A stretch of 64,000 bases of DNA, taken from the NCBI GenBank assembly GCA_949152475.1, contig OX424568.1, positions 22,977,667 through 23,041,666 of the forward strand. The letters are read 5' to 3'. The notes below the pieces were generated by a model. It searched no databases. It had not been told where the DNA came from and saw nothing but the letters and a program-made list of their open reading frames with translations. Each line of letters starts with the position of its first letter. Position 1 is the first letter of the stretch. A program made the translations under genes and the position numbers. Source of the DNA: Terebella lapidaria. Its lineage: Eukaryota; Annelida; Polychaeta; Terebellida; Terebellidae. Below are positions 1 through 64,000 of the stretch, in pieces.

Positions 1-330
1 ACATAAACTTGACCTTAGGTTGGACTGAAACGATACACCATGCATACAGTATTTAAACCTATGTTCTGTTCTGACATGGGTTTACAAATCCCACCAGGGT
101 AGTAAGTCAGGCACATCATTTGCAGGCAAAAAGATCGATTTAATCCTATCAGGAGGCTAATTCAGAACTGGGGAGGGGCAGCACTGCATCAGACTCATTG
201 TAGTGAATGCCAGGAACTAAGTTACTACGGCCTAATAAGCTACTATTAGCATTTCTATTTTCTTATCAATCTATTTGAAAATTTATATATGTAAATGTAA
301 ATGTCATCCCTGTAACAACAGACTTCACTA

Positions 331-879
331 CGGAGCCGCTGAAAGGACATGGAAGAAATTTGGACATATCGTTTTTGCATTCCCTCGCAATATTATTGCT
401 TTCCCTCCCATTCCGGATCATGATCTTACTGCGTTCCCCCGCAATATCATTGTGTTCCCTAACATTCTGGATCGCGATCTTATTGCGTTTGTTCGCAAAA
501 GCTTCCATTCTGATGACACTCATTACTTCTGAGAAGGTCTTTGGGCTAGGATGTACAATAACGTGGGCAATTTTATTACCAATTAATTTCCCATACTTAG
601 GATCCGGAATGACAATTGGTTATGATAGAAAAGTGTTCTTTATTACACACCAAATGTTCTTTTTATCTGTATTTATCATTTTGTGCCACTGATGAACTCA
701 TCATTGTCATTGAATATCATACAGCTGTAGAAAAACAGGGATTGCCCACTAAATTGTACAAGTCATGTGCTCCGGTCTTTGTACATTATCACGAGAAAAT
801 GTGATCCAGAATGCGAGGGAACGCAATAACGATGTGCCAAATATATTTCTTCCCTATATGTGTACCCCCAGTGGCTCCG
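331..879. mobile_element. TA-flanked MITE with long inverted ends
   Basis: The left end begins CGGAGCCGCTG and the right end closes with CAGTGGCTCCG. Both ends abut a TA dinucleotide (329-330 and 880-881), as expected for the target duplication of Tc1/mariner-type elements. The inverted match runs inward, with gaps, past GGAAGAAAT to a run containing CGTTCCCTCGCA. The interior left part holds about two and a half copies of a roughly 57-bp repeat built on GCGTTCCCYCGCAAT and GGATCNYGATCTTA. No transposase reading frame is visible, so it is non-autonomous. The short open frames here are repeat-driven. Confidence 0.65.
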
Positions 880-1154
880 TAATGGTAATTAACTGCTGAT
901 GTGCTGAAAATGGCTGCAAAAGTAAATGGTCCCCATCATATCCCCGCCGGGGATACTGTCTCCCACCACCCAAAGACTTTCGAAATATAAAAATTGGATC
1001 GAAATATTAAAATGGTGTTATTATTTCAACGGAATAAGCCTCGTCATAATGTTGCACTTTATTCCGTGTCTACATATTACTCGTGAAATAGACCCCGGGG
1101 ACGATTTCACGAATGAGAATGAAATAGGTTCGTACAGTTTTCGGGGACTATAGA

Positions 1155-2700
1155 GTAATATATAGGAGACACCACTAGTTTAGAAGCTAAAGAAGGCGAC
1201 GGATATGACGGGGTTAGAGTAAAAAATGGGGAGTTGTTTTTGGGGGTAAAAATCAACGTCGGATTGGTACTGGGTGTATTTCTGGGCTCAGGGAAATAGT
1301 CCCCGGGGACTATATCACGAGTAATATATAGGAGACACCACTAGTTTAGAAGCTAAAAGGGCGACGGATATGATGGGGTTAGAGTAAAAAATGGGGAGTT
1401 GTTTTTTGGGGGTAAAAATCAACGTCGGATTGGTACTGGGTGTATTTCTGGGCTCAGGGAAATAGTCCCCGGGGACTATATCACGAGTAATATATAGGAG
1501 ACACCACTAGTTTAGAAGCTAAAAGGGCGACGGATATGATGGGGTTAGAGTAAAAAATGGGGAGTTGTTTTTTGGGGGTAAAAATCAACGTCGGATTGGT
1601 ACTGGGTGTATTTCTGGGCTCAGGGAAATAGTCCCCGGGGACTATATCACGAGTAATATATAGGAGACACCACTAGTTTAGAAGCTAAAAGGGCGACGGA
1701 TATGATGGGGTTAGAGTAAAAAATGGGGAGTTGTTTTTTTGGGGTAAAAATCAACGTCGGATTGGTACTGGGTGTATTTCTGGGCTCAGGGAAATAGTCC
1801 CCGGGGACTATATCACGAGTAATATATAGGAGACACCACTAGTTTAGAAGCTAAAAGGGCGACGGATATGATGGGGTTAGAGTAAAAAATGGGGAGTTGT
1901 TTTTTGGGGGTAAAAATCGACGTCGGATTGGTACTGGGTGTATTTCTAGGCTCAGGGAAATAGTCCCCGGGGACTATATCACGAGTAATATATAGGAGAC
2001 ACCACTAGTTTAGAAGCTAAAAGGGCGACGGATATGATGGGGTTAGAGTAAAAAATGGGGAGTTGTTTTTTGGGGGTAAAAATCAACGTCGGATTGGTAC
2101 TGGGTTATTTCAGGGCTCAGGGAAATAGTCCCCGGGGACTATATCACAAGTAATATATAGGAGACACCACTAGTTTAGAAGCTAAAAGGGCGACGGATAT
2201 GATGGGGTTAGAGTAAAAAATGGGGAGTTGTTTTTTGGGGGTAAAAATCAACGTCGGATTGGTACTGGGTGTATTTCTGGGCTCAGGGAAATAGTCCCCG
2301 GGGACTATATCACGAGTAATATATAGGAGACACCACTAGTTTAGAAGCTAAAAGGGCGACGGATATGATGGGGTTAGAGTAAAAAATGGGGAGTTGTTTT
2401 TTGGGGGTAAAAATCAACGTCGGATTGGTACTGGGTTATTTCAGGGCTCAGGGAAATAGTCCCCGGGGACTATATCACGAGTAATATATAGGAGACACCA
2501 TTAGTTTAGAAGCTAAAGAGGGCGACGGATATGATGGGATTAGAGTAGAAAATGGGGCGATGTTTTTTTGGGAGGTAAATATCAACGTTGGATTGGTATT
2601 GGGCATATTTCTGGGCTCAGGGAAATAGTCCCCGGGGACTATATCACGAGTAATATATAGGAGACACCACTAGTTTAGAAGCTAAAGAGGGCGACGGATA
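1155..2700. repeat. 166-bp satellite, about nine tandem units
   Basis: Units start with GTAATATATAGGAGACACC at 1155, 1321, 1487, 1653, 1819, 1984, 2150, 2316, 2481 and 2650, a spacing of 165-169 bp. The last unit is cut off near 2700. The inner units are nearly identical and the outer two on the right are more divergent, as expected when turnover acts in the middle of an array. Each junction carries the perfect palindrome ATAGTCCCCGGGGACTAT. The array lies between two GC-rich near-palindromes (CCCCGCCGGGG near 942 and CCCCGGCGGGG near 2948), so it may be the core of a larger non-autonomous element of about 0.93-2.98 kb. No coding function is seen. Confidence 0.9.
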
Positions 2701-3069
2701 TGATAACAATGTAAAGTGTATATATTGGGATACAAAATCCCAAGCCTTATATGTCTATGCCCCTCATTCCGTGACTGAAAACGGAATAGGCCTAAACGGC
2801 AATGCAAATTATCAAAACGTCGTAGCTGTCGGCATATTGTTACTATAAAGGGATATATTTCATGGTTTGGTGCATGCACAGCAAACTATACACAGCATAC
2901 ACCACAGATGTCAAATGCGCATGCCCTAACCAGTGCAGGGAAATACTCCCCGGCGGGGACTATATCACGATATGGCCAATATATTCATTCACTAATTCAT
3001 GTAATTTGAGTTGTGAGTGTCAGCATATAGACTGAAAGAGTGATACGGTGTCGTAGTTTAGTCACTTAC

Positions 3070-3118
3070 CCAAATAAAGGCACACTGCCACAAGGGTCAC
3101 GATGAATAAAGACCGCAT
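3070..3118 (-). CDS. Signal-peptide first exon of an unidentified gene (partial)
   Basis: On the minus strand an ATG at 3118 opens a short frame reading MRSLFIVTLVAVCLYLG. It stops at a strong donor, TTTGG followed by GTAAGTGAC, at 3070/3069 in phase 1. The peptide has a basic residue then an unbroken hydrophobic run, the form of a secretory signal, so this looks like the first coding exon of a secreted or membrane protein. No convincing following exon lies between it and the left edge. The next 2 kb are satellite and MITE sequence, so the gene probably continues beyond the window. The family cannot be named. A chance hydrophobic frame next to a donor-like site is the alternative. Confidence 0.4.
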
Positions 3119-4150
3119 TTTTGACAGGCTTCTGAAGCACGCGGAATGTGTTGTTCCTCTGCCCAATGTGCCCATCAGATAACAAACTGTTCAACCCAAA
3201 AACTCAACTAAAAACCGTAACATTACCAGAATGATCTGACATTTTACGTGTTTTGATTATTTTTTTGTGAGATCGATGTTTGCGGAAGTCGATATTTTCC
3301 ACGAACTGTTTATTTCATTCTTACTAGTGTAAGAAGACCGAGATCATTCAAATACAGGCGACCAACATGCGAGTGACTTTTCAAATGCGTTTTTTTTTTT
3401 TTTAGCGCCAAGCGAATCAGAAACACTGGCAGATTTCACACCTCAAAAATATGACTCTTCTGATAAAGATTTCCCCCCTAAAGCTAATCAATCAAGATGT
3501 AGCTGAACCTGTGAAAGAAAGACTTCCTGCCAGTTATAGGGCCTAAGATATAACTTTCTGTCAAAGAGGTCTTATCCTACTGGGACCAACATATGCAGAA
3601 ATAATCATAATCAATGGGAATCAAATCAAGATGTTGAATTTGTATATGGTATGAAATCGTACAAGTTTATATGCCTTCATATGTATCTAGGGGGCAACCT
3701 CGTTTTACCATAATTCGCTGCACGGCTCGCAATGCACATCGGCAGATCTACATTTATGGCATCTCTGTACGTACGTGGTATCATTTCAAATTTTCTGATC
3801 GGTCAGTAAGTCTTCCTCAACAATGACTGAAAACCGACGACACTATGATTGATATAAGAGAATACATCACAAGGGCGTAGCTCTAATTACGCAAATTGCG
3901 TACTAAAATTTTTGCGTAACGTCAGCTGGTTTTTGCGTAATGATCATAAATAGAGGGTTTTAAATGAGTGCCCAAATATCAAATAGCCAATATCAAGTTT
4001 ACGACCCAAAGAACTTTTGCTTTTTGCGCGCATTGGTGAGCCGTTGGTTGTCCACTGGGAATTCATTTCGTCTACATTTTCCCAAAAACACATGTCCGTC
4101 AACATCTGCAAATGGGAGGAAGGGGCACTGGGGACTGAGCGGGGAGTCTC

Positions 4151-5534
4151 GAGACGATTCACCGACAGTTTATAGCCCCGATTCAGTGATTCACCGACGG
4201 TTGGCTGGGCGGGCCAGACTCGCTGTGGGCTTAGCTAGAGAAGTGTTGGGAAGTAATACCTATACAAGTTGCATGACTTTGTCGTCGTAGATAGGTCTGG
4301 CCTAGCACTAGACTTAATAGATTTAGAATAAAACTCAACTGAAGATGGTGATTTCGAACGGAACTTATAATTTTGTCATTGCTCACATAGTGGCAGCACT
4401 GCAGTGAGCTATGGCGGCAAAATCAAAATATTGTTTATTCTACCTGTTTACATGTAGGTTGGATACGACACGGAACGTTGCAGTTGCTTTGATCACAAGC
4501 TTTGATCATTATATGGGCATTCTATATATGTGACACCAGTTGAACACTTCTCAATGTCGCTCAGTAAATTGGATTGCAATTAACCAAATTCAAGTAGCAC
4601 ACTAATAATTACATGCATACCGCGTGATGCAAGAGTCGTTCAAACAGTGCATGGTGACTACAAAATTGGATTGCAATTAATTAAAATAACTTTGACGATC
4701 AAGTGATAGCAGCTGATTCATGTTCCCAAACTTTAGCTGATTCTGGTCTCATGCAGTGGCTGTTGAGAGGCGACATTTTTCGATATCAGAGGAAAGCTTA
4801 CAAGAAGACCCAAGCAAAGATCATCAACTGGTGGGAACTGAGAAACGGCAACATCTCCGCGAAGGAACTCCTCAAGAATTGTTCAACTGTCAACAGACCC
4901 TTGTCAACGGACCCTCCATTGCTGTACATTGCTCCATTTTTTATCAACTTTTACTTTGAATATCAGCTTGAAACCAAGTTTGGCACATATTAAAATATAA
5001 GTTATGGTGAAAAGTTCGATCTGGCTCCAAATTTGTCATCTTGAAATGCAGTTTTGGTGAACTTTTACTATGATATTCAATTTGAAACCAAGTTTGGCAC
5101 ATATTAGCCTATGAGTTAAACTATGACTTATGGCGAGAAGTTGGATCTGGCTCAAATTTCGTCATCTTGAAATGCAGTTTTGGTGAACTTTTACCTTGAA
5201 TTTCAATTTGGAACCAAGTTTCTTAAATATTTTGAGTTGAAATATAACTTCAGGTGAAAAGTTTGACTTGGCTGTAATTTCCTTATTTTGTCGATCATGT
5301 CAGAATGGAAACTCATATGAGTGGTTTCAGTGGTGATCTTGAATTCGACCTTCGATCAATGTGGCAAATGCCAGTCATGAGGCATTGTAGCTGTTGGTGA
5401 TAGTATTACAAAGTTAAATTTGAAAGTTGTATCCATCGGATCGTTCATGGGCTTTTGGGCCCAGTGGCAATGCCAAGGGCTACACATGCAGACTCGTCGG
5501 TGAACTTGTGAAATAACTGTCGGTGAATCGTCTC
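4151..5534. mobile_element. Decayed DNA element with 20-bp inverted repeats
   Basis: GAGACGATTCACCGACAGTT at 4151-4170 is repeated exactly in inverse orientation at 5515-5534. A second, shorter form (ATTCACCGACGG near 4190; CCGTCGGTGAAT near 5541) also appears on each side, and GTCGGTGAAACG lies further out on the right. Inside is a 96-codon open frame at 4703-4993, plus. It is basic and Trp/Lys-rich and matches no family I can name. It is followed by about three copies of a roughly 120-bp tandem unit (near 4947, 5061 and 5187) containing GAAACCAAGTTTGGCACATATT. The true outer ends and target duplication were not resolved. Confidence 0.5.
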
Positions 5535-5579
5535 AAAAAACCGTCGGTGAATCGTCCTGTCGGTGAAACGTCTAGCATT

Positions 5580-7340
5580 CGTGTTCACCTACGCCTCTTC
5601 CTGGTTGTCCTCGTAGTTTTGGGGGCTTCTTCTTTCTACTTTCTTTTTCATTCTTCTGGTTTTCACCACTAAGTTAATCTGCATTCCAGACAATCACTCG
5701 AGTTCTCCTCAACGAATCTCTAAATAATGTTCATTGCATCTGTTACAGAGCTCGTGAAATATTCGAACGCAAAGAAGTAACACAAAAGAAAATGTAAAAT
5801 TGATCAGCACATCTTAGTCCTACTCGTAATTATCGCACTGTTGGTAGTTAGTTTTTGATGGAATATTTCGTTTTTGATTCCTTGTACTGTGAGTTATGTG
5901 AGACAGACGCACTCAATCACGTTGTTTACAAAGGTATATATGTCATAGAGTCTTGGCATCAATTTCGCAAAATCAATGAATATATTGTATTATGGCCATA
6001 CTATGTTTGGAGTTAGGCCTACATCGAAATGTGCGCCCATAATCACTGTAGGATTGCAAATATACGTCCAGCTTTTGAGGCCCTTGAGCGGGCCCCAGTC
6101 CCCCGGCCGAAATTGCTTCGCGCCTTCGGCGCTCGCAATGCTTTTTCTCATGCTTCTAACAAGCTTCAACGATTTTGCGTACTCTCAAAACTACCTCAGC
6201 TACGCCCCTGCATCAGAACAATATGTAGGCTATTCGAACGACATTTGATGACAAAACACCAGGGCATGTAAGATGTCGATGCATGTTAATCAGACCAAAT
6301 ACCTATGAAATTTTGTGTACCACTCTAAATCAGCTCTAATATTTTATTGGAGGGCATATATTTATCTCGTCCGGTTGATATATATGCCATATGGTCTCAG
6401 TATTTGTGGCCAAAAACACATGGCCTGCTCAGAATAGTCTTATAATCCTTGTTTTATTAACATAGAACATGGACGTTTTACGTCCATGCATAGAATTGTG
6501 TTTTCCTGTGACACGTTGTACTTTTAATCTAGGGACGTATTTCCTTGTAGATCCTGTCACAGATTATTGATTACAATAAAGTCGTTCCTGTCGGAATGTC
6601 GCTCAAGCTGGGAGCATCGTTAGCACTATTGATGAATCATCACCTACAATTATCTCCAAATATATAGTCATTTTGAATAGGCCTAACGACTTCACAGTCT
6701 TTTGACTCTCATTCCACACAACTTTTACACGAACGAAATAATAATCTTCAACACATTTACAGTTACGTTTGTCCTTCACTTGCTCAATTCGTGTATATAA
6801 CAGCTTGTGCATTGACATAGTATTAGTCTGGGTCATCGATCAGATCATGCGCATCACTTCACACCAATTGTATAAAAAGGTCATGGTGACATACCGGTAG
6901 ATCTATATGTGTGACATGCTGTTGATATGGAGACGATAACTATGAAAACATGGGAGTTGCAGATTCTGCTCAGATTTCAATACTTTTCCAGACCGACTAA
7001 GATTCAAACAGAAGAGGAAACCGAGAAGCAACAACCGTCATTTTGTAACCGATCTCATCAAATGGACCGGGAAATGGACAAGGTTCCTTCGACTAACGTG
7101 ATGCCTTTCTTAAATCTGATCATGCAGCACCTTCACACAGATGTATAGAGTCATTGTTAATGATCCTTATCAGAATTCTCAATGCAGGAGTTTTGTGTGG
7201 TAAATTCTTTGGGCTAGTGATGTCGCCCTAGTTTGCATGAAGGTCAAGTTGAATCAAGCATTACCTACTGATTACTGAATGAAAAGGCGATCAATAATAC
7301 CCAAGATTGAGAGACAGAAAATGTGTCCTTGTTGAAGTTG
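5580..7340. other. Intergenic, no gene seen
   Basis: I find no open frame with family similarity or paired splice signals here. A small perfect hairpin, CATGGACGT-TTT-ACGTCCATG, lies near 6469-6489. A 73-codon plus frame at 6927-7148 is unrecognised and lies just upstream of the retroelement fossil. Confidence 0.4.
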
Positions 7341-7384
7341 TGTGATTCAAAACATTCAACTTGAAGAAATATTCAGGATAGCTA

Positions 7385-7855
7385 TTAAAAGTGCGTATCA
7401 GCCCATTACCTTGCATTGGTGGAATAGCATCAACAGAGGAGAGCCTTCAAGTGGGTTTCAATGGGATTTTCTCAGGGTCTATGTGTTGTTCCAGCTTCAT
7501 TCCAGGTCCTCATGCAAGAGGCTCAACTGAAATTGCCTGGTATATCTGGATGATATTGTTGTTTTCTTTCAGTTCTCAGATCATCAAATTTGCCTTTGAA
7601 AGGAAGACACAGAAGCTATTCATGTGCTCAATGATATATAAAATTTCAGGCATATAGTTCAAGCCCCAGGTCTATAATGTGACCCAAAGGAGGCACTGGA
7701 GACTGTAGATTATACCTGATAACCTGAACAACGAAAGAAAGCCTCGGGAATCATGGGATTTTACAGTGTTCATCACTGATATCGCTTCTGCTACCAGCCT
7801 ACTACTAGGCAAGAAAAAGAGGAAATCCAAACAAGTTCAGTCACCCAGGTGTGTA
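7385..7855 (+). mobile_element. Ty3/gypsy LTR-retrotransposon pol fossil (broken)
   Basis: Short stretches resemble the reverse transcriptase of Ty3/gypsy elements in the expected order: a GFQ-type segment, a YLDDI-type catalytic box near 7540, and further on a segment like the FLG-x-x-G-[FY]-Y region that follows the transcriptase. The reading frame is not continuous and the copy is clearly broken at several points. No gag, integrase or LTRs were found nearby, so only part of pol survives. It appears old. Confidence 0.6.
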
Positions 7856-8591
7856 TGGACGAGACGGCCAGTTCATTCACCAAGTGGTTAGAGACGAGAC
7901 GGCCAACAGTTACAAACAGTCCTAACACATACAATGGTTATGACTGCACCATCATAGCGGTAATTCTGGAGTATTCACAGCCATTCCAAATGAGGGTTGA
8001 AACCAGACTATGAGAAACATTTAATGCATAGTCGAGGGATGAATGGTGGACCTGGAAATTTCCTCCATCGTCCCATATATTCATGCTTATCGCGCAATGT
8101 CTAATATGTTAATTGATAAAACTAACAGGGTTTAGGCTGGACTATTTTTAGGAAGGTGGTGTGGACCGCTAAAGTACACGCAAGACCATTAAACATTTAG
8201 TTGAATGATCATTTCAATTGGTATTATGTAGCATCCACATACACCGCTACTTGCAGAGTTAACAGAAACTCTACACAATCTGTATATAACTTGTGTCGTG
8301 TAATGTAGGATGAAGCCGATTTGAATGCACTAAGCCCACTTCAACTTTTTCAGATTTTCAATCTGGAATCAATCCTCAAACCATGATGCCAGATCATTTG
8401 TCATGGACTCTATGGAAGGGTCCTCTACCATTATTATTGTGTCAGGCACAATTTGATAAATTACTTATTATGTTAGCGTTTTTGTGTTTTCATTATATAT
8501 TGTTCTTTACGGCAATCTCCAACTTTAATGATTTAGTGTGCCAAAATTGCTCCCGTGTTTCACACGAAAACAATCCATTATCAAGCAACAT

Positions 8592-8597
8592 TTTATT
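8592..8597 (-). terminator. Candidate poly(A) signal of the TMEM254-like gene
   Basis: AATAAA on the minus strand lies about 206 nt downstream of the TMEM254 stop codon. This is a plausible 3'-end signal. No other AATAAA lies closer. Confidence 0.45.
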
Positions 8598-8802
8598 TGG
8601 AATTACATGTACAAAACATACATGTATGCCACTGTCATTCGATGCACAGCTCGCATACAAACATTATACTCTCAATAAGTTTTACAATCAACACGATCTC
8701 AACTGACAGACAACAATCACTGTTCATTCTACAAAACCTACGGATTTTTATAAATATTGTACATGTATGTTCAAGTGATACAAATATTTCTTACTGCTTT
8801 AA

Positions 8803-10017
8803 TCAATCTTTTTTCGTTTTGTAATCAACGAGAAATTTCAATGAAAAATATCCACATATTAAAGTTTGGAAGAACCACCAACGAGTTGTGTCTGGGTGTA
8901 TTCCTTTCTGCCTGAAAATAAATAGCACATTAAATGAGATCTTCACCGAAAAAATAATGTCCATAAAGCACTGATAGATATATCTTCTAATTTACCTGCA
9001 CAGTTTTACTGCCATCCAGCTCTCGACTAAGTGCATTGACCAGGCCGTGTAAAATCTGAAATTTATGTGAATGCAGGTAACATCAATTTTTTAAGTGGAA
9101 ATAGTTATTAGGCAAAATCAGGATATTGATTGAGTTGCTTTGAATAAACAAGTATTAAGAGAAGCCAGAGAGTTTCTCCAAGATAATGAACTCACATGAT
9201 TTTTAGCACCAACGGTAGTTTGTCGGCGACAAAGATCGAGAATGTACCAACCGGTCCCAGTAATCCAAGAGGCAATAGTTGTGGACACAGGAATGTCAAC
9301 TGCAATTAAATACATTTTAATTGGCCTTGGTAAAATATATATCTGTACTAATATTACTTACATGTACTCACTTGTTTATAATATGCATTTTTTTTAGATG
9401 TGTTTACCACAGTCACCCATTGATATATTAATAACAATTTATTCTCAAGCATAATGAAAATCTACTCCAAAATTCAGTGAGCCATAGCGACCATATCATT
9501 AGACTCTATATAGGTCCAGCTTATTCCGGACGTTACGACTTTAGGGTGCACATGATTCTCCAAGCTATACATAATAGAACTTATAAGTTGATTGAAAACA
9601 TTGAAACGGTGTTACTACATTTGTACTATATTGTAACTGAATTAGCACCGGTCCGTCATAGTTTAGCACGATCTATTTCACAAGAATGCTGGCTATTTTT
9701 CATTGTTTATCATCAATTCATCATACGAAGCACGAACTTTATCAAGCGTTTGGCTATTGTTGGTGATCAGATCTGGAACAGGGGCAAAGAGCATTTTACA
9801 CGCAAAGGACGTGGGCGATAATATAAGAATATAAGAATAAATCATTCAGTAATGCGCCTCACTTGAGAGAAAAAAAAATTATACGGCCAAAATAACTCAC
9901 CGAGAGCAAGGTCATTCCGAATATGGCGAAGACCGCGCCAAATGGGTTGGGAAAACGGAAATATTCATCTTCTCTCTTGTCGGCCACAGGACTCCATTCA
10001 TTTATGTTTACAGACAT
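8803..10017 (-). CDS. TMEM254: TMEM254-like small membrane protein
   Basis: Four minus-strand exons join with consistent phases: 10017-9901, 9299-9196, 9055-8996 and 8911-8803, giving 129 residues (human TMEM254 is about 123). Donors are GTGAGT, GTGAGT and GTAAAT, and every acceptor has a normal AG. The product keeps the family landmarks in order: a first hydrophobic segment (about 26-43), the LGPVG-F segment (LGPLGPF in human), the Y-x-AW-x-x-H-x-x-ES motif in exon 3 (WLAWLIHVGES in human), and K-G-I followed by W-x-FQT in exon 4. Several hydrophobic helices suggest an integral membrane protein. The family's function is unknown. The start at 10017 sits in ACCATGTC; an in-frame ATG at 10068 would add 17 residues. 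The short exons explain why no long frame marks the gene. Confidence 0.88.
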
Positions 10018-10070
10018 GGTTCCGATTTCGCACACCAGATGGCGCCTCGTCGGGTCACTGCCTGGCATGG

Positions 10071-10114
10071 AGATACATTATGACGATCTTCGGCGCGGTC
10101 GTCATTATGTATCT
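10071..10114. promoter_or_regulatory. Inverted repeat with paired TGACG half-sites upstream of TMEM254
   Basis: AGATACATTATGACGA at the left is mirrored by TCGTCATTATGTATCT at the right, 16-bp arms with one mismatch around a GC-rich 12-base centre. Each arm ends in TGACGA, a CREB/ATF-type half-site. It lies just upstream of the TMEM254 start, so it is either a promoter element or a 5'-leader hairpin. Confidence 0.4.
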
Positions 10115-10572
10115 GTATGTTGCCTTAAATCAATGGCCTAAATTTTAAAATTTGTTTAAAAGCCGTCTTTAGCGGATATTTTCGTGATGCTAAATGGTAG
10201 GCCCTATTGTATCATAAATTGGCATACTTCACTTGGGAGTCTGGGGTTTGGAGAATGGCCCGGGGGACTAGACGTCCATCTCTTAGATCATTGAGGTTTC
10301 TATGAACTTTTATCCATTTTGGTGGTGCTTTCATGGAAAAACTCATCTAATGAAGTTACATCAAAGCAGATACTAATAATAGTCCTACGATATTTTATTA
10401 AAATATTCCCACATAGGGCTTATATAAGTTATTGAAGTTGCAAGCATAATCGGTCTTGAGGTAGAGTCTAGGCCCCAACCTCCCTGGATCCGCCCCTGAT
10501 CATGAATCAGTAGAAAATAATCATAAACCTAATGGGCCTACTCTGATTTTTCTAACTTGTTTACACTGTAAT

Positions 10573-11005
10573 GTTATCGTTCTATTATTTGGCATACTTC
10601 AACTTGGAGTCAAACGGCAATTTCCTACCAAATTTCAGAGTTCTATCAATTGAAGAAGTTGGCAATTCAGGCGAGCAATTCATGCTATTGTTCCAGCCCA
10701 GAACGGGATCTCGACAATTTGAGCATATTCGTTCCTGTTTACATGCATCAGAGTTCGATACTATTGTAGGCCTAACTTTAGTCCAGAAGACAAAAATATG
10801 TTGGTTTTGCAAAATTGCTCCGCTACAAAAACAAGCAAATACACGAAATTGTATGCGGACCCAAAAATTGAATCACAGGGCTAAAATTTAACATTCGGAT
10901 AGATTGCCAATTTTGTGTTCAATTTTCGATAGTGGTCTGAAATTCGGTAGAATTTTGCCTTTTGACTCCCAGGTGCACGAAGTATGTCAAATAAAGAACG
11001 ATAAC
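10573..11005. mobile_element. MITE with terminal inverted repeats of about 70 bp
   Basis: The left end reads GTTATCGTTCTATTATTTGG and continues CATACTTC...GGAGTCAAACGGCAATTT. The right end is the inverse complement of nearly the same sequence (GTTATCGTTCTTTATTTGAC, then CATACTTC...GGAGTCAAAAGGCAAAATT). The inner 290 bp contain no family-like frame; the 106-codon frame that starts in the left end is accidental. A fragment of the same end sequence (AATTGGCATACTTCACTTGG) lies separately near 10215. Confidence 0.75.
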
Positions 11006-11039
11006 TACGACGGCGCTTTAGGGCCACAACGTAGAGCAA

Positions 11040-11456
11040 AAAATTAACTCGAGATCTCGAAATTAAACTCGTTATCTCGAAATTAAATTCGTTATATCGA
11101 GTTTGAATTTCGTTCTGTCGATTTAAAAACTCGGTATCTTGACAAAGAGCCGTTATCTCGAAGTTAAACTTATTTCCAAGATAACGACTCCTTATCTCGA
11201 GATAACGACTATTTAACTTGAGATAACGACTTCTAATTTCGAGAAAACGACTTTCAATTTCGAGGAAACAACTTTTTATTTTCAGATAGCGAGTTTTTGA
11301 ATTCCAGATAACGACTTTTCATCTCGAGATAACGACTTTTAACGACTTTGTATTTCGAGATAACGAGTTTGTAAACTGCAGATAACAACTTTTTGTCTCG
11401 AGATAACGAGTTTTTATTTTGAGATAACGACTTTTATCTCAAGATAACGAGTAATA
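11040..11456. repeat. Foldback array of GAGATAACGA repeats
   Basis: The left third carries CGTTATCTCGAAATTAAA-type units and the rest carries the opposite orientation, CTCGAGATAACGACTTTT, repeated at roughly 20-30 bp steps. The two halves can pair, so the region is a large imperfect inverted repeat made of a tandem motif. It ends directly against the GGTTACCGGAC element that starts at 11461. Confidence 0.8.
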
Positions 11457-11460
11457 AAAA

Positions 11461-11880
11461 TTAGCCCAAGGGCTAAGAGAGGTTACCGGACAATTTTGGT
11501 TTCAAGCATTGCAGGTGACATATGACCTTGAGATTTATCAATGAAGGTCATCTTTGTGAACTGCAATGTCACCATTAGGTATGCTGCACAAGACTTAATA
11601 TATGTTCATAATACAAACATATAAGCTCTATCAACAAGTATTTTGTCTGTGGAGGCCAATTTATCCATGTCAGGTCAGGCAAGATTTCAGGGTCATCAAA
11701 GGTCAAATTCAAGATCACCACACAAATCGTCATATATGACTTCCCATTTGAAAGTGCCAATATCTAAGCTCTATCTTCAAGCGTTCTATGAGTACATTCC
11801 TGGCAGCTCCCATTATGAAGGAAAAAAAGTGCCCAAAATATCTCTAGATTAGGAAATAAATTTTGGTGAAAATGGCCAAA
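11461..11880. mobile_element. GGTTACCGGAC element, copy A (left part only)
   Basis: The copy starts TTAGCCCAAGGGCTAA followed by GGTTACCGGACAA and stays alignable to the copies at 16709 and 33627 through the segments ATATGACTTCCCATTTGAAAG and CAGCTCCCATTATGAAGGAA. It then diverges, and the right end present in the other copies is missing. GGTCA-containing blocks recur along it. There is no coding capacity. Confidence 0.7.
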
Positions 11881-12937
11881 AATGACACACTTTTACAGGT
11901 TTTAGGGAGTTAAATGACCCATAATTGAAAAAGAAGAATATTTCATAAAAATTTATATTGTCGAATGCACGATGCCATACTGGTGATTGTTTGAACACTG
12001 TTGAATCAAAGATATTTTGAATTTTGGCCCCTCTGAATGGGCCCTCCACTGAGTCTTTTCACTGAAAGTATGAAATTGTGTCAAACTGGTCATTTGCGGC
12101 ACTAAAATTGCCCCCAAAAAGGCATTCTAAATATTAAAAATCGTAAATAGCTTATTGACTCATATGGGCAGGTATAAAGATATAAAAATATAGACCTAAA
12201 GACCCGTATTGCTTAACAAATACGTTACTTGATAAGTATGGTTGTATGTTCACAGAAAGCAATTCTTACAAAAACAAATAAACCAGGCCATGTCCGCGTT
12301 ACGCCCTAGACCCATCAGCATTATCCTTGCTTACATGAATTACGCACACAATACGTGGCGAAATTTCAACTCCAACCAAACAAGTTGCTCACCACCACCG
12401 TTAGGCAACACAAACGAAAATAGTAAAAATCAATTAGAGGATACGTGGCTGTGTAGGTTTAAACGTGACATCTAATTCTTCTTCAATAGCGAGTAACATC
12501 TGTCCAAGAAATCGAATGCAAACAATGACCGAGTCAGTCGAAGAAACTTCTAATTGACCGCTATACTTGCGCCGCGTGCTCATAAGAACTCGAAGTCAAT
12601 CAATAAGAATATTTTGTTTTTGATTTTCTGACGTTTCAAAAGTGGCATACGTATTCATTCCCACATGTAGGATAAATGCCTAGAACTGCGTAATTGACAA
12701 GTATCTTGCCAGTTACACTTTTGTACGTTTTCTTTTATTTTTGGAGGTGAAAGCTGATGAAATTCTACCAAATTTATCGTCATCACCATCAGTAGAATTT
12801 ATAATAAATCGGAATCATTCAATCAAGGAACTTGGAAGGAAGCAACAGGCACAGAAAAATAATTCAACAATGTCATGAAAATATCGTACATTAAAATGAT
12901 CGAAAAGACACGACAAATTCTTTAAGGATATACATGT

Positions 12938-12990
12938 ACACATATATATGAGGATATAATTTGAAGGTTTATATTATTCACTGATTAAAA
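12938..12990 (+). promoter_or_regulatory. Possible TATA region and short leader of the HG-repeat gene
   Basis: CATATATATGAGG near 12941 lies about 45 nt ahead of the ATG, and GATATAAT lies a little further on. Either could act as a TATA element with a very short 5' leader. The region is AT-rich, so this is weak. Confidence 0.25.
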
Positions 12991-14568
12991 ATGACAAGAA
13001 CAACGATACTACTTCTAATATCTGGAGTTTTAACTCACATCGTTGTCGCACCACCGCCAACTCCGAACAGACAAAATGGTGAGTTACGTTTTTTCACCAT
13101 GTTCACACGATTATATCTTACACTATGTATTAAGCCTGCAGTTCAGTGAGAGTCAATGGCACCAACAAAAATACCAACAAGAGTATATATTGTCTACTTT
13201 TCTTGTTTGGCGCACGTTCGAACTGAACAGGATATATTTTCTGCTTGCACATAGACCTATATCCTTATGTAGCCAGTCCAAGCCTTAAAAAATCACGCAA
13301 AATGTATTTTCTAATTTTCAAATGTGTCAGTTTGTGTCAGTGCATTCTCAATATATACTAGTACATTATGTACAAAAAAAAATCGGCGATTTATTTAATG
13401 GCGTAGACGTATGAATAGTAACTGAGTCTGCACAAACAGCAGGCACGATCGGGTATAAATTATCATGCATCACATGAAGATATTTGTCGTTTCAGGTCCC
13501 TGTATCGGGATGGACTGTTTACACGGGGTCCTGATGCATGGGGATAGCAAACAAGGGGACAATCACCAGGGCGAAGACACCTTCGAGCGGCTCGAGTCCG
13601 CCGACCGCTTGCGGGCCTCGGCGGGGCAGATAGGCCCCTGTCGTGGGGAGGACTGCATGGAGCGGATCCAGCATGGCGGAGCGGATCCCGAGGCTGAGCA
13701 TAAGGCCGCGCAGAAGGCGCCAGGGGTTGACAAGCTGGAGCAACAGGGGCCCTGTCGCGGCATGGATTGTATGCATGGCGTGCTCATGCATGGTGATAAG
13801 GAGCAAGGTATTGATCATAAAAAGAAAGATGCTAAAGATCGGAAAGTCAGGAACGAGGTACATCGAGGCCAAGTCCCAAAAGTCGACCCCGACGCAGCCC
13901 TGCATGTCGACAAAGTTGACCACACTAAAAAGGCAGTCACTCAAAATTCCCGAAAGTACAAGGACAAGGCACCAAAGATGGATCCTGAGTCGATTCTCCA
14001 CGGTGCTGAGATCGACCACAAGGAGACGAAAGAGCCCGTGCAGCATTTGAAGCGAGAAGTGGAGGTAGGCAATCTCGAAGCTATGCTGCATGGCGGCCAG
14101 AAGGTCGACCACACTGCGCCTCGGGCGGAGAGAGTCGAGCAAGCCGACCACGCGCCTGACACGGTGGGGGACCTCGAGAGTCTACTCCACGGATCCGCCT
14201 GGGAACATGACCTCCACAATAAACCTCGCGCAGAGCAGGAGCCTCGGCCCGAAGCGGAGTCTAAGAGGGAGACTGTGGGCGTATTGGACCCGCACGCTAT
14301 GATCCACGGGAAGCGAGCCGTCCTCGGCAGGGTTCCAAAGGAGGACGAGGATGACTTCGAAGCTTGGCAGAAGGAGAAGGTGGCCGGGCAGGGCTTCACC
14401 CTCGCTTACATCACGGACACCATCGTCAACGAGCTGGACATGTTCAGACAACGCTACATCCCGCGCTTCTGGCAGGAACACCACGAGGACGACGTGCAAG
14501 ATGATGGTGTTGAAGGGGATAAAGCCATGGAAAAGAGACGCGTACACAAAACCAAAACTGAAATATAG
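12991..14568 (+). CDS. Secreted His/Gly-repeat protein with GPCxGxDC modules, family unknown
   Basis: Exon 1 (12991-13078) encodes a signal peptide (MTRTTILLLISGVLTHIVVA, then PPPTP). It ends at AATG followed by GTGAGT in phase 1. Exon 2 (13496-14568) follows a TTTCAG acceptor, giving 386 residues. Residues 30-129 hold three GPC-x-G-x-DC modules (Cys pairs 32/37, 78/83, 115/120), the only cysteines in the mature chain. Around and after them, about eight modules carry a hydrophobic residue then HG (HV once), most followed 4-8 residues later by [DNE]H, for example LMHGDKEQGIDH, ILHGAEIDH and MLHGGQKVDH. The spacers are Lys/Glu-rich. The C-terminus is acidic, with an amphipathic stretch near IVNELDMFRQRYIPRFW. 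Exon 2 is much more GC- and CpG-rich than its surroundings. I recognise no family. The paired His and CX4C motifs suggest metal binding or an extracellular matrix or mucus role, which is inference. Confidence 0.75.
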
Positions 14569-16708
14569 TCCACGTATTATGATAAATTTACCACTAGAGT
14601 CCCCTGGGATTCCAATAGGGTGTGATAGTTCTAAATTCATGCTTTCAACACTCAAAATTCAATAGCTACATTCCTCAATTATTTAGATTTTGTCTAGATT
14701 TCCATCCTCCAGCGAATTTCGTTTCGTGTTACATGGCCTTAAATCAAGCTGGCATTGTGGTCTGTAACAGGACCATCGTACGTGTACATATGAATATGTA
14801 ATTATATCTATGTAAATATGTCAATATACACTCGTTTTGTCATACGTGTTGGCTTGGTTTTTTTGGTACTAGATATGTATCTGAAACAAAATCAAAACCA
14901 CTAGTTAACGCGCTCGTTTGCCGATAATAAGAAGCTGTTTCAAGACAATTATGAAAGTACTGCTTACTAAAGAAAAGAATATATAATGAACAAATGATAA
15001 CGACGTCAAACTGTGTTGATTCCGTTTTTGTCAATCAGTTGTGCATGGCGCCTGGCTGACTGACACTGGATAAGACAGACACCTGCGTAAGTGAGACACT
15101 TTCACAAAATCCTGAGGGTGGCTCACATAGACAGGTTTGACTGTAAATGTGGAACGACATGTGTGAAATTTTATTGTTGAGTAAATTACAAACTTGATGC
15201 TATTAGAACTGATCTTTCAATCTTCGTTCAATTTATCTCAATATTCAGATTGGAATTTCTTTTAAACGTAGCATAGTCATAAAATATTGGTGATATTATA
15301 AAAAAAATGTTCTCTTTTATACAAGATTGATGGCATGCGTCCTAAAGAACAATTATATCTATACACTTCAATAATATATTTTACAGTACTTCTGACATTC
15401 TGAAAACAGTTTGTTAATGATGGAACACAATACACACATGTATGAAAAGGTGTTTATTAAACGACTTGTTCTACAATACAAACTGCATGGTTTCAATTCC
15501 GCTACTCATTGTGATTTCCAATTCAGCTAAATAAACTACTGACAAAAATAACGTATATTGCGTAAGGTCTTACAAGTCAATACTGATATCGAAATTATCC
15601 ATATTCACCGAGATTCAAAGTTTGATAACCGCACATCGTGCACCATGCAATCTTCATATACGCTCTGCTCCAAAAACAAATAATACACGAATTAAGTGGC
15701 TATATATAATGTAGTAATCCCAATGCCCGAGATTGTTCGTTTTGAACATGGTAGCCTCGGCATAGAGCATGGTATTGAATATTAGCAAAATCAGCAGTCA
15801 GCAATCTTTTGCACATTTTCAGTAATGATAGATTTCAGTGACACAAAACAACTCAAATTCTATGCTTATCATTTAATTGCCAAAAACGATATCAGCCCAG
15901 TAACTGCCCAGTGACATAAACTTACATAATCACAAGCCAATATCTCAAAATAATTTGCAAATCACTTTTTGTCCTATCTTTACGAGGAGTTATCTTCCAC
16001 TTTTCCGTAGAAAATATATGTTTATTTCCTTGTATATTATCATGAGGCAATCGATTCATTAATTTGTCCCTAAACTAATTGGTGACCAGTAAGCTTCAGA
16101 TAGTTGTGCACTTTTGTTGTGTGACTGGGGCTTTAGATCCAATATATGCTACGAGTTGCAGCATTTCTGTTTACATTAATGGTAATTGTTGCCAATTTGG
16201 TAATTGAAGCAAAGAATATTTATGATTGTGCAAGTTTGATAATTGTTTCATTTTTGGTTTGCGTTTGACCACCATCACTACAACATTTCAGTCTGCAAAA
16301 TATGTTAATATGAAATGCACCAACAAAGTATATGTCATTGTTGTAGAATATATGAAGAAAAAATTGAAATGAATTTGAAACTACAGAGGTTCTCTACAAT
16401 GAAATGGCATTAAATAAATAAATAAATAAAGAAATAAATAAATACTACATTGACCTACTAAATCAATTACCTTTCAACTTGCACGAAGAATGTATACTAT
16501 GTCAATCGTTCACAATATAAATACGTCATTTTTGTGTGTCAGTGAAACTAAATACTTGATTAACAACTTTGCGCAGGTGACAGTTAATATTGGTGTTGAT
16601 ACTAACTAGTGCAGAAATTGTTCCTCACATTCATTGTGTCATTTCATAATTGATTATTGCTGGGCATTATTGTGTTCCGTTTTACTACTGCCTCGCACAA
16701 ATACAAAA
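14569..16708. other. Intergenic, no gene seen
   Basis: This AT-rich stretch has no long frame and no paired splice sites next to recognisable protein. An isolated donor-like GTAAGTGAG near 15090 has no coding exon in front of it. A short AATA microsatellite lies near 16409-16443. Confidence 0.4.
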
Positions 16709-18520
16709 TTAGCCCAAGGGCTAAGATAGGTTACCGGACAACTTTAGTTGAAACAGGACAGGTGAGATATGACGTTAAGATAAACCAATCATCTTCGTGA
16801 ACTTCAATGTCATCATTAAGTGTGCAGCATATAACCTTGTATTCATGTATGTTCAAAATACAAATACAAGGTCTATCTACAAGTCTTTTGTCTATAAACG
16901 AAATTTACACATTTCTTGTTGGACGTGACACTGAGATATAGCACTCAATGTCATCTGACGTCAAGTTCAACGTCACCCAAAAAAGCCACATATATATGTG
17001 GTATACATGTATATGACTTCCAATTCCAGCTATACCTACAAACATTTTTTGGCTGTAGAGGCCAATTTACACACTCAAGGGGCTTTTTAAGCAATTCAAA
17101 GCACTCCATCTTTATACACAATGTCAGGGACCCCAATTAGCATGTTTTATAACAAAAATCTCAAAACTGATCAGATAAATTTGAAGGAAAACGACCAAAA
17201 ATTTAATTTGGGGCCTATTCAGCCTAAATTTCTAGCCTTTTGAGCAATTCAAGGCACTTTATACACTATATACATATTTATACACATCATGTCAAAAACC
17301 CCAATTACTATGTTTTGAAATAAAAATCTCAAAAGTGATCAGACAGTTTTCGATTAAAGACAAACAAGGTGCAAATTTGGGCATTTTTCGACTCAAAAAT
17401 GGCTGTTTTGACATTTCAAGGTCATCCAAGGTCAAATTCAAGGTCACCACACAAGTCTTCATATATGACTTCCCATTTGAAAGTGCTAATTTCTAAGCTC
17501 TATCTTCAAGCATTCTATGAGTACAGTCTAGGCAGCTCCCATTATGAAGGAAAAAAGTGCCGAAAATTTTCAGTCCCAAATTTTTTTCAAAGGGTGAAAA
17601 AATTTTTTTTGCCTAGAAATGGCCCAAAATGGATAGTAACGCAATATGGGGCAAAAAAAAATTTTTTCGTCGACCCGGCAAAAATTCAAAATGGCCGCCA
17701 CACGGAGACCAGCGATTCAAGGGCAACAAAACTTATACACATCATAAAGGTACATAAGGGGAATCTTCTGAAAACGAAAATCTCAAAATTGATCAGACAG
17801 TTTTCGAGAAAAGACAGAAAAACTGCAAATTTGGGCATTTTTTGACCCAAAAATGGCTATTTTGACCTTTCAAGGTCATCCAAGGTCAAATTCAAGGTCA
17901 CCACACAAGTCGCCATATATGACTTCCCATTTGAAAGTGCCAATATCTAAGCTCTATTTTTAAGCGTTCTATGAGCACAGTCCGAGCAGCTCCCATTATG
18001 AAGGAAAAAGGTGCCGAAAATTTTCTAAGTCCAAAATTTTTTTCAAAGGGTGAAAAAATTTTTTTTGCCTAGAAATGGCCCGAAATGGATAGTAACGCGA
18101 TTTGGGGCAAAAAAATTTTTTTCGCCGACCCGTCAAAAATTCAAAATGGCCGCCACACGGAGACCGGCGATTCAAGGGCAACAAAACTTATACACATCAT
18201 AAAGGTACATAAGGGGAATCTTTTGAAACAAAAATCTCAAAACTGATCAGACAGTTTTTGAGAAAATGGCCGCCAAAGTCCAAAATTGGCCATTTTTCGT
18301 CAAAAATGGCCGCCATTTTGAGAAAAATGCGAAAATAAAAAAACTAAAAAAAAACCCCCTCTTGAAATATTTTTTGGCATTTTTGTGCAAAATTTCAGAA
18401 AAATCTGCCTGTAAACTTTAAAGATACAGCTGTGGACGGACGACGGACGCCGGACGACGGACGGACGACGGACGCAACGTGACGGCAATAGGTTATCGGA
18501 CCATAGGTCCGGTAACCTAA
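16709..18520. mobile_element. GGTTACCGGAC element, copy B (complete, about 1.8 kb)
   Basis: The left end is TTAGCCCAAGGGCTAA (itself a 7-bp-arm palindrome) followed by GGTTACCGGAC. The right end is GGTTATCGGACC-ATA-GGTCCGGTAACC then TAA, a hairpin whose outer arm is the inverse of the left GGTTACCGGAC. The interior holds two direct copies, about 454 bp apart, of a block with TCAAGGTCATCCAAGGTCA, ATATGACTTCCC and CAGCTCCCATTATGAAGG. Just inside the right end is a GGACGGACGACGGACGC tract. There is no convincing protein-coding frame, so it is a non-autonomous element. It ends about 380 bp downstream of the UNC-93 stop codon. Confidence 0.8.
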
Positions 18521-18898
18521 TAAATGCAGCCTTTTTTAAATATATACATGTACAATACAAATACATAACCCACAAACACACTGTTATACATTGGTTACAC
18601 TCTTGTAAATAGGCTTGTTATAAACAGTTAATGTACATGAGTATTCTATTCGATGTGTACACAATAAAATATTATAGACAATTGATGCTCTGCAAGCAGA
18701 GAATACTGTGTTTGCTTGTTGTTGTTGTTGTTCCTTTTCATCTCTATCATCTCTATCACGCTTCCAACCGCCAACGCGCAAAATCATCGCGTATCCATCA
18801 TAACGCAATCCACCTCCCGCCTAAAACTGCATCCACAAAACTGCATTCAAATGTGCGCGTTGACCAACCAACCAAAGTATCCACATTTAATCCTGCCA

Positions 18899-21800
18899 TT
18901 AGGACCCGTCATCGCCAAAGTTATTAGTCTGCTCCCGCCTGACTTGATACTCGACGACTACGTAGCAGAGAATGGCGACGCTGAGCAGGCTGATGAGTAT
19001 GTATAGCTTGACGGCCACGCACACGTGCACGCCCAGGGCGAAGGCTAGCGAGGCCCCTAGACCTTGTAACATGCGGAAATTCTGGAAGGCGACGTCATGA
19101 TCGTCCGGGCAACTCAGGCACACCAAAACTGTCAAAAGAGAGCGGTACTTGTACGAATTTTCTCCTATAGTTACTGGATTAGATTTAGAACCAAACTCCT
19201 AAATTTTGGGTGTCATTGATAACTATAGATGTATAGATATATATTCAGATGCTTAGTTTTGTTATCATGGTAAAAATGCATATATTTATCGTAGGTATAA
19301 TTTAAGTATCCATTAAATTAGTCAGAACACCATTATATTTAGTTGAACAAGCAAAATAGTGTCTGTTTGTTTGTTTTCAATGTAATAGGCCGATATCCAG
19401 ACTCACGAAAATATTCCCCCATACTTACAATTACACTGGGTCTGCCAGATTGCGTCACAAATCCCCCAGAGTGCCGAGATAACGAAGAATACCGGGAAAA
19501 GTGACTTATCCGGAATCCACACTAGTAGGAAGACCATCAAGCCTAGGTGTAGGATACTGCCGACGCCTATGATGGCTTCCCTAGGCAGGTGCCTAGCTAA
19601 AACGCCCACTAGCACGGAGAAAACGGAGTTGGACATACCGAGGGTGATCATATTGTAACCCACGTGTTCAATGCCGATCGTGCATTTTATGTAGGACTGT
19701 GTGGGCGATAACAGGAGGGGAGGAGAGGAATTGTTGGTAAAATAAATTTTTATAATATATATTATATTTGAGAACAAAATGTCTACAGATTGGAAAAAAA
19801 GAGTATGTACTATTGCGATAACATATCAAAATTGTAATCGGTTTAAAAATATTTTCTTTTCAACGTGTTTGTACGTGTTATTGATAGTTTGTTTGTGAAT
19901 ATTCCGTTTGTTTTATCGTGATGTTGTTATTGGGTGACTCACCGAGTTGTAATCTGCATACACGAAGCCCTGTTCAAATCCGTTAAATATCAACATAGGG
20001 ATAAGAAGACGATATGTTTTATGATGTACAAGATGGCGCATGTTACTCCAGACCATCTGAAAAATAGAAAAATGAAATTCCAACACGTTAAAATATGGAA
20101 CGAGATTTTTCTTTACTTTATGGTGCCATTTAAGGATATTTGTATTCTATATTGGAGGCGACGTATCATAATGGTGTTGAAAGGTGATTTCATTTCAATC
20201 GCATTATATTTGTGGTGTTCGTACTAACGCGGTGCCATTAACCTGTGTATAATCAATAGGTTCCAAGGGTCGTTGGTACTAATCATTTCTTTGTCTTGGA
20301 ACAAGGTATTCCCAGATGGATGTTGAACTGTGATTAGAATTCAACCTCAGAAAAGTTCGATTTTTATATTTTCGCTTGACCATATACACTAATTACAATG
20401 CTCAGAATTATTATAATTCTCAGAATCATATATCGACTCTCGTTCGACAAACAGAGAACGTACAAGGGTTCGCGTAGTGTTGATTTGCGATCAAATGTTC
20501 GCAACCCAGTGCCAAAACACACCACATTTTAGTGCCTAATATTTAGCATTTAAAATCAAGACATGGTCGTTAAATCTGACACACTGTCAAAAGTCGACGA
20601 GTCCTTTCCACTACTAGTAAGCGAAGAGCTAGGAAGTCAGAAGCTTGCACTGTTGTTGTTGTTCCAAGGGCCAATATGTCAATTCGTCCGGCGGATAAGG
20701 ACATTACATTTCAGCCACCTGCGACCCATCAACTCAATGTCCCGAGGCGAGTACGGGGTATTAACGCAAGGTCTAGGCATTTTGCTGGTAGTCTCACACA
20801 AACGCGAAAATCCCCGTGACGATTTAACCGCAAATCCACACAAAGCCGCGAAAACATTTTTCACGTTGAAATAATGTATATAGTTGGGTATCGGGGTGTA
20901 TTTCTGACCTGTAGGCAAGGTTTCTCAGGGTCTGAAGTGGCTCCAATCTTCTCAAGAAAAAGGAGTATTAAGACGAACCCAGTAAAGGCGAAGACGAGAT
21001 AGGATCCCATCAACTTCATCACGGTGCTTGAAGCAGCTCTTACGCCTGGAAACAGCGTAATATTATTTTTTAAACAGAGCAACAGATATAGATGCATTGT
21101 AAATATGATGCGTTGTTAAGTTCGCAAAAATAAATCAGAAGTTATATACATGTGATGCTGATTTTGTTGCATAGATGTACGATTTTGATTCCAACGTTAA
21201 ATGCATTTTGTGACCATAATTTTATAGGCATATGCATATGATTAGGCGTAGGCATATGATTATTATATTAACGTATTTTCTGGTATTTTATTCTGCTCTA
21301 TCATCCTGCATTCCATGAATAATTCATCATGATCCACATGGTGGAAACCTGACTTATTTCCAGAAGAAAGACACTCGGTCAACTTTTGAGTAAGTGTGAT
21401 ACATTTGATATGGAACGGCTTACAAAGTGCCGCAATTTCTTCCCTATCAATCTCTTGGGCCAAGGCTTGCATGCGGCACTTAAATGACACCTTAGGCATG
21501 AAGATTAATATTCTGCCAAAGGTGATAGATTTCGCACTTTGTCTACTTGAACTCTTCACTGTGTCAAGATTACCACTGGGCATTCGAGAGGGCATACCAG
21601 AAATCTAGAAATGGATTTCGGAGTAAAGAACTATGATCGTGATGATGTGCTAACTGTGAAAACAAAAGAGATAACATCATTGCCCCTAAATGTCAGCTGA
21701 ATGAGTATTAGCGCATGCACATATGATGATTAGTATGCTGAAAACAATATAACACAGGAGTTTGAAATGGATTTTGAGGTACAATAATCCATTGGGGGTG

Positions 21801-23163
21801 ATTCGATCAATTTCTGGAGAATAATTTACAGTTAAGTATCCACAGACAGTTATGTTTTGGTCTTAGCAAAATCATGGCCCTGTCTCCGAAACTTGGAAAA
21901 ATATATATGAATCGGTTGAGAGTTCAAATGAATTTCACGAATATTGGACAGAAATAAGCACCCAGTAGGAATGGCACTACATGTACAGTACTGAATTTGA
22001 GAAAATGAGTGTATTTTCATTTGTCACACGAATGACTGTTCTGCTCATGGCACCATTTGAGTTCCAAGCTCTACTGAGAGACGATTTAGCTACTGACCTG
22101 TGAAGTTGTCATACGGCTGGCCCGTATCCATACAACGGTCATGGACCCCACACTTGGCTGACTCCTGGGACGTACTGTCCCCATAGTCCGAGTCCATTGC
22201 CCCAAACTCCGGGCCCAGCGAGGCATTTGTTAGCATCAGCGACGATACGAGGTTCCCCCAGATATGCGAAGTCTGTACACAAGCAAGGAATATCCCGTTA
22301 AACTTGTACATCTCATGTTGGGATAACTCCTTCGTCTCCTGTGCATAATCCACGGCGAGTTTTTGTATGTAGGTGACCTGCGCGCCCCAAGCGAGACTCT
22401 GTCCGAACCCTACGCCTAGCGAGGTTGGAATCAGCGTATAAAAATGCGGGTAGAAATTGGCAACGATCCAAAAAAGGTAAAATAGCAGGCCCAAGACGAT
22501 GGTCCACTTGGAAGTCAACTTGTTGATTAATACTGGCGGAAAGAGGCACGTCATAAACATAGAGCCGTAGACACAAGCCATGGCCGTCAGACCAAGACGA
22601 CGCTCCGTGTTCAGGCTCGACTGAAGGTTCTGGATCGAGCGGAACGCTGAGAAGACTAGGATGAAGCTAACGGTTAGAACGACGAGGTTCTTCCTGTACC
22701 GCCACGTGGAGTGCGCGATGTCCACCGCGTCGACGCTCTTATCCAGGGCTGCTAGGTCTTTGTCCACATGGTCCTTCTCCATCATGTGACTGGTCACGTG
22801 ACCAGCGTCCACGTGACCTTCGGCGTCTTCCACCGTTATATGAGGCATCTTCATCTCGAGGGCGGATCCGCTCCTGGATACGGCCCCGATGTGATTAGCC
22901 GTCGGCTCGTGGACATCCAACTCGATCTGCTCCTGTTGCGTAGCTGCTTTGTAGCTATCCTTTCGCTTCTTAGTGACGATGTGGTCGATGAAGTCGATCG
23001 CAGGGGCGTCGCCGGAGTCCGAGTTGGACTTCGTGGCGTGGCGGTAGCTCTCGCTACGCCTACGCTGTAGCTGCGTTGCGTATACGTAGCTTGGCCTTCG
23101 CGGGCGGTACAGGTCAAAATCGAAGCTGATGACCCCGCTCAAATCCCACGGAGAAAGCGACAT
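18899..23163 (-). CDS. UNC-93-like multi-pass membrane protein
   Basis: Five minus-strand exons join in phase: 23163-22098, 21045-20909, 20056-19943, 19696-19429 and 19128-18899, giving 604 residues. Similarity to UNC93A-type proteins runs the whole length: a first helix near 158-175, the IQNLQSSLN signature (LQSLQSSL in human UNC93A), FYTLIPTS, WGNL(V/I)SSL, the GFEQGF-x-x-[AS]-[DE]-Y segment, GI-x-x-VGY, ALWGICDAIWQTQ and HV-x-VKLYIL. The fold is that of a major-facilitator-like transporter with about 12 helices. Nematode UNC-93 regulates a two-pore potassium channel, and vertebrate UNC93B1 escorts Toll-like receptors; this copy is nearer UNC93A. The N-terminus is unusual: about 155 hydrophilic, charged residues precede the first helix, far longer than the few in human UNC93A. 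The ATG at 23163 (AACATGTC) is the best start. A leader acceptor with a long pyrimidine tract lies at 23415/23414, implying an upstream non-coding exon. Confidence 0.9.
21263..21595 (-). other. Unassigned 110-codon frame in UNC-93 intron 1
   Basis: A minus-strand frame lies in the intron between UNC-93 exons 1 and 2. The conceptual product is Lys/Ser-rich with several cysteines and no recognised motif. No paired splice sites link it to the host gene. It may be chance or a transposon scrap. Confidence 0.15.
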
Positions 23164-23419
23164 GTTTGCTGCCTCAGTTGAACCGCAAATCACAAGGAAA
23201 TTTCAGCTTGTTGAACCAACATTTGCGTTGGTATCAGCAGTAGTTACTGTCAATAGACATGCAGGGTTCTGTCCCAGGATGACTCAACCCCATTTCCGTC
23301 GTATCTTGGGCCTCCCGTCACGTTCCTGACGGCGTCAAGACACGGGTGATTCAGAAAGCATGCATCGTGGGGAATTTCTCATCATTTCCAGCTAATCATT
23401 TCAAGATTTGGCACCTGCA

Positions 23420-24400
23420 ACAAAGACAGAAAAAAACATGACACATGCAGCAAAGTTTTCATGCTTGGGATTCATTTTTTTACTTCCAAATCAGCTCGTA
23501 TCAACAGCGTGGAATAATTTATAACATCAAGGCATTTTTTATACATTTTAAACGCAAAGAATCACTTCACTTCACCATTCTGCACTAAGGCTGGAACGCA
23601 CTGAATCGATGTAAGTTCAGTGTGTCTAGTCTATGGCCTTACTGAACTAAAATTGTAAAACTGTGTCTAACTGTATATATTACAGTTCCTTTGAAAATTC
23701 CCCGCATAAGCAGGATGTTTTGAAAGTCATTTTTGAGTTCCTGGCAACACCTTTCTGGCGCAACAATATTTAAATTTATGCCATACCCTACATGTACTGC
23801 AGACAAAGAAAACATTTACAATAACCATGTTACCTAAAATTAGGTTACCAAGTGTTGACATGTAGAATCTATTTATAGTCCGTGCTTACATAATTTGCCC
23901 CATATATGTTTTTTTTTTCATGAATAACAAATGTCCTTGGTGGAACCTCCTGATAACAAACCATTGCAGCCACAACTCGGGAAGCCATACAATTCCATTC
24001 ATCGTAGATCACAATTATGATTATTTAACTCCGCAAAAAAGCACAGGGAAAGGCAAGAAACGAAGGTTGCAAATAAATTATTTCGTGAAAATGTCATCGA
24101 CATTATACTATCCGATCTATTGAAGATATCTCAAGTGGAGTAGAGATAATTGCGTAATGGAAGGAGCAGAAAACATGTGAATTTTCAAGTTGTCAATAAT
24201 CAGTTCAGTTATATTGATTGATTGTTATAACATTCAATCCTGCTTTTTGGACCGACCTTTTTTTTAAATTGTCAATTTTCAATACCTACTCTTTTTCGTC
24301 AATTCGTGGACTTGGTTTATTTTCAGTTGGTAACTTCATGACCTTCGGTGTAGTTCAAGCGCCAAATCGGGGAATATTCGCTTACTTTTATGTCAGAGTG
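23420..24400. other. Upstream region of UNC-93, no gene seen
   Basis: Beyond the leader acceptor no clear first exon or TATA box was found. Donor-like sites on the minus strand near 23832 and 23887 are weak. The stretch grades into the 40-bp satellite on the right. Confidence 0.3.
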
Positions 24401-24404
24401 AAAA

Positions 24405-25188
24405 CTTTTGGTGTACTCGAATTCGTCGACTTTTCACTTCGTGGTCTTTGGTGTACTCTATTTTGTCAACTTGTCAATTATTGGTCTTTGGTGTACTCTA
24501 ATTCGTCGACTTGTCACTTCGTGGCTTTTGGTGTGCTCTAATTTATCAACTTGTCGATCCGTGGCCTTTGGTGTACTCTAATTCGTCAACTTGTCAGTTC
24601 GTGGCCTTTGGTGTACTCTAATTCGTCCACTCATCAATTCCTGGCCTTTGGTGTACTCTAATTCGTCGACTTGTCACTTCGTGGCCTTTCTTGTACTCTA
24701 TTTTGTCAACTTGTCACTTCGTGGTCTTTGGTGTACCCTCTTGTGTCAACTTGTAAATTTGTGGCCTTTGGTTTACTCTAGTTCATCGACTTGTCAATTC
24801 GTGGTTTTTGGTGTAATCTAATTCGTCAACTCCTCAATTCCTGGCCTTTAGTGTACTCTATTTTGTCAACTTGTCAATTTGTGGCCTTTGGTGTACTCTA
24901 ATTCGTCGACTTGTCATTTCGTGGTTTTTGGTGTAATTTAATTCGTCCACTCACCAATTCCTGGCCTTTGGTGTACTCTATTTTGTCAACTTGTCAATTC
25001 CTGGCCTTTGGTGTACTCTAATTCGTCGACTTGTCATTTAGTGGTTTTTGGTGTAATTTAATTCGTCCACTCATCAAGTCCTGGCCTTTGGTGTACTCTA
25101 TTCTGTCAACTTGTCAATTCCTGGCCTTTGGTGCACTGTATTTTGTCAACTTGTCAATTCCGGGCCTTTGGTGTAATTTAATTAAGGC
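24405..25188. repeat. 40-bp satellite, block 1
   Basis: About 19 units with the consensus parts CTTTGGTGTACTCTA, TTYGTCRACTTGTCA and ATTCGTGGC repeat every 40 bp. Units vary by several percent, with two main subtypes at the second segment (TTTTGTCAAC or ATTCGTCGAC). Because 40 is not divisible by 3 and the unit lacks stops, all three plus frames stay open. The resulting frames are not genes. The same unit continues at about 26340 and 30335. Confidence 0.92.
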
Positions 25189-26339
25189 ATTATTTTGCCA
25201 ATATAATTAAGGCATTTCGGCAGAAATGCCTTTATGGTTTTGTCAGAATTCTTCTTTTTTTTTTTCTTTTTTCTTTTTTCTCTTTTTTTTCTTCCGCCGT
25301 TTTCGTTTCCGCGCGATAACTCGAGAAATATTCACCACTGTTCAGTCATATTATGTAGATGTGCTGTATAGTTTTGAAGCCGGATCCGAGGTCCGTGAGG
25401 ATGAAATCGAGGTCATTTTTTGGACTTCGTTTCCGCGCGATAACTCAAAAACTATTCTGGCAATGGCTGCAAAGCTTTGCATGGAGGTTCATATATCAAC
25501 AGGGAAGAACCCCGTCGATTATGGGATCAATCCTTGAAACGACCTTTGACCTAGAGGTCGGAAGATTTTTCGCCCACACATCTTTGAGGTTTCCTGCATA
25601 TCTCGGAAACGGTGCGTCGTAGAGCAAAACGGACGTTATTTTTGGACTCGTCGCCAAAGACAAACATGTCTGAGTTGTATTATGGATGAACGTTGACCTT
25701 GACCCGAAACGGACGTTATTTTTGGACTCTATGCCCTAGACAAACATGTCTTAGGGGTATTAGGGATGACATTTGACCTTGACCTTGAATTCTTCTGCCG
25801 AGTCGGTATTTTTCATTTTCGTCGATATCTCGGAAACGATGCATCGTAGAGCAAAACGGACGTTATTTTTGGACTCGTCGCCAAAGACAAACATGTCTGA
25901 GTTGTATTATGGATGAACGTTGACCTTGACCCGAAATTTTTTTGCCGAGTCGGCATTTTTTGTTTCAGGCGATATCTCGGAAACGGTGCATCATAGAGTG
26001 AAACGGACGTTATTTTTGGACTCGTCGCCCTAGACAAACATGTCTAAGGGGTATTATGGATGAACTTCCACCTTGACCCAATTTTTTTTTGCCGAGTCGG
26101 CATTTTTTGTTTTTGTCGATATCTCGGAAACGGTGTGTCGTAGAGCGAAACGGACGTTATTTTTGGACTCGTGGCTCTAGACAAACATGTCTAAGGGGTA
26201 TACAGATGAACTTTGACCTTGACCTTGAATTTTTTTTGCTGATTCGACATTTTTCATTTTCGTCGATATCTAGTATATATTATAAATTAGTCATGACACC
26301 AAAATGCCTCCAAAGCATCTTTAGGCCTTGACGTCTAGT
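25189..26339. mobile_element. Helitron-like non-autonomous element splitting the satellite
   Basis: The insert interrupts the 40-bp array. Its right end reads CTAGT at 26335-26339, preceded 8 nt upstream by a hairpin (GCCT...AAAG CAT CTTT AGGC, 26306-26326) and followed by T, the arrangement of Helitron 3' ends. The left end near TTAAGGCATTTCGGCAG is not the usual TC, so that border is uncertain. The interior has about four units of a roughly 147-bp repeat containing GATATCTCGGAAACG, AAACGGACGTTATTTTTGGA, GACAAACATGTCT and GTTGACCTTGACC, plus a T-rich tract. No Rep/helicase frame is present. Confidence 0.4.
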
Positions 26340-26829
26340 TCACCACCCTGTCATATCGTGGCCTTTGGTGCACTCTAATTCGTCAACTTGTCAATTCCTG
26401 GCCTTTGGTGTACCCTATTTGGTCAACTTGTCGATTCGTGGCCTTTGGTGTACTCTAATTCGTCAACTTGTCATTTCGTTGCCTTTGGTGTACTATATTT
26501 TGTCAACTTGTCAGTTCGTGGCCTTTGGTGTACTCTATTTTGTCAATATGGCAGTTCGTGGCCTTTGGTGTACTCTTTTTGTCAACTTGTCAATTCGTGG
26601 CCTTGTGCATTCTAATTCGTCAGCTTGTCAATTCCTGGCCTTTGTTGTACTCTATTTTGTCCACTTGTCAGTTCGTGGCCTTTGGTGTACTGAATTTTGT
26701 CAACTTGTCAGTTCGTGGCCTTTGGTGTATTCTATTTTGTCAACTTGTCAGTTCGTGGCCTTTGGTGTACTCTATTTTGTAAACTTGTCAATTCGTGGCC
26801 TTGTGCATTCTAATTCGTCAGCTTGTCAA
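26340..26829. repeat. 40-bp satellite, block 2
   Basis: About twelve units of the same 40-bp repeat as at 24405 resume directly after the Helitron-like insert. They end abruptly at CTTGTCAAT where the LINE begins. The shared subtypes show it was once continuous with block 1. The open frames across it are repeat-driven. Confidence 0.92.
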
Positions 26830-29660
26830 TCCCCAAAAGAAGTGCATTTGGATATGTCATTAATATAGATAAGGAATAATAGCGGACCGAGTATAGACCC
26901 CTGAGGAACTCCATATTGAAATAGTGAGCTATGAGATTTGTTGTCATAAAGTTCGGCGTATTGTGAACGTCCTGTTAGGTAGCTTTCAATCCATTTATTG
27001 CAAACGCCACGTATGCCACAATTATTTAATTTATTTAATAGTATGTCATAAGATAACGTATCGAAGGCTTTACTTAAGTCAATAAAAATGGCTAGAGTGA
27101 AATGTTTGGATGATTTATTGTTAGCTTCAGCAATTGATTTTAGTAAATGAAGTACGGGGTGAATTCTAGAGTGTTTAGGTCTGAAACCATACTGGTGTTC
27201 ATAGAAGAAGTTATGTTTTTCGAGAAAAGTAAAGATCTGTGTGTACATTATGCGCTCTAGCAATTTAGAAAAAGCAGGAAGTAGGCTAATAGGTCGGTAA
27301 TTTTCTATTAATTGTTTATCGCCAGACTTATGTATTGGAATAACCTTAGCAATTTTCATCGCATCCGGTACAACACCACTATTAATGCTGAGGTTAAAAA
27401 TGAAGGCCAGTGACTCCTTTACTTCGTATATTGTTGATTTCATTAATTTATTCGATATATCGTCATATCCTTGGCTTAATTTTGACTTAAGCTTAGTGGC
27501 TACGGTTACAATATCTTGAGGAATTACTGGTTTAAGAAATATGCTATTGTCAATTTTGTCATCGAGGTTTTTAAATTGTATTCCGGCTGGTGTTTTTATT
27601 GTTTTGTTTAATTTAAGTCCGATATTAGTGAAGTACTTATTGAATTCGTTAGATATTAGGTTCATGTCAGAGGTTTCTTTGTTATTAATTAGGAATGAGG
27701 TCGGTAATTTATCGTTAATGTCTGTAGAGCTTAAAGCTTCTTTAACGTAGTCCGCTACAAACAGTGAGGTAACGGAGAGTCAAAATTTAAAGGTCATTTT
27801 TTGAATATTATCTCTTCAAAATGACATTATTTTATAGAGTAAATGATCAGCATCTCAATACTGAAAAGAAAATAGGGGGTCACCGTGCTCGTTTTTTCTA
27901 CATATTCGATCAAAATCACACATATTTACCTAAAATGACATAAATTCTGGCATTTTTGCACATTTTTTGGTCCATATTCACATCTTGCATCGTGTTTTCC
28001 GTGCGAACGGATACGGTGACCTCCTATTCTCTTTTCAGTTTTAGGATGCTGAACAGTTACTCTATAAAATGTATCATTTTGAAGCTCTAGATTATGTTGA
28101 TACAGGTATTTATTTTAGAAAACCCTTTGACCCCCTTCCCTCACTGTTTGGAGCGGACTACCTTAAGTACTTTCCATGTTTGTTTAATATCGTTTTTAAA
28201 GCGATCGAGTAAGTGACTGAAATGTACCTTTTTCGCCAATTTACGAAATTTGTTGTAGATGTTACAGTATTCTTTGTATTTGTTAATATTAAAAAACTAT
28301 TAAAAAACTAACTCTACAAAACTATTTTGTAGAGTTTTGTCTTCTGGATAGACGAAACCAAGAGTCCTTTAGTAAACCATGGGTGGTGTTTGACAAATTT
28401 ATTGGTATTGGATATTGACTTGAGGGGGAAGCATTTATTGAAAGCGGCTTTGTATAGACACATGAATGTATTGTATGCAGTATTTGGGCAGGTAGTAGAG
28501 AAGACTGGTTGAAAGTTTATGTTGCTAAGTGTGTCTTTGAAGTTAGTTATATTTTTTCAGTAAATAAGCGGACTTGTCTTAGTCGTTTGTTTTTTCTTTT
28601 AATCGTTTTATCGATTATAGTAAATGCGCCGAAGTGATCTGATATGTCTGTGATGATGATACCTGAATGAATAGCTGTGTTATCGTTCAGAATATTAGTA
28701 TAAATGTGATCTATTAGTGTTGCAGAGAATTCGGTTATTCTGGTGGGTTTGTTAATTACAGGCATGACTCCTCGTACTATCAGATCTTCAATAAATTCAT
28801 TTGTTTTAGAATGTGAGTCACAGTTTAACAGATTTATATTGAAGTCACCCAGCATGATCAAGGAGTCATTGGAGTTATTAATCTTTATGACTATGTCAAC
28901 AATACTCTCAGTAAAAACGTTAATATCCGCTAGAGGTGGTGTGTTCGGTCTGTAAACAACTCCGACAATGATAGATTTATTATTATTTTTGATTTCGATG
29001 AAAAGTGTTTCAATTATGTGTGGTTTAAATACCGTTAGGTCGTTTCTGATTTTATATTCAATGTTTTCTTTAATGAAGAAGCCAACCCCACCCCTACTAT
29101 CATCGTCAGTCGGTCTGTTCTTGAAAATAAAGTTGCCGTATCCACGTAGTTTTAGATCATTATTAATTCGGAAACTTTCAGTTACACCAATTATATCAAA
29201 CGAGAATGTTGGACTACTAAGGTTGGATATTAATGTATTAAATTCATCCCAATGGCCGGGGAGGCTTTGACAGTTTAATGTGAATAGTGATAAGGAGTTA
29301 TTGTTATGGGAAGTGTCATGAACTCGTCAGGAGTGTGGTAATTACAATCTTTCGGAAGAGATGGGAAAGGCTCAAGATCATCGCAGTCAGAATATAGAGA
29401 GTTGATATCTAAAAACGACTCATGCGCAACCCGGTCAAGCGTATCGCTATTCACTACCATATCCCCGGAGTCCACAGACGGCACCCACCTCCCCCGTGGA
29501 ACAGGAGAGACCACGCCGACCGCACCCAGCGCACACACATGGCAAGTCACACAGTGGAGCACAAATAACAAAGGAAAACAGGATAAACATGTAAAAAAGT
29601 AACATAAAATGTGGATATATGAAGGAGTACCAAGGTGGACAGTACGGTTCAGTGGACAAA
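26830..29660 (-). mobile_element. CR1/Jockey-type LINE, 3'-truncated and interrupted
   Basis: Reading on the minus strand, an endonuclease part (about 29280-28547) shows YRPNTPP, LGDFNIN and the late SDH motif of apurinic-type LINE endonucleases. A reverse transcriptase part (27665-26830) shows YRPISLL, FIDLSKAFDT, YGFRP and GVPQGSILGPLLFLIYIND. The two are separated by a 417-bp MITE (27746-28162). The copy stops just after the PQGS/LLFLIYIND block, so the YADD catalytic box, the C-terminal part and the 3' UTR are missing. The left border abuts 40-bp satellite without a poly(A) or other tail. A frame at 29571-29275 leads into the endonuclease and may be the end of ORF1 or a linker. Confidence 0.85.
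27746..28162. mobile_element. TTAA-flanked palindromic MITE (piggyBac type) inside the LINE
   Basis: The insert is bounded by TTAA on both sides (27742-27745 and 28163-28166), the target-site signature of piggyBac transposons. Its ends are inverted repeats (GTAGTCCGCTACAAACAGTG against GTAGTCCGCTCCAAACAGTG). The inverted match continues through most of the element, including GGTCACCGT blocks and the TATAGAGTAA stretch, so the whole copy can fold back. There are no coding frames. It interrupts the LINE between endonuclease and reverse transcriptase, so it is younger than the LINE. Confidence 0.85.
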
Positions 29661-30330
29661 AAAAGTGTGTAACAAAAGCCGATATAATACAGGCGAGTAA
29701 TATAGATTAATTAAGTGGGTTTATGGAAATACTAAGTACAGGGAATGGTGAGTAGTACCTGAGAACTAAGGTTGAGTTTACAGAATTGGGTCAGAAAAGA
29801 AGAACATAAATAAACAAAGCAACCATATGTTTAGTATACGCGGGCAGGATATATGAAATATTTAACTACAACTATATTAGTTCAAGTGGCGTGATAAATA
29901 CAGAATCTGTCTTGAACATGCTTAATTAACACTTAAATAGAATTTGACATACAATTGAAGCATGTAATACAGCTATATAATTGACAGGCAATGTTTAAAG
30001 GAAATTATACCTTCATAGGGAATGAACTTAGTGAATTAGCAGTATGAAGTGAAGACAAGCATTTAATGTCAGGGCACAACAAACTAAAATACCATTGCCA
30101 GGACATAACTTTGACATATAATTATTTGAAAAATAAATTAGTATTGGTAGTACCTTATGAGTAACCATGTCAGTTGATCTAATCTTAGGTTATGAGAGAA
30201 ATATCATACAACAACTGATCAATTCAATACCATTGTATGACAGTGATAAATGTATACACCATATACATTATGTAGTTAATACAAAAAATCAGTGATATAA
30301 TATTTGATTGGCTATTTCAGCAGGAAGTAC
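29661..30330. other. Region between LINE and satellite block 3, no gene seen
   Basis: AT-rich sequence without family-like frames. It may be the 5' untranslated part of the LINE or older satellite-flanking DNA; the sequence does not decide. Confidence 0.3.
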
Positions 30331-30334
30331 TTAT

Positions 30335-30810
30335 ATTGTGTCAACTTGTCAGTTCGTGGCCTTTGGTGTACTCTATTGTGTCAACTTGTCAGTTCGTTGC
30401 CTTTGGTGTACTCTATTGTGTCAACTTGTCAGTTCGTTGCCTTTGGTGTACTCTATTGTGTCAACTTGTCAGTTCGTTGCCTTTGGTGTACTCTATTGTG
30501 TCATTTTGTCAGTTTGTGGCCTTTGGTGTACTCTATTGTGTCAACTTGTCAGTTCGTGGCCTTTGGTGTACCCTCTTGTGTCAACTTGTCCGTTCATGGA
30601 CTCCGGTGTACGCCGTTTTTATCGAAATGTCAATTCGTGGCCTTTGGTGTATTCTATTTCGTCAATTTGTCAGTTCGTGGCTTCAGTGTTCTGTATTTCG
30701 TCAACAATGTCAATTCGTGGCCTTTGGTGTAGTATATTTTGTCAACTTGTCAGTTCGTGGCCTTCGTTGTACTCTCATTTGTCAATATGTCTCTCTGTGG
30801 CCTATCATTT
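30335..30810. repeat. 40-bp satellite, block 3
   Basis: About twelve units. The left five or six are nearly identical (CTCTATTGTGTCAACTTGTC subtype) and the right ones decay progressively until the repeat is no longer recognisable near 30900. This gradient suggests recent local amplification at the left end. All plus frames are open by the same arithmetic as in block 1. Confidence 0.92.
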
Positions 30811-30899
30811 TAAAACCAACTTGTCAATTCCTGTCCTTTTGCAAACTATGCTTTTCAATAATCAAATCTCACAATTTTCACAATCTGTCAATGTGTGGC

Positions 30900-32200
30900 C
30901 CTTTGTGTACCTAAAAACTCAATTGCCAATACAGTCAAATCTCCATTAGTAAACATCTCAGGTCAGTGAATAACTCGTTATAGCTAGTGAGTGAATAGCT
31001 AGTGAACCCTTTTTCGAGTAAGGTGCGGTATTTGACTTTCACCATGGTGATCTAACCCCCCTCATTGGCTAGAGAGGCCCCTAGCACCAACTCAAATATA
31101 CTATAGCTCACTAGTGTGCTCGTACCGCACCTTAAACCCTTTTTCTTGGTCACAAATGAATCTTTTAACATTGGGGTGCTCTTCCGACTATTGAACACAT
31201 CCATACAGTCAACATTTTTGCTGGGTTCCAAAGGCGTTCACTGATCATAGGTTTGACTGTATGTCAATTTTGGCACTTGCCAGTACGTCAACTCGCTTAT
31301 TTGGTACTCTTATTCACACTCTGTGTTAATGGCATTTGTGTATTCTCATTCTAAAGATGTTAGTTTATTCGTGGCCTTCAATGTATTTTCTTATGTTCTA
31401 TCTACAAGGAACATGGTTCTGTATGTGAAAAAATAATAACCATTTCAGAATCGCAAATGAATATTTGTACATATAATATTCTGCAATTATCTGATATTCG
31501 CATCATGCATTCATCCTCCTAAAAGTAGAAATATTCCTGTCGATTGGGCTAGAATGATAAATTGAGTGAGGAACATGCTCCATATGTTTTTTTAGTGGTT
31601 GTATATTTGAATGGTTTTTCCGTTCTATATCGTCAAATGGCCATAGGCAACGGGAAACAGAGCACAGTCCCGAACGTAGTCTGGGATGTAATTATTCCAG
31701 GCAATGATTTAGGATTCAGCTGGGCTACCGTCCCGCGAATTCCCTGAGCAAGTGGCATAAATTAGCATGGTAAGACCGGGGTCACTCTTCGGCACAATCT
31801 CGTGTGGTCTAGCTAGTCCATCAGCCAGGAGTCCGCTGGACATGTACTGCGTCCTATTGCATCCATGCAGGTTGTCCCGTCTACAACATCTAGTACCTAG
31901 GCGACCCATGGATGTCGTGAGTCACCCCGGCATTGAAGTGCCACGCCAGAGCACTGCACGCCTTCAGGTCCCGCTTGTTGTTGGTGGGTGCCATCGGCCA
32001 TGTACAACATGATAATAACGAGAGCCGGCGAGACTTGAAGCCACGTCGAATGGATGTCCTCTCAAGGTGGTCGTGGCGGAGGGGGTGAGGGTGGTATAGG
32101 GGTGCGAGCGCTGCAGAAATCAGTGCAGCTTTCTCTAGCGTGCAACAGTTTGCACTGTGCCATGGGTGCATGCAACTAGCGATTTCGTCAAAGCTCTGAT
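30900..32200. other. Mostly non-coding, hairpin near 31.0-31.1 kb
   Basis: AAGGTGCGGTA near 31020 is mirrored by TACCGCACCTT near 31126, an 11-bp-arm inverted repeat. From about 31.7 kb the DNA becomes GC-richer. Several short frames on both strands there resemble no family I know. Confidence 0.35.
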
Positions 32201-32236
32201 AGTAAGCGACTACAAGAAGACTCGCAAACGCCTTAC

Positions 32237-32765
32237 CTGTTAACTAAGCGAGACCCTTTGATTTGCCGCGACGTCAATGTTCTTGTCAGTTCAGCGGGGA
32301 GCCATTGCTTTTGGTTTTGTTTCAACGCTGACTTTCCCTCTCGTATCTTGTATAATCTACCACGCAGAGTCGCCTTGCAAATGGCCTCCGCGTTGCCGCT
32401 TTAGGAGTCCAAGCGGCTTGCTCCATGCAGTCACAAAGTCCCTCGTCTGGCATACTCCACTTTTCCGTGCGATTTGACGCCACCGACTTCAAACCCATCG
32501 GACATTTTTCTGCTGTGCAGTAAATAATTCGATGCCAGATACAGTCTCGGCGACGGCATTCGACGGATGGACGGGTGCACGGCGTGTCGGTACGGTACGG
32601 CTGGAGCGGACGTGTGCGCCGAAGGAGATGAGACGGTGGCGGCGGAGGCCGTGGGACACTGGGGGTTTGGCGTCCGTCACCGTGCACGCCGGCCGTCTGT
32701 GGCGGCAGCAGCAGCAGCTGTATCGACCGAACGGGGCAGGCGGGAGGACGGGTGGGTGCAGGTTT
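32237..32765 (-). promoter_or_regulatory. CpG-rich block with possible 5' exon of an unidentified minus-strand gene
   Basis: About 32530-32765 is dense in CpG, unlike the rest of the window. On the minus strand a strong donor, AACAG followed by GTAAGGCG, lies at 32237/32236, and an acceptor-like TTTCTGCAG lies at 32111. An ATG at 32505 opens only 24 codons (MSDGFEVGGVKSHGKVEYAR...), and the fragments at 31.7-32.1 kb carry no recognised domain. This could be a promoter with a non-coding first exon, a long non-coding RNA, or a decayed gene. Confidence 0.25.
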
Positions 32766-32822
32766 CCAGACAACAGCAAACGGTGGGGGAGAGTAGGGGG
32801 AGAGATGAAGAGAACGCGTGTG

Positions 32823-32883
32823 CGTGTCTGTGTGTGTGTGTGTGTGCCGTCGTCCTTCTCCTCAACACGGTTGTGCAACAGAC

Positions 32884-32921
<38 letters not shown>

Positions 32922-33110
32922 GGGGGGGGGGCTGAGCGAATGGACAGGAGTGCGCTGCATTAGTCACTGGAATGACTGAGTCAGGACAACGCAATAGTGA
33001 CGCCAAAAATGCATGTGCATTGTGCATCCGTGTCTTGAAGATGGGAAAATAAAACGTTTGTCACGTGAGATCGTGAGATTGCAGGGAGAAGGGAGGGGGG
33101 GGGGGGGGCT
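32823..33110. repeat. GT, GA and poly-G simple repeats
   Basis: A GT run at about 32823-32847, a GA run at about 32884-32914 and a G homopolymer at about 33092-33109 lie next to the CpG-rich block. The long overlapping frames here come from the skewed composition. Confidence 0.85.
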
Positions 33111-33626
33111 GTTACAGTACCAGTTCCTGTGCGTACATTAAGAATGTCATTAGTCGTGCCCATAATGCTTCGGAGACCGAGAATATTGACTTGTAGATGG
33201 GTGATGATGTTTGGAAATAATTAAAGGCCTCTATCGGGCATAATACCGAGGCTTTTTGTCCGACTCATTTATTGCATTTGCTGCCCCCACGCCCCCACCC
33301 CAGTACGTGTTTAAATAATTACCCTTAGCTGTATATCGGTCAGTGTGTATTCGAAAATGAATGGTTTGAATTTTCTAATAGAAAATAAATCTGACATGGA
33401 CGGCTGAATTGACTTTATAAACTGTTTTTATGGTTAAATGCAGAAAATCGACTTTTTTTTCTTCCCTTCGAAAGAGATTGTATCCTTTGTCCCCTCTATG
33501 TCATCTCTTATATTAAAGGACAGGACATGATGTTTAACATGACGTGATATGCAGATGAGAGGTTGTCACTATTCAGAATCACAGGAGCATTCATGTGTGC
33601 GCAACAACTAAAACTATACAAGGAAT

Positions 33627-34736
33627 TTAGCCCAAGGGCTAAGATGGATTACCGGACAATTTTGGTTTCAAGCATTGCACGTATGACCTTGAGATTTACC
33701 AATCAATGTCATCTTTGTGAATTTCAATGTCACCATTTGATATGCTGCATATTTCTTTATATATGTTCACAATACAAACTTATAAGCTCCAACAACAAGT
33801 ATTTTGTCTATAGAGGCCTATAGAGGCCAATTTACACATTCAGAGCAGGTGAGATTCTGAAATTTATCCTTCAAAGTCGTCTAAGATCAAGTTCAAGGTC
33901 ACCAAAAGATGTACCATACAAATATATAACTTCTTATAACCTTACACACAATCTTAACCTGTATATGAAAGCGTTTAAGCCTCAGAGGAAAATTTACACA
34001 TTTGAGGTCAGCCATTTAGCATCCAAGGTCATCCGACGTCAAGGTCAACGTCATCATTTAGTTGTTCCATATATTACTTCGTAAATGTTGATACTACAAA
34101 CTTAAGCTCTATCTATAAGTATTTCATGTGTAAATTTGGGCATTTTTACCCCAAAATGGCTGTTTTGACCTTTCAAGGTCACCACACAAATCGCCATATA
34201 TGACTTCCTATTTGAAAGTGCCAAAACCTAAGCTATATCTACAGGCGTTGCACAGCTCCCATAATGAAGGAAAAAAGTGGTGAATTCATTTTTGTCTAGA
34301 AATGGCCCAAAATGGATAGTAATGCGATTTGGGGCCAAACAATTTTTTTTACTGAAACGCCAAAAAGTCAAAATGGCCACCACGTACAGACCGGCCATTC
34401 AAGGCAACCAAACTTATAAACATCATAGAGGTACATGAGGGGAATATTTTGAAACGAAAATTTCAAAACACCGATAGTTCTTGAGAAAATGGACAGCAAA
34501 GTTGGAGATTGGACATTTTTCGTCAAAAACGGCCTCCATTTTGAGAAAAATCAAAAAATTCAAAGATATCTCCTTTTTGAATTATTAAAAAAGTTATCTC
34601 CTTTTTTAAGTATCTTCTCCCAAATTTTCAGGAAGATTGGACCGTACACTTTAAAGATAAAAATGTTGGATGGACGGACGGACGACGGACGCAACATGAC
34701 GGCAGTAGGTTATCTGACCATAGCTCCGGTAACCTG
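33627..34736. mobile_element. GGTTACCGGAC element, copy C
   Basis: The left end TTAGCCCAAGGGCTAA and the right end GGTTATCTGACCATAGCTCCGG with AACCT match copy B. It has a shorter interior with one ATATGACTTCC/GCTCCCATAATGAAGG block and the GGACGGACGACGGACGC tract. AAGGTCA-type half-sites recur. It is more diverged than copy B. Diverged fragments of similar sequence continue to about 35.3 kb. Confidence 0.75.
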
Positions 34737-34739
34737 AAA

Positions 34740-37700
34740 ACACTTTACAGATTTGTTTAACGACGTTTACAGAGTAAATCGGAAATACATAGAACATGTG
34801 CCCAACCGATACTTTTTGTCACCGGTTAGCTTGAGTTTGAACACTCTTGAAAGTCACCTAAGGTGTAGTTCAAGGTCATCCAGAAATGCATCTCATTTGA
34901 CTTCATACATGTTCATCATAACATTTGACCTTTTTATAATAAGTCTGAGCACTTTGTAGCCGTAGTTGGGACCTTGAGCTTCTACACCCAGTATCATCTG
35001 AATCCTCATACATGACTTCCGATATGCTCATAATACGAACACAAGCGCCTTCTGTGTTGTCTCTATTGTCCACTCACAAAGCATAAGGCAGCTATGACCC
35101 CTACGTCTGAGCATTGAAGGTCACATGAGGTAAGTAAATCCGTGACAGGACTTCCTGAATGCTGAACTACTAATAATACCACACAAGGCCTATATCCAAG
35201 CAATGTGTACCGAAATATGCGCCGCATACGAATTTCTGTATGCTCATAATGCAAACCTAAGCTATATCTCCAACCATAAAGTCTCGGGAGGCCACTGTAC
35301 ACAATCTGTTGTGACCATAACCTTGGATCTGAGAGGTCGAAAAGTGTACACGATATGACTTCCCACATGTGATCCCAAAACCAAAACCACTGTCAGTAAT
35401 TAACCACATACTCTTTGTTTTGTATTGTATTGGATTGGAAATCGGATTTGATAGTATATGGTAACGCCTCTTCAATTTTTACGTATATTTCTGAAAATTC
35501 TGGCTACGCCAATGTCGTCTGTGGTACCGCTGACTTCGAACCTACAAGTTTCCTGGAACAACTGGCCTGGTATTTGGTGGTTATGTGACCTGTTAACTCC
35601 GAACAACCTTGCCTACTCTGAAGTACATTCCCCACCGATAATTTATGGCTATATAGATTGTATGTTCAGTTTGCTCTCAGTTGTGCGCTTTATCAGTTTA
35701 TACCCCTCTGATTTCCAAGTAGTGATTGATCCCAACAAATTTTATTTCGTGTTTTATGTGATATTTATTGGTGCAAATATAATACTCATACTTTAATCGT
35801 CACAATTTGCAATTTCCATGACGTAGTTACGTATTCAGTCACAGGTATTTTATATGTAGGCTAATGTTACCAGATTACTGTTGTGCGACCTGGAAATAAC
35901 TAGACGTTCTGTCGCTAACGATGACAAGGTTGTATTTCCTCATCAAAGTCGGCCTGCCTCAAAACATGACAGTATGATGAGCAAGCATGAGAAATACAGT
36001 CAGTCAGGCATCCACAGTTACCCATTACCAGTTGTTGTCTGTCCCGTTTGACTTGTTATTTATTTATTTATTTTATTTATTTATTTATTTAGTGATACTT
36101 CGGCAAAGCGCGAAAATCGGCAAAGCCATCAGTGCGCTGTACAAAAAGTTTGGAATGTATAGACACAAGGTCACGTACATGTACGATTAAAACAAAATAA
36201 GACTTGTAAAAACAGACATGAAATGTTTAGGTGAGAAATGTCCTCCAAAAAAAATGTCCTCCAAAGATAACCTGACACTATCTTCGACCTGATGGGAGCG
36301 TGCTCATCGAGTGTATCAGTCACAGCCCTGCTGTACGACTCCATGGGGTCATCACCTGCTTCACAGGGAGGCGATGCTAGAAAGTGTTCCTTCAGATCTC
36401 GAGTGAATGATGCAGTGTCAATCGTTTTGATAGGTCGGAAACTGATAGCGCGTTTCTTGTAAAGTAACCGAGAATTTTCCAAGGAAAACTTCCTTCGGAA
36501 AGTCAGTTCACTTCGCAAAAACAAGTCGAACGGGGGTTTGCTGGTAATGAGTGATTTTGCACGCTTCATACATTCGCTGTTTCCATGTGTGTTTTTGAAA
36601 TCTCAGCTAAATGATCAATGCTTCACCTCTAAAAGTCCCATCCTAGGTCATTATTTCCAAGTGACCAGTACATGCAAATTTCTCGATGAATGGTTCAATA
36701 ATAATGGCTCAATTTGCAATCCCTTTAAACAATTTTCATAAAAGAACTGAGCTACAGAATCACTGTCTGACCTCTGAATGTAATGAAAGTCATCATTCTG
36801 AAGGCCATATATCCGGTCCTCATGTAAATGCAAATTACCACTACAGGCCCTATCTGCAGGCTGAAATCACACCAAAACTCCACACCAAATTCACTGAATG
36901 AATAGAGAGCAAAAAACAGTAGATTTCAAAGGCCATTTGGACGTTGAATTCCTACAAATATATCACCTATACTACATAATATATAAAAATTATAATTTTT
37001 TATTTATCATTGATATCCTAAACTACACGGTAGTGATTCAAACTAGTGACACTCCTCGAGACATGTTTAATTAACTTATTTTTAGTATATTTGGTCGAAA
37101 CTTTTGTGGGGAAATTACCAGCCTCCATGAAAGTTTATCAGTGCTCTGACATAACCGACCCCATAAAAATTTACAAAACAATTTCAGCAAAATTATGACC
37201 TGTGGCTCAATTGTCATTCACCAAATAACTGTACATTGGTCCCTTCGAGATGAGACCTCACTTTGTGCAGAGAAAATGAGGTCTTATCTTACAGGAAGTC
37301 TATTTCACAGGTTGATTTACATGCTAAATTGATCTTTCCGGAATACAAAAAAGTCTTTACAGACAGGAAAGTCTTATTTCGGAGGTGTCTTATCTTACAA
37401 GGATCATTGTATACGCAGCAGTAACATGGCTAAAACCACAGTATGTCCAACATGTTGTTCAAACATGAAAATATTACTAGAACACGATTCCAAAGAGACA
37501 TATTTATTCATGAGAAGAGATAGACTTGGATTCATACAGTAACACATCATAACTGTTGCAAGGACCATAGGCCCAATAAGTTACCATGCTTTTCAGCATT
37601 TAACTTACACATATTTAAACACATCAGTTTGCAGTGTAAATTCATGCGAAGAAGAACAAACACACAACTCGCAATAATTGTTTCGGTATGGAAAATACCT

Positions 37701-38570
37701 ACCATGTTTATACCGTTGTCATACATGTACAAACTGTGAATAAATTTACAAACTCTCTGCTTTCAAATTTTGAATTTGCAAAATGGTTCAGCAAAGTAAA
37801 ATGTGCTCTCCCATGCTGATACTTACCCAGCGAATGATTTCTATAATTATTTTCCTATACATGTCCTTACAAAATATAGGATAACACAGAATACTTGGGC
37901 TGAAATCATTTTGCAAAATTTTTTTTTTTTTTTTAGAGCTCAGAAAATCGCACAGTAGAATGTAATTAGTTTTCGAGATTGAATATTGACACAGTCATGA
38001 TATGCGTAGGGACAGCAATTCATTATTTTACCCACAGGGGTAACTTAAATAAACTTAATCAAGTATCAACATTCAAGAAATTCATTATACATATATAAAA
38101 GTCGTCATGATGCACACTCAAATCATGTTTGACAATCAATAATTATTTACGACTGTTGCGACGTGCCTGCGATCCATGAATCGCTGGCAAAAGTCATTGT
38201 GACAACCGCGTTATAAATCCTGACTTTGGTTCACAATTTCAGACCAGCGCATTCTACCATTCCATGGCACCACATACGAAGACCGGAGCACCATATGGAA
38301 GAACGAGCAGTTGCCGGCGGCATATCGCACCTGTATGATAGACGCACATGCAAGCCGCACTTTTCCTTCTAGATGCGTCTCCACTTAACTCCACTCGCGT
38401 TTCAACCTTGGCGTAAATCTGAACTGAACAGACCACACAAAAACACGATATTCCAAAAGTGACCCCCCCGAGCCAATTCCCTTCAGAGCCTAGTAGAGCA
38501 AATGTGATCTGAAGACAGTAGCTTTTTTCTGCACGTGACTGGATGCATATTTCCCGTGATTTGGCAGCCA
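34740..38570. other. Intergenic, repeat fragments and ARGLU1 3' flank
   Basis: 34.8-35.3 kb holds fragments like the GGTTACCGGAC element. A 112-codon plus frame at 35458-35796 is hydrophobic but unrecognised. ATTT and poly-T runs occur near 36060 and 37918. A strong isolated minus-strand donor (CGCTGG followed by GTAAGTATC) lies near 37828 with no convincing exon. No gene is supported. Confidence 0.35.
36280..36560 (-). mobile_element. LINE fragment (linker before reverse transcriptase)
   Basis: The minus-strand frame contains DEHAPIRSK and the run-up to it, which matches the segment between endonuclease and reverse transcriptase of CR1/Jockey-type LINEs (typically DKHAPIK). Nothing of the reverse transcriptase follows. 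It is a short relic. Confidence 0.6.
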
Positions 38571-38574
38571 AGTG

Positions 38575-41500
38575 CTATACTCCACCGCCCTTGTTCAGGG
38601 CGAAGGATAACTTCGGTCGCGCATTCTTCTTGTTGAGAATGACCTCCTGTTCGCGTTTGGTTCGTCGTCGTTCCTCGTCTTCGAGCCGTTGTCGCTCTTC
38701 GAGAATGTTCCTCTGTTCCTCGACCAGCTTCAACTGCTCCTCCGCCTGCAATGTAGTAACAGGGTGTAATCCCATTGGGTGTGATAACAGGGTGCAACAT
38801 CAGTTTATCAGAATATATTGAGGGGTGTAATAACAGGGTGTAATACCATTGCAATGGTGATAGCAGGGTGTAACATCAGTATATCTGAATATATTAAGGG
38901 ATGTAGTAAAAAATTTTACGCAAGAACAATGATTGTTAATTAACGCAAAATGACTTACCAGTTTGCGCTGAGCCTCTTCCATTTTACGATTGTTTTCCTC
39001 TAAGATGCGAGTCAAGTCCTCTCGTTTCTTTTGTTCTTCTTCCTAAAACAACAATGCTATCGTTTAGTTTCATCGAAGTTATTTCACCAGGGAAAAAAAG
39101 TATATCAGCAAGCGAAACACATGCTGGATTCTACATCTCATAAATTCAAATATAACTCAAGATAGGCAAACACACTGATCGACATTAATATCGACTACAC
39201 GATGATAATTCTGAATGTTTTACGTATATTTTCTTTCTTTTTTAAAGACCAAAATCATCATATGCCTAATGTAACAACTGCATGAACAGAAATTTTATAT
39301 TAAATCCAGTCGAATTGTGAAACTGGATGAGTGATGATGTTGGTCCACAAATATGTTATGAATATTCAAACGTATGGTGACTGACGAAACAGAAGCCTTC
39401 GCAATAAATCCAAACACGCACACTCACGGAATTAAACAACTTTCTCTCGAGAAAAGGTGAATGCTGACTTTATCAGCAGAGGTATATTCCCCAAGAAAAT
39501 ATGCATGCCAATCCTATTCTTTTCATGTGTATTCATAATCCTTTCGATCAAATTCCCAGGTTTTGACACAATACACCGAATGTATTCTATGTCTACAGGT
39601 CGATGTATTTCCTAATTTTGAGGCATTCATGCCGAAATTTTCACTATTTTATCATTTCAAGAAAAAAATGGTATCGAGCTTTAAAGCGCAAAATGGAATG
39701 ATCATAAATCCACAGTATCTATTTGTTTCGAGACACACACATACAACTGATGATTTGAGACATGTATGAAAAATTTCTAAATTTGGAATACTGAGAACTC
39801 ACCAAATCTTCACCTAAATGCCAGTTGAAAGCACATGAATTCTATACGAAACAATAAATATACTTTACCACACAGCAATTATACATTTTTACTCTGTGCA
39901 TTTCAGTTCACTTCACGTTGTTGTGCGGAACCTACACATAATGATGACATAGCGATCTTCATTCTGCATCAGACTCTTGCATATAGTCTTTGAATGTTCA
40001 TGAAACTGTTCAATCAAGTTCATAAATGAAAACTGTGAAGTCAGTTCGAATTTGAGCACAAGAGTTCAACAGTCTGTTATATGGTTTGGGCAGCTTGGAG
40101 GCACCGTCTTCTGGGAGAACAGTCTTTCGGGAGTTTTTCGGATAATTTCGGAGACTGCTTTGCTGATCCAGATTCTTTGATTCTGCATTCGTCCGAAGTT
40201 TCTACAAGCTGGGTCGAACTGTTTTGGGTTTTTTTTTGATCAAAACTATCAGTCATCTCACACATCTTGGTTTGGATTTCTATTCAGGTAAAGGAATACT
40301 TGCTTGACCGTGGGCTATCCAGCACTGACCTTTACAGTGCTAAACTTGGGCTGAAAACATGACAATTATTCATAAACAACCTGAAACAAAAATGTCTGTT
40401 AGCAGTTTACACAAACAATTCATATTTTTCTCGATTTTTTTTCTATTACATATCACTTATTCTAGAATGTAATTTAGTTCGTAACATTATCGCCAACTAC
40501 AGGTTGCAATGGGTAATACAAACAGAATCAATTCAAAGCAAAGACGAAGCAAATCTGCATATATATTCTTGGATGTTTTAATCCACTGATATCTAAAAGT
40601 TAGAAGTGAAACTACGGCTAAGAGAAACTCGACGAATTTGGATAAATTTATCTTGCCGCCCAGAAAGTAATATTATGTTCCAAAGGGACCCCAAATTATT
40701 GTTTTTCCTTGAAAATGAATTTCCAGACCTGCACTATCATTGACATGTTAACACAACTGCCTCAGACCAGCACCAAATCTGCTTGGTTGTTGAGTATCAT
40801 TAAACTTCTCGTAAGTTCTCTCGCAAATTCCCACTGCAATTACGGTTAAACAGCATGAAGATCCTGGTTATAGTACTGAGTTCTATAGAACTATAACACA
40901 TTATGATCATTTTCAATTTCCACCACCATAACCATTCCTCCCGCCCCCCACTCTCTCTTCATAACCCCCCCCCCCCCCCCCGACCATCCGATATCTGAAA
41001 GCGCCGCACCACAAACTTCGAGCAGCAAAAACCTACTCGGGATAGCCATGGTAACCTGTAGCTTTCTCCTGAAAGTTAAGAAGCGAAACGTCATCACCCC
41101 GGGAAGACAGGTAACCATGGTAACTGTCCATGCCAACCACGCATGGCCCGGGCCACGCTGACAAAAACAAACACGGGAAAAGTGAAAAGGCCGTCAATTT
41201 TCCGCAATGCCAAATGCACATCAGATTTTACCTCTTTCAGCCTCTGGCGTTCCAACTCAGCCTGACGTTTGGCCTCCAGCTCTTCAAGCATCTGTTTCTC
41301 CATGATTTTCTTGGCCTCTTCGACTCGGCGCATGACCTCAGCCTCGATCTCGTCCTTGCGTTTTTCCAGTTCCTCTTGCACGCGCTGAGCGACGAGCGCC
41401 TCGACACGTCTAGCGACTTCTTCCTCCATCAACTTGTCCTCCATCTCCTTCTGTCGCCTGAAACAAAACAGAAACCCTCTAAATTATGTGAGGATTTCAA

Positions 41501-42888
41501 CAAAATCATGACTACTCTGGTTGTTCGTAATCCTGTTTCATCATGTTCATACCCTCCAAGGATCGACATTATGCATATGGCACTAGTGGACCCATGGGGC
41601 CAGTAACATCAGGATATTACTGGCCCCATCCATAATCTACTGGCCCCGCTTTCAAAGTTCACTAACACTCAGTGCACACTTGAATATCAAACACTGATGC
41701 ATTTTCATAAAGAAGCAACATTGAAAGGCTTTCAAAGGAAGTGAAATATTGTGAAGAAAAATTCAAAGAATGCAAGATTTTATACTGGCCCAGTGGGGCC
41801 AGTGACTTAGGGAATCTGGTGGCCCCTACTGGCCCCACAGGCTCAAAATATGGCGTGGGGCCAGTGGGCCAGTGTTATTGTCGATCCCTGCCCTCCCTTC
41901 CGTGCTCTGTACTGTAACTCAAGTTCAACACAAAATCCCAAAATTTTCGCCATAACTTCGTTTAGGGTGGTCGGATCAATTTGAAATTTTTTTTGTTTTC
42001 ATTCGGCACAAAACGATATTTTTTCACTAAATTTCAAAGTTCTATCTTGATTTAAAACTAAAAAAGTTGGCAATCTACCCCAATGTTAAATGTCACATCT
42101 TGAACTTGACTACAAAATGGTCATGAATCAACTTCGTTCATTGGAATCATTCATGAAACTAGACAATTGAGACACCAAATTTATATAGGTTCTACAATCC
42201 ATATTAAAAATTTCCAGGATATTTGAAGTATGGATTTATGACATGTTGATGACGTACGCGAGACGTTGTCGCTCAGCCTCTAGTTTCCTTTCCTCCTCTT
42301 CCCGACGTCTAGCCTCTTCGATTCGTCGGTTGATCGTCCTGTCGTCATCGCTGTCAGAACTACTCGAGCTACTCGTGTATCGCCTGCAAATACACAACAA
42401 AACCAAACTGCCATAAAACATTTACTGAACCTAGATAGTAATTTATATAAAAAAATGAACAGATGACCGAGATGTGTATTGCATATTGTCAAACTCAAAA
42501 TTAGAGCACTCTTGAAATTAATGTTGATTCTGACTTTGAATCTGACAGGACCGGGGATAGATCCAGGTATTGAGCTCTAGGGCGAGCCCGAGCTTTCGGG
42601 CTTCGCCCTCGAGAGTTGGATACCTGGATCTAGACCGGAGACGGATCCACTAATTAAATAGATCTATGTTCCATAAATTGATCTAAAATTTATTTTCACG
42701 GAGTGAAACCTTTTCTTGTGGCTGTGACTGTGCGCATGTTCCCGGCTGCTGCCGTCCGGACGATCGCGGTGTCTGCGATGTCGACGCTCGCGACTGCGCG
42801 ACCGCGACTTGCTCCGTGACCGTCGCTTCTTGTGTTTGCTCTTGTGTCTATGACGCGAAACTGATCTACTTCGACTTCTGCTGCCCAT
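38575..42888 (-). CDS. ARGLU1: Arginine and glutamate-rich protein 1
   Basis: Five minus-strand exons, 42888-42710, 42383-42258, 41457-41232, 39042-38959 and 38745-38575, join in phase to 261 residues (human is 273). Exon 1 encodes an Arg/Ser-rich head ([20 protein letters not shown]...). Exon 2 begins with a Ser/Asp stretch ([11 protein letters not shown]), and the rest is a long charged coiled-coil. Residues such as [47 protein letters not shown] and the tail ARPKLSFAL are close to the vertebrate protein, so identity is firm. In vertebrates ARGLU1 is nuclear, acts in pre-mRNA splicing, and co-activates nuclear-receptor transcription. The donor of intron 1 (AG followed by GTTTCA) is weak but the phase fits exactly. 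Introns 1 and 2 carry unusual inverted repeats. Confidence 0.95.
41560..41887. mobile_element. GGGGCCAGT inverted-repeat element in ARGLU1 intron 2
   Basis: GGATCGACA at 41560 is mirrored by TGTCGATCC ending at 41887. Inside, GGGGCCAGT and its inverse ACTGGCCCC occur many times on both arms, so the whole 330 bp can fold. No coding frame belongs to it. It looks like a MITE, though no target duplication was identified. Confidence 0.5.
42559..42631. repeat. Long intronic hairpin in ARGLU1 intron 1
   Basis: AGATCCAGGTAT pairs perfectly with ATACCTGGATCT, and the inner arms AGGGCGAGCCCGA and TCGGGCTTCGCCCT pair almost fully around CTT. In RNA this would be a stem of about 30 bp roughly 80 nt after the weak donor of exon 1. 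It may be a small MITE or an RNA element. Confidence 0.6.
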
Positions 42889-43070
42889 TGTGACAGGAAG
42901 AAGCGTATTTTCGAACCCTGATTGCTCAGTCTAAATCGTGCACGTATTTGGTCCGTTTTCATTTCATTTCCAAACAAAATGGCTGCAACATGACATCGAT
43001 CGATTGGGAAAGCCCTTCAAGAATTATTACGTCACATCCGGACGACAAATGAGGTCACATCATCACTCAC

Positions 43071-43123
43071 CAGGTGGCGTGCTCAAGTGCGAGTTTGTGG
43101 ACCCAGTCGCCAGATAGCAGCAT
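43071..43123 (-). promoter_or_regulatory. Probable ARGLU1 leader exon end (donor)
   Basis: On the minus strand, CCACCTG followed by GTGAGTGATG is a strong donor 180 nt upstream of the ARGLU1 start. CAATCAG followed by GGTTCG near 42919 could be the matching acceptor. An upstream ATG at 43123 (MLLSGDWVHKLALEHAT...) would be out of frame with ARGLU1 after such splicing, hence an upstream frame. AAAATGGCTGC on the plus strand near 42977 resembles a YY1-type promoter motif. Confidence 0.4.
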
Positions 43124-43129
43124 TGTATG

Positions 43130-45070
43130 CATAGCGGACACACACAAGTAAACACTTGACCTTGCTTGTACGTAAGGAAACACCCCAGTAAATAGTTGAG
43201 TCATTTTTTTGGTGGATCCGTACCAATTTCTTCCAAGTTTTTTTTATAACTGATCCGAAAATATTCGAGGAAAGTGAGCTCATATAATTAGGCACCTCTT
43301 GAGTGTTACGCCTAATGTAGGCCTAACCAAGGACGAAATAGTAGCTTTCGGAACTATGCAGTCTAGACCCACGTACGTTAGTGTAGGCTATATCAGAGAA
43401 TGTAGAACAGAGAGGTTTCACTCTACAAATTTCTATTGTCTACCATTTTGTCTCATGGAGCCCTGTAATCCTGGCGGCTGAATGCGGTGTTGTAGTTCGT
43501 CGTCCTCAGGGACGATTGTGAAATACGTCATTTCGTTTTGCTAACATATTCTTTCATTCATAAATTCATGCGATAGTAATAGTAGTAAACACATTCATTC
43601 ATAAAGCACATCCATCCGCCAGGAGTGCCACCAGTTCAAAATTCAAAATGGTGCCATAGGAGTGAAAGCTCTCTGTTCTATTCTCTCTGGCTATATTCAC
43701 TTTTGAATGTCGGCCAATGGAGAGAATGATGCACATGAGGTATATTCCTACCGTATTTGCCATGACGAACACATTAGAAATGTAGACTTTTCCTACTTTT
43801 TATGCTATAAATGACATCATTTTTCCGGGGGGGGGGGTGCAACATGACCACAATGGTGGCGAGCACTGATCATCCGATAACACTCTTCCAGTTACATTTG
43901 AACGCCATAGGTCAAAACTAGGCATATACTGAGTAGAATTTTCCAGAATGTGTGCTAAAATGAGTTTCATTGAAATCCACTTATGTAGTAATTACTGAAT
44001 ATAGAAGTAGTAAAAAAGGCTATTTTTTAGAGCATTTATTCCAGTCAAAATTAATTACTACTTCTGAACTGCATGATTACGGTTCAAAAAACAGATCTAG
44101 GCCTACATATAGATTAGGGGTGTCCTTACATAATGTTTTATTCTGTCTTGGAATGAATATAAGACCAGCTAAGCAGTCTGAGGTGACTGCAGCGAGCCTG
44201 GTGGCGGTTGAAATGGAGTACAGTTAATACCCATGGAAACCATGTATGCCGTGTTAAATATCACCATATTCAACTACCAGTTTTTTATTTTTTTATTTGA
44301 CCCAGTGATCCATCTTTTTTTCAAAATCTTGAATAAGGATTTAAACCACCAATTCTGAAACTGAGATTCTAATCGTGGTTATTGGTAAGTCTATTACCTT
44401 ATGATTGCTTGAAATTGCAAGATTTAGTTTGACAAATTTAATTGGTCATTGTTAACTGATAAAAACCAAAAAGACAATATTAGCGTCTCCTTAGTTTCGT
44501 TTTGCGATGACCTTGACCTCTTGGTGACTGACCGTGGTCACAATACAGTTTTATCATCCTCTATAGTACCATTTCACTTGAAAAAGAACAACAAGCTCAA
44601 ATGTTTCAGCGGTTTTATATCATTTCAAGTTTTGCATATAAAACTAAGACATATGCACATAACTTCCATATGGTGCACTATACAGAGTCATAACACGGTA
44701 ACACAACTCGTATTGGTGTTAGTAGTCATAAGCACATGTGCCTGTTAATATTATTTACAAAAATATAGTATGTTATAATGAATCTCCATATAATTCATAC
44801 ACAAGCGTTCATACATGTGACAGCATTATATCAGGATAATATCACAATTGTCCCTTTCTTTTCTCATATCATCCTATTCAGTCAATCTGCGAAACACAAC
44901 ACAAAGGACCGTGAAACAATTACATCGATTCAATAACACGCAAGAGTCTTTTCGTAAGCACCTTTTCCCATACGATCGAGGATCCTTTGCGATCGACGAT
45001 TGAGTACGTTTACAATCGCCGGTGAATCGCCCACACGGGTAGTTAGTTGGATGCAGTACGTGTATATCCA
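43130..45070. other. Between ARGLU1 and IRF, no gene seen
   Basis: This holds the upstream side of ARGLU1 and the 3' side of the IRF gene. A poly-G run lies near 43827-43838. Plus-strand frames at 43970-44227 and 44449-44748 show no family similarity. An open stretch following the IRF stop codon was judged to be 3' UTR. Confidence 0.35.
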
Positions 45071-45073
45071 CTT

Positions 45074-47633
45074 TCAAGAACTCATCACCATTTGTGAATT
45101 GTAGGTGCAGTTCGTCGCAGAGTAGATGACAGGTCGCAAAACTGCCAGCTCGGTCAAGTCCGTCTCACCTGCAAATGATCCAAGGTTATTTCTATAAAAA
45201 TCTCTTGATGATCAGAATAAATAACTCAAGACTGAGGAGAACTGATGAACGATTACGTCAATAAATCTGATTTAACACTGATCACGTGTTGACACTTGCC
45301 TGCTATTTGCTCCGGTGAACGGCTAAGGAGATACTGCAAATACAAAATTACGGTGATTTCATTTTCAAGGCTTTCAAACGACATACTAGTATATGATGAA
45401 ATTGCATCATAATGGTGTATATCGAAAGCGATAGACGTCAAGGGCCGTCAAAACAAGAATCACAGACGTCTACAACGTGTGTAGTCTTACGTTGGTGACG
45501 GTTTTGTAGTCGTTGTCGGTGTAGCTCATGTGATCCGGGGTACAGCTGTCTGGTGGAGAACACAACTCGTCTGTCATCTCAACTGGTTCATTAGCCAGCT
45601 GTAGGACAGGCTCCGGCAGAGCTGAAAGTAAACGCCATTTTTTTTAAAAAATCACTTGGGCAGAGCTACAAGTGAATGATTATTTTTCAGAAAAAATTAA
45701 CTAGTTTCAGCAGTTCAGTTTCATGATTTTTAGACACAGTTTGTTTTGAACAGTTGGTTTTATAAAGGTTTGGTTGGTCAATCGAAATCACTTTCTAATG
45801 CTTTGGAAACTAATCTCAAGAACCACTTTCGCGCTGACATCTGACTGTTAACATACATGTAGACTCCTCTTTAGAGTCGGTCACAAAGTACAAGGTCGTT
45901 CAGTGTTGATGAAGCATACGATAGTGTTAGTCAATGAGGATGTCGGCGATATCTTTTTTGTAATCTTCATTCAAATTGGTCATGTTCGCAACATTGTATA
46001 ATCTTGACCTTTTTCCCAGGGGCTGTATATCTATACATGTATATATATATACTGATAATCAGCGTGTTTGTAGTTGAAGGAGTGGTCGACTTCAAAGAAA
46101 GCTCAGAAGCTCTTTAGTAAGAAATTATTTATATTATACGTGTATGCGCACGTTGCCCAAACTGCATGCTTTTCGAGGATTGTGTATTCAGTGGCCCTAA
46201 TTTGGCAATATCATAATACCTAATATCATTGGCATACGATGTGAAAGTCCTTGTCACGGGCCGAATGTAGTGAAAATATAGTGAAAGTTCGCGTATTAAG
46301 ATGGTACTTAATACCAATCTATACTAGTTCAAAATACTTACTTATATCATTAATTGTAGGCAGCAGATTGTGTGCGTAGGCATGGTCTGTCGAGTTTTGC
46401 TGCTGCACACCAGTGTAAAACGGTTCAGATGGTAGGTGCTGCACGCCGCAGGCAGGAGAATTGGTCATTGGCATATCCTGAAGTTCCTGGACGGCGTGGT
46501 CCACTGGGCCTTGCACCTGGTCCAGTACGGATTGTGGAGTGTTGGCGAGTGTGGTTTGTTGTAGTGCCTCCTCAGGGGACAGCATTCGACCAATCTGGAA
46601 ATTGGATGAAACCATTGTTGAATTGTGCATATGCCTATATTTGTGATTTCAGTGCATGAACATAATGGTTTATATAATTACCGCTGGGATCGGCGACGGG
46701 GCCTGTTGTGTTCGCTGCATAGGAGAGTGGGGTGGTTGGCTCTGTCTGGATGGGCATCCTGAAATGTATTTTAATGTTCTTCATTTGAATTTCACAAGTT
46801 TTTCTATTCTGTTATGAACTGTTCAAGAGCATGCTTCAGGTCATGTTTCATCTAGTAAAGTACGATTTTGAATATCTCTTGCATACATACTGCTTCTGGA
46901 GATGACAGAGTTTTTCCGTTTGGGTTCATCCAGATGGTAGACTTTGTAAGCGCGTTGTCCTTTCTTGCGCAAGTGTTTCATCTCTCTCACGTCTGGCAAA
47001 CTGTTCAATGCACAGCGGAAGTTTGCTTTCCACTTTTTGGCATCCGGCCTCCTTGAATCATATCGTCCTGCAAAATGGCAAAAATATTGTGAATTACAGT
47101 CTTGCCAACCTGATAGCAGAACAAAATGCACGATACTCCATGGCAAGGTAGCTCGATTTCGAGGTAGGCCCTAATCCTTGAAGAGTTTCGAGGTTAGTCA
47201 TGTTAGTTATACATAGCAATGAAATAGGTCTACCTGTGTATTCAGCCCAGCGTCGAAAAAGCTCCGAGTCACGGTTCTTGTCCCAGGTCTGCCTGGAGCC
47301 GTGGACCCAGGGAATTCTGATCATCGTCTTCTCGTCATCATGCCAGACAAGCTCTGGGATGTCTCCAGAGGCTACCTGCCTCATGAACCACGCACGCATG
47401 AGCAGGCGCTCGCCGCCAGCTGCACGCCCAGGGGTCGTATCCCCGTCGCTGTCCGAGTCAGTCACCGGGGCAGACTCCCGCTCAAGAAGGTGAAAGGCTT
47501 GTCGCTCGTCGTGGGACATGTGCGTGAAGGCACGTCTTCCCATGCGGAGACGACTCACTCGCTGGCTCCTGCCTCGGGTGGTGGATGCGTTCGTCGTCGA
47601 GGTGTGGTCGTTGGTTACCTGGTGAGGTGCCAT
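45074..47633 (-). CDS. Interferon regulatory factor, IRF1/2-like
   Basis: Seven minus-strand coding exons join in phase: 47633-47234, 47067-46891, 46758-46682, 46594-46342, 45621-45491, 45333-45300 and 45168-45074, giving 388 residues. The IRF DNA-binding domain spans about 78-180. It has the five spaced tryptophans W82, W97, W109, W117 and W129, a further W146, and the run [17 protein letters not shown], nearly that of human IRF1/IRF2. The domain binds GAAA-type interferon response elements. The C-terminal half is Gln/Pro/Ser-rich, with no clear IRF-association domain. Two oddities stand out. About 75 hydrophilic residues precede the domain, which in most IRFs starts near residue 5. The 34-nt exon ends at a GC donor (GCAG followed by GCAAGT). 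The last two exons rest on splice signals and phase alone, so the C-terminus is less certain than the DNA-binding domain. Confidence 0.88.
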
Positions 47634-47645
47634 GTTTCCGGATTC

Positions 47646-50600
47646 TCTGTAGATATATAAGTGAAGAGGGCGTTCCTTACTTTGCACACTTGAAATGCCA
47701 CTTTGCCTGGTACTCTTTGGTATAGAAAAGATTCTATTGCTGGCCAAGAAAAATAATTAAAACACACTCTGAATTGAACGCTTTAACGTGCAGTAGTTTC
47801 AGGAGAGCCTCCTTCAAGCAGTTTAAGATAAAAATATAATATACCCAGTGCATTCAGACAAAATATAGGTCTCCTTTTGTTATGCCCCTGTCACACCCTC
47901 CCGGTTTTTATTTCCGACTTCAACAGAACTATTACAAGTCATATCATTTTTGAAACACCTCGTCGACAGTTTCCAGAGTTCTTCAATGACTAACTGCATT
48001 CAAATCAACCCTTCATTTCTGTTTGTTACTACTTTGTATCTTCTCTTCATCTCTCTGCCCACTGCCATTGCCATTGGCGATGACGTGATGCGTGGTTGCT
48101 GATACATTATATGTTCTTGTATCCTGTTCATGTCGTCAGTTTGTCTTGATGGCACTTCTCCAGCACGTGGATGCCCATTGAGCATGCGGACATAAAGGCA
48201 GCCAACTCTAGCACCACTTCACGTGTTCTATTTGTATAAACTTGGAGTGTTCTATTTCTATCTCTGGTCGTTTGTTGACAGATTCTTTTAGTCATATTAC
48301 TCCTTCGCACAACACACATCGACGTTGATCGCTGTGTAGGCCTACACTACCCATCTTCAAATAAGTCATGATCATTGGTGAATATCGATACGATGGTAAA
48401 TGTAAATGTATGGTCACATGTCGGCGTGGGCGAATCATGACTGGTTGAACCAGGCTATATATCTCGTGTGGTTTTTGATTACTTAATCGTGGCTATATCA
48501 GCAGCCCAGAGTAACACCTACACCATATCCGCCTTACTCGAATGTCAATGGCTAATTCACATTGCTGTTTGGTCCACTTCTATTTCGTGAACCAGGTGCA
48601 TATATATTGATCTGGTGCAAATCAGTTACACAATATATAACCTGCAACTAGTAAACCATATATTCTGGACACAATGTTAACATAGACTCAAAGCTTTTAG
48701 ATAATTTTGTCACAGTCTTTCAGCGCAGTCTATGCATTCCTCACATTTTATCAGAATCACGTATAGTTCCTAACTACCGGTATTCAAGACACAAAGATCG
48801 GATTCTATTGAACTTGATTCCATTGTGACATACAATGTACTGCAATGTCAACAAAGATTTTAAATCTTTGATGCCAATCAGAATCATCTAAGAGTGAACA
48901 ACTCACAATCCCATATCCCATAATGAGTTTGGTCTTCACTAGCAATAGAAAAGTGCGCAACAGTGGTTCCCACTTCGAGTATTTGAGGTATTCTTTGTTA
49001 TAATGTATTCTTTAGGAGAAAGACTCCCTGGAAGCACCGTATCGGAAGTATGTCTTTCTAATTTATATCTTTGCGGTAGTTATGGGGTAGGAAGGATATG
49101 TTTAGTATGTGATTCACAGGATACCCAAAAACAAATTGCACACGGATTTGGTTGTTTTTCATCCGGAACACTTAACTGCTCGAGGAAAAGTTCGGGCTTG
49201 TGTGACTGGGTCTTAAACTCAACCCCACATTCACATTCAACCAATATTCGTTCTTAATTCGACAAGTGCAACTGAACGCGTCAGGATACGCTTGAACTTT
49301 GCACGCGCGTGACATGTCACATGTTCCAACAGGACGTTAGATGGCGAATGCACGAGATATGAGCTAAAAATAGAAACAGATCATGTGACATGCGCTCTTT
49401 TGGGGGTTGGAACAATGCTGTCAATCAAACAATGGACTGCGGGGATTGGCAGGCAAACTGTGCCATTGCGCATGTGACATAGCAAGTCAAACTACTTTAT
49501 GACGGTTTTTATGTTCAAAATACTAATGTATCGTCGGAACATCGGAACGAGATGTTTTCAAAGAGAGATAAACATTGTATTTTCCCTCGTGCTCATGTCG
49601 CAAGATGAGGAGCCATTTACTGACTGTGGTAATTACTGCCCACATTTTCCTGTTTCGACACGCCCGGTCATGATTTGATGGGCTCACGATTTAAACGTTA
49701 TTCTAAATCTGTCTATTCAATTATAGTCGCTATTGAACATTAATTAGAGAAATAAATCAGTTTTACAAATATACATGTATGATCTTGACATGTTCATGAA
49801 CATGAAATCTAAAAACTTATTTAGATCGAACACATTTTTAAAAATATACATTTAAATTTGCCCGATGAAACAGATGGATAGAATATCTGGACTTACTGAA
49901 GGCAAAGTGATTTTTATAAATGTAAGCTTATCGAAAGCATACGCTTACTAACGTACGCTTGATGAACAAGTATATATATATCAATATATTCAATTAAAAT
50001 ATTCTCATAATATCTGGAGTTTTTAAATCCTTGCAGTTCAAATTATGAACGGTAAGTCCGAAACACCAATTATTTGAAATAGAAGTATCCAAAAACCGGT
50101 AACATAGCTGTCATCTGATACCACTGCTTAAGTTATCTAAAATTTGGAATCATGTACAATAAACATACTGATTATTTTTTGGATTGCCCAACAGCAAAAT
50201 TCGTTTGAGCTCACAAATATTATGATTTTGCCCCCAATATATTGCTATGTGTAATCACTTGTAAAGATGACAGTTTCACGTGAGTTCCAACCTATAATTT
50301 CAGCACCCGTCTGATCGTATTTTAATAACAAATTTCGATAATATCATTCTATAACATTAGGTGGGATTTTTAATCCCAAACCCATATCAAATTTAGTTAG
50401 TTATAATAATAATAAATATTTTTGTGACTCACTCTATACCGAAATTGACAACTTCAGTAACGTTTTGAATTTCAAGGGGCTAACCTCCCAACACAAGTTT
50501 CTAAAATTTGATGCGAGCTTCTGATATTTATATTTATGAATGAACTGATGAATGAATGATCGGTTATTTTTTAATTACACGTATTTGTGAAAAATATTTA

Positions 50601-52481
50601 TTATACATATACAGGTATGTAAATAAAGTAAGTGAAATTAATTGTAGATAATTTTTTTATTTGCCATTTCTGATAGTTCTCAAACCAATGTAGTCATTTG
50701 AGTTCGAAATTACAGTGCCAACTGTTTAGCTTTTCAAAATCGGATTTCATACTACCCAGTCATGTATTTCTACTAGAAATTATTGATCAAGAATTCACTA
50801 GTGTCTCACACCATGTTGTGCATTGTTTATGTTCAGGCACGTTAGAAATAATATTGTGTGCTATCGGTGAGAAATTCAGCGGGGTTTTTTTTTGCGCTCA
50901 AGTCCAGACCTGCCCGTTTTTCGAGCTAAATATCCCATCAGAAATTCATAACAGCACTCTTCTTCTGGTTTTTGCTTGAATTTATGTCATCTCTTAAATC
51001 GTAAATGCTGGTGATCAATTTAGAAAACGGTAATAACGATTAAAGTACCGTATTATGATGTAGCATGACGACATTCTTAATCATATTCAAGTCTCTCGTA
51101 GGTGAAAATTACAAACCATGCAGCTTTGATGGATATTTTATGTAAAGTGAGACGCACCATTGGGGGTCAATATCATAAGATTTTTTTTATTCTTCATTTT
51201 GACCCGTGTATATCACCGTCCTCGTCGTTTCATTCAAAATACAACGTGAAACGATCTACATTTGATCGACATCTGCAGGAATGTTCATGCCATTTTCAGC
51301 ATATCTTAACGGCAAAGTGCCAAACTCACATCGAAATATGTTTTATTTTAATCTTGTCCATTGAATAAATGTGGACGAGATTTCAAGCCGCGAATTATAA
51401 ACTTTTGAACAATTGTTCGTTGAAATATTTTTCATATTCGAATGCAACATTTTCACCAGGAATATAAGTGTGATTTTTTCAAACAAGTGTATTCTATGTA
51501 TAAAAGAATTCATTTGAGGAAGTATTCGGATAATTTATTTTGCTTAGAGTCCACAATTCACTTCCGATCTTATATTTGATATATCAAATTCTAATTTTTT
51601 TTTTTGAAATGTGGATTACAATTGACGATATATTTTCTAAAGCAGTGCTTTCAATCTCAGTATCTCTCAGGAAGGGACGAACAAATTAAAGTGTGCATTC
51701 TCCAATTGGACGAAAGGACAATTCTGGTTTCAAATGATTTGATTTATTAAGAAAGAATAATATATTTTCCATAAAATTTCCAACAATAAATGTGCACGCA
51801 CAGTATCGTAATATGAAGAAATAAATCCGGATTGATTTGTGGCGAACATGTTTCTTATTCGCTTATTCAATGTTGAAACGGAATTTATTTCATAACATTG
51901 ATATCGTTCCGGCATTGGATTGTTTTTGGAGATCGGGTACTTGTTCATGTACACGTATGTCATGAATGAAGGCTCGATCTATGATTCGGTTGAAGACATC
52001 ATATTTTTGTTGTTGTTGTTGTTTTTGTTGTCAAATTTGTTGTTTTTAGAATATCAAATTCTATATATTTTTTTTGAAATGTGGATTACTATTGACGATA
52101 TATTTTCTGAAGCAGTGCTTTCAATTCCAGTATCTCTCAGGAAGGGACGAACAAATTAAAGTGTACAATCTCCAATTGGACGAAAGGACAATTCTGGTTT
52201 CAAATGATTTGATTTATTAAGAAAGAATAATATATTTTCCATAAAAATTCCAACAATAAATGTGCACGCACAGTATCGTAATATGAAGGAATAAATCCGG
52301 ATTGATTTGTCGCGAACATGTTTCTTATTCGCTTATTCAATGTTGAAACGGAATTTATTTCATAACATTGATATCGTTTCGGCATTGGATTTTTTTGGGA
52401 GATCGGGTACTTGTGCATGTACACGTATACTATGTCATGAACGAAGGCTCGATCTATGATTCGGCTGAAGACATCATATTT

Positions 52482-52551
<70 letters not shown>

Positions 52552-53040
52552 ATAAGTAAATATTGATTGGCGTATTAGGTTGTATATCGGAAGTAGAAAA
52601 TCCCAAGTCCCAATCTCATCCAAGTACATTATATATCACGATATGCTTTCCATTAAAACATACAAATATTCTATTCAAATGTCAGAATTTGTTAGACGAT
52701 TTGCTTTGTTAAATAATTTAATTTGCAAACTACACATGTATATGGTCCTGTTATGGTCCAAATAAATCAAAGGCAAGTCTAGTAACTTTGTCCCTTTCGA
52801 AATATCATACGTCTGGCAGATATACAAGGAAAAATTCAACCAACATGTGAAGCAACCTATAGCACAAACACAAATACACCGACAAATTTGACAATCTTTA
52901 CAACAATATATCGGTATTATTCAACAAGTGAGACAACCCGTCGGTTACGAACATTTATGAATGAAGTCGGCAATGGATAAACTCTTTTCGAAGCCCCCAT
53001 AACCATAAACGGAAGCTTTAGACACATTCATCGCATATGG
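47646..53040. other. Probable long first intron and leader of the IRF gene
   Basis: A leader acceptor, TATCTACAG followed by AGAATCC, lies at 47647/47646, 13 nt before the IRF start codon. Donors facing it lie at 53050 and 53517, so about 5.4-5.9 kb may be intron. Two short minus frames at 48.0-48.3 kb and a plus frame at 49003-49257 show no family match. A 470-bp tandem duplication lies at 51.6-52.5 kb. Confidence 0.4.
51590..52555. repeat. 470-bp tandem duplication with TTG microsatellite
   Basis: GAAATGTGGATTACWATTGACG at 51606 recurs at 52076, and the match continues with few differences through TCATGAAYGAAGGCTCGATC to the TTG tract. The left copy ends in a short, interrupted TTG run (near 52008-52040). 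The right copy has a pure run of about 27 TTG units (about 52474-52551). The matching 74-77-codon minus frames inside both copies follow from the duplication. Confidence 0.9.
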
Positions 53041-53049
53041 ACCAATTAC

Positions 53050-53147
53050 CTCAGAGCTCTGCCGATGTCGAACTCTTTTTCACTGAAACGGTCTCGGCGG
53101 AAGAAAATTCGATCCCCATAATACATTAAAACTGTCTCGCTAGCCAT
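53050..53147 (-). CDS. Possible alternative first coding exon of the IRF gene
   Basis: An ATG at 53147 in AACATGGCT starts MASETVLMYYGDRIFFRRDR and continues to a donor, CTGAG followed by GTAATTGG, at 53050 in phase 2. Splicing to the IRF leader acceptor at 47646 would give R-E-S-G-N and then the main IRF start in the same frame, adding 37 residues. The phase agreement has a one-in-three chance. The exon resembles no known IRF segment. Confidence 0.3.
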
Positions 53148-53516
53148 GTTATGCAATATGAACAGACAACATATAGTTACAAAATCGTACCTATATCTAT
53201 CTATAGTGGTTACATGATACGGCACTGTGAAACGAGTATATACACATAAAAGAACTTTTAGGTAACTTGTTTCGTCATAAAAAGGCACTGGTGACACCTG
53301 TACATGCATAAAAACGCTGAACAGGTTTGATTTACAATCTAAAAATTCCCTCCAGCGTTCGAAATACATGTCTCTCTACCCTTAAAGCTTACAAACTTGC
53401 ACTAACGGTTACAAAATTCCTTTGCCATTACTAAGTTGCAAATAATAGCGTACACTGCTTTGCTTCTAACATTCATTAAGGAAATAGAGTTAAATATAAT
53501 TATTAACATCACTTAC

Positions 53517-53640
53517 CTGGCGTGCTCGTTCTAACCACTCGATGTCCTTGGCGCCAGTTGACTGGATCAGACTGCATTCACTATTACAGCTGTGCTCGTG
53601 TGCGGCTGTTAAACCAAGCACAGGTTTAATTTCAAAATTA
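53517..53640 (-). promoter_or_regulatory. Probable non-coding first exon of the IRF gene
   Basis: The minus-strand sequence GAACGAGCACGCCAG is followed by GTAAGTGATG, a near-ideal donor at 53517/53516. The upstream DNA on that strand (53.5-53.7 kb) is richer in GC and CpG than its neighbours, as for a promoter. Joined to the acceptor at 47646 it would make a leader with a short upstream frame. The 5' end of the exon is a guess. Confidence 0.4.
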
Positions 53641-53649
53641 ATTAAACCC

Positions 53650-53956
53650 GGTAGGGCGTTTAGTCAGGAGAAGTGGTGGCGTTTTACTCGAAAGCGCGGT
53701 GCGCGTAGCAGCCAACGGACACAAAATCGTCAAAACTTTTGCTAACTAAAACACATTTAGCTGCCTTCGAGTCGCGCAATATTCGCCAACAGACGAAAAT
53801 ATATCTCCATTGGCTTCGCTACTTTCACGGAAAGATATTTCTCTTTCCAGAAAACCTCCATAGCGTCAACAAGAACACGTGTATAAAATACGGTGGCGTA
53901 TAGTTGAACTAGGCGGTGCGTGGAAGATTTAGTTAGACCTGCATATGGCTTTGCAC

Positions 53957-53990
<34 letters not shown>

Positions 53991-56395
53991 TCAACATGAG
54001 CAATATGAATAATAATAAGAATGATAGGCTAATTGCTTAAATTCTCGGTAATATATACTGGTATTGAATTAATATAATAATAATAGTCTAGTTTTCAAAT
54101 GTGCAGTTTGCTTGCTGCCAAATTAGCTAGGATGCCAGTGTAAATATTCGTTGAAGTAACAGGATTCTCGACTTGATATAAGCCTAAATTACTGTGAGCT
54201 CTGGCCCACAGCACACTGCTATCTACGTGTACAAGCAGTTTCCGGCCTTGCTCCGCAAAAATCAATAATACCAGCTGTCACGATGACCAGTAGTACGCCA
54301 CACACACGTATAAGCCACCGTAGTCAGTCTGGCGTTTGTCCCATATTTTAAGCGGCAAACAGGTTGCTATATATGTAATAATATGATTGTGCCGTATTAC
54401 ACAATAAAATCATCAGTTTTTACCAAATTTAAGAGCTCTGTGTAAACATGCCATTGATTGCTATTTAAAAAAGCATATTCCCTTTTCCAGGAGATTTGCA
54501 TTTTGTGTGCAGCCCTCGATCGATGGCACCTATACCTTTTAATACACAAACGGGGCCCAGCGGAAAGTCCCCAATTAGGGGCTTTCCCAAGGAGAGGCTA
54601 TTGCCCAACTAGCCGTTAGTAGGTCCGTGGTTTCCGGATTGTTGCCAGGGCTGGCCGCTTACCGGAATACGGAAGACCTAGGGGCCTAAGTTCAGGCGGG
54701 TATGACGGGCACAGGGGCGTATCCAGCCGTAAAACAGAGTTATCATGGACTTCGGCAATTACCTTATCAGCATGGCTAATTGCACATTAACGTCAAATAT
54801 TGATTTTTATAAAGATAGCCATATTACGCGGAATTGATCTCGGGGAGGGGGGGGAGTATGTTCCATGTATAGCTAAAACCACTGCTAAAACAGCCTATTG
54901 TATTTCATAGAAACGCTGCCCATTAAACGACGATATCTCACACCCACACATTATTGGCTACAGTATGAAGATATTGGTGTAAATAAAAAAAATAGAACAA
55001 GTTCTGTAAACTACACGAATTGCTGATCGGTACTATTGTTTGACCTTACTCATTTAAGATGTACAATTGGCATGATTGTCACGATCTAATGTCATGCATT
55101 AGCCCCATTCCATTCCTATGCTTAGGTACGGGAAATGTTTCTCTGTATATGATCAAATAATATTGTGTGATCAAACGGGGGAATTATATCGTTTTCTTGT
55201 CCCGCTGGTCACGATGCATAAAATTTCTAGATGGCTTACAGAAGCGAATATATCTACATTTTATATAACATGTTCAATAAACTATATGCTTGCTTGCTTA
55301 ACCGGATAACACACGTGGTTATAGCCGTATAGGCTTGGTATAATTTATGTGTTAGTTCTGTATGTGTCAGTTTACTGGACTTTGGATATATTACTATAGC
55401 AGTATAAAGCTATATATTTTATAGAGCCAATTCATTCCAGGCCAAACATGAGAACGGCCGCATATGCAGATTGCATACACGTTTGTATATAATAGTATCC
55501 CAGGTCATTCTCTAAAAAGTTCCAGACATATCCACAGCTACACGCGAACACTCTGGTGGTATATTTCCATGCACTCTTTTTTGACCAGTGCAGACCGTGT
55601 CAATTCGCGATAAATTCCTATATAATCACGAACGCTTTGAACATCACTTTTTGAATCTTTTTTTACATATTTTGGAAAGGAACTTGGCCACTCCTACACT
55701 AAAACATCTTAGCAAGCGTAAAAGTCCCTTGGACGGGGACGATACGTAAATATGGAACGCCTATAGTCATAGTGTACAAAGCCAGAAAACTAAAGAAGAC
55801 AAAGCTTGCAAAAATGCATGGCTAAATTTCATTGGACTACGGGTGCGAAAAAGGCATATATGCTGACTTTTTGATGAGCCTTTTTTCGAGGAATTCTGTC
55901 GGCAGAATAATTTCTGAAACTCGATTTGTACACGAACATGTAGATGTACATTCAGCGTCCCAAGTGTTTGTAATACTTTTTTCATGTTGGAAAAAAACTT
56001 ATTTCTGATCCGCTGTTAGTATTAGCATATATTCCATTTTTGCTCTACGTACGTGCGGTTTTTATCAGGTTATAAGCCTGTCACACTGTGTCGATTCCGT
56101 ATTGATCAGTAGAGTACTGATGGACACACTAACCGTCTGGATCGATTGATTCCTTCACTTGTTTGTTGGAATATATTCGAAAAGCTAACATTTATGCAAT
56201 TTATACAACGTCAAATATCGCTGATTGTGTTGGATATGTTTAGAATAGATGGAGCGATTCAACCCCTCCCTAAACTGTCATGATCCACCAGACGTCAGAG
56301 GGATTGTTTCCATTCACACGCAAACGTTTTGGTCATAAGTGTATTTATGTACATGTATTCTGCGAACTGCTATTCAAGATAACCTAGATATAAAA
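53650..56395. other. Intergenic, no gene seen
   Basis: An ATA microsatellite lies near 53957-53991. A GC-richer patch at 54.55-54.73 kb ends in AGGGGCGTATCCAG and looks like transposon debris. No frame with family similarity or paired splice sites was found. Confidence 0.4.
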
Positions 56396-56399
56396 ACCT

Positions 56400-57282
56400 A
56401 GAGATACCCCTATAGAACAGAAAAATTCTAAATTACAATAGATAGCAATCTCAGTTGACATGACCAAATTACTTCTATACTTAAAATAAGTTATTCCTTT
56501 GATGCATTAAGATTGAAAAATCAATTTAATACTCAAATTTTAAGAGCCATTTACTATGCTGTGATCAATTCACATATACAATATGGAATAACATTATGGA
56601 CATCAGCTACCAATAATTGGTCATATTTGAACAGACTTTTTTTATTTCGCAGAAAAAAACGATTAGCATAATGGCCGGAATGAAATATAATGACCACACA
56701 AACCCGACTTTCAACAAACTTAAAATACTGAAACATCATGATATTTGTGATGAGTGTTGGCAAAATCATGTATAAGTCTCATTGTGGTTTATTACCTGCA
56801 ACCTTTGCAGAAATGTTTCACCATGAAAACTGAAATTCACAATTATCTTACCAGAAACAGATCTGACCCTCACATTCAATCTAGAAGAACTGCTCTGGCT
56901 TCTAAATGTATAAAGCATTATGGTCCACTCCTATGGTACGTACATTATCACTGACTGAACACAAAGCCGAGACTGTGATTGGCCAGTCACAACGGTGATA
57001 TAAACCCGTATCCTGAATATCTAAATTGGCACGCGCCACCTCCGATACGAGTTTCCGTATCCTTTGCGAGTCTCGTTTTCAGTCAGTGATAAATTCGTTA
57101 CCCCATGTCTGTTCATGAGTTCCTTCGGCCTCATGATATACGGACAGCTAGACGTAGATATAATTTCGTATCCCGTGAACAAACATGGGATAACTAATAG
57201 TATACCTGAACAATTAAGAAGCTGTAAAAGTATACATTCTTTTGTGTCAGGTTTCAAACGTCATATTCACTTTGGTCTTTAA
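56400..57282 (+). mobile_element. LINE 3' relic (C-terminal of reverse transcriptase ORF), interrupted
   Basis: Plus-strand segments in several frames resemble the tail of CR1/Jockey-type LINE ORF2: a YNDHTNPTFNKLKILK-type stretch near 56690, EIHNYLTRNRSDPHIQSRR near 56830, then KCIKHYGPLLW. After an interruption the final W/NSIPEQLRS-type segment with SFKRHI-like end appears at about 57190-57282. The copy is frameshifted and truncated at its 5' side, as usual for old LINEs. It is interrupted by a 142-bp MITE and a second inverted repeat. Confidence 0.7.
56948..57089. mobile_element. 142-bp TA-flanked MITE inside the LINE relic
   Basis: TCACTGACTGAA at the left and TTCAGTCAGTGA at the right are perfect 12-bp inverted repeats, each next to a TA dinucleotide (56946-56947 and 57090-57091). 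This is a Tc1/mariner-type short MITE. Directly to its right, CCATGTCTGTTCATG (57103) and the inverse of CCATGTTTGTTCACG (ending near 57188) form a second hairpin, perhaps a second insert. Confidence 0.8.
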
Positions 57283-57289
57283 CTTGACT

Positions 57290-59160
57290 GTGACGGACCC
57301 TACATTAAATATGCTGTAATAAAATCAGTACACATGCCAACTTTTAATGATTTCACATGGGGGTGGGAGGAGGATTTGATAGGAATCAGTTTAAATTTTC
57401 ATTTCTTGTACCATATTTATCTTTGTTTAGGGTTATACTAAGCAAGTTTCTATGGCTCCATGTGCATACATAATCACTCAATATTCATATAGCATACTAT
57501 ATAAGGCTTCTATAAAACTATGGATTACAACCTTTTATGGACTTTTGGAGAAATGTAAGTAGCTCTCATGTCTCATTGTAAAAAAAAACTCACTTTATAT
57601 ATGTTATGCCTCATTTCCTGAATAAATTGATTTTTTCAAATTGCAGTAAAACTACATTTGTATACTAATATGGCGGCTTATTCAAGAGTTATTATCGAGA
57701 CATGAATATGGTCTGATTTATGAGTGTGGAGAGTATTTGGCATGACCAATCACATATATATCAACCAAAACAACGAATTGTAATGTCCATAATAGGAGAA
57801 AAGATTGCAATCGCGCACTGCAGCCATCAGTGCTACACCACTGTCATCCAGCTAAGGCATTCATACAATTTCGTTGGGACTGGATTGTCACTGTTACAGT
57901 GATTCTTATGATATATTTACCAATCCAAACAAAAAAGAAAAAACTCTACTTCAACATACTAGTATCACACTGACACACAGACCACGTGTATGCCCGCATC
58001 ACAGTCTAGGCTACAAATCGTTTGGTGTGACGGAGGCATTACGCAGGGGCGTTTACGTTTTTGACATGCGCATGACTATAATTCAAGAGCTCCGCGGTGA
58101 AAAAACGATTGTCTTCAAGTAATAATTTTCACTGTTGTTTTAATAAACCAAAAGGAAAATAGCCTATACCCTCAAAAGTGAGTCTCAAAGTATTTATTTT
58201 TTATGGTTTCTTTTTGTGAGAACAAATTCACTCTTCTCATTTTCGCATCGCAGTGCAGTTTTTTCTCTTGCTTGAAAGCCTGCGCCCATCCATGCTAATC
58301 AATTTCTTACACTGATTGAAAACGTGCCAAACACCGATTTTCACATTATAAGTTTTCGCCTCATATATTTGTCTGCACCATTATATTTTGCTTTTGGACA
58401 GGTTGAAACACGATACTTCAATTGACGTTGCACGGATAGGCTGGTGGTGGTAATATCTCTGTTTAAAATTACTCGTTTGTCGGAGTCACGTATTCTATAG
58501 ACGTTACCATAAATATATTGTCACGTGGAATATATGAAGTGTTCTATCCAACAGTAAACTCGATGTTAATTTTGTCATAAATATTATAATTACAGGGTAT
58601 GCGAATAGATGGCGATGTTGATGAACGTATTCAGAATAAAGTAAAGTCATGAACTTTATTAAACATGTTCATTTAAAATCCTTAAATCATGTCGAATTTA
58701 TTGATGTTCAATTACAGCCTCTCAATACATCAAAATTAAATATAACGAATGAGCGGATTATTGGAAAATAATTATTTTATTGCAAAATAATTCAAGATCT
58801 CATAAAGTTTAATCACTCATTCCAAGCTCATTATATGATTGTTATGATTACATTGGCCCCAGAGATTTGTCGATTTGTCGGTGCCATATCGTGTTGACGT
58901 GTCATGAATTCTAGACGGTGTTATCGTCAAGTTATTAAGGTTTATCGCAACTCGGATGTATAAAAATGATCTGTATAATTGAGGATATACACAAGATAAA
59001 ATACCGCGTTCACATTGGTATATCGCCGGTCACCTCAGACCTCACCGATACGATATCAGACCAAATAGTGTAACATCAATAAGAGGCCTCACTCCAACAA
59101 AAAAGCGTGACTGAGCAATTCTAAGTCGAGAAACTCAGGGTGATTTCAACGCCAGGGGAC
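57290..59160. other. Intergenic, possible short transcript start
   Basis: CTATATAAGG near 57498 is followed by an ATG at 57519, a donor (GAAAT followed by GTAAGTAG) near 57553 and a pyrimidine-led acceptor (TTGCAG) near 57646. The spliced frame is only about 18 codons. Frames at 57720-58122 have no family match. Confidence 0.25.
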
Positions 59161-59164
59161 CGCT

Positions 59165-59850
59165 CCCTCACCGGCGAAGTTTCTATTGTTTGCCACTCCA
59201 CCGGCGAAGTTTCTATTGTTTGCCACTCCTCCACCGGCGAAGTTTCTATTGTTTGCCACTCCTCCATCAGCGAAGTTCCTATTGTTTGCCACTCCTCCAC
59301 CGGCGAAGTTTCTATTGTTTGCCACTCCTCCACCAGCGAAGTTTCTATTGTTTGCCACTCCTCCACCGGCGAAGTTTCTATTGTTTGCCACTCCTCCACC
59401 GGCGAAGTTTCTATTGTTTGCCACTCCTCCACCGGCGAAGTTTCTATTGTTTGCCACTCCTCCACCGGCGAAGTTTCTATTGTTTGCCACTCCTCCACCG
59501 CGAAGTTTCTATTGTTTGCCACTCCTCCACCGGCGAAGTTTCTATTGTTTGCCACTCCTCCACCGGCGAAGTTTCTATTGTTTGCCACTCCTCCACCGGC
59601 GAAGTTTCTATTGTTTGCCTCTCCTCCACCAGCGAAGTTCCTATTGTTTGCCACTCCTCCACCGGCGAAGTTTCTAATGTTTGCCACTCCTCCACCAGCG
59701 AAGTTTCTATTGTTTGCCACTCCTCCACCGGCGAAGTTTCTATTGTTTGCCACTCCTCCACCGGCGAAGTTTCTATTGTTTGCCACTCCTCCACCAGCGA
59801 AGTTCCTATTGTTTGCCACTCCTCCACCGGCGAAGTTTCTAATGTTTGTG
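59165..59850. repeat. 33-bp minisatellite, about 21 units
   Basis: Units of CCACCGGCGAAGTTTCTATT plus GTTTGCCACTCCT repeat head to tail with few variants (ACCAGCGAAG, TTCCTATT). Since 33 is a multiple of 3 and the unit has no stop in most frames, several frames on both strands stay open for over 200 codons, giving 11-residue periodic peptides. There are no spacers, so it is not a CRISPR array, and no sign that any frame is a gene. Confidence 0.95.
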
Positions 59851-59987
59851 CTTGTTACATAGGGCTATATAGAGAGTGGGGTCTCTTATTGATGTTACAC
59901 TCTTTGATCAGACTATGACTATGCCATACACACTTGAATAGTTCCAAGTTGCACACATCAGTGGAAGTGGAACGCATCTACATGCAC

Positions 59988-60232
59988 ATCACAAAATGAG
60001 CCAAATTTATAGGCGGATCCATGAATTTAGACAGAGAGGGGAGGGGGAGGGGAGGAGTCCAATCGCTCTCACAAAAAGGGCCAAATTTATAGGCGGATCC
60101 AGGAATTAGACAGAGAGGGGATGGGGAGGGGAGGAGTCCAATCGCTCTCACAAAAAGGGCCAAATTTATAGGCGGATCCAGGAATTAGACAGAGAGGGGA
60201 GGGGGAGGGGAGGAGTCCAATCGCTCCGATCC
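59988..60232. repeat. 81-bp tandem repeat, three units
   Basis: Units start TCACAAAAAGGGCCAAATTT at about 59989, 60069 and 60150 and include GGCGGATCCAGGAATTAGAC and a GAGGGGAGGGGGAGGGG tract. They differ at a few positions. No coding role is seen. Confidence 0.9.
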
Positions 60233-60550
60233 AAGGGGGTAAAGGTGTCGATCCCCACACTCTGACCCAAGGCCGCAACCAGATTGCTCCGTCTACCTCT
60301 GAATTGTACTAATATTAATAAGTGTTTCAGTTTTTTATAGATGTGAAAAAAAAAAATCAATCAACAGTAATATATTTAAAAGTCGAACGGAAAATCCAGT
60401 TGCTTTTGGAACAGTTTTATTTGTATCAACCAACACGGCGTGTATACCAAGTGACTAGAGAGGGGCCGGGAATAATATTACATTGGTGGCCTACAAGAAC
60501 TTTCATACCAACACATGCACATATTGTAAAAACTCATTTATCAACTGTTA

Positions 60551-61321
60551 CGGTAGCTCCAATATGACATAATATTTTTTTAATTTACGATAATAAAAAT
60601 TTTCTGAGGGACTTTACCGAGAAGGTTTAAAATAATCTAATTGGCAGGGGAAACGTTTATCCCACGAGAAAAACTATTTCCCTCATGAGGGGAATGTTTT
60701 CCTTGCGAGGAAAATGTATTCCCCACGAGGTAAACTATTTTCCCTACGAGAAAAATGTTTCCCTCACGAGGAAAACGTTTTACCCGCGAGAAAAACTATT
60801 TCCCCGTTAGGGAAATGTTTCCCTCGCGAGGAAAACGTTTACCCCACGAGAAAAACTATTTCCCCCGTGAGGGAAATGTTTTCCTTGCGAGGAAAATATA
60901 TTTCCCGCGACTCTTTGACTGATAGATTCCCCGTTTAACTCGCGGGATAAATGTTTTCCTCACGGGGGAAATAGTTTTCCTCGCGGGGTAAATGTTTTCC
61001 TCACGAGGGAAACATTTCCCCTCCAGGGAAAATAGTTTACCTCGCGGTGGAAATGTTTACCTCGCGGGGTAAAAGTTTTCCTCCCAAGGGAAACATTTCC
61101 CCTGCAGGGAAAATAGTTTACCTCGCGGGGGAAATGTTTTCCTCACGGGGTAAATGTTTTCCTCACGAGGGAAACATTTCCCCTGCAGGGAAAATAGTTT
61201 ACCTCGCGGGAGAAATGTTTTCCCCGTCAATTAGATTATTTAATATTTTGTTCCCAAGGCCCCCAACAAAATTTTTATTATTCTAGAAAAAAATATTTAT
61301 TATGTCATATTGGAGCCACCG
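60551..61321. mobile_element. Foldback MITE with mirrored tandem core
   Basis: Ends CGGTAGCTCCAATATGACAT and its inverse (CGGTGGCTCCAATATGACAT) abut TA at both sides (60549-60550 and 61322-61323). The inverted match extends over 100 bp. The core (about 60650-61230) is a tandem of roughly 20-bp GAGGAAAANGTTTNCCC-type units in one orientation up to about 60910 and the opposite orientation after, so the whole element is a giant imperfect palindrome. No transposase is encoded. It sits immediately downstream of the Ly6 stop codon. Confidence 0.85.
61296..61301 (-). terminator. Poly(A) signal of the Ly6 gene, within a MITE
   Basis: AATAAA on the minus strand lies 62 nt past the Ly6 stop codon (61363) and within the terminal inverted repeat of the foldback MITE ending at 61321. 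No other AATAAA lies between the stop and this point. Confidence 0.55.
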
Positions 61322-61362
61322 TAAACTGTGAACATACCCGATTTCAAGAGCTTCATCTGGCC

Positions 61363-62320
61363 TTACAGTATATCAAATGACAATAAATATACACTAATAG
61401 ACACAACTATCAACCCAGCGATGTCCAAGAAATACCCGATCCGCGTCGCTTTGCCGCAGCTGAACTCATTGCAGAAATCGTAGTTACAATGGTACTTTTT
61501 AGTCTTGTGTCTGCCAAAGCGGCTGCTATATTCAGAACATACTCCCTCTCTGGTTGACTCGCTGGGTAGTGATGTGTTGTCACAGGAACGGACGTGAATT
61601 CCTGGGGTATGAAGAATGGAGACCTTATATATACTTTAGTGTTTGGTCTAGAAAGAATATGTCTGAAAATAACTGGATGTTGCTTATTGTTTTAGACACT
61701 TTGCCGATATTTTGTGGATAAGTTTGTGGATAAGTTTCTACTAGCTAAACCAATGTAGGGCCTAAAGATATGCATAAACTTCCATTTTGGATCGAAAAAT
61801 TCAGACTTCAGAGAACCTGATGTTTTCATAATGCCATGGAAAATACTGAGAAATGTAAATTTACGGTGAGCGTTATGACCACATGTAAGTCATTAGTCGC
61901 GAAGGAAATAATTCTCGGGAAAAAAATTGTTGACACACTGATAAAAATACTGATATTACGCAATATCATGTGATACTGACACTGCCAGGCAGTTCAGGGA
62001 CACTGTTCGATACTTAACAGTGTTAATTAAGCAATTACCAACAGAAATAAATAATACTGTTGCGGAAATAATATTAGCAGCGATAACACATAAATTAGAT
62101 GCGACACGTTCAAAATAATAACCTTATTTTGATAGATATAATATTTCTTACGCCCTGTAACCGTGGTATCACACCAGGTGCCCCAACAAGTCTCGGATAG
62201 GGACGAATTGAATGGAACTGGGCATGGGTCACATGAGTAACACATGGTCGAGCTCGTCCTATGAACAACCGCGAGCAGCGTAACCATAACAACCAGCAGC
62301 CAATAGCATGGCGTCCTCAT
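61363..62320 (-). CDS. Ly6/uPAR-type three-finger protein, probably GPI-anchored
   Basis: Two minus-strand exons, 62320-62152 and 61601-61363, join in phase 1 (donor GTAAGA, acceptor CCCCAG) to give 135 residues. Residues 1-25 form a signal peptide (LLVVMVTLLAVVH core). The mature chain has ten cysteines (27, 30, 33, 45, 50, 63, 78, 95, 100, 105), starting CYSC. It has the Ly6 hallmark C-x-x-D-x-C-N at 95-101 and potential N-glycosylation sites at N38 and N65. A hydrophobic tail (GYFLDIAGLIVVSISVYLLSF) ends the protein, as in precursors that receive a GPI anchor. Such proteins sit on the cell surface and bind ligands or receptors; the partner here cannot be told. A leader acceptor (TTTTGCAG at 62329) and a donor at 63306/63305 imply a non-coding first exon. 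Confidence 0.85.
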
Positions 62321-63305
62321 TTTATCACCTGCAAAATCAATTTTGTACGTGTACATCTATATTTGAGACATATACGATCTAAATTTACGATCGTATCTAT
62401 ATAAATAAGAGTAGCTGAAATTTCTCAAATGCTATTTTTTGATTGCTTTTTAAGTTCATATTGGTGATTAGAGAATCATTCATATTATCTTTTCGTGTGA
62501 ATAATGTACAACCAACGAACTTATATATAGGGCCTATATATATATATGTAAAAAGAGTCATAAATCGTTATTTGCATTTTCAAAAATCCTGAGACCTCGG
62601 ATTGACCATTCAAGATCATCGAATACCAGTTAAGGTAAAAGCAATACCTTAACAGGTACTGGGACTGAGAGGAGCTAAGATTTGAATTCTTTTGAACATT
62701 TTGGTATTCAGTTTAAAAATGGAACGAACAACGAAGGGACAGATTTCTCTGAGATTTGAAAATTTCATCAACGAATCGGTGTGCATATTCTTGATATAAA
62801 AACATTATTTACACAACTACACAATCTAGGCCTACCTATTTTTTCAGGAAAGAAATCGAAAAATCAACTGATTTTGGTAACTTAAGCAACATATAACAGA
62901 AAATTAAAGCCGATCTGCCAGTTACTGGTGCAGTCTGGTGAAGACATAATACTGCTTGAAATGAATTTTTTTCTTTTCATATATATGCCATATTATGATA
63001 TGTAATTATTGAATCAAAATATGACAAATTCAAAATCTTCCATATTCACTCTGAATTGCCACACATATAATGAAATTTAGGTGTTTTTCCCAGAAGAAAA
63101 TATCAATCAAAAATATCGCGCAGTTGTGATTTCTTAGGAGAGAGATATTGATTCGCTGACAATCTTTTCCTGACCATAATATATGTAAATCATATCATCC
63201 GGATTATGATTTCCCCATCTTTTGGAATATTACCAAGGCTATATTGTCCAGGAGGCCAGACTGATTTATGAACTCAACTTACGTAATAGAGTCTGACATA
63301 CTCAC

Positions 63306-63345
63306 CAGATTTCGAGTCCAGACCTTTTTATGCCCTGAAATTTCA
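63306..63345 (-). promoter_or_regulatory. Probable first exon and TATA-like site of the Ly6 gene
   Basis: On the minus strand CATAAAAAGG is followed about 20 nt later by CGAAATCTG and the strong donor GTGAGTATG (63305). With the leader acceptor at 62329 this gives an intron of about 1 kb. The spacing is tight if the ATAAAA is a real TATA box. Confidence 0.35.
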
Positions 63346-63349
63346 GCGA

Positions 63350-64000
63350 AGTCAAATTAAACCCAACCGTACTTTGTCTGCAGAATTAATTTTTTGTCGA
63401 ACAACACTGGATTCACATGATTCAAGGACTGTGTGTCTCAATTCACCGGTCACAGTTTTATAGTGGTTCATTTTGGATTTGCCCAGAACAAGGCGCATGT
63501 GATCAATGTGCCGTGACTCATTACCATGTGCAAACAATGTATAATTTTGTCGCTGAAAAATGTCGTGGTGTTTTTTTTTTTGCACACTCATAAAATTAAA
63601 GCCTGTATTGTTGGCATTGAATTAACTTTTAGTCCACAAGGTTAGCTATTATTTCGCAAATATGCGGACGTTTGGATGGAGTGTAATATTTCAGAAAAAC
63701 TAAACTGGAAGCGTGGTTATTAGTAATTTACATAAATAAAAGTCGTGTCTCCATTTATATTGGGGTCATTCAACAGTGTCCGTCAGTAACAACCTATTAA
63801 ATATTTTGTTGATTCTTTCGTGCCAATGTCAATGAATTTCATTTCGGTAACTTGTAAAGAACGATTCACTGTGTTTCCAAACATGTTCATACAGCTCATT
63901 GATACAAATTTTAGGACCCGCATCTGGCCGAAGTCATATTTTGATTAAGTTCCCCAAAAAATTGTTTAGTTTTTTTGCCTGGATTAATTTCTTGAAGTCA
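63350..64000. other. Right edge, no gene seen
   Basis: A 79-codon minus frame (63352-63591) overlaps the presumed Ly6 promoter and has no family match. The remaining sequence is AT-rich without features I can support. Confidence 0.35.

Follow-up and report, generated by a model that had tools for sequence, protein, structure and literature searches.

At positions 12991–14568 of a 64,000-nucleotide stretch of the Terebella lapidaria genome (the window), two open segments can be joined into a frame whose product begins like a secreted protein and then repeats short elements built on histidine and cysteine. Is this a functional gene, do the repeats form a genuine module, and what might such a protein do?

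The candidate gene lies on the forward strand and encodes 386 amino acids in two exons, as the initial annotation had it; recomputation reproduced the in-phase junction and the open frame. Exon 1 (12991–13078) holds the start codon, a hydrophobic segment resembling a signal peptide, the sequence PPPTPNRQN, and the first base of the Gly30 codon. The predicted intron (13079–13495, forward strand, 417 bp, GC 36%) is of the GT..AG type in phase 1 with a GTGAGT donor and a TTTCAG acceptor, and displacing the acceptor by one base in either direction brings in many stops. Exon 2 (13496–14568) supplies residues 30–386 and the stop codon, with zero stops across 356 whole codons, and its frame extends in the 5′ direction to an ATG of its own at 13465, giving a 367-residue ORF. 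When 13465–14568 was dinucleotide-shuffled 500 times and read in six frames, the longest stop-free run averaged 149 codons and reached 324 at most; none of the 500 attained 367, so the GC-rich stretch favors long frames, though not one of 367 codons. Shuffles of the whole window (n = 20) gave a longest stop-free run of 194 codons. Minus-strand ORFs of 210, 157, and 152 amino acids overlap exon 2. Combinations of an ATG, a hydrophobic segment, and a GTRAGT donor occur five times on the two strands of the 64 kb, exon 1 included and with four distinct donors, and the join of exon 1 to exon 2 is thus likely rather than proven. Exon 2 had also been singled out as GC-rich against its surroundings. 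Its GC content is 57.5% and its GC3 is 0.67, the latter ordinary next to the UNC-93 ORF (0.69) and the IRF ORF (0.585) of the same window; a GC anomaly was therefore rejected, the coding composition being normal for exons of the window.

Upstream of the gene, TATATAT on the forward strand (12943–12949), 48 bp before the ATG, is a possible TATA box, a weak match to the motif only. No AATAAA was found within ~960 bp past the stop codon; the nearest lies at 15530, and an ATTAAA lies at 15456. The N-terminal hydrophobic stretch, with a Kyte–Doolittle mean of 2.32 over its best 12 residues, is a plausible candidate signal peptide of the 386-residue protein. Its likeliest-looking cleavage site, between VVA and PPP, puts proline at +1, a residue that signal peptidase disfavors in that position. 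The tail, described earlier as acidic, is so at about residues 360–371 but closes on a basic end, KRRVHKTKTEI. The terminal KTEI (14554–14565) resembles, without matching, a KDEL-type motif, which is an ER-retention signal.

Beyond residue 30, nine HG and one HV dipeptides make up eight modules, two of which have a doubled HG (HGVLMHG). The key histidines are residues 44, 89, 128, 166, 198, 228, 261, and 300, separated by steps of 45, 39, 38, 32, 30, 33, and 39 residues (~37 on average), a regularity matched by none of 100,000 random placements. The shared core reads D/N-x(3-5)-hydrophobic-[LMI]-H-G, with one Q and one HV as exceptions. Modules 1 to 3, all on the forward strand like the remainder, are (G)PCIGMDC-LHGVLMHG...NH (residues 31–53, positions 13498–13566), GPCRGEDC-MERIQHG...EH (residues 76–98, positions 13633–13701), and GPCRGMDC-MHGVLMHG...DH (residues 114–137, positions 13747–13818). 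Only these three carry the GPCxGxDC element. The five modules that follow are DPDAALHV...DH (residues 160–172, positions 13885–13923), DPESILHG...DH (residues 192–204, positions 13981–14019), NLEAMLHG...DH (residues 222–235, positions 14071–14112), DLESLLHG...EHDLH (residues 255–270, positions 14170–14217), and DPHAMIHG, followed by KR and no second histidine (residues 294–301, positions 14287–14310). An aspartate (asparagine in one) lies 6–8 residues ahead of the histidine in all eight modules, and in modules 1–3 it is the D of GPCxGxDC. A second histidine follows 6–9 residues past the first in seven of the eight; it stands as [DE]H in six modules and as NH in module 1. The exceptions are module 8 with no second histidine, module 4 with no glycine, and module 2 with Gln before the histidine.

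The modularity was tested on residues 21–386 against 20,000 permutations. HG occurs 9 times against 2.12 expected, which bears out the modular HG repeat of the initial annotation, and [LMI]HG 8 times against 0.23; HG..[DE]H (5 against 0.19), CX4C (3 against 0.08), and GPC (3 against 0.03) are likewise in excess, and not one of the 20,000 permutations attains any of these five counts. In contrast, [DE]H overall is not striking (8 against 4.93; attained by 1923 of 20,000), nor is H..[DE]H taken without the HG anchor (6 against 2.18; 665 of 20,000). The firm signal is therefore the HG anchor together with the Cys element, and the second histidine is firm only relative to that anchor. Shuffles that hold the HG/HV anchors fixed agree: [DE]H follows the anchor in six of eight modules (0.70 expected), hydrophobic residues occupy both −1 and −2 in seven of eight (0.39 expected), and neither is attained in 20,000 shuffles. 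D/N at −9 to −6 occurs in eight of eight against 3.35 expected, a count reached by 19 of 20,000 shuffles. Two details of the initial annotation change. Its first two CX4C pairs stand at Cys 32/37 and 78/83, but the third is 116/121 and not 115/120; its second histidine is present in most modules as described, at a distance of 6–9 rather than 4–8 residues.

The internal repeats also offer a means of judging selection. Thirteen of the 28 module pairs were compared: three within the Cys group (modules 1–3) and ten within modules 4–8. Between modules 1 and 3 (17 residues), pS is 0.80 and pN is 0.09 (Fisher p 2.9e-5). Across the set, p falls below 0.05 in nine of 13 pairs, the others being 1-2, 4-6, 4-7, and 7-8; these values are nominal over 13 non-independent pairs, with rounded counts, and come from short segments with saturated synonymous sites (pS above 1 in two pairs) and from modules picked for protein similarity, which lowers pN. 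Low pN beside high pS suggests selection on the frame. On the simplest reading, the modules would be old, their protein sequence kept while synonymous sites turned over.

In composition the protein is acidic, with a net charge of −16 (His excluded) and 25 histidines in the 366 residues from 21 to 386; His accounts for 6.7% and Gly for 8.3%. Tyr (3 of 386) and Ser (9 of 386) are scarce, which makes DOPA or phosphoserine chemistry unlikely, and a DOPA/phosphoserine adhesive protein, high in Tyr or Ser, was rejected. AlphaFold2 run on the single sequence gives a mean pLDDT of 44.4 over residues 31–386 and 58.5 over the last 93 residues, where a helix is predicted at residues 332–358 (positions 14401–14481, forward strand) whose best two ten-residue blocks average 76 and 74. 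The prediction fits a disordered module region followed by a C-terminal helix, in a mode that cannot tell disorder from lack of data. Many folded proteins also receive low pLDDT from single-sequence AlphaFold.

Is the protein a member of a known family? The complete protein matched no Pfam-A family at an E limit of 10, and the four of eight modules long enough to be scanned singly matched none. Neither the protein nor a module profile matched any of 177,635 distinct PDB sequences at E up to 10, and the bacterial and archaeal models of NCBIfam gave no match. The initial annotation recognized no named family, and these profile and sequence searches of Pfam, NCBIfam, and PDB concur. Within the worm's own genome, a search with the complete protein at an E limit of 0.001 found only the gene itself among the best-scoring candidates, and searches with its first part, His-module part, and C-terminus at a limit of 10 yielded no accepted second copy among theirs; a match on contig C2, of 26% identity at E 9.49 and interrupted by one stop, was put down to chance. 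As a control, a search with the window's UNC-93 ORF finds 16 genome places, itself included. Thus, the protein is an apparent orphan in Pfam, NCBIfam, PDB, and its own genome, and seems to be, as far as searched, a single-copy annelid gene.

A DNA pattern for GPCxGxDC occurs at five genome places, three of them in the gene itself, and a reversed control pattern occurs at two. The other two, on contigs C5 and C17, belong to a single dispersed repeat; its long open frames lie on the strand opposite to the pattern, so these matches are due to chance. The copies (near 21.78 Mb on C5 and near 14.35 Mb on C17) are 94% identical over 1292 bp, stay open for 391 and 349 codons, and are probably a mobile element. 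That the gene lies inside a repeat was rejected, since 12400–13495, which spans the 5′ flank, exon 1, and the intron, matches itself alone. A bacterial or viral origin was rejected as well: six peptide patterns gave 12 viral and 22 prokaryote contig matches, none of which tblastn confirmed as a relative.

In the literature, four module strings occur in no paper of the PMC library searched, and the protein is undescribed among the matches listed on His-rich polychaete proteins, sandcastle-worm H-repeats, terebellid adhesives, and annelid neuropeptides. The matches listed for the Alvinella genome paper (PMC12403961) likewise hold no description of such a protein. The module was thus not found in the libraries and literature searched, and lineage-restricted secreted repeat proteins as a kind are already familiar.

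Several known systems share features with the protein. The copper octarepeats of the prion protein, PHGGGWGQ, are contiguous, eight residues long, and rich in Gly and Trp. The resemblance is in repeated His-Gly along a flexible chain with potential copper sites; unlike the octarepeats, the modules here recur at 30–45 residue steps, have HGG in only two of eight, and add a second histidine in seven of eight. The jaw proteins of nereids and glycerids, Nvjp-1 and MTP, are extracellular annelid proteins that contain His and bind Zn or Cu, and they are dominated by Gly and His, unlike the worm protein with its 8.3% and 6.7%. Histidine-rich glycoprotein combines cystatin domains with GHHPH repeats. 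In the source excerpts it is a Zn-binding plasma protein, secreted and with a His-rich region; the product here, predicted to be secreted, is rich in His as well, and a metal role is proposed for it. Unlike histidine-rich glycoprotein, the worm protein is without any Pfam domain match.

What, then, might the modules do? We tentatively favor, with somewhat less than even confidence, a secreted polyampholyte, restricted to its lineage, in which the modules bind Zn or Cu, or respond to pH, and cross-link a secretion. A mostly disordered chain, spliced and secreted as we infer, would carry eight ligand modules between charged linkers, one every ~37 residues, and close with a helical segment at its C-terminus. 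In each module the imidazole of H-G (H-V in a single case) would follow hydrophobic residues; seven of the eight would add the second His 6–9 residues on, usually beside Asp or Glu. The GPCxGxDC of modules 1–3 would most likely form a small disulfide loop in an oxidizing secretion. His/acid pairs may be ligands for Zn(II) or Cu(II), or may change their charge around pH 6, and many weak sites could cross-link or condense the secretion, perhaps a tube lining, mucus, or cuticle. Terebellids are tube dwellers, and the His-rich cement proteins of sabellariid annelids, described below, also speak for this reading. Judged from the arrangement of these residues, metal binding by the modules is plausible; the modest His content and the imperfect modules 2, 4, and 8 weigh against it. 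A bolder claim, which we regard as doubtful, is that GPCxGxDC with hydrophobic-hydrophobic-His-Gly...[DE]His constitutes a new reusable extracellular metal-binding module, confined to terebelliform (or wider sedentary) annelids, that cross-links without DOPA or phosphoserine.

A tube cement component, belonging to or paralleling the H-repeat proteins Pc-4, Pc-5, and Sa-5 of sabellariids, is an unlikely alternative. Sabellariids share the phylum and a similar tube habit. According to excerpts of PMC12621633, their cement includes His-rich H-repeat proteins for which metal binding has been raised by analogy with mussel byssus; Pc-4 and Pc-5 are His-rich, and Sa-5 is a polybasic H-repeat protein of 128 amino acids with 8.6% His, for which a signal peptide is given and no conserved domain is named. 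The likeness lies in annelid origin and in His richness or His repeats. By the descriptions in those excerpts, Pc-4, Pc-5, and Sa-5 are basic, whereas the GPCxGxDC-bearing protein is acidic and three times as long as Sa-5 (386 residues against 128), and the scarcity of Tyr and Ser also counts against the cement chemistry. Membership in the H-repeat group, whose members are described as basic or polybasic, was rejected on charge: the His repeats are present but the net charge is −16.

Distinctly unlikely is a docking role, in which the HG modules would serve as short linear motifs for a partner protein and His would act in recognition and not in metal binding. The shared core D/N-x(3-5)-hydrophobic-hydrophobic-His-Gly does resemble a docking motif, seven of eight modules have the hydrophobic pair at −1/−2, and the linkers look disordered, but docking leaves the recurring downstream [DE]H unexplained. 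It is improbable that the protein is a precursor of several bioactive peptides, such as GPCxGxDC rings and an amidated ..DPHAMIH-NH2 released at the HGKR site. The signal-peptide-like start, the repeats within the chain, and a single GKR at residues 301–303, a textbook site for amidation and cleavage, speak for a precursor; against it, dibasic pairs are at chance (10 against 8.42 expected; attained by 6427 of 20,000 shuffles), as is KR (4 against 2.10; 2940 of 20,000), and the dibasic sites do not bracket the modules, KR following the last HG only. A classical peptide prohormone was rejected, as repeated peptides between dibasic sites are not what the protein holds. Very improbable is that no functional secreted protein exists, the exon 1 join being spurious and exon 2 a single-exon or decaying frame: the other signal-like first exons of the window and the ATG at 13465 would allow it, but the stop-free 356 codons with GC3 like neighboring genes, the consensus-like, in-phase splice sites, and several module pairs with pN far below pS argue against it.

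Much of annelid materials chemistry resides in lineage-restricted secreted repeat proteins. Zn or Cu binding by the modules would make them a compact, evenly spaced metal-crosslinking design without DOPA, phosphoserine, or Gly-rich repeats. If they do not bind metal, the locus would still be an apparent orphan gene in which the internal repeats by themselves suggest that the frame is under selection.

The remainder of the window holds other genes and repeats. Exons of an UNC-93/MFS transporter lie on the minus strand at 22090–23193 and 19403–19777 (PF05978, E 2.3e-11, above the cut-off, and 5.9e-4, just below it). Also on the minus strand, 47094–47747 is an exon for the DNA-binding domain of an interferon regulatory factor (PF00605, E 1.7e-16, aligned to positions 2–57 of the 105 in the profile), which by this match is assigned to an annelid IRF, and 26826–27665 is a fragment of a retroelement reverse transcriptase (PF00078, E 1.3e-24). 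Closely similar 40-bp satellite units, TTTGGTGTACTC..TCAACTTGTCA.TTCGTGGCC, form arrays at 24407–25183, 26349–26830, and 30334–30785, in which the long repetitive ORFs are probably spurious. A 166-bp tandem repeat (9.3 copies, 97% matches) occupies 1153–2704, and a 33-bp minisatellite (20.7 copies, 95% matches) occupies 59169–59848. Neither a tRNA nor any Rfam family at gathering score was found in the window.

Elsewhere in the assembly, contig C417 (61,412 bp) carries a cox1-like gene that is AT-rich and divergent, includes TGA codons in frame, and has additional sequence separating its two matching blocks. It is distinct from the worm mitochondrion (C438) and is perhaps the mitochondrion of a cobiont. 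The worm mitochondrial contig, of 15,973 bp, reads with the invertebrate code (table 5), under which conserved Lys and Met positions come out as expected, has the gene order of annelids, and contains two adjacent tRNA-Met genes. In source excerpts, the terebellid Loimia arborea is described as having two adjacent tRNA-Met copies, Neoamphitrite affinis likewise has two genes for tRNA-Met, and among the matches listed, 23 tRNAs occur in other annelids as well.
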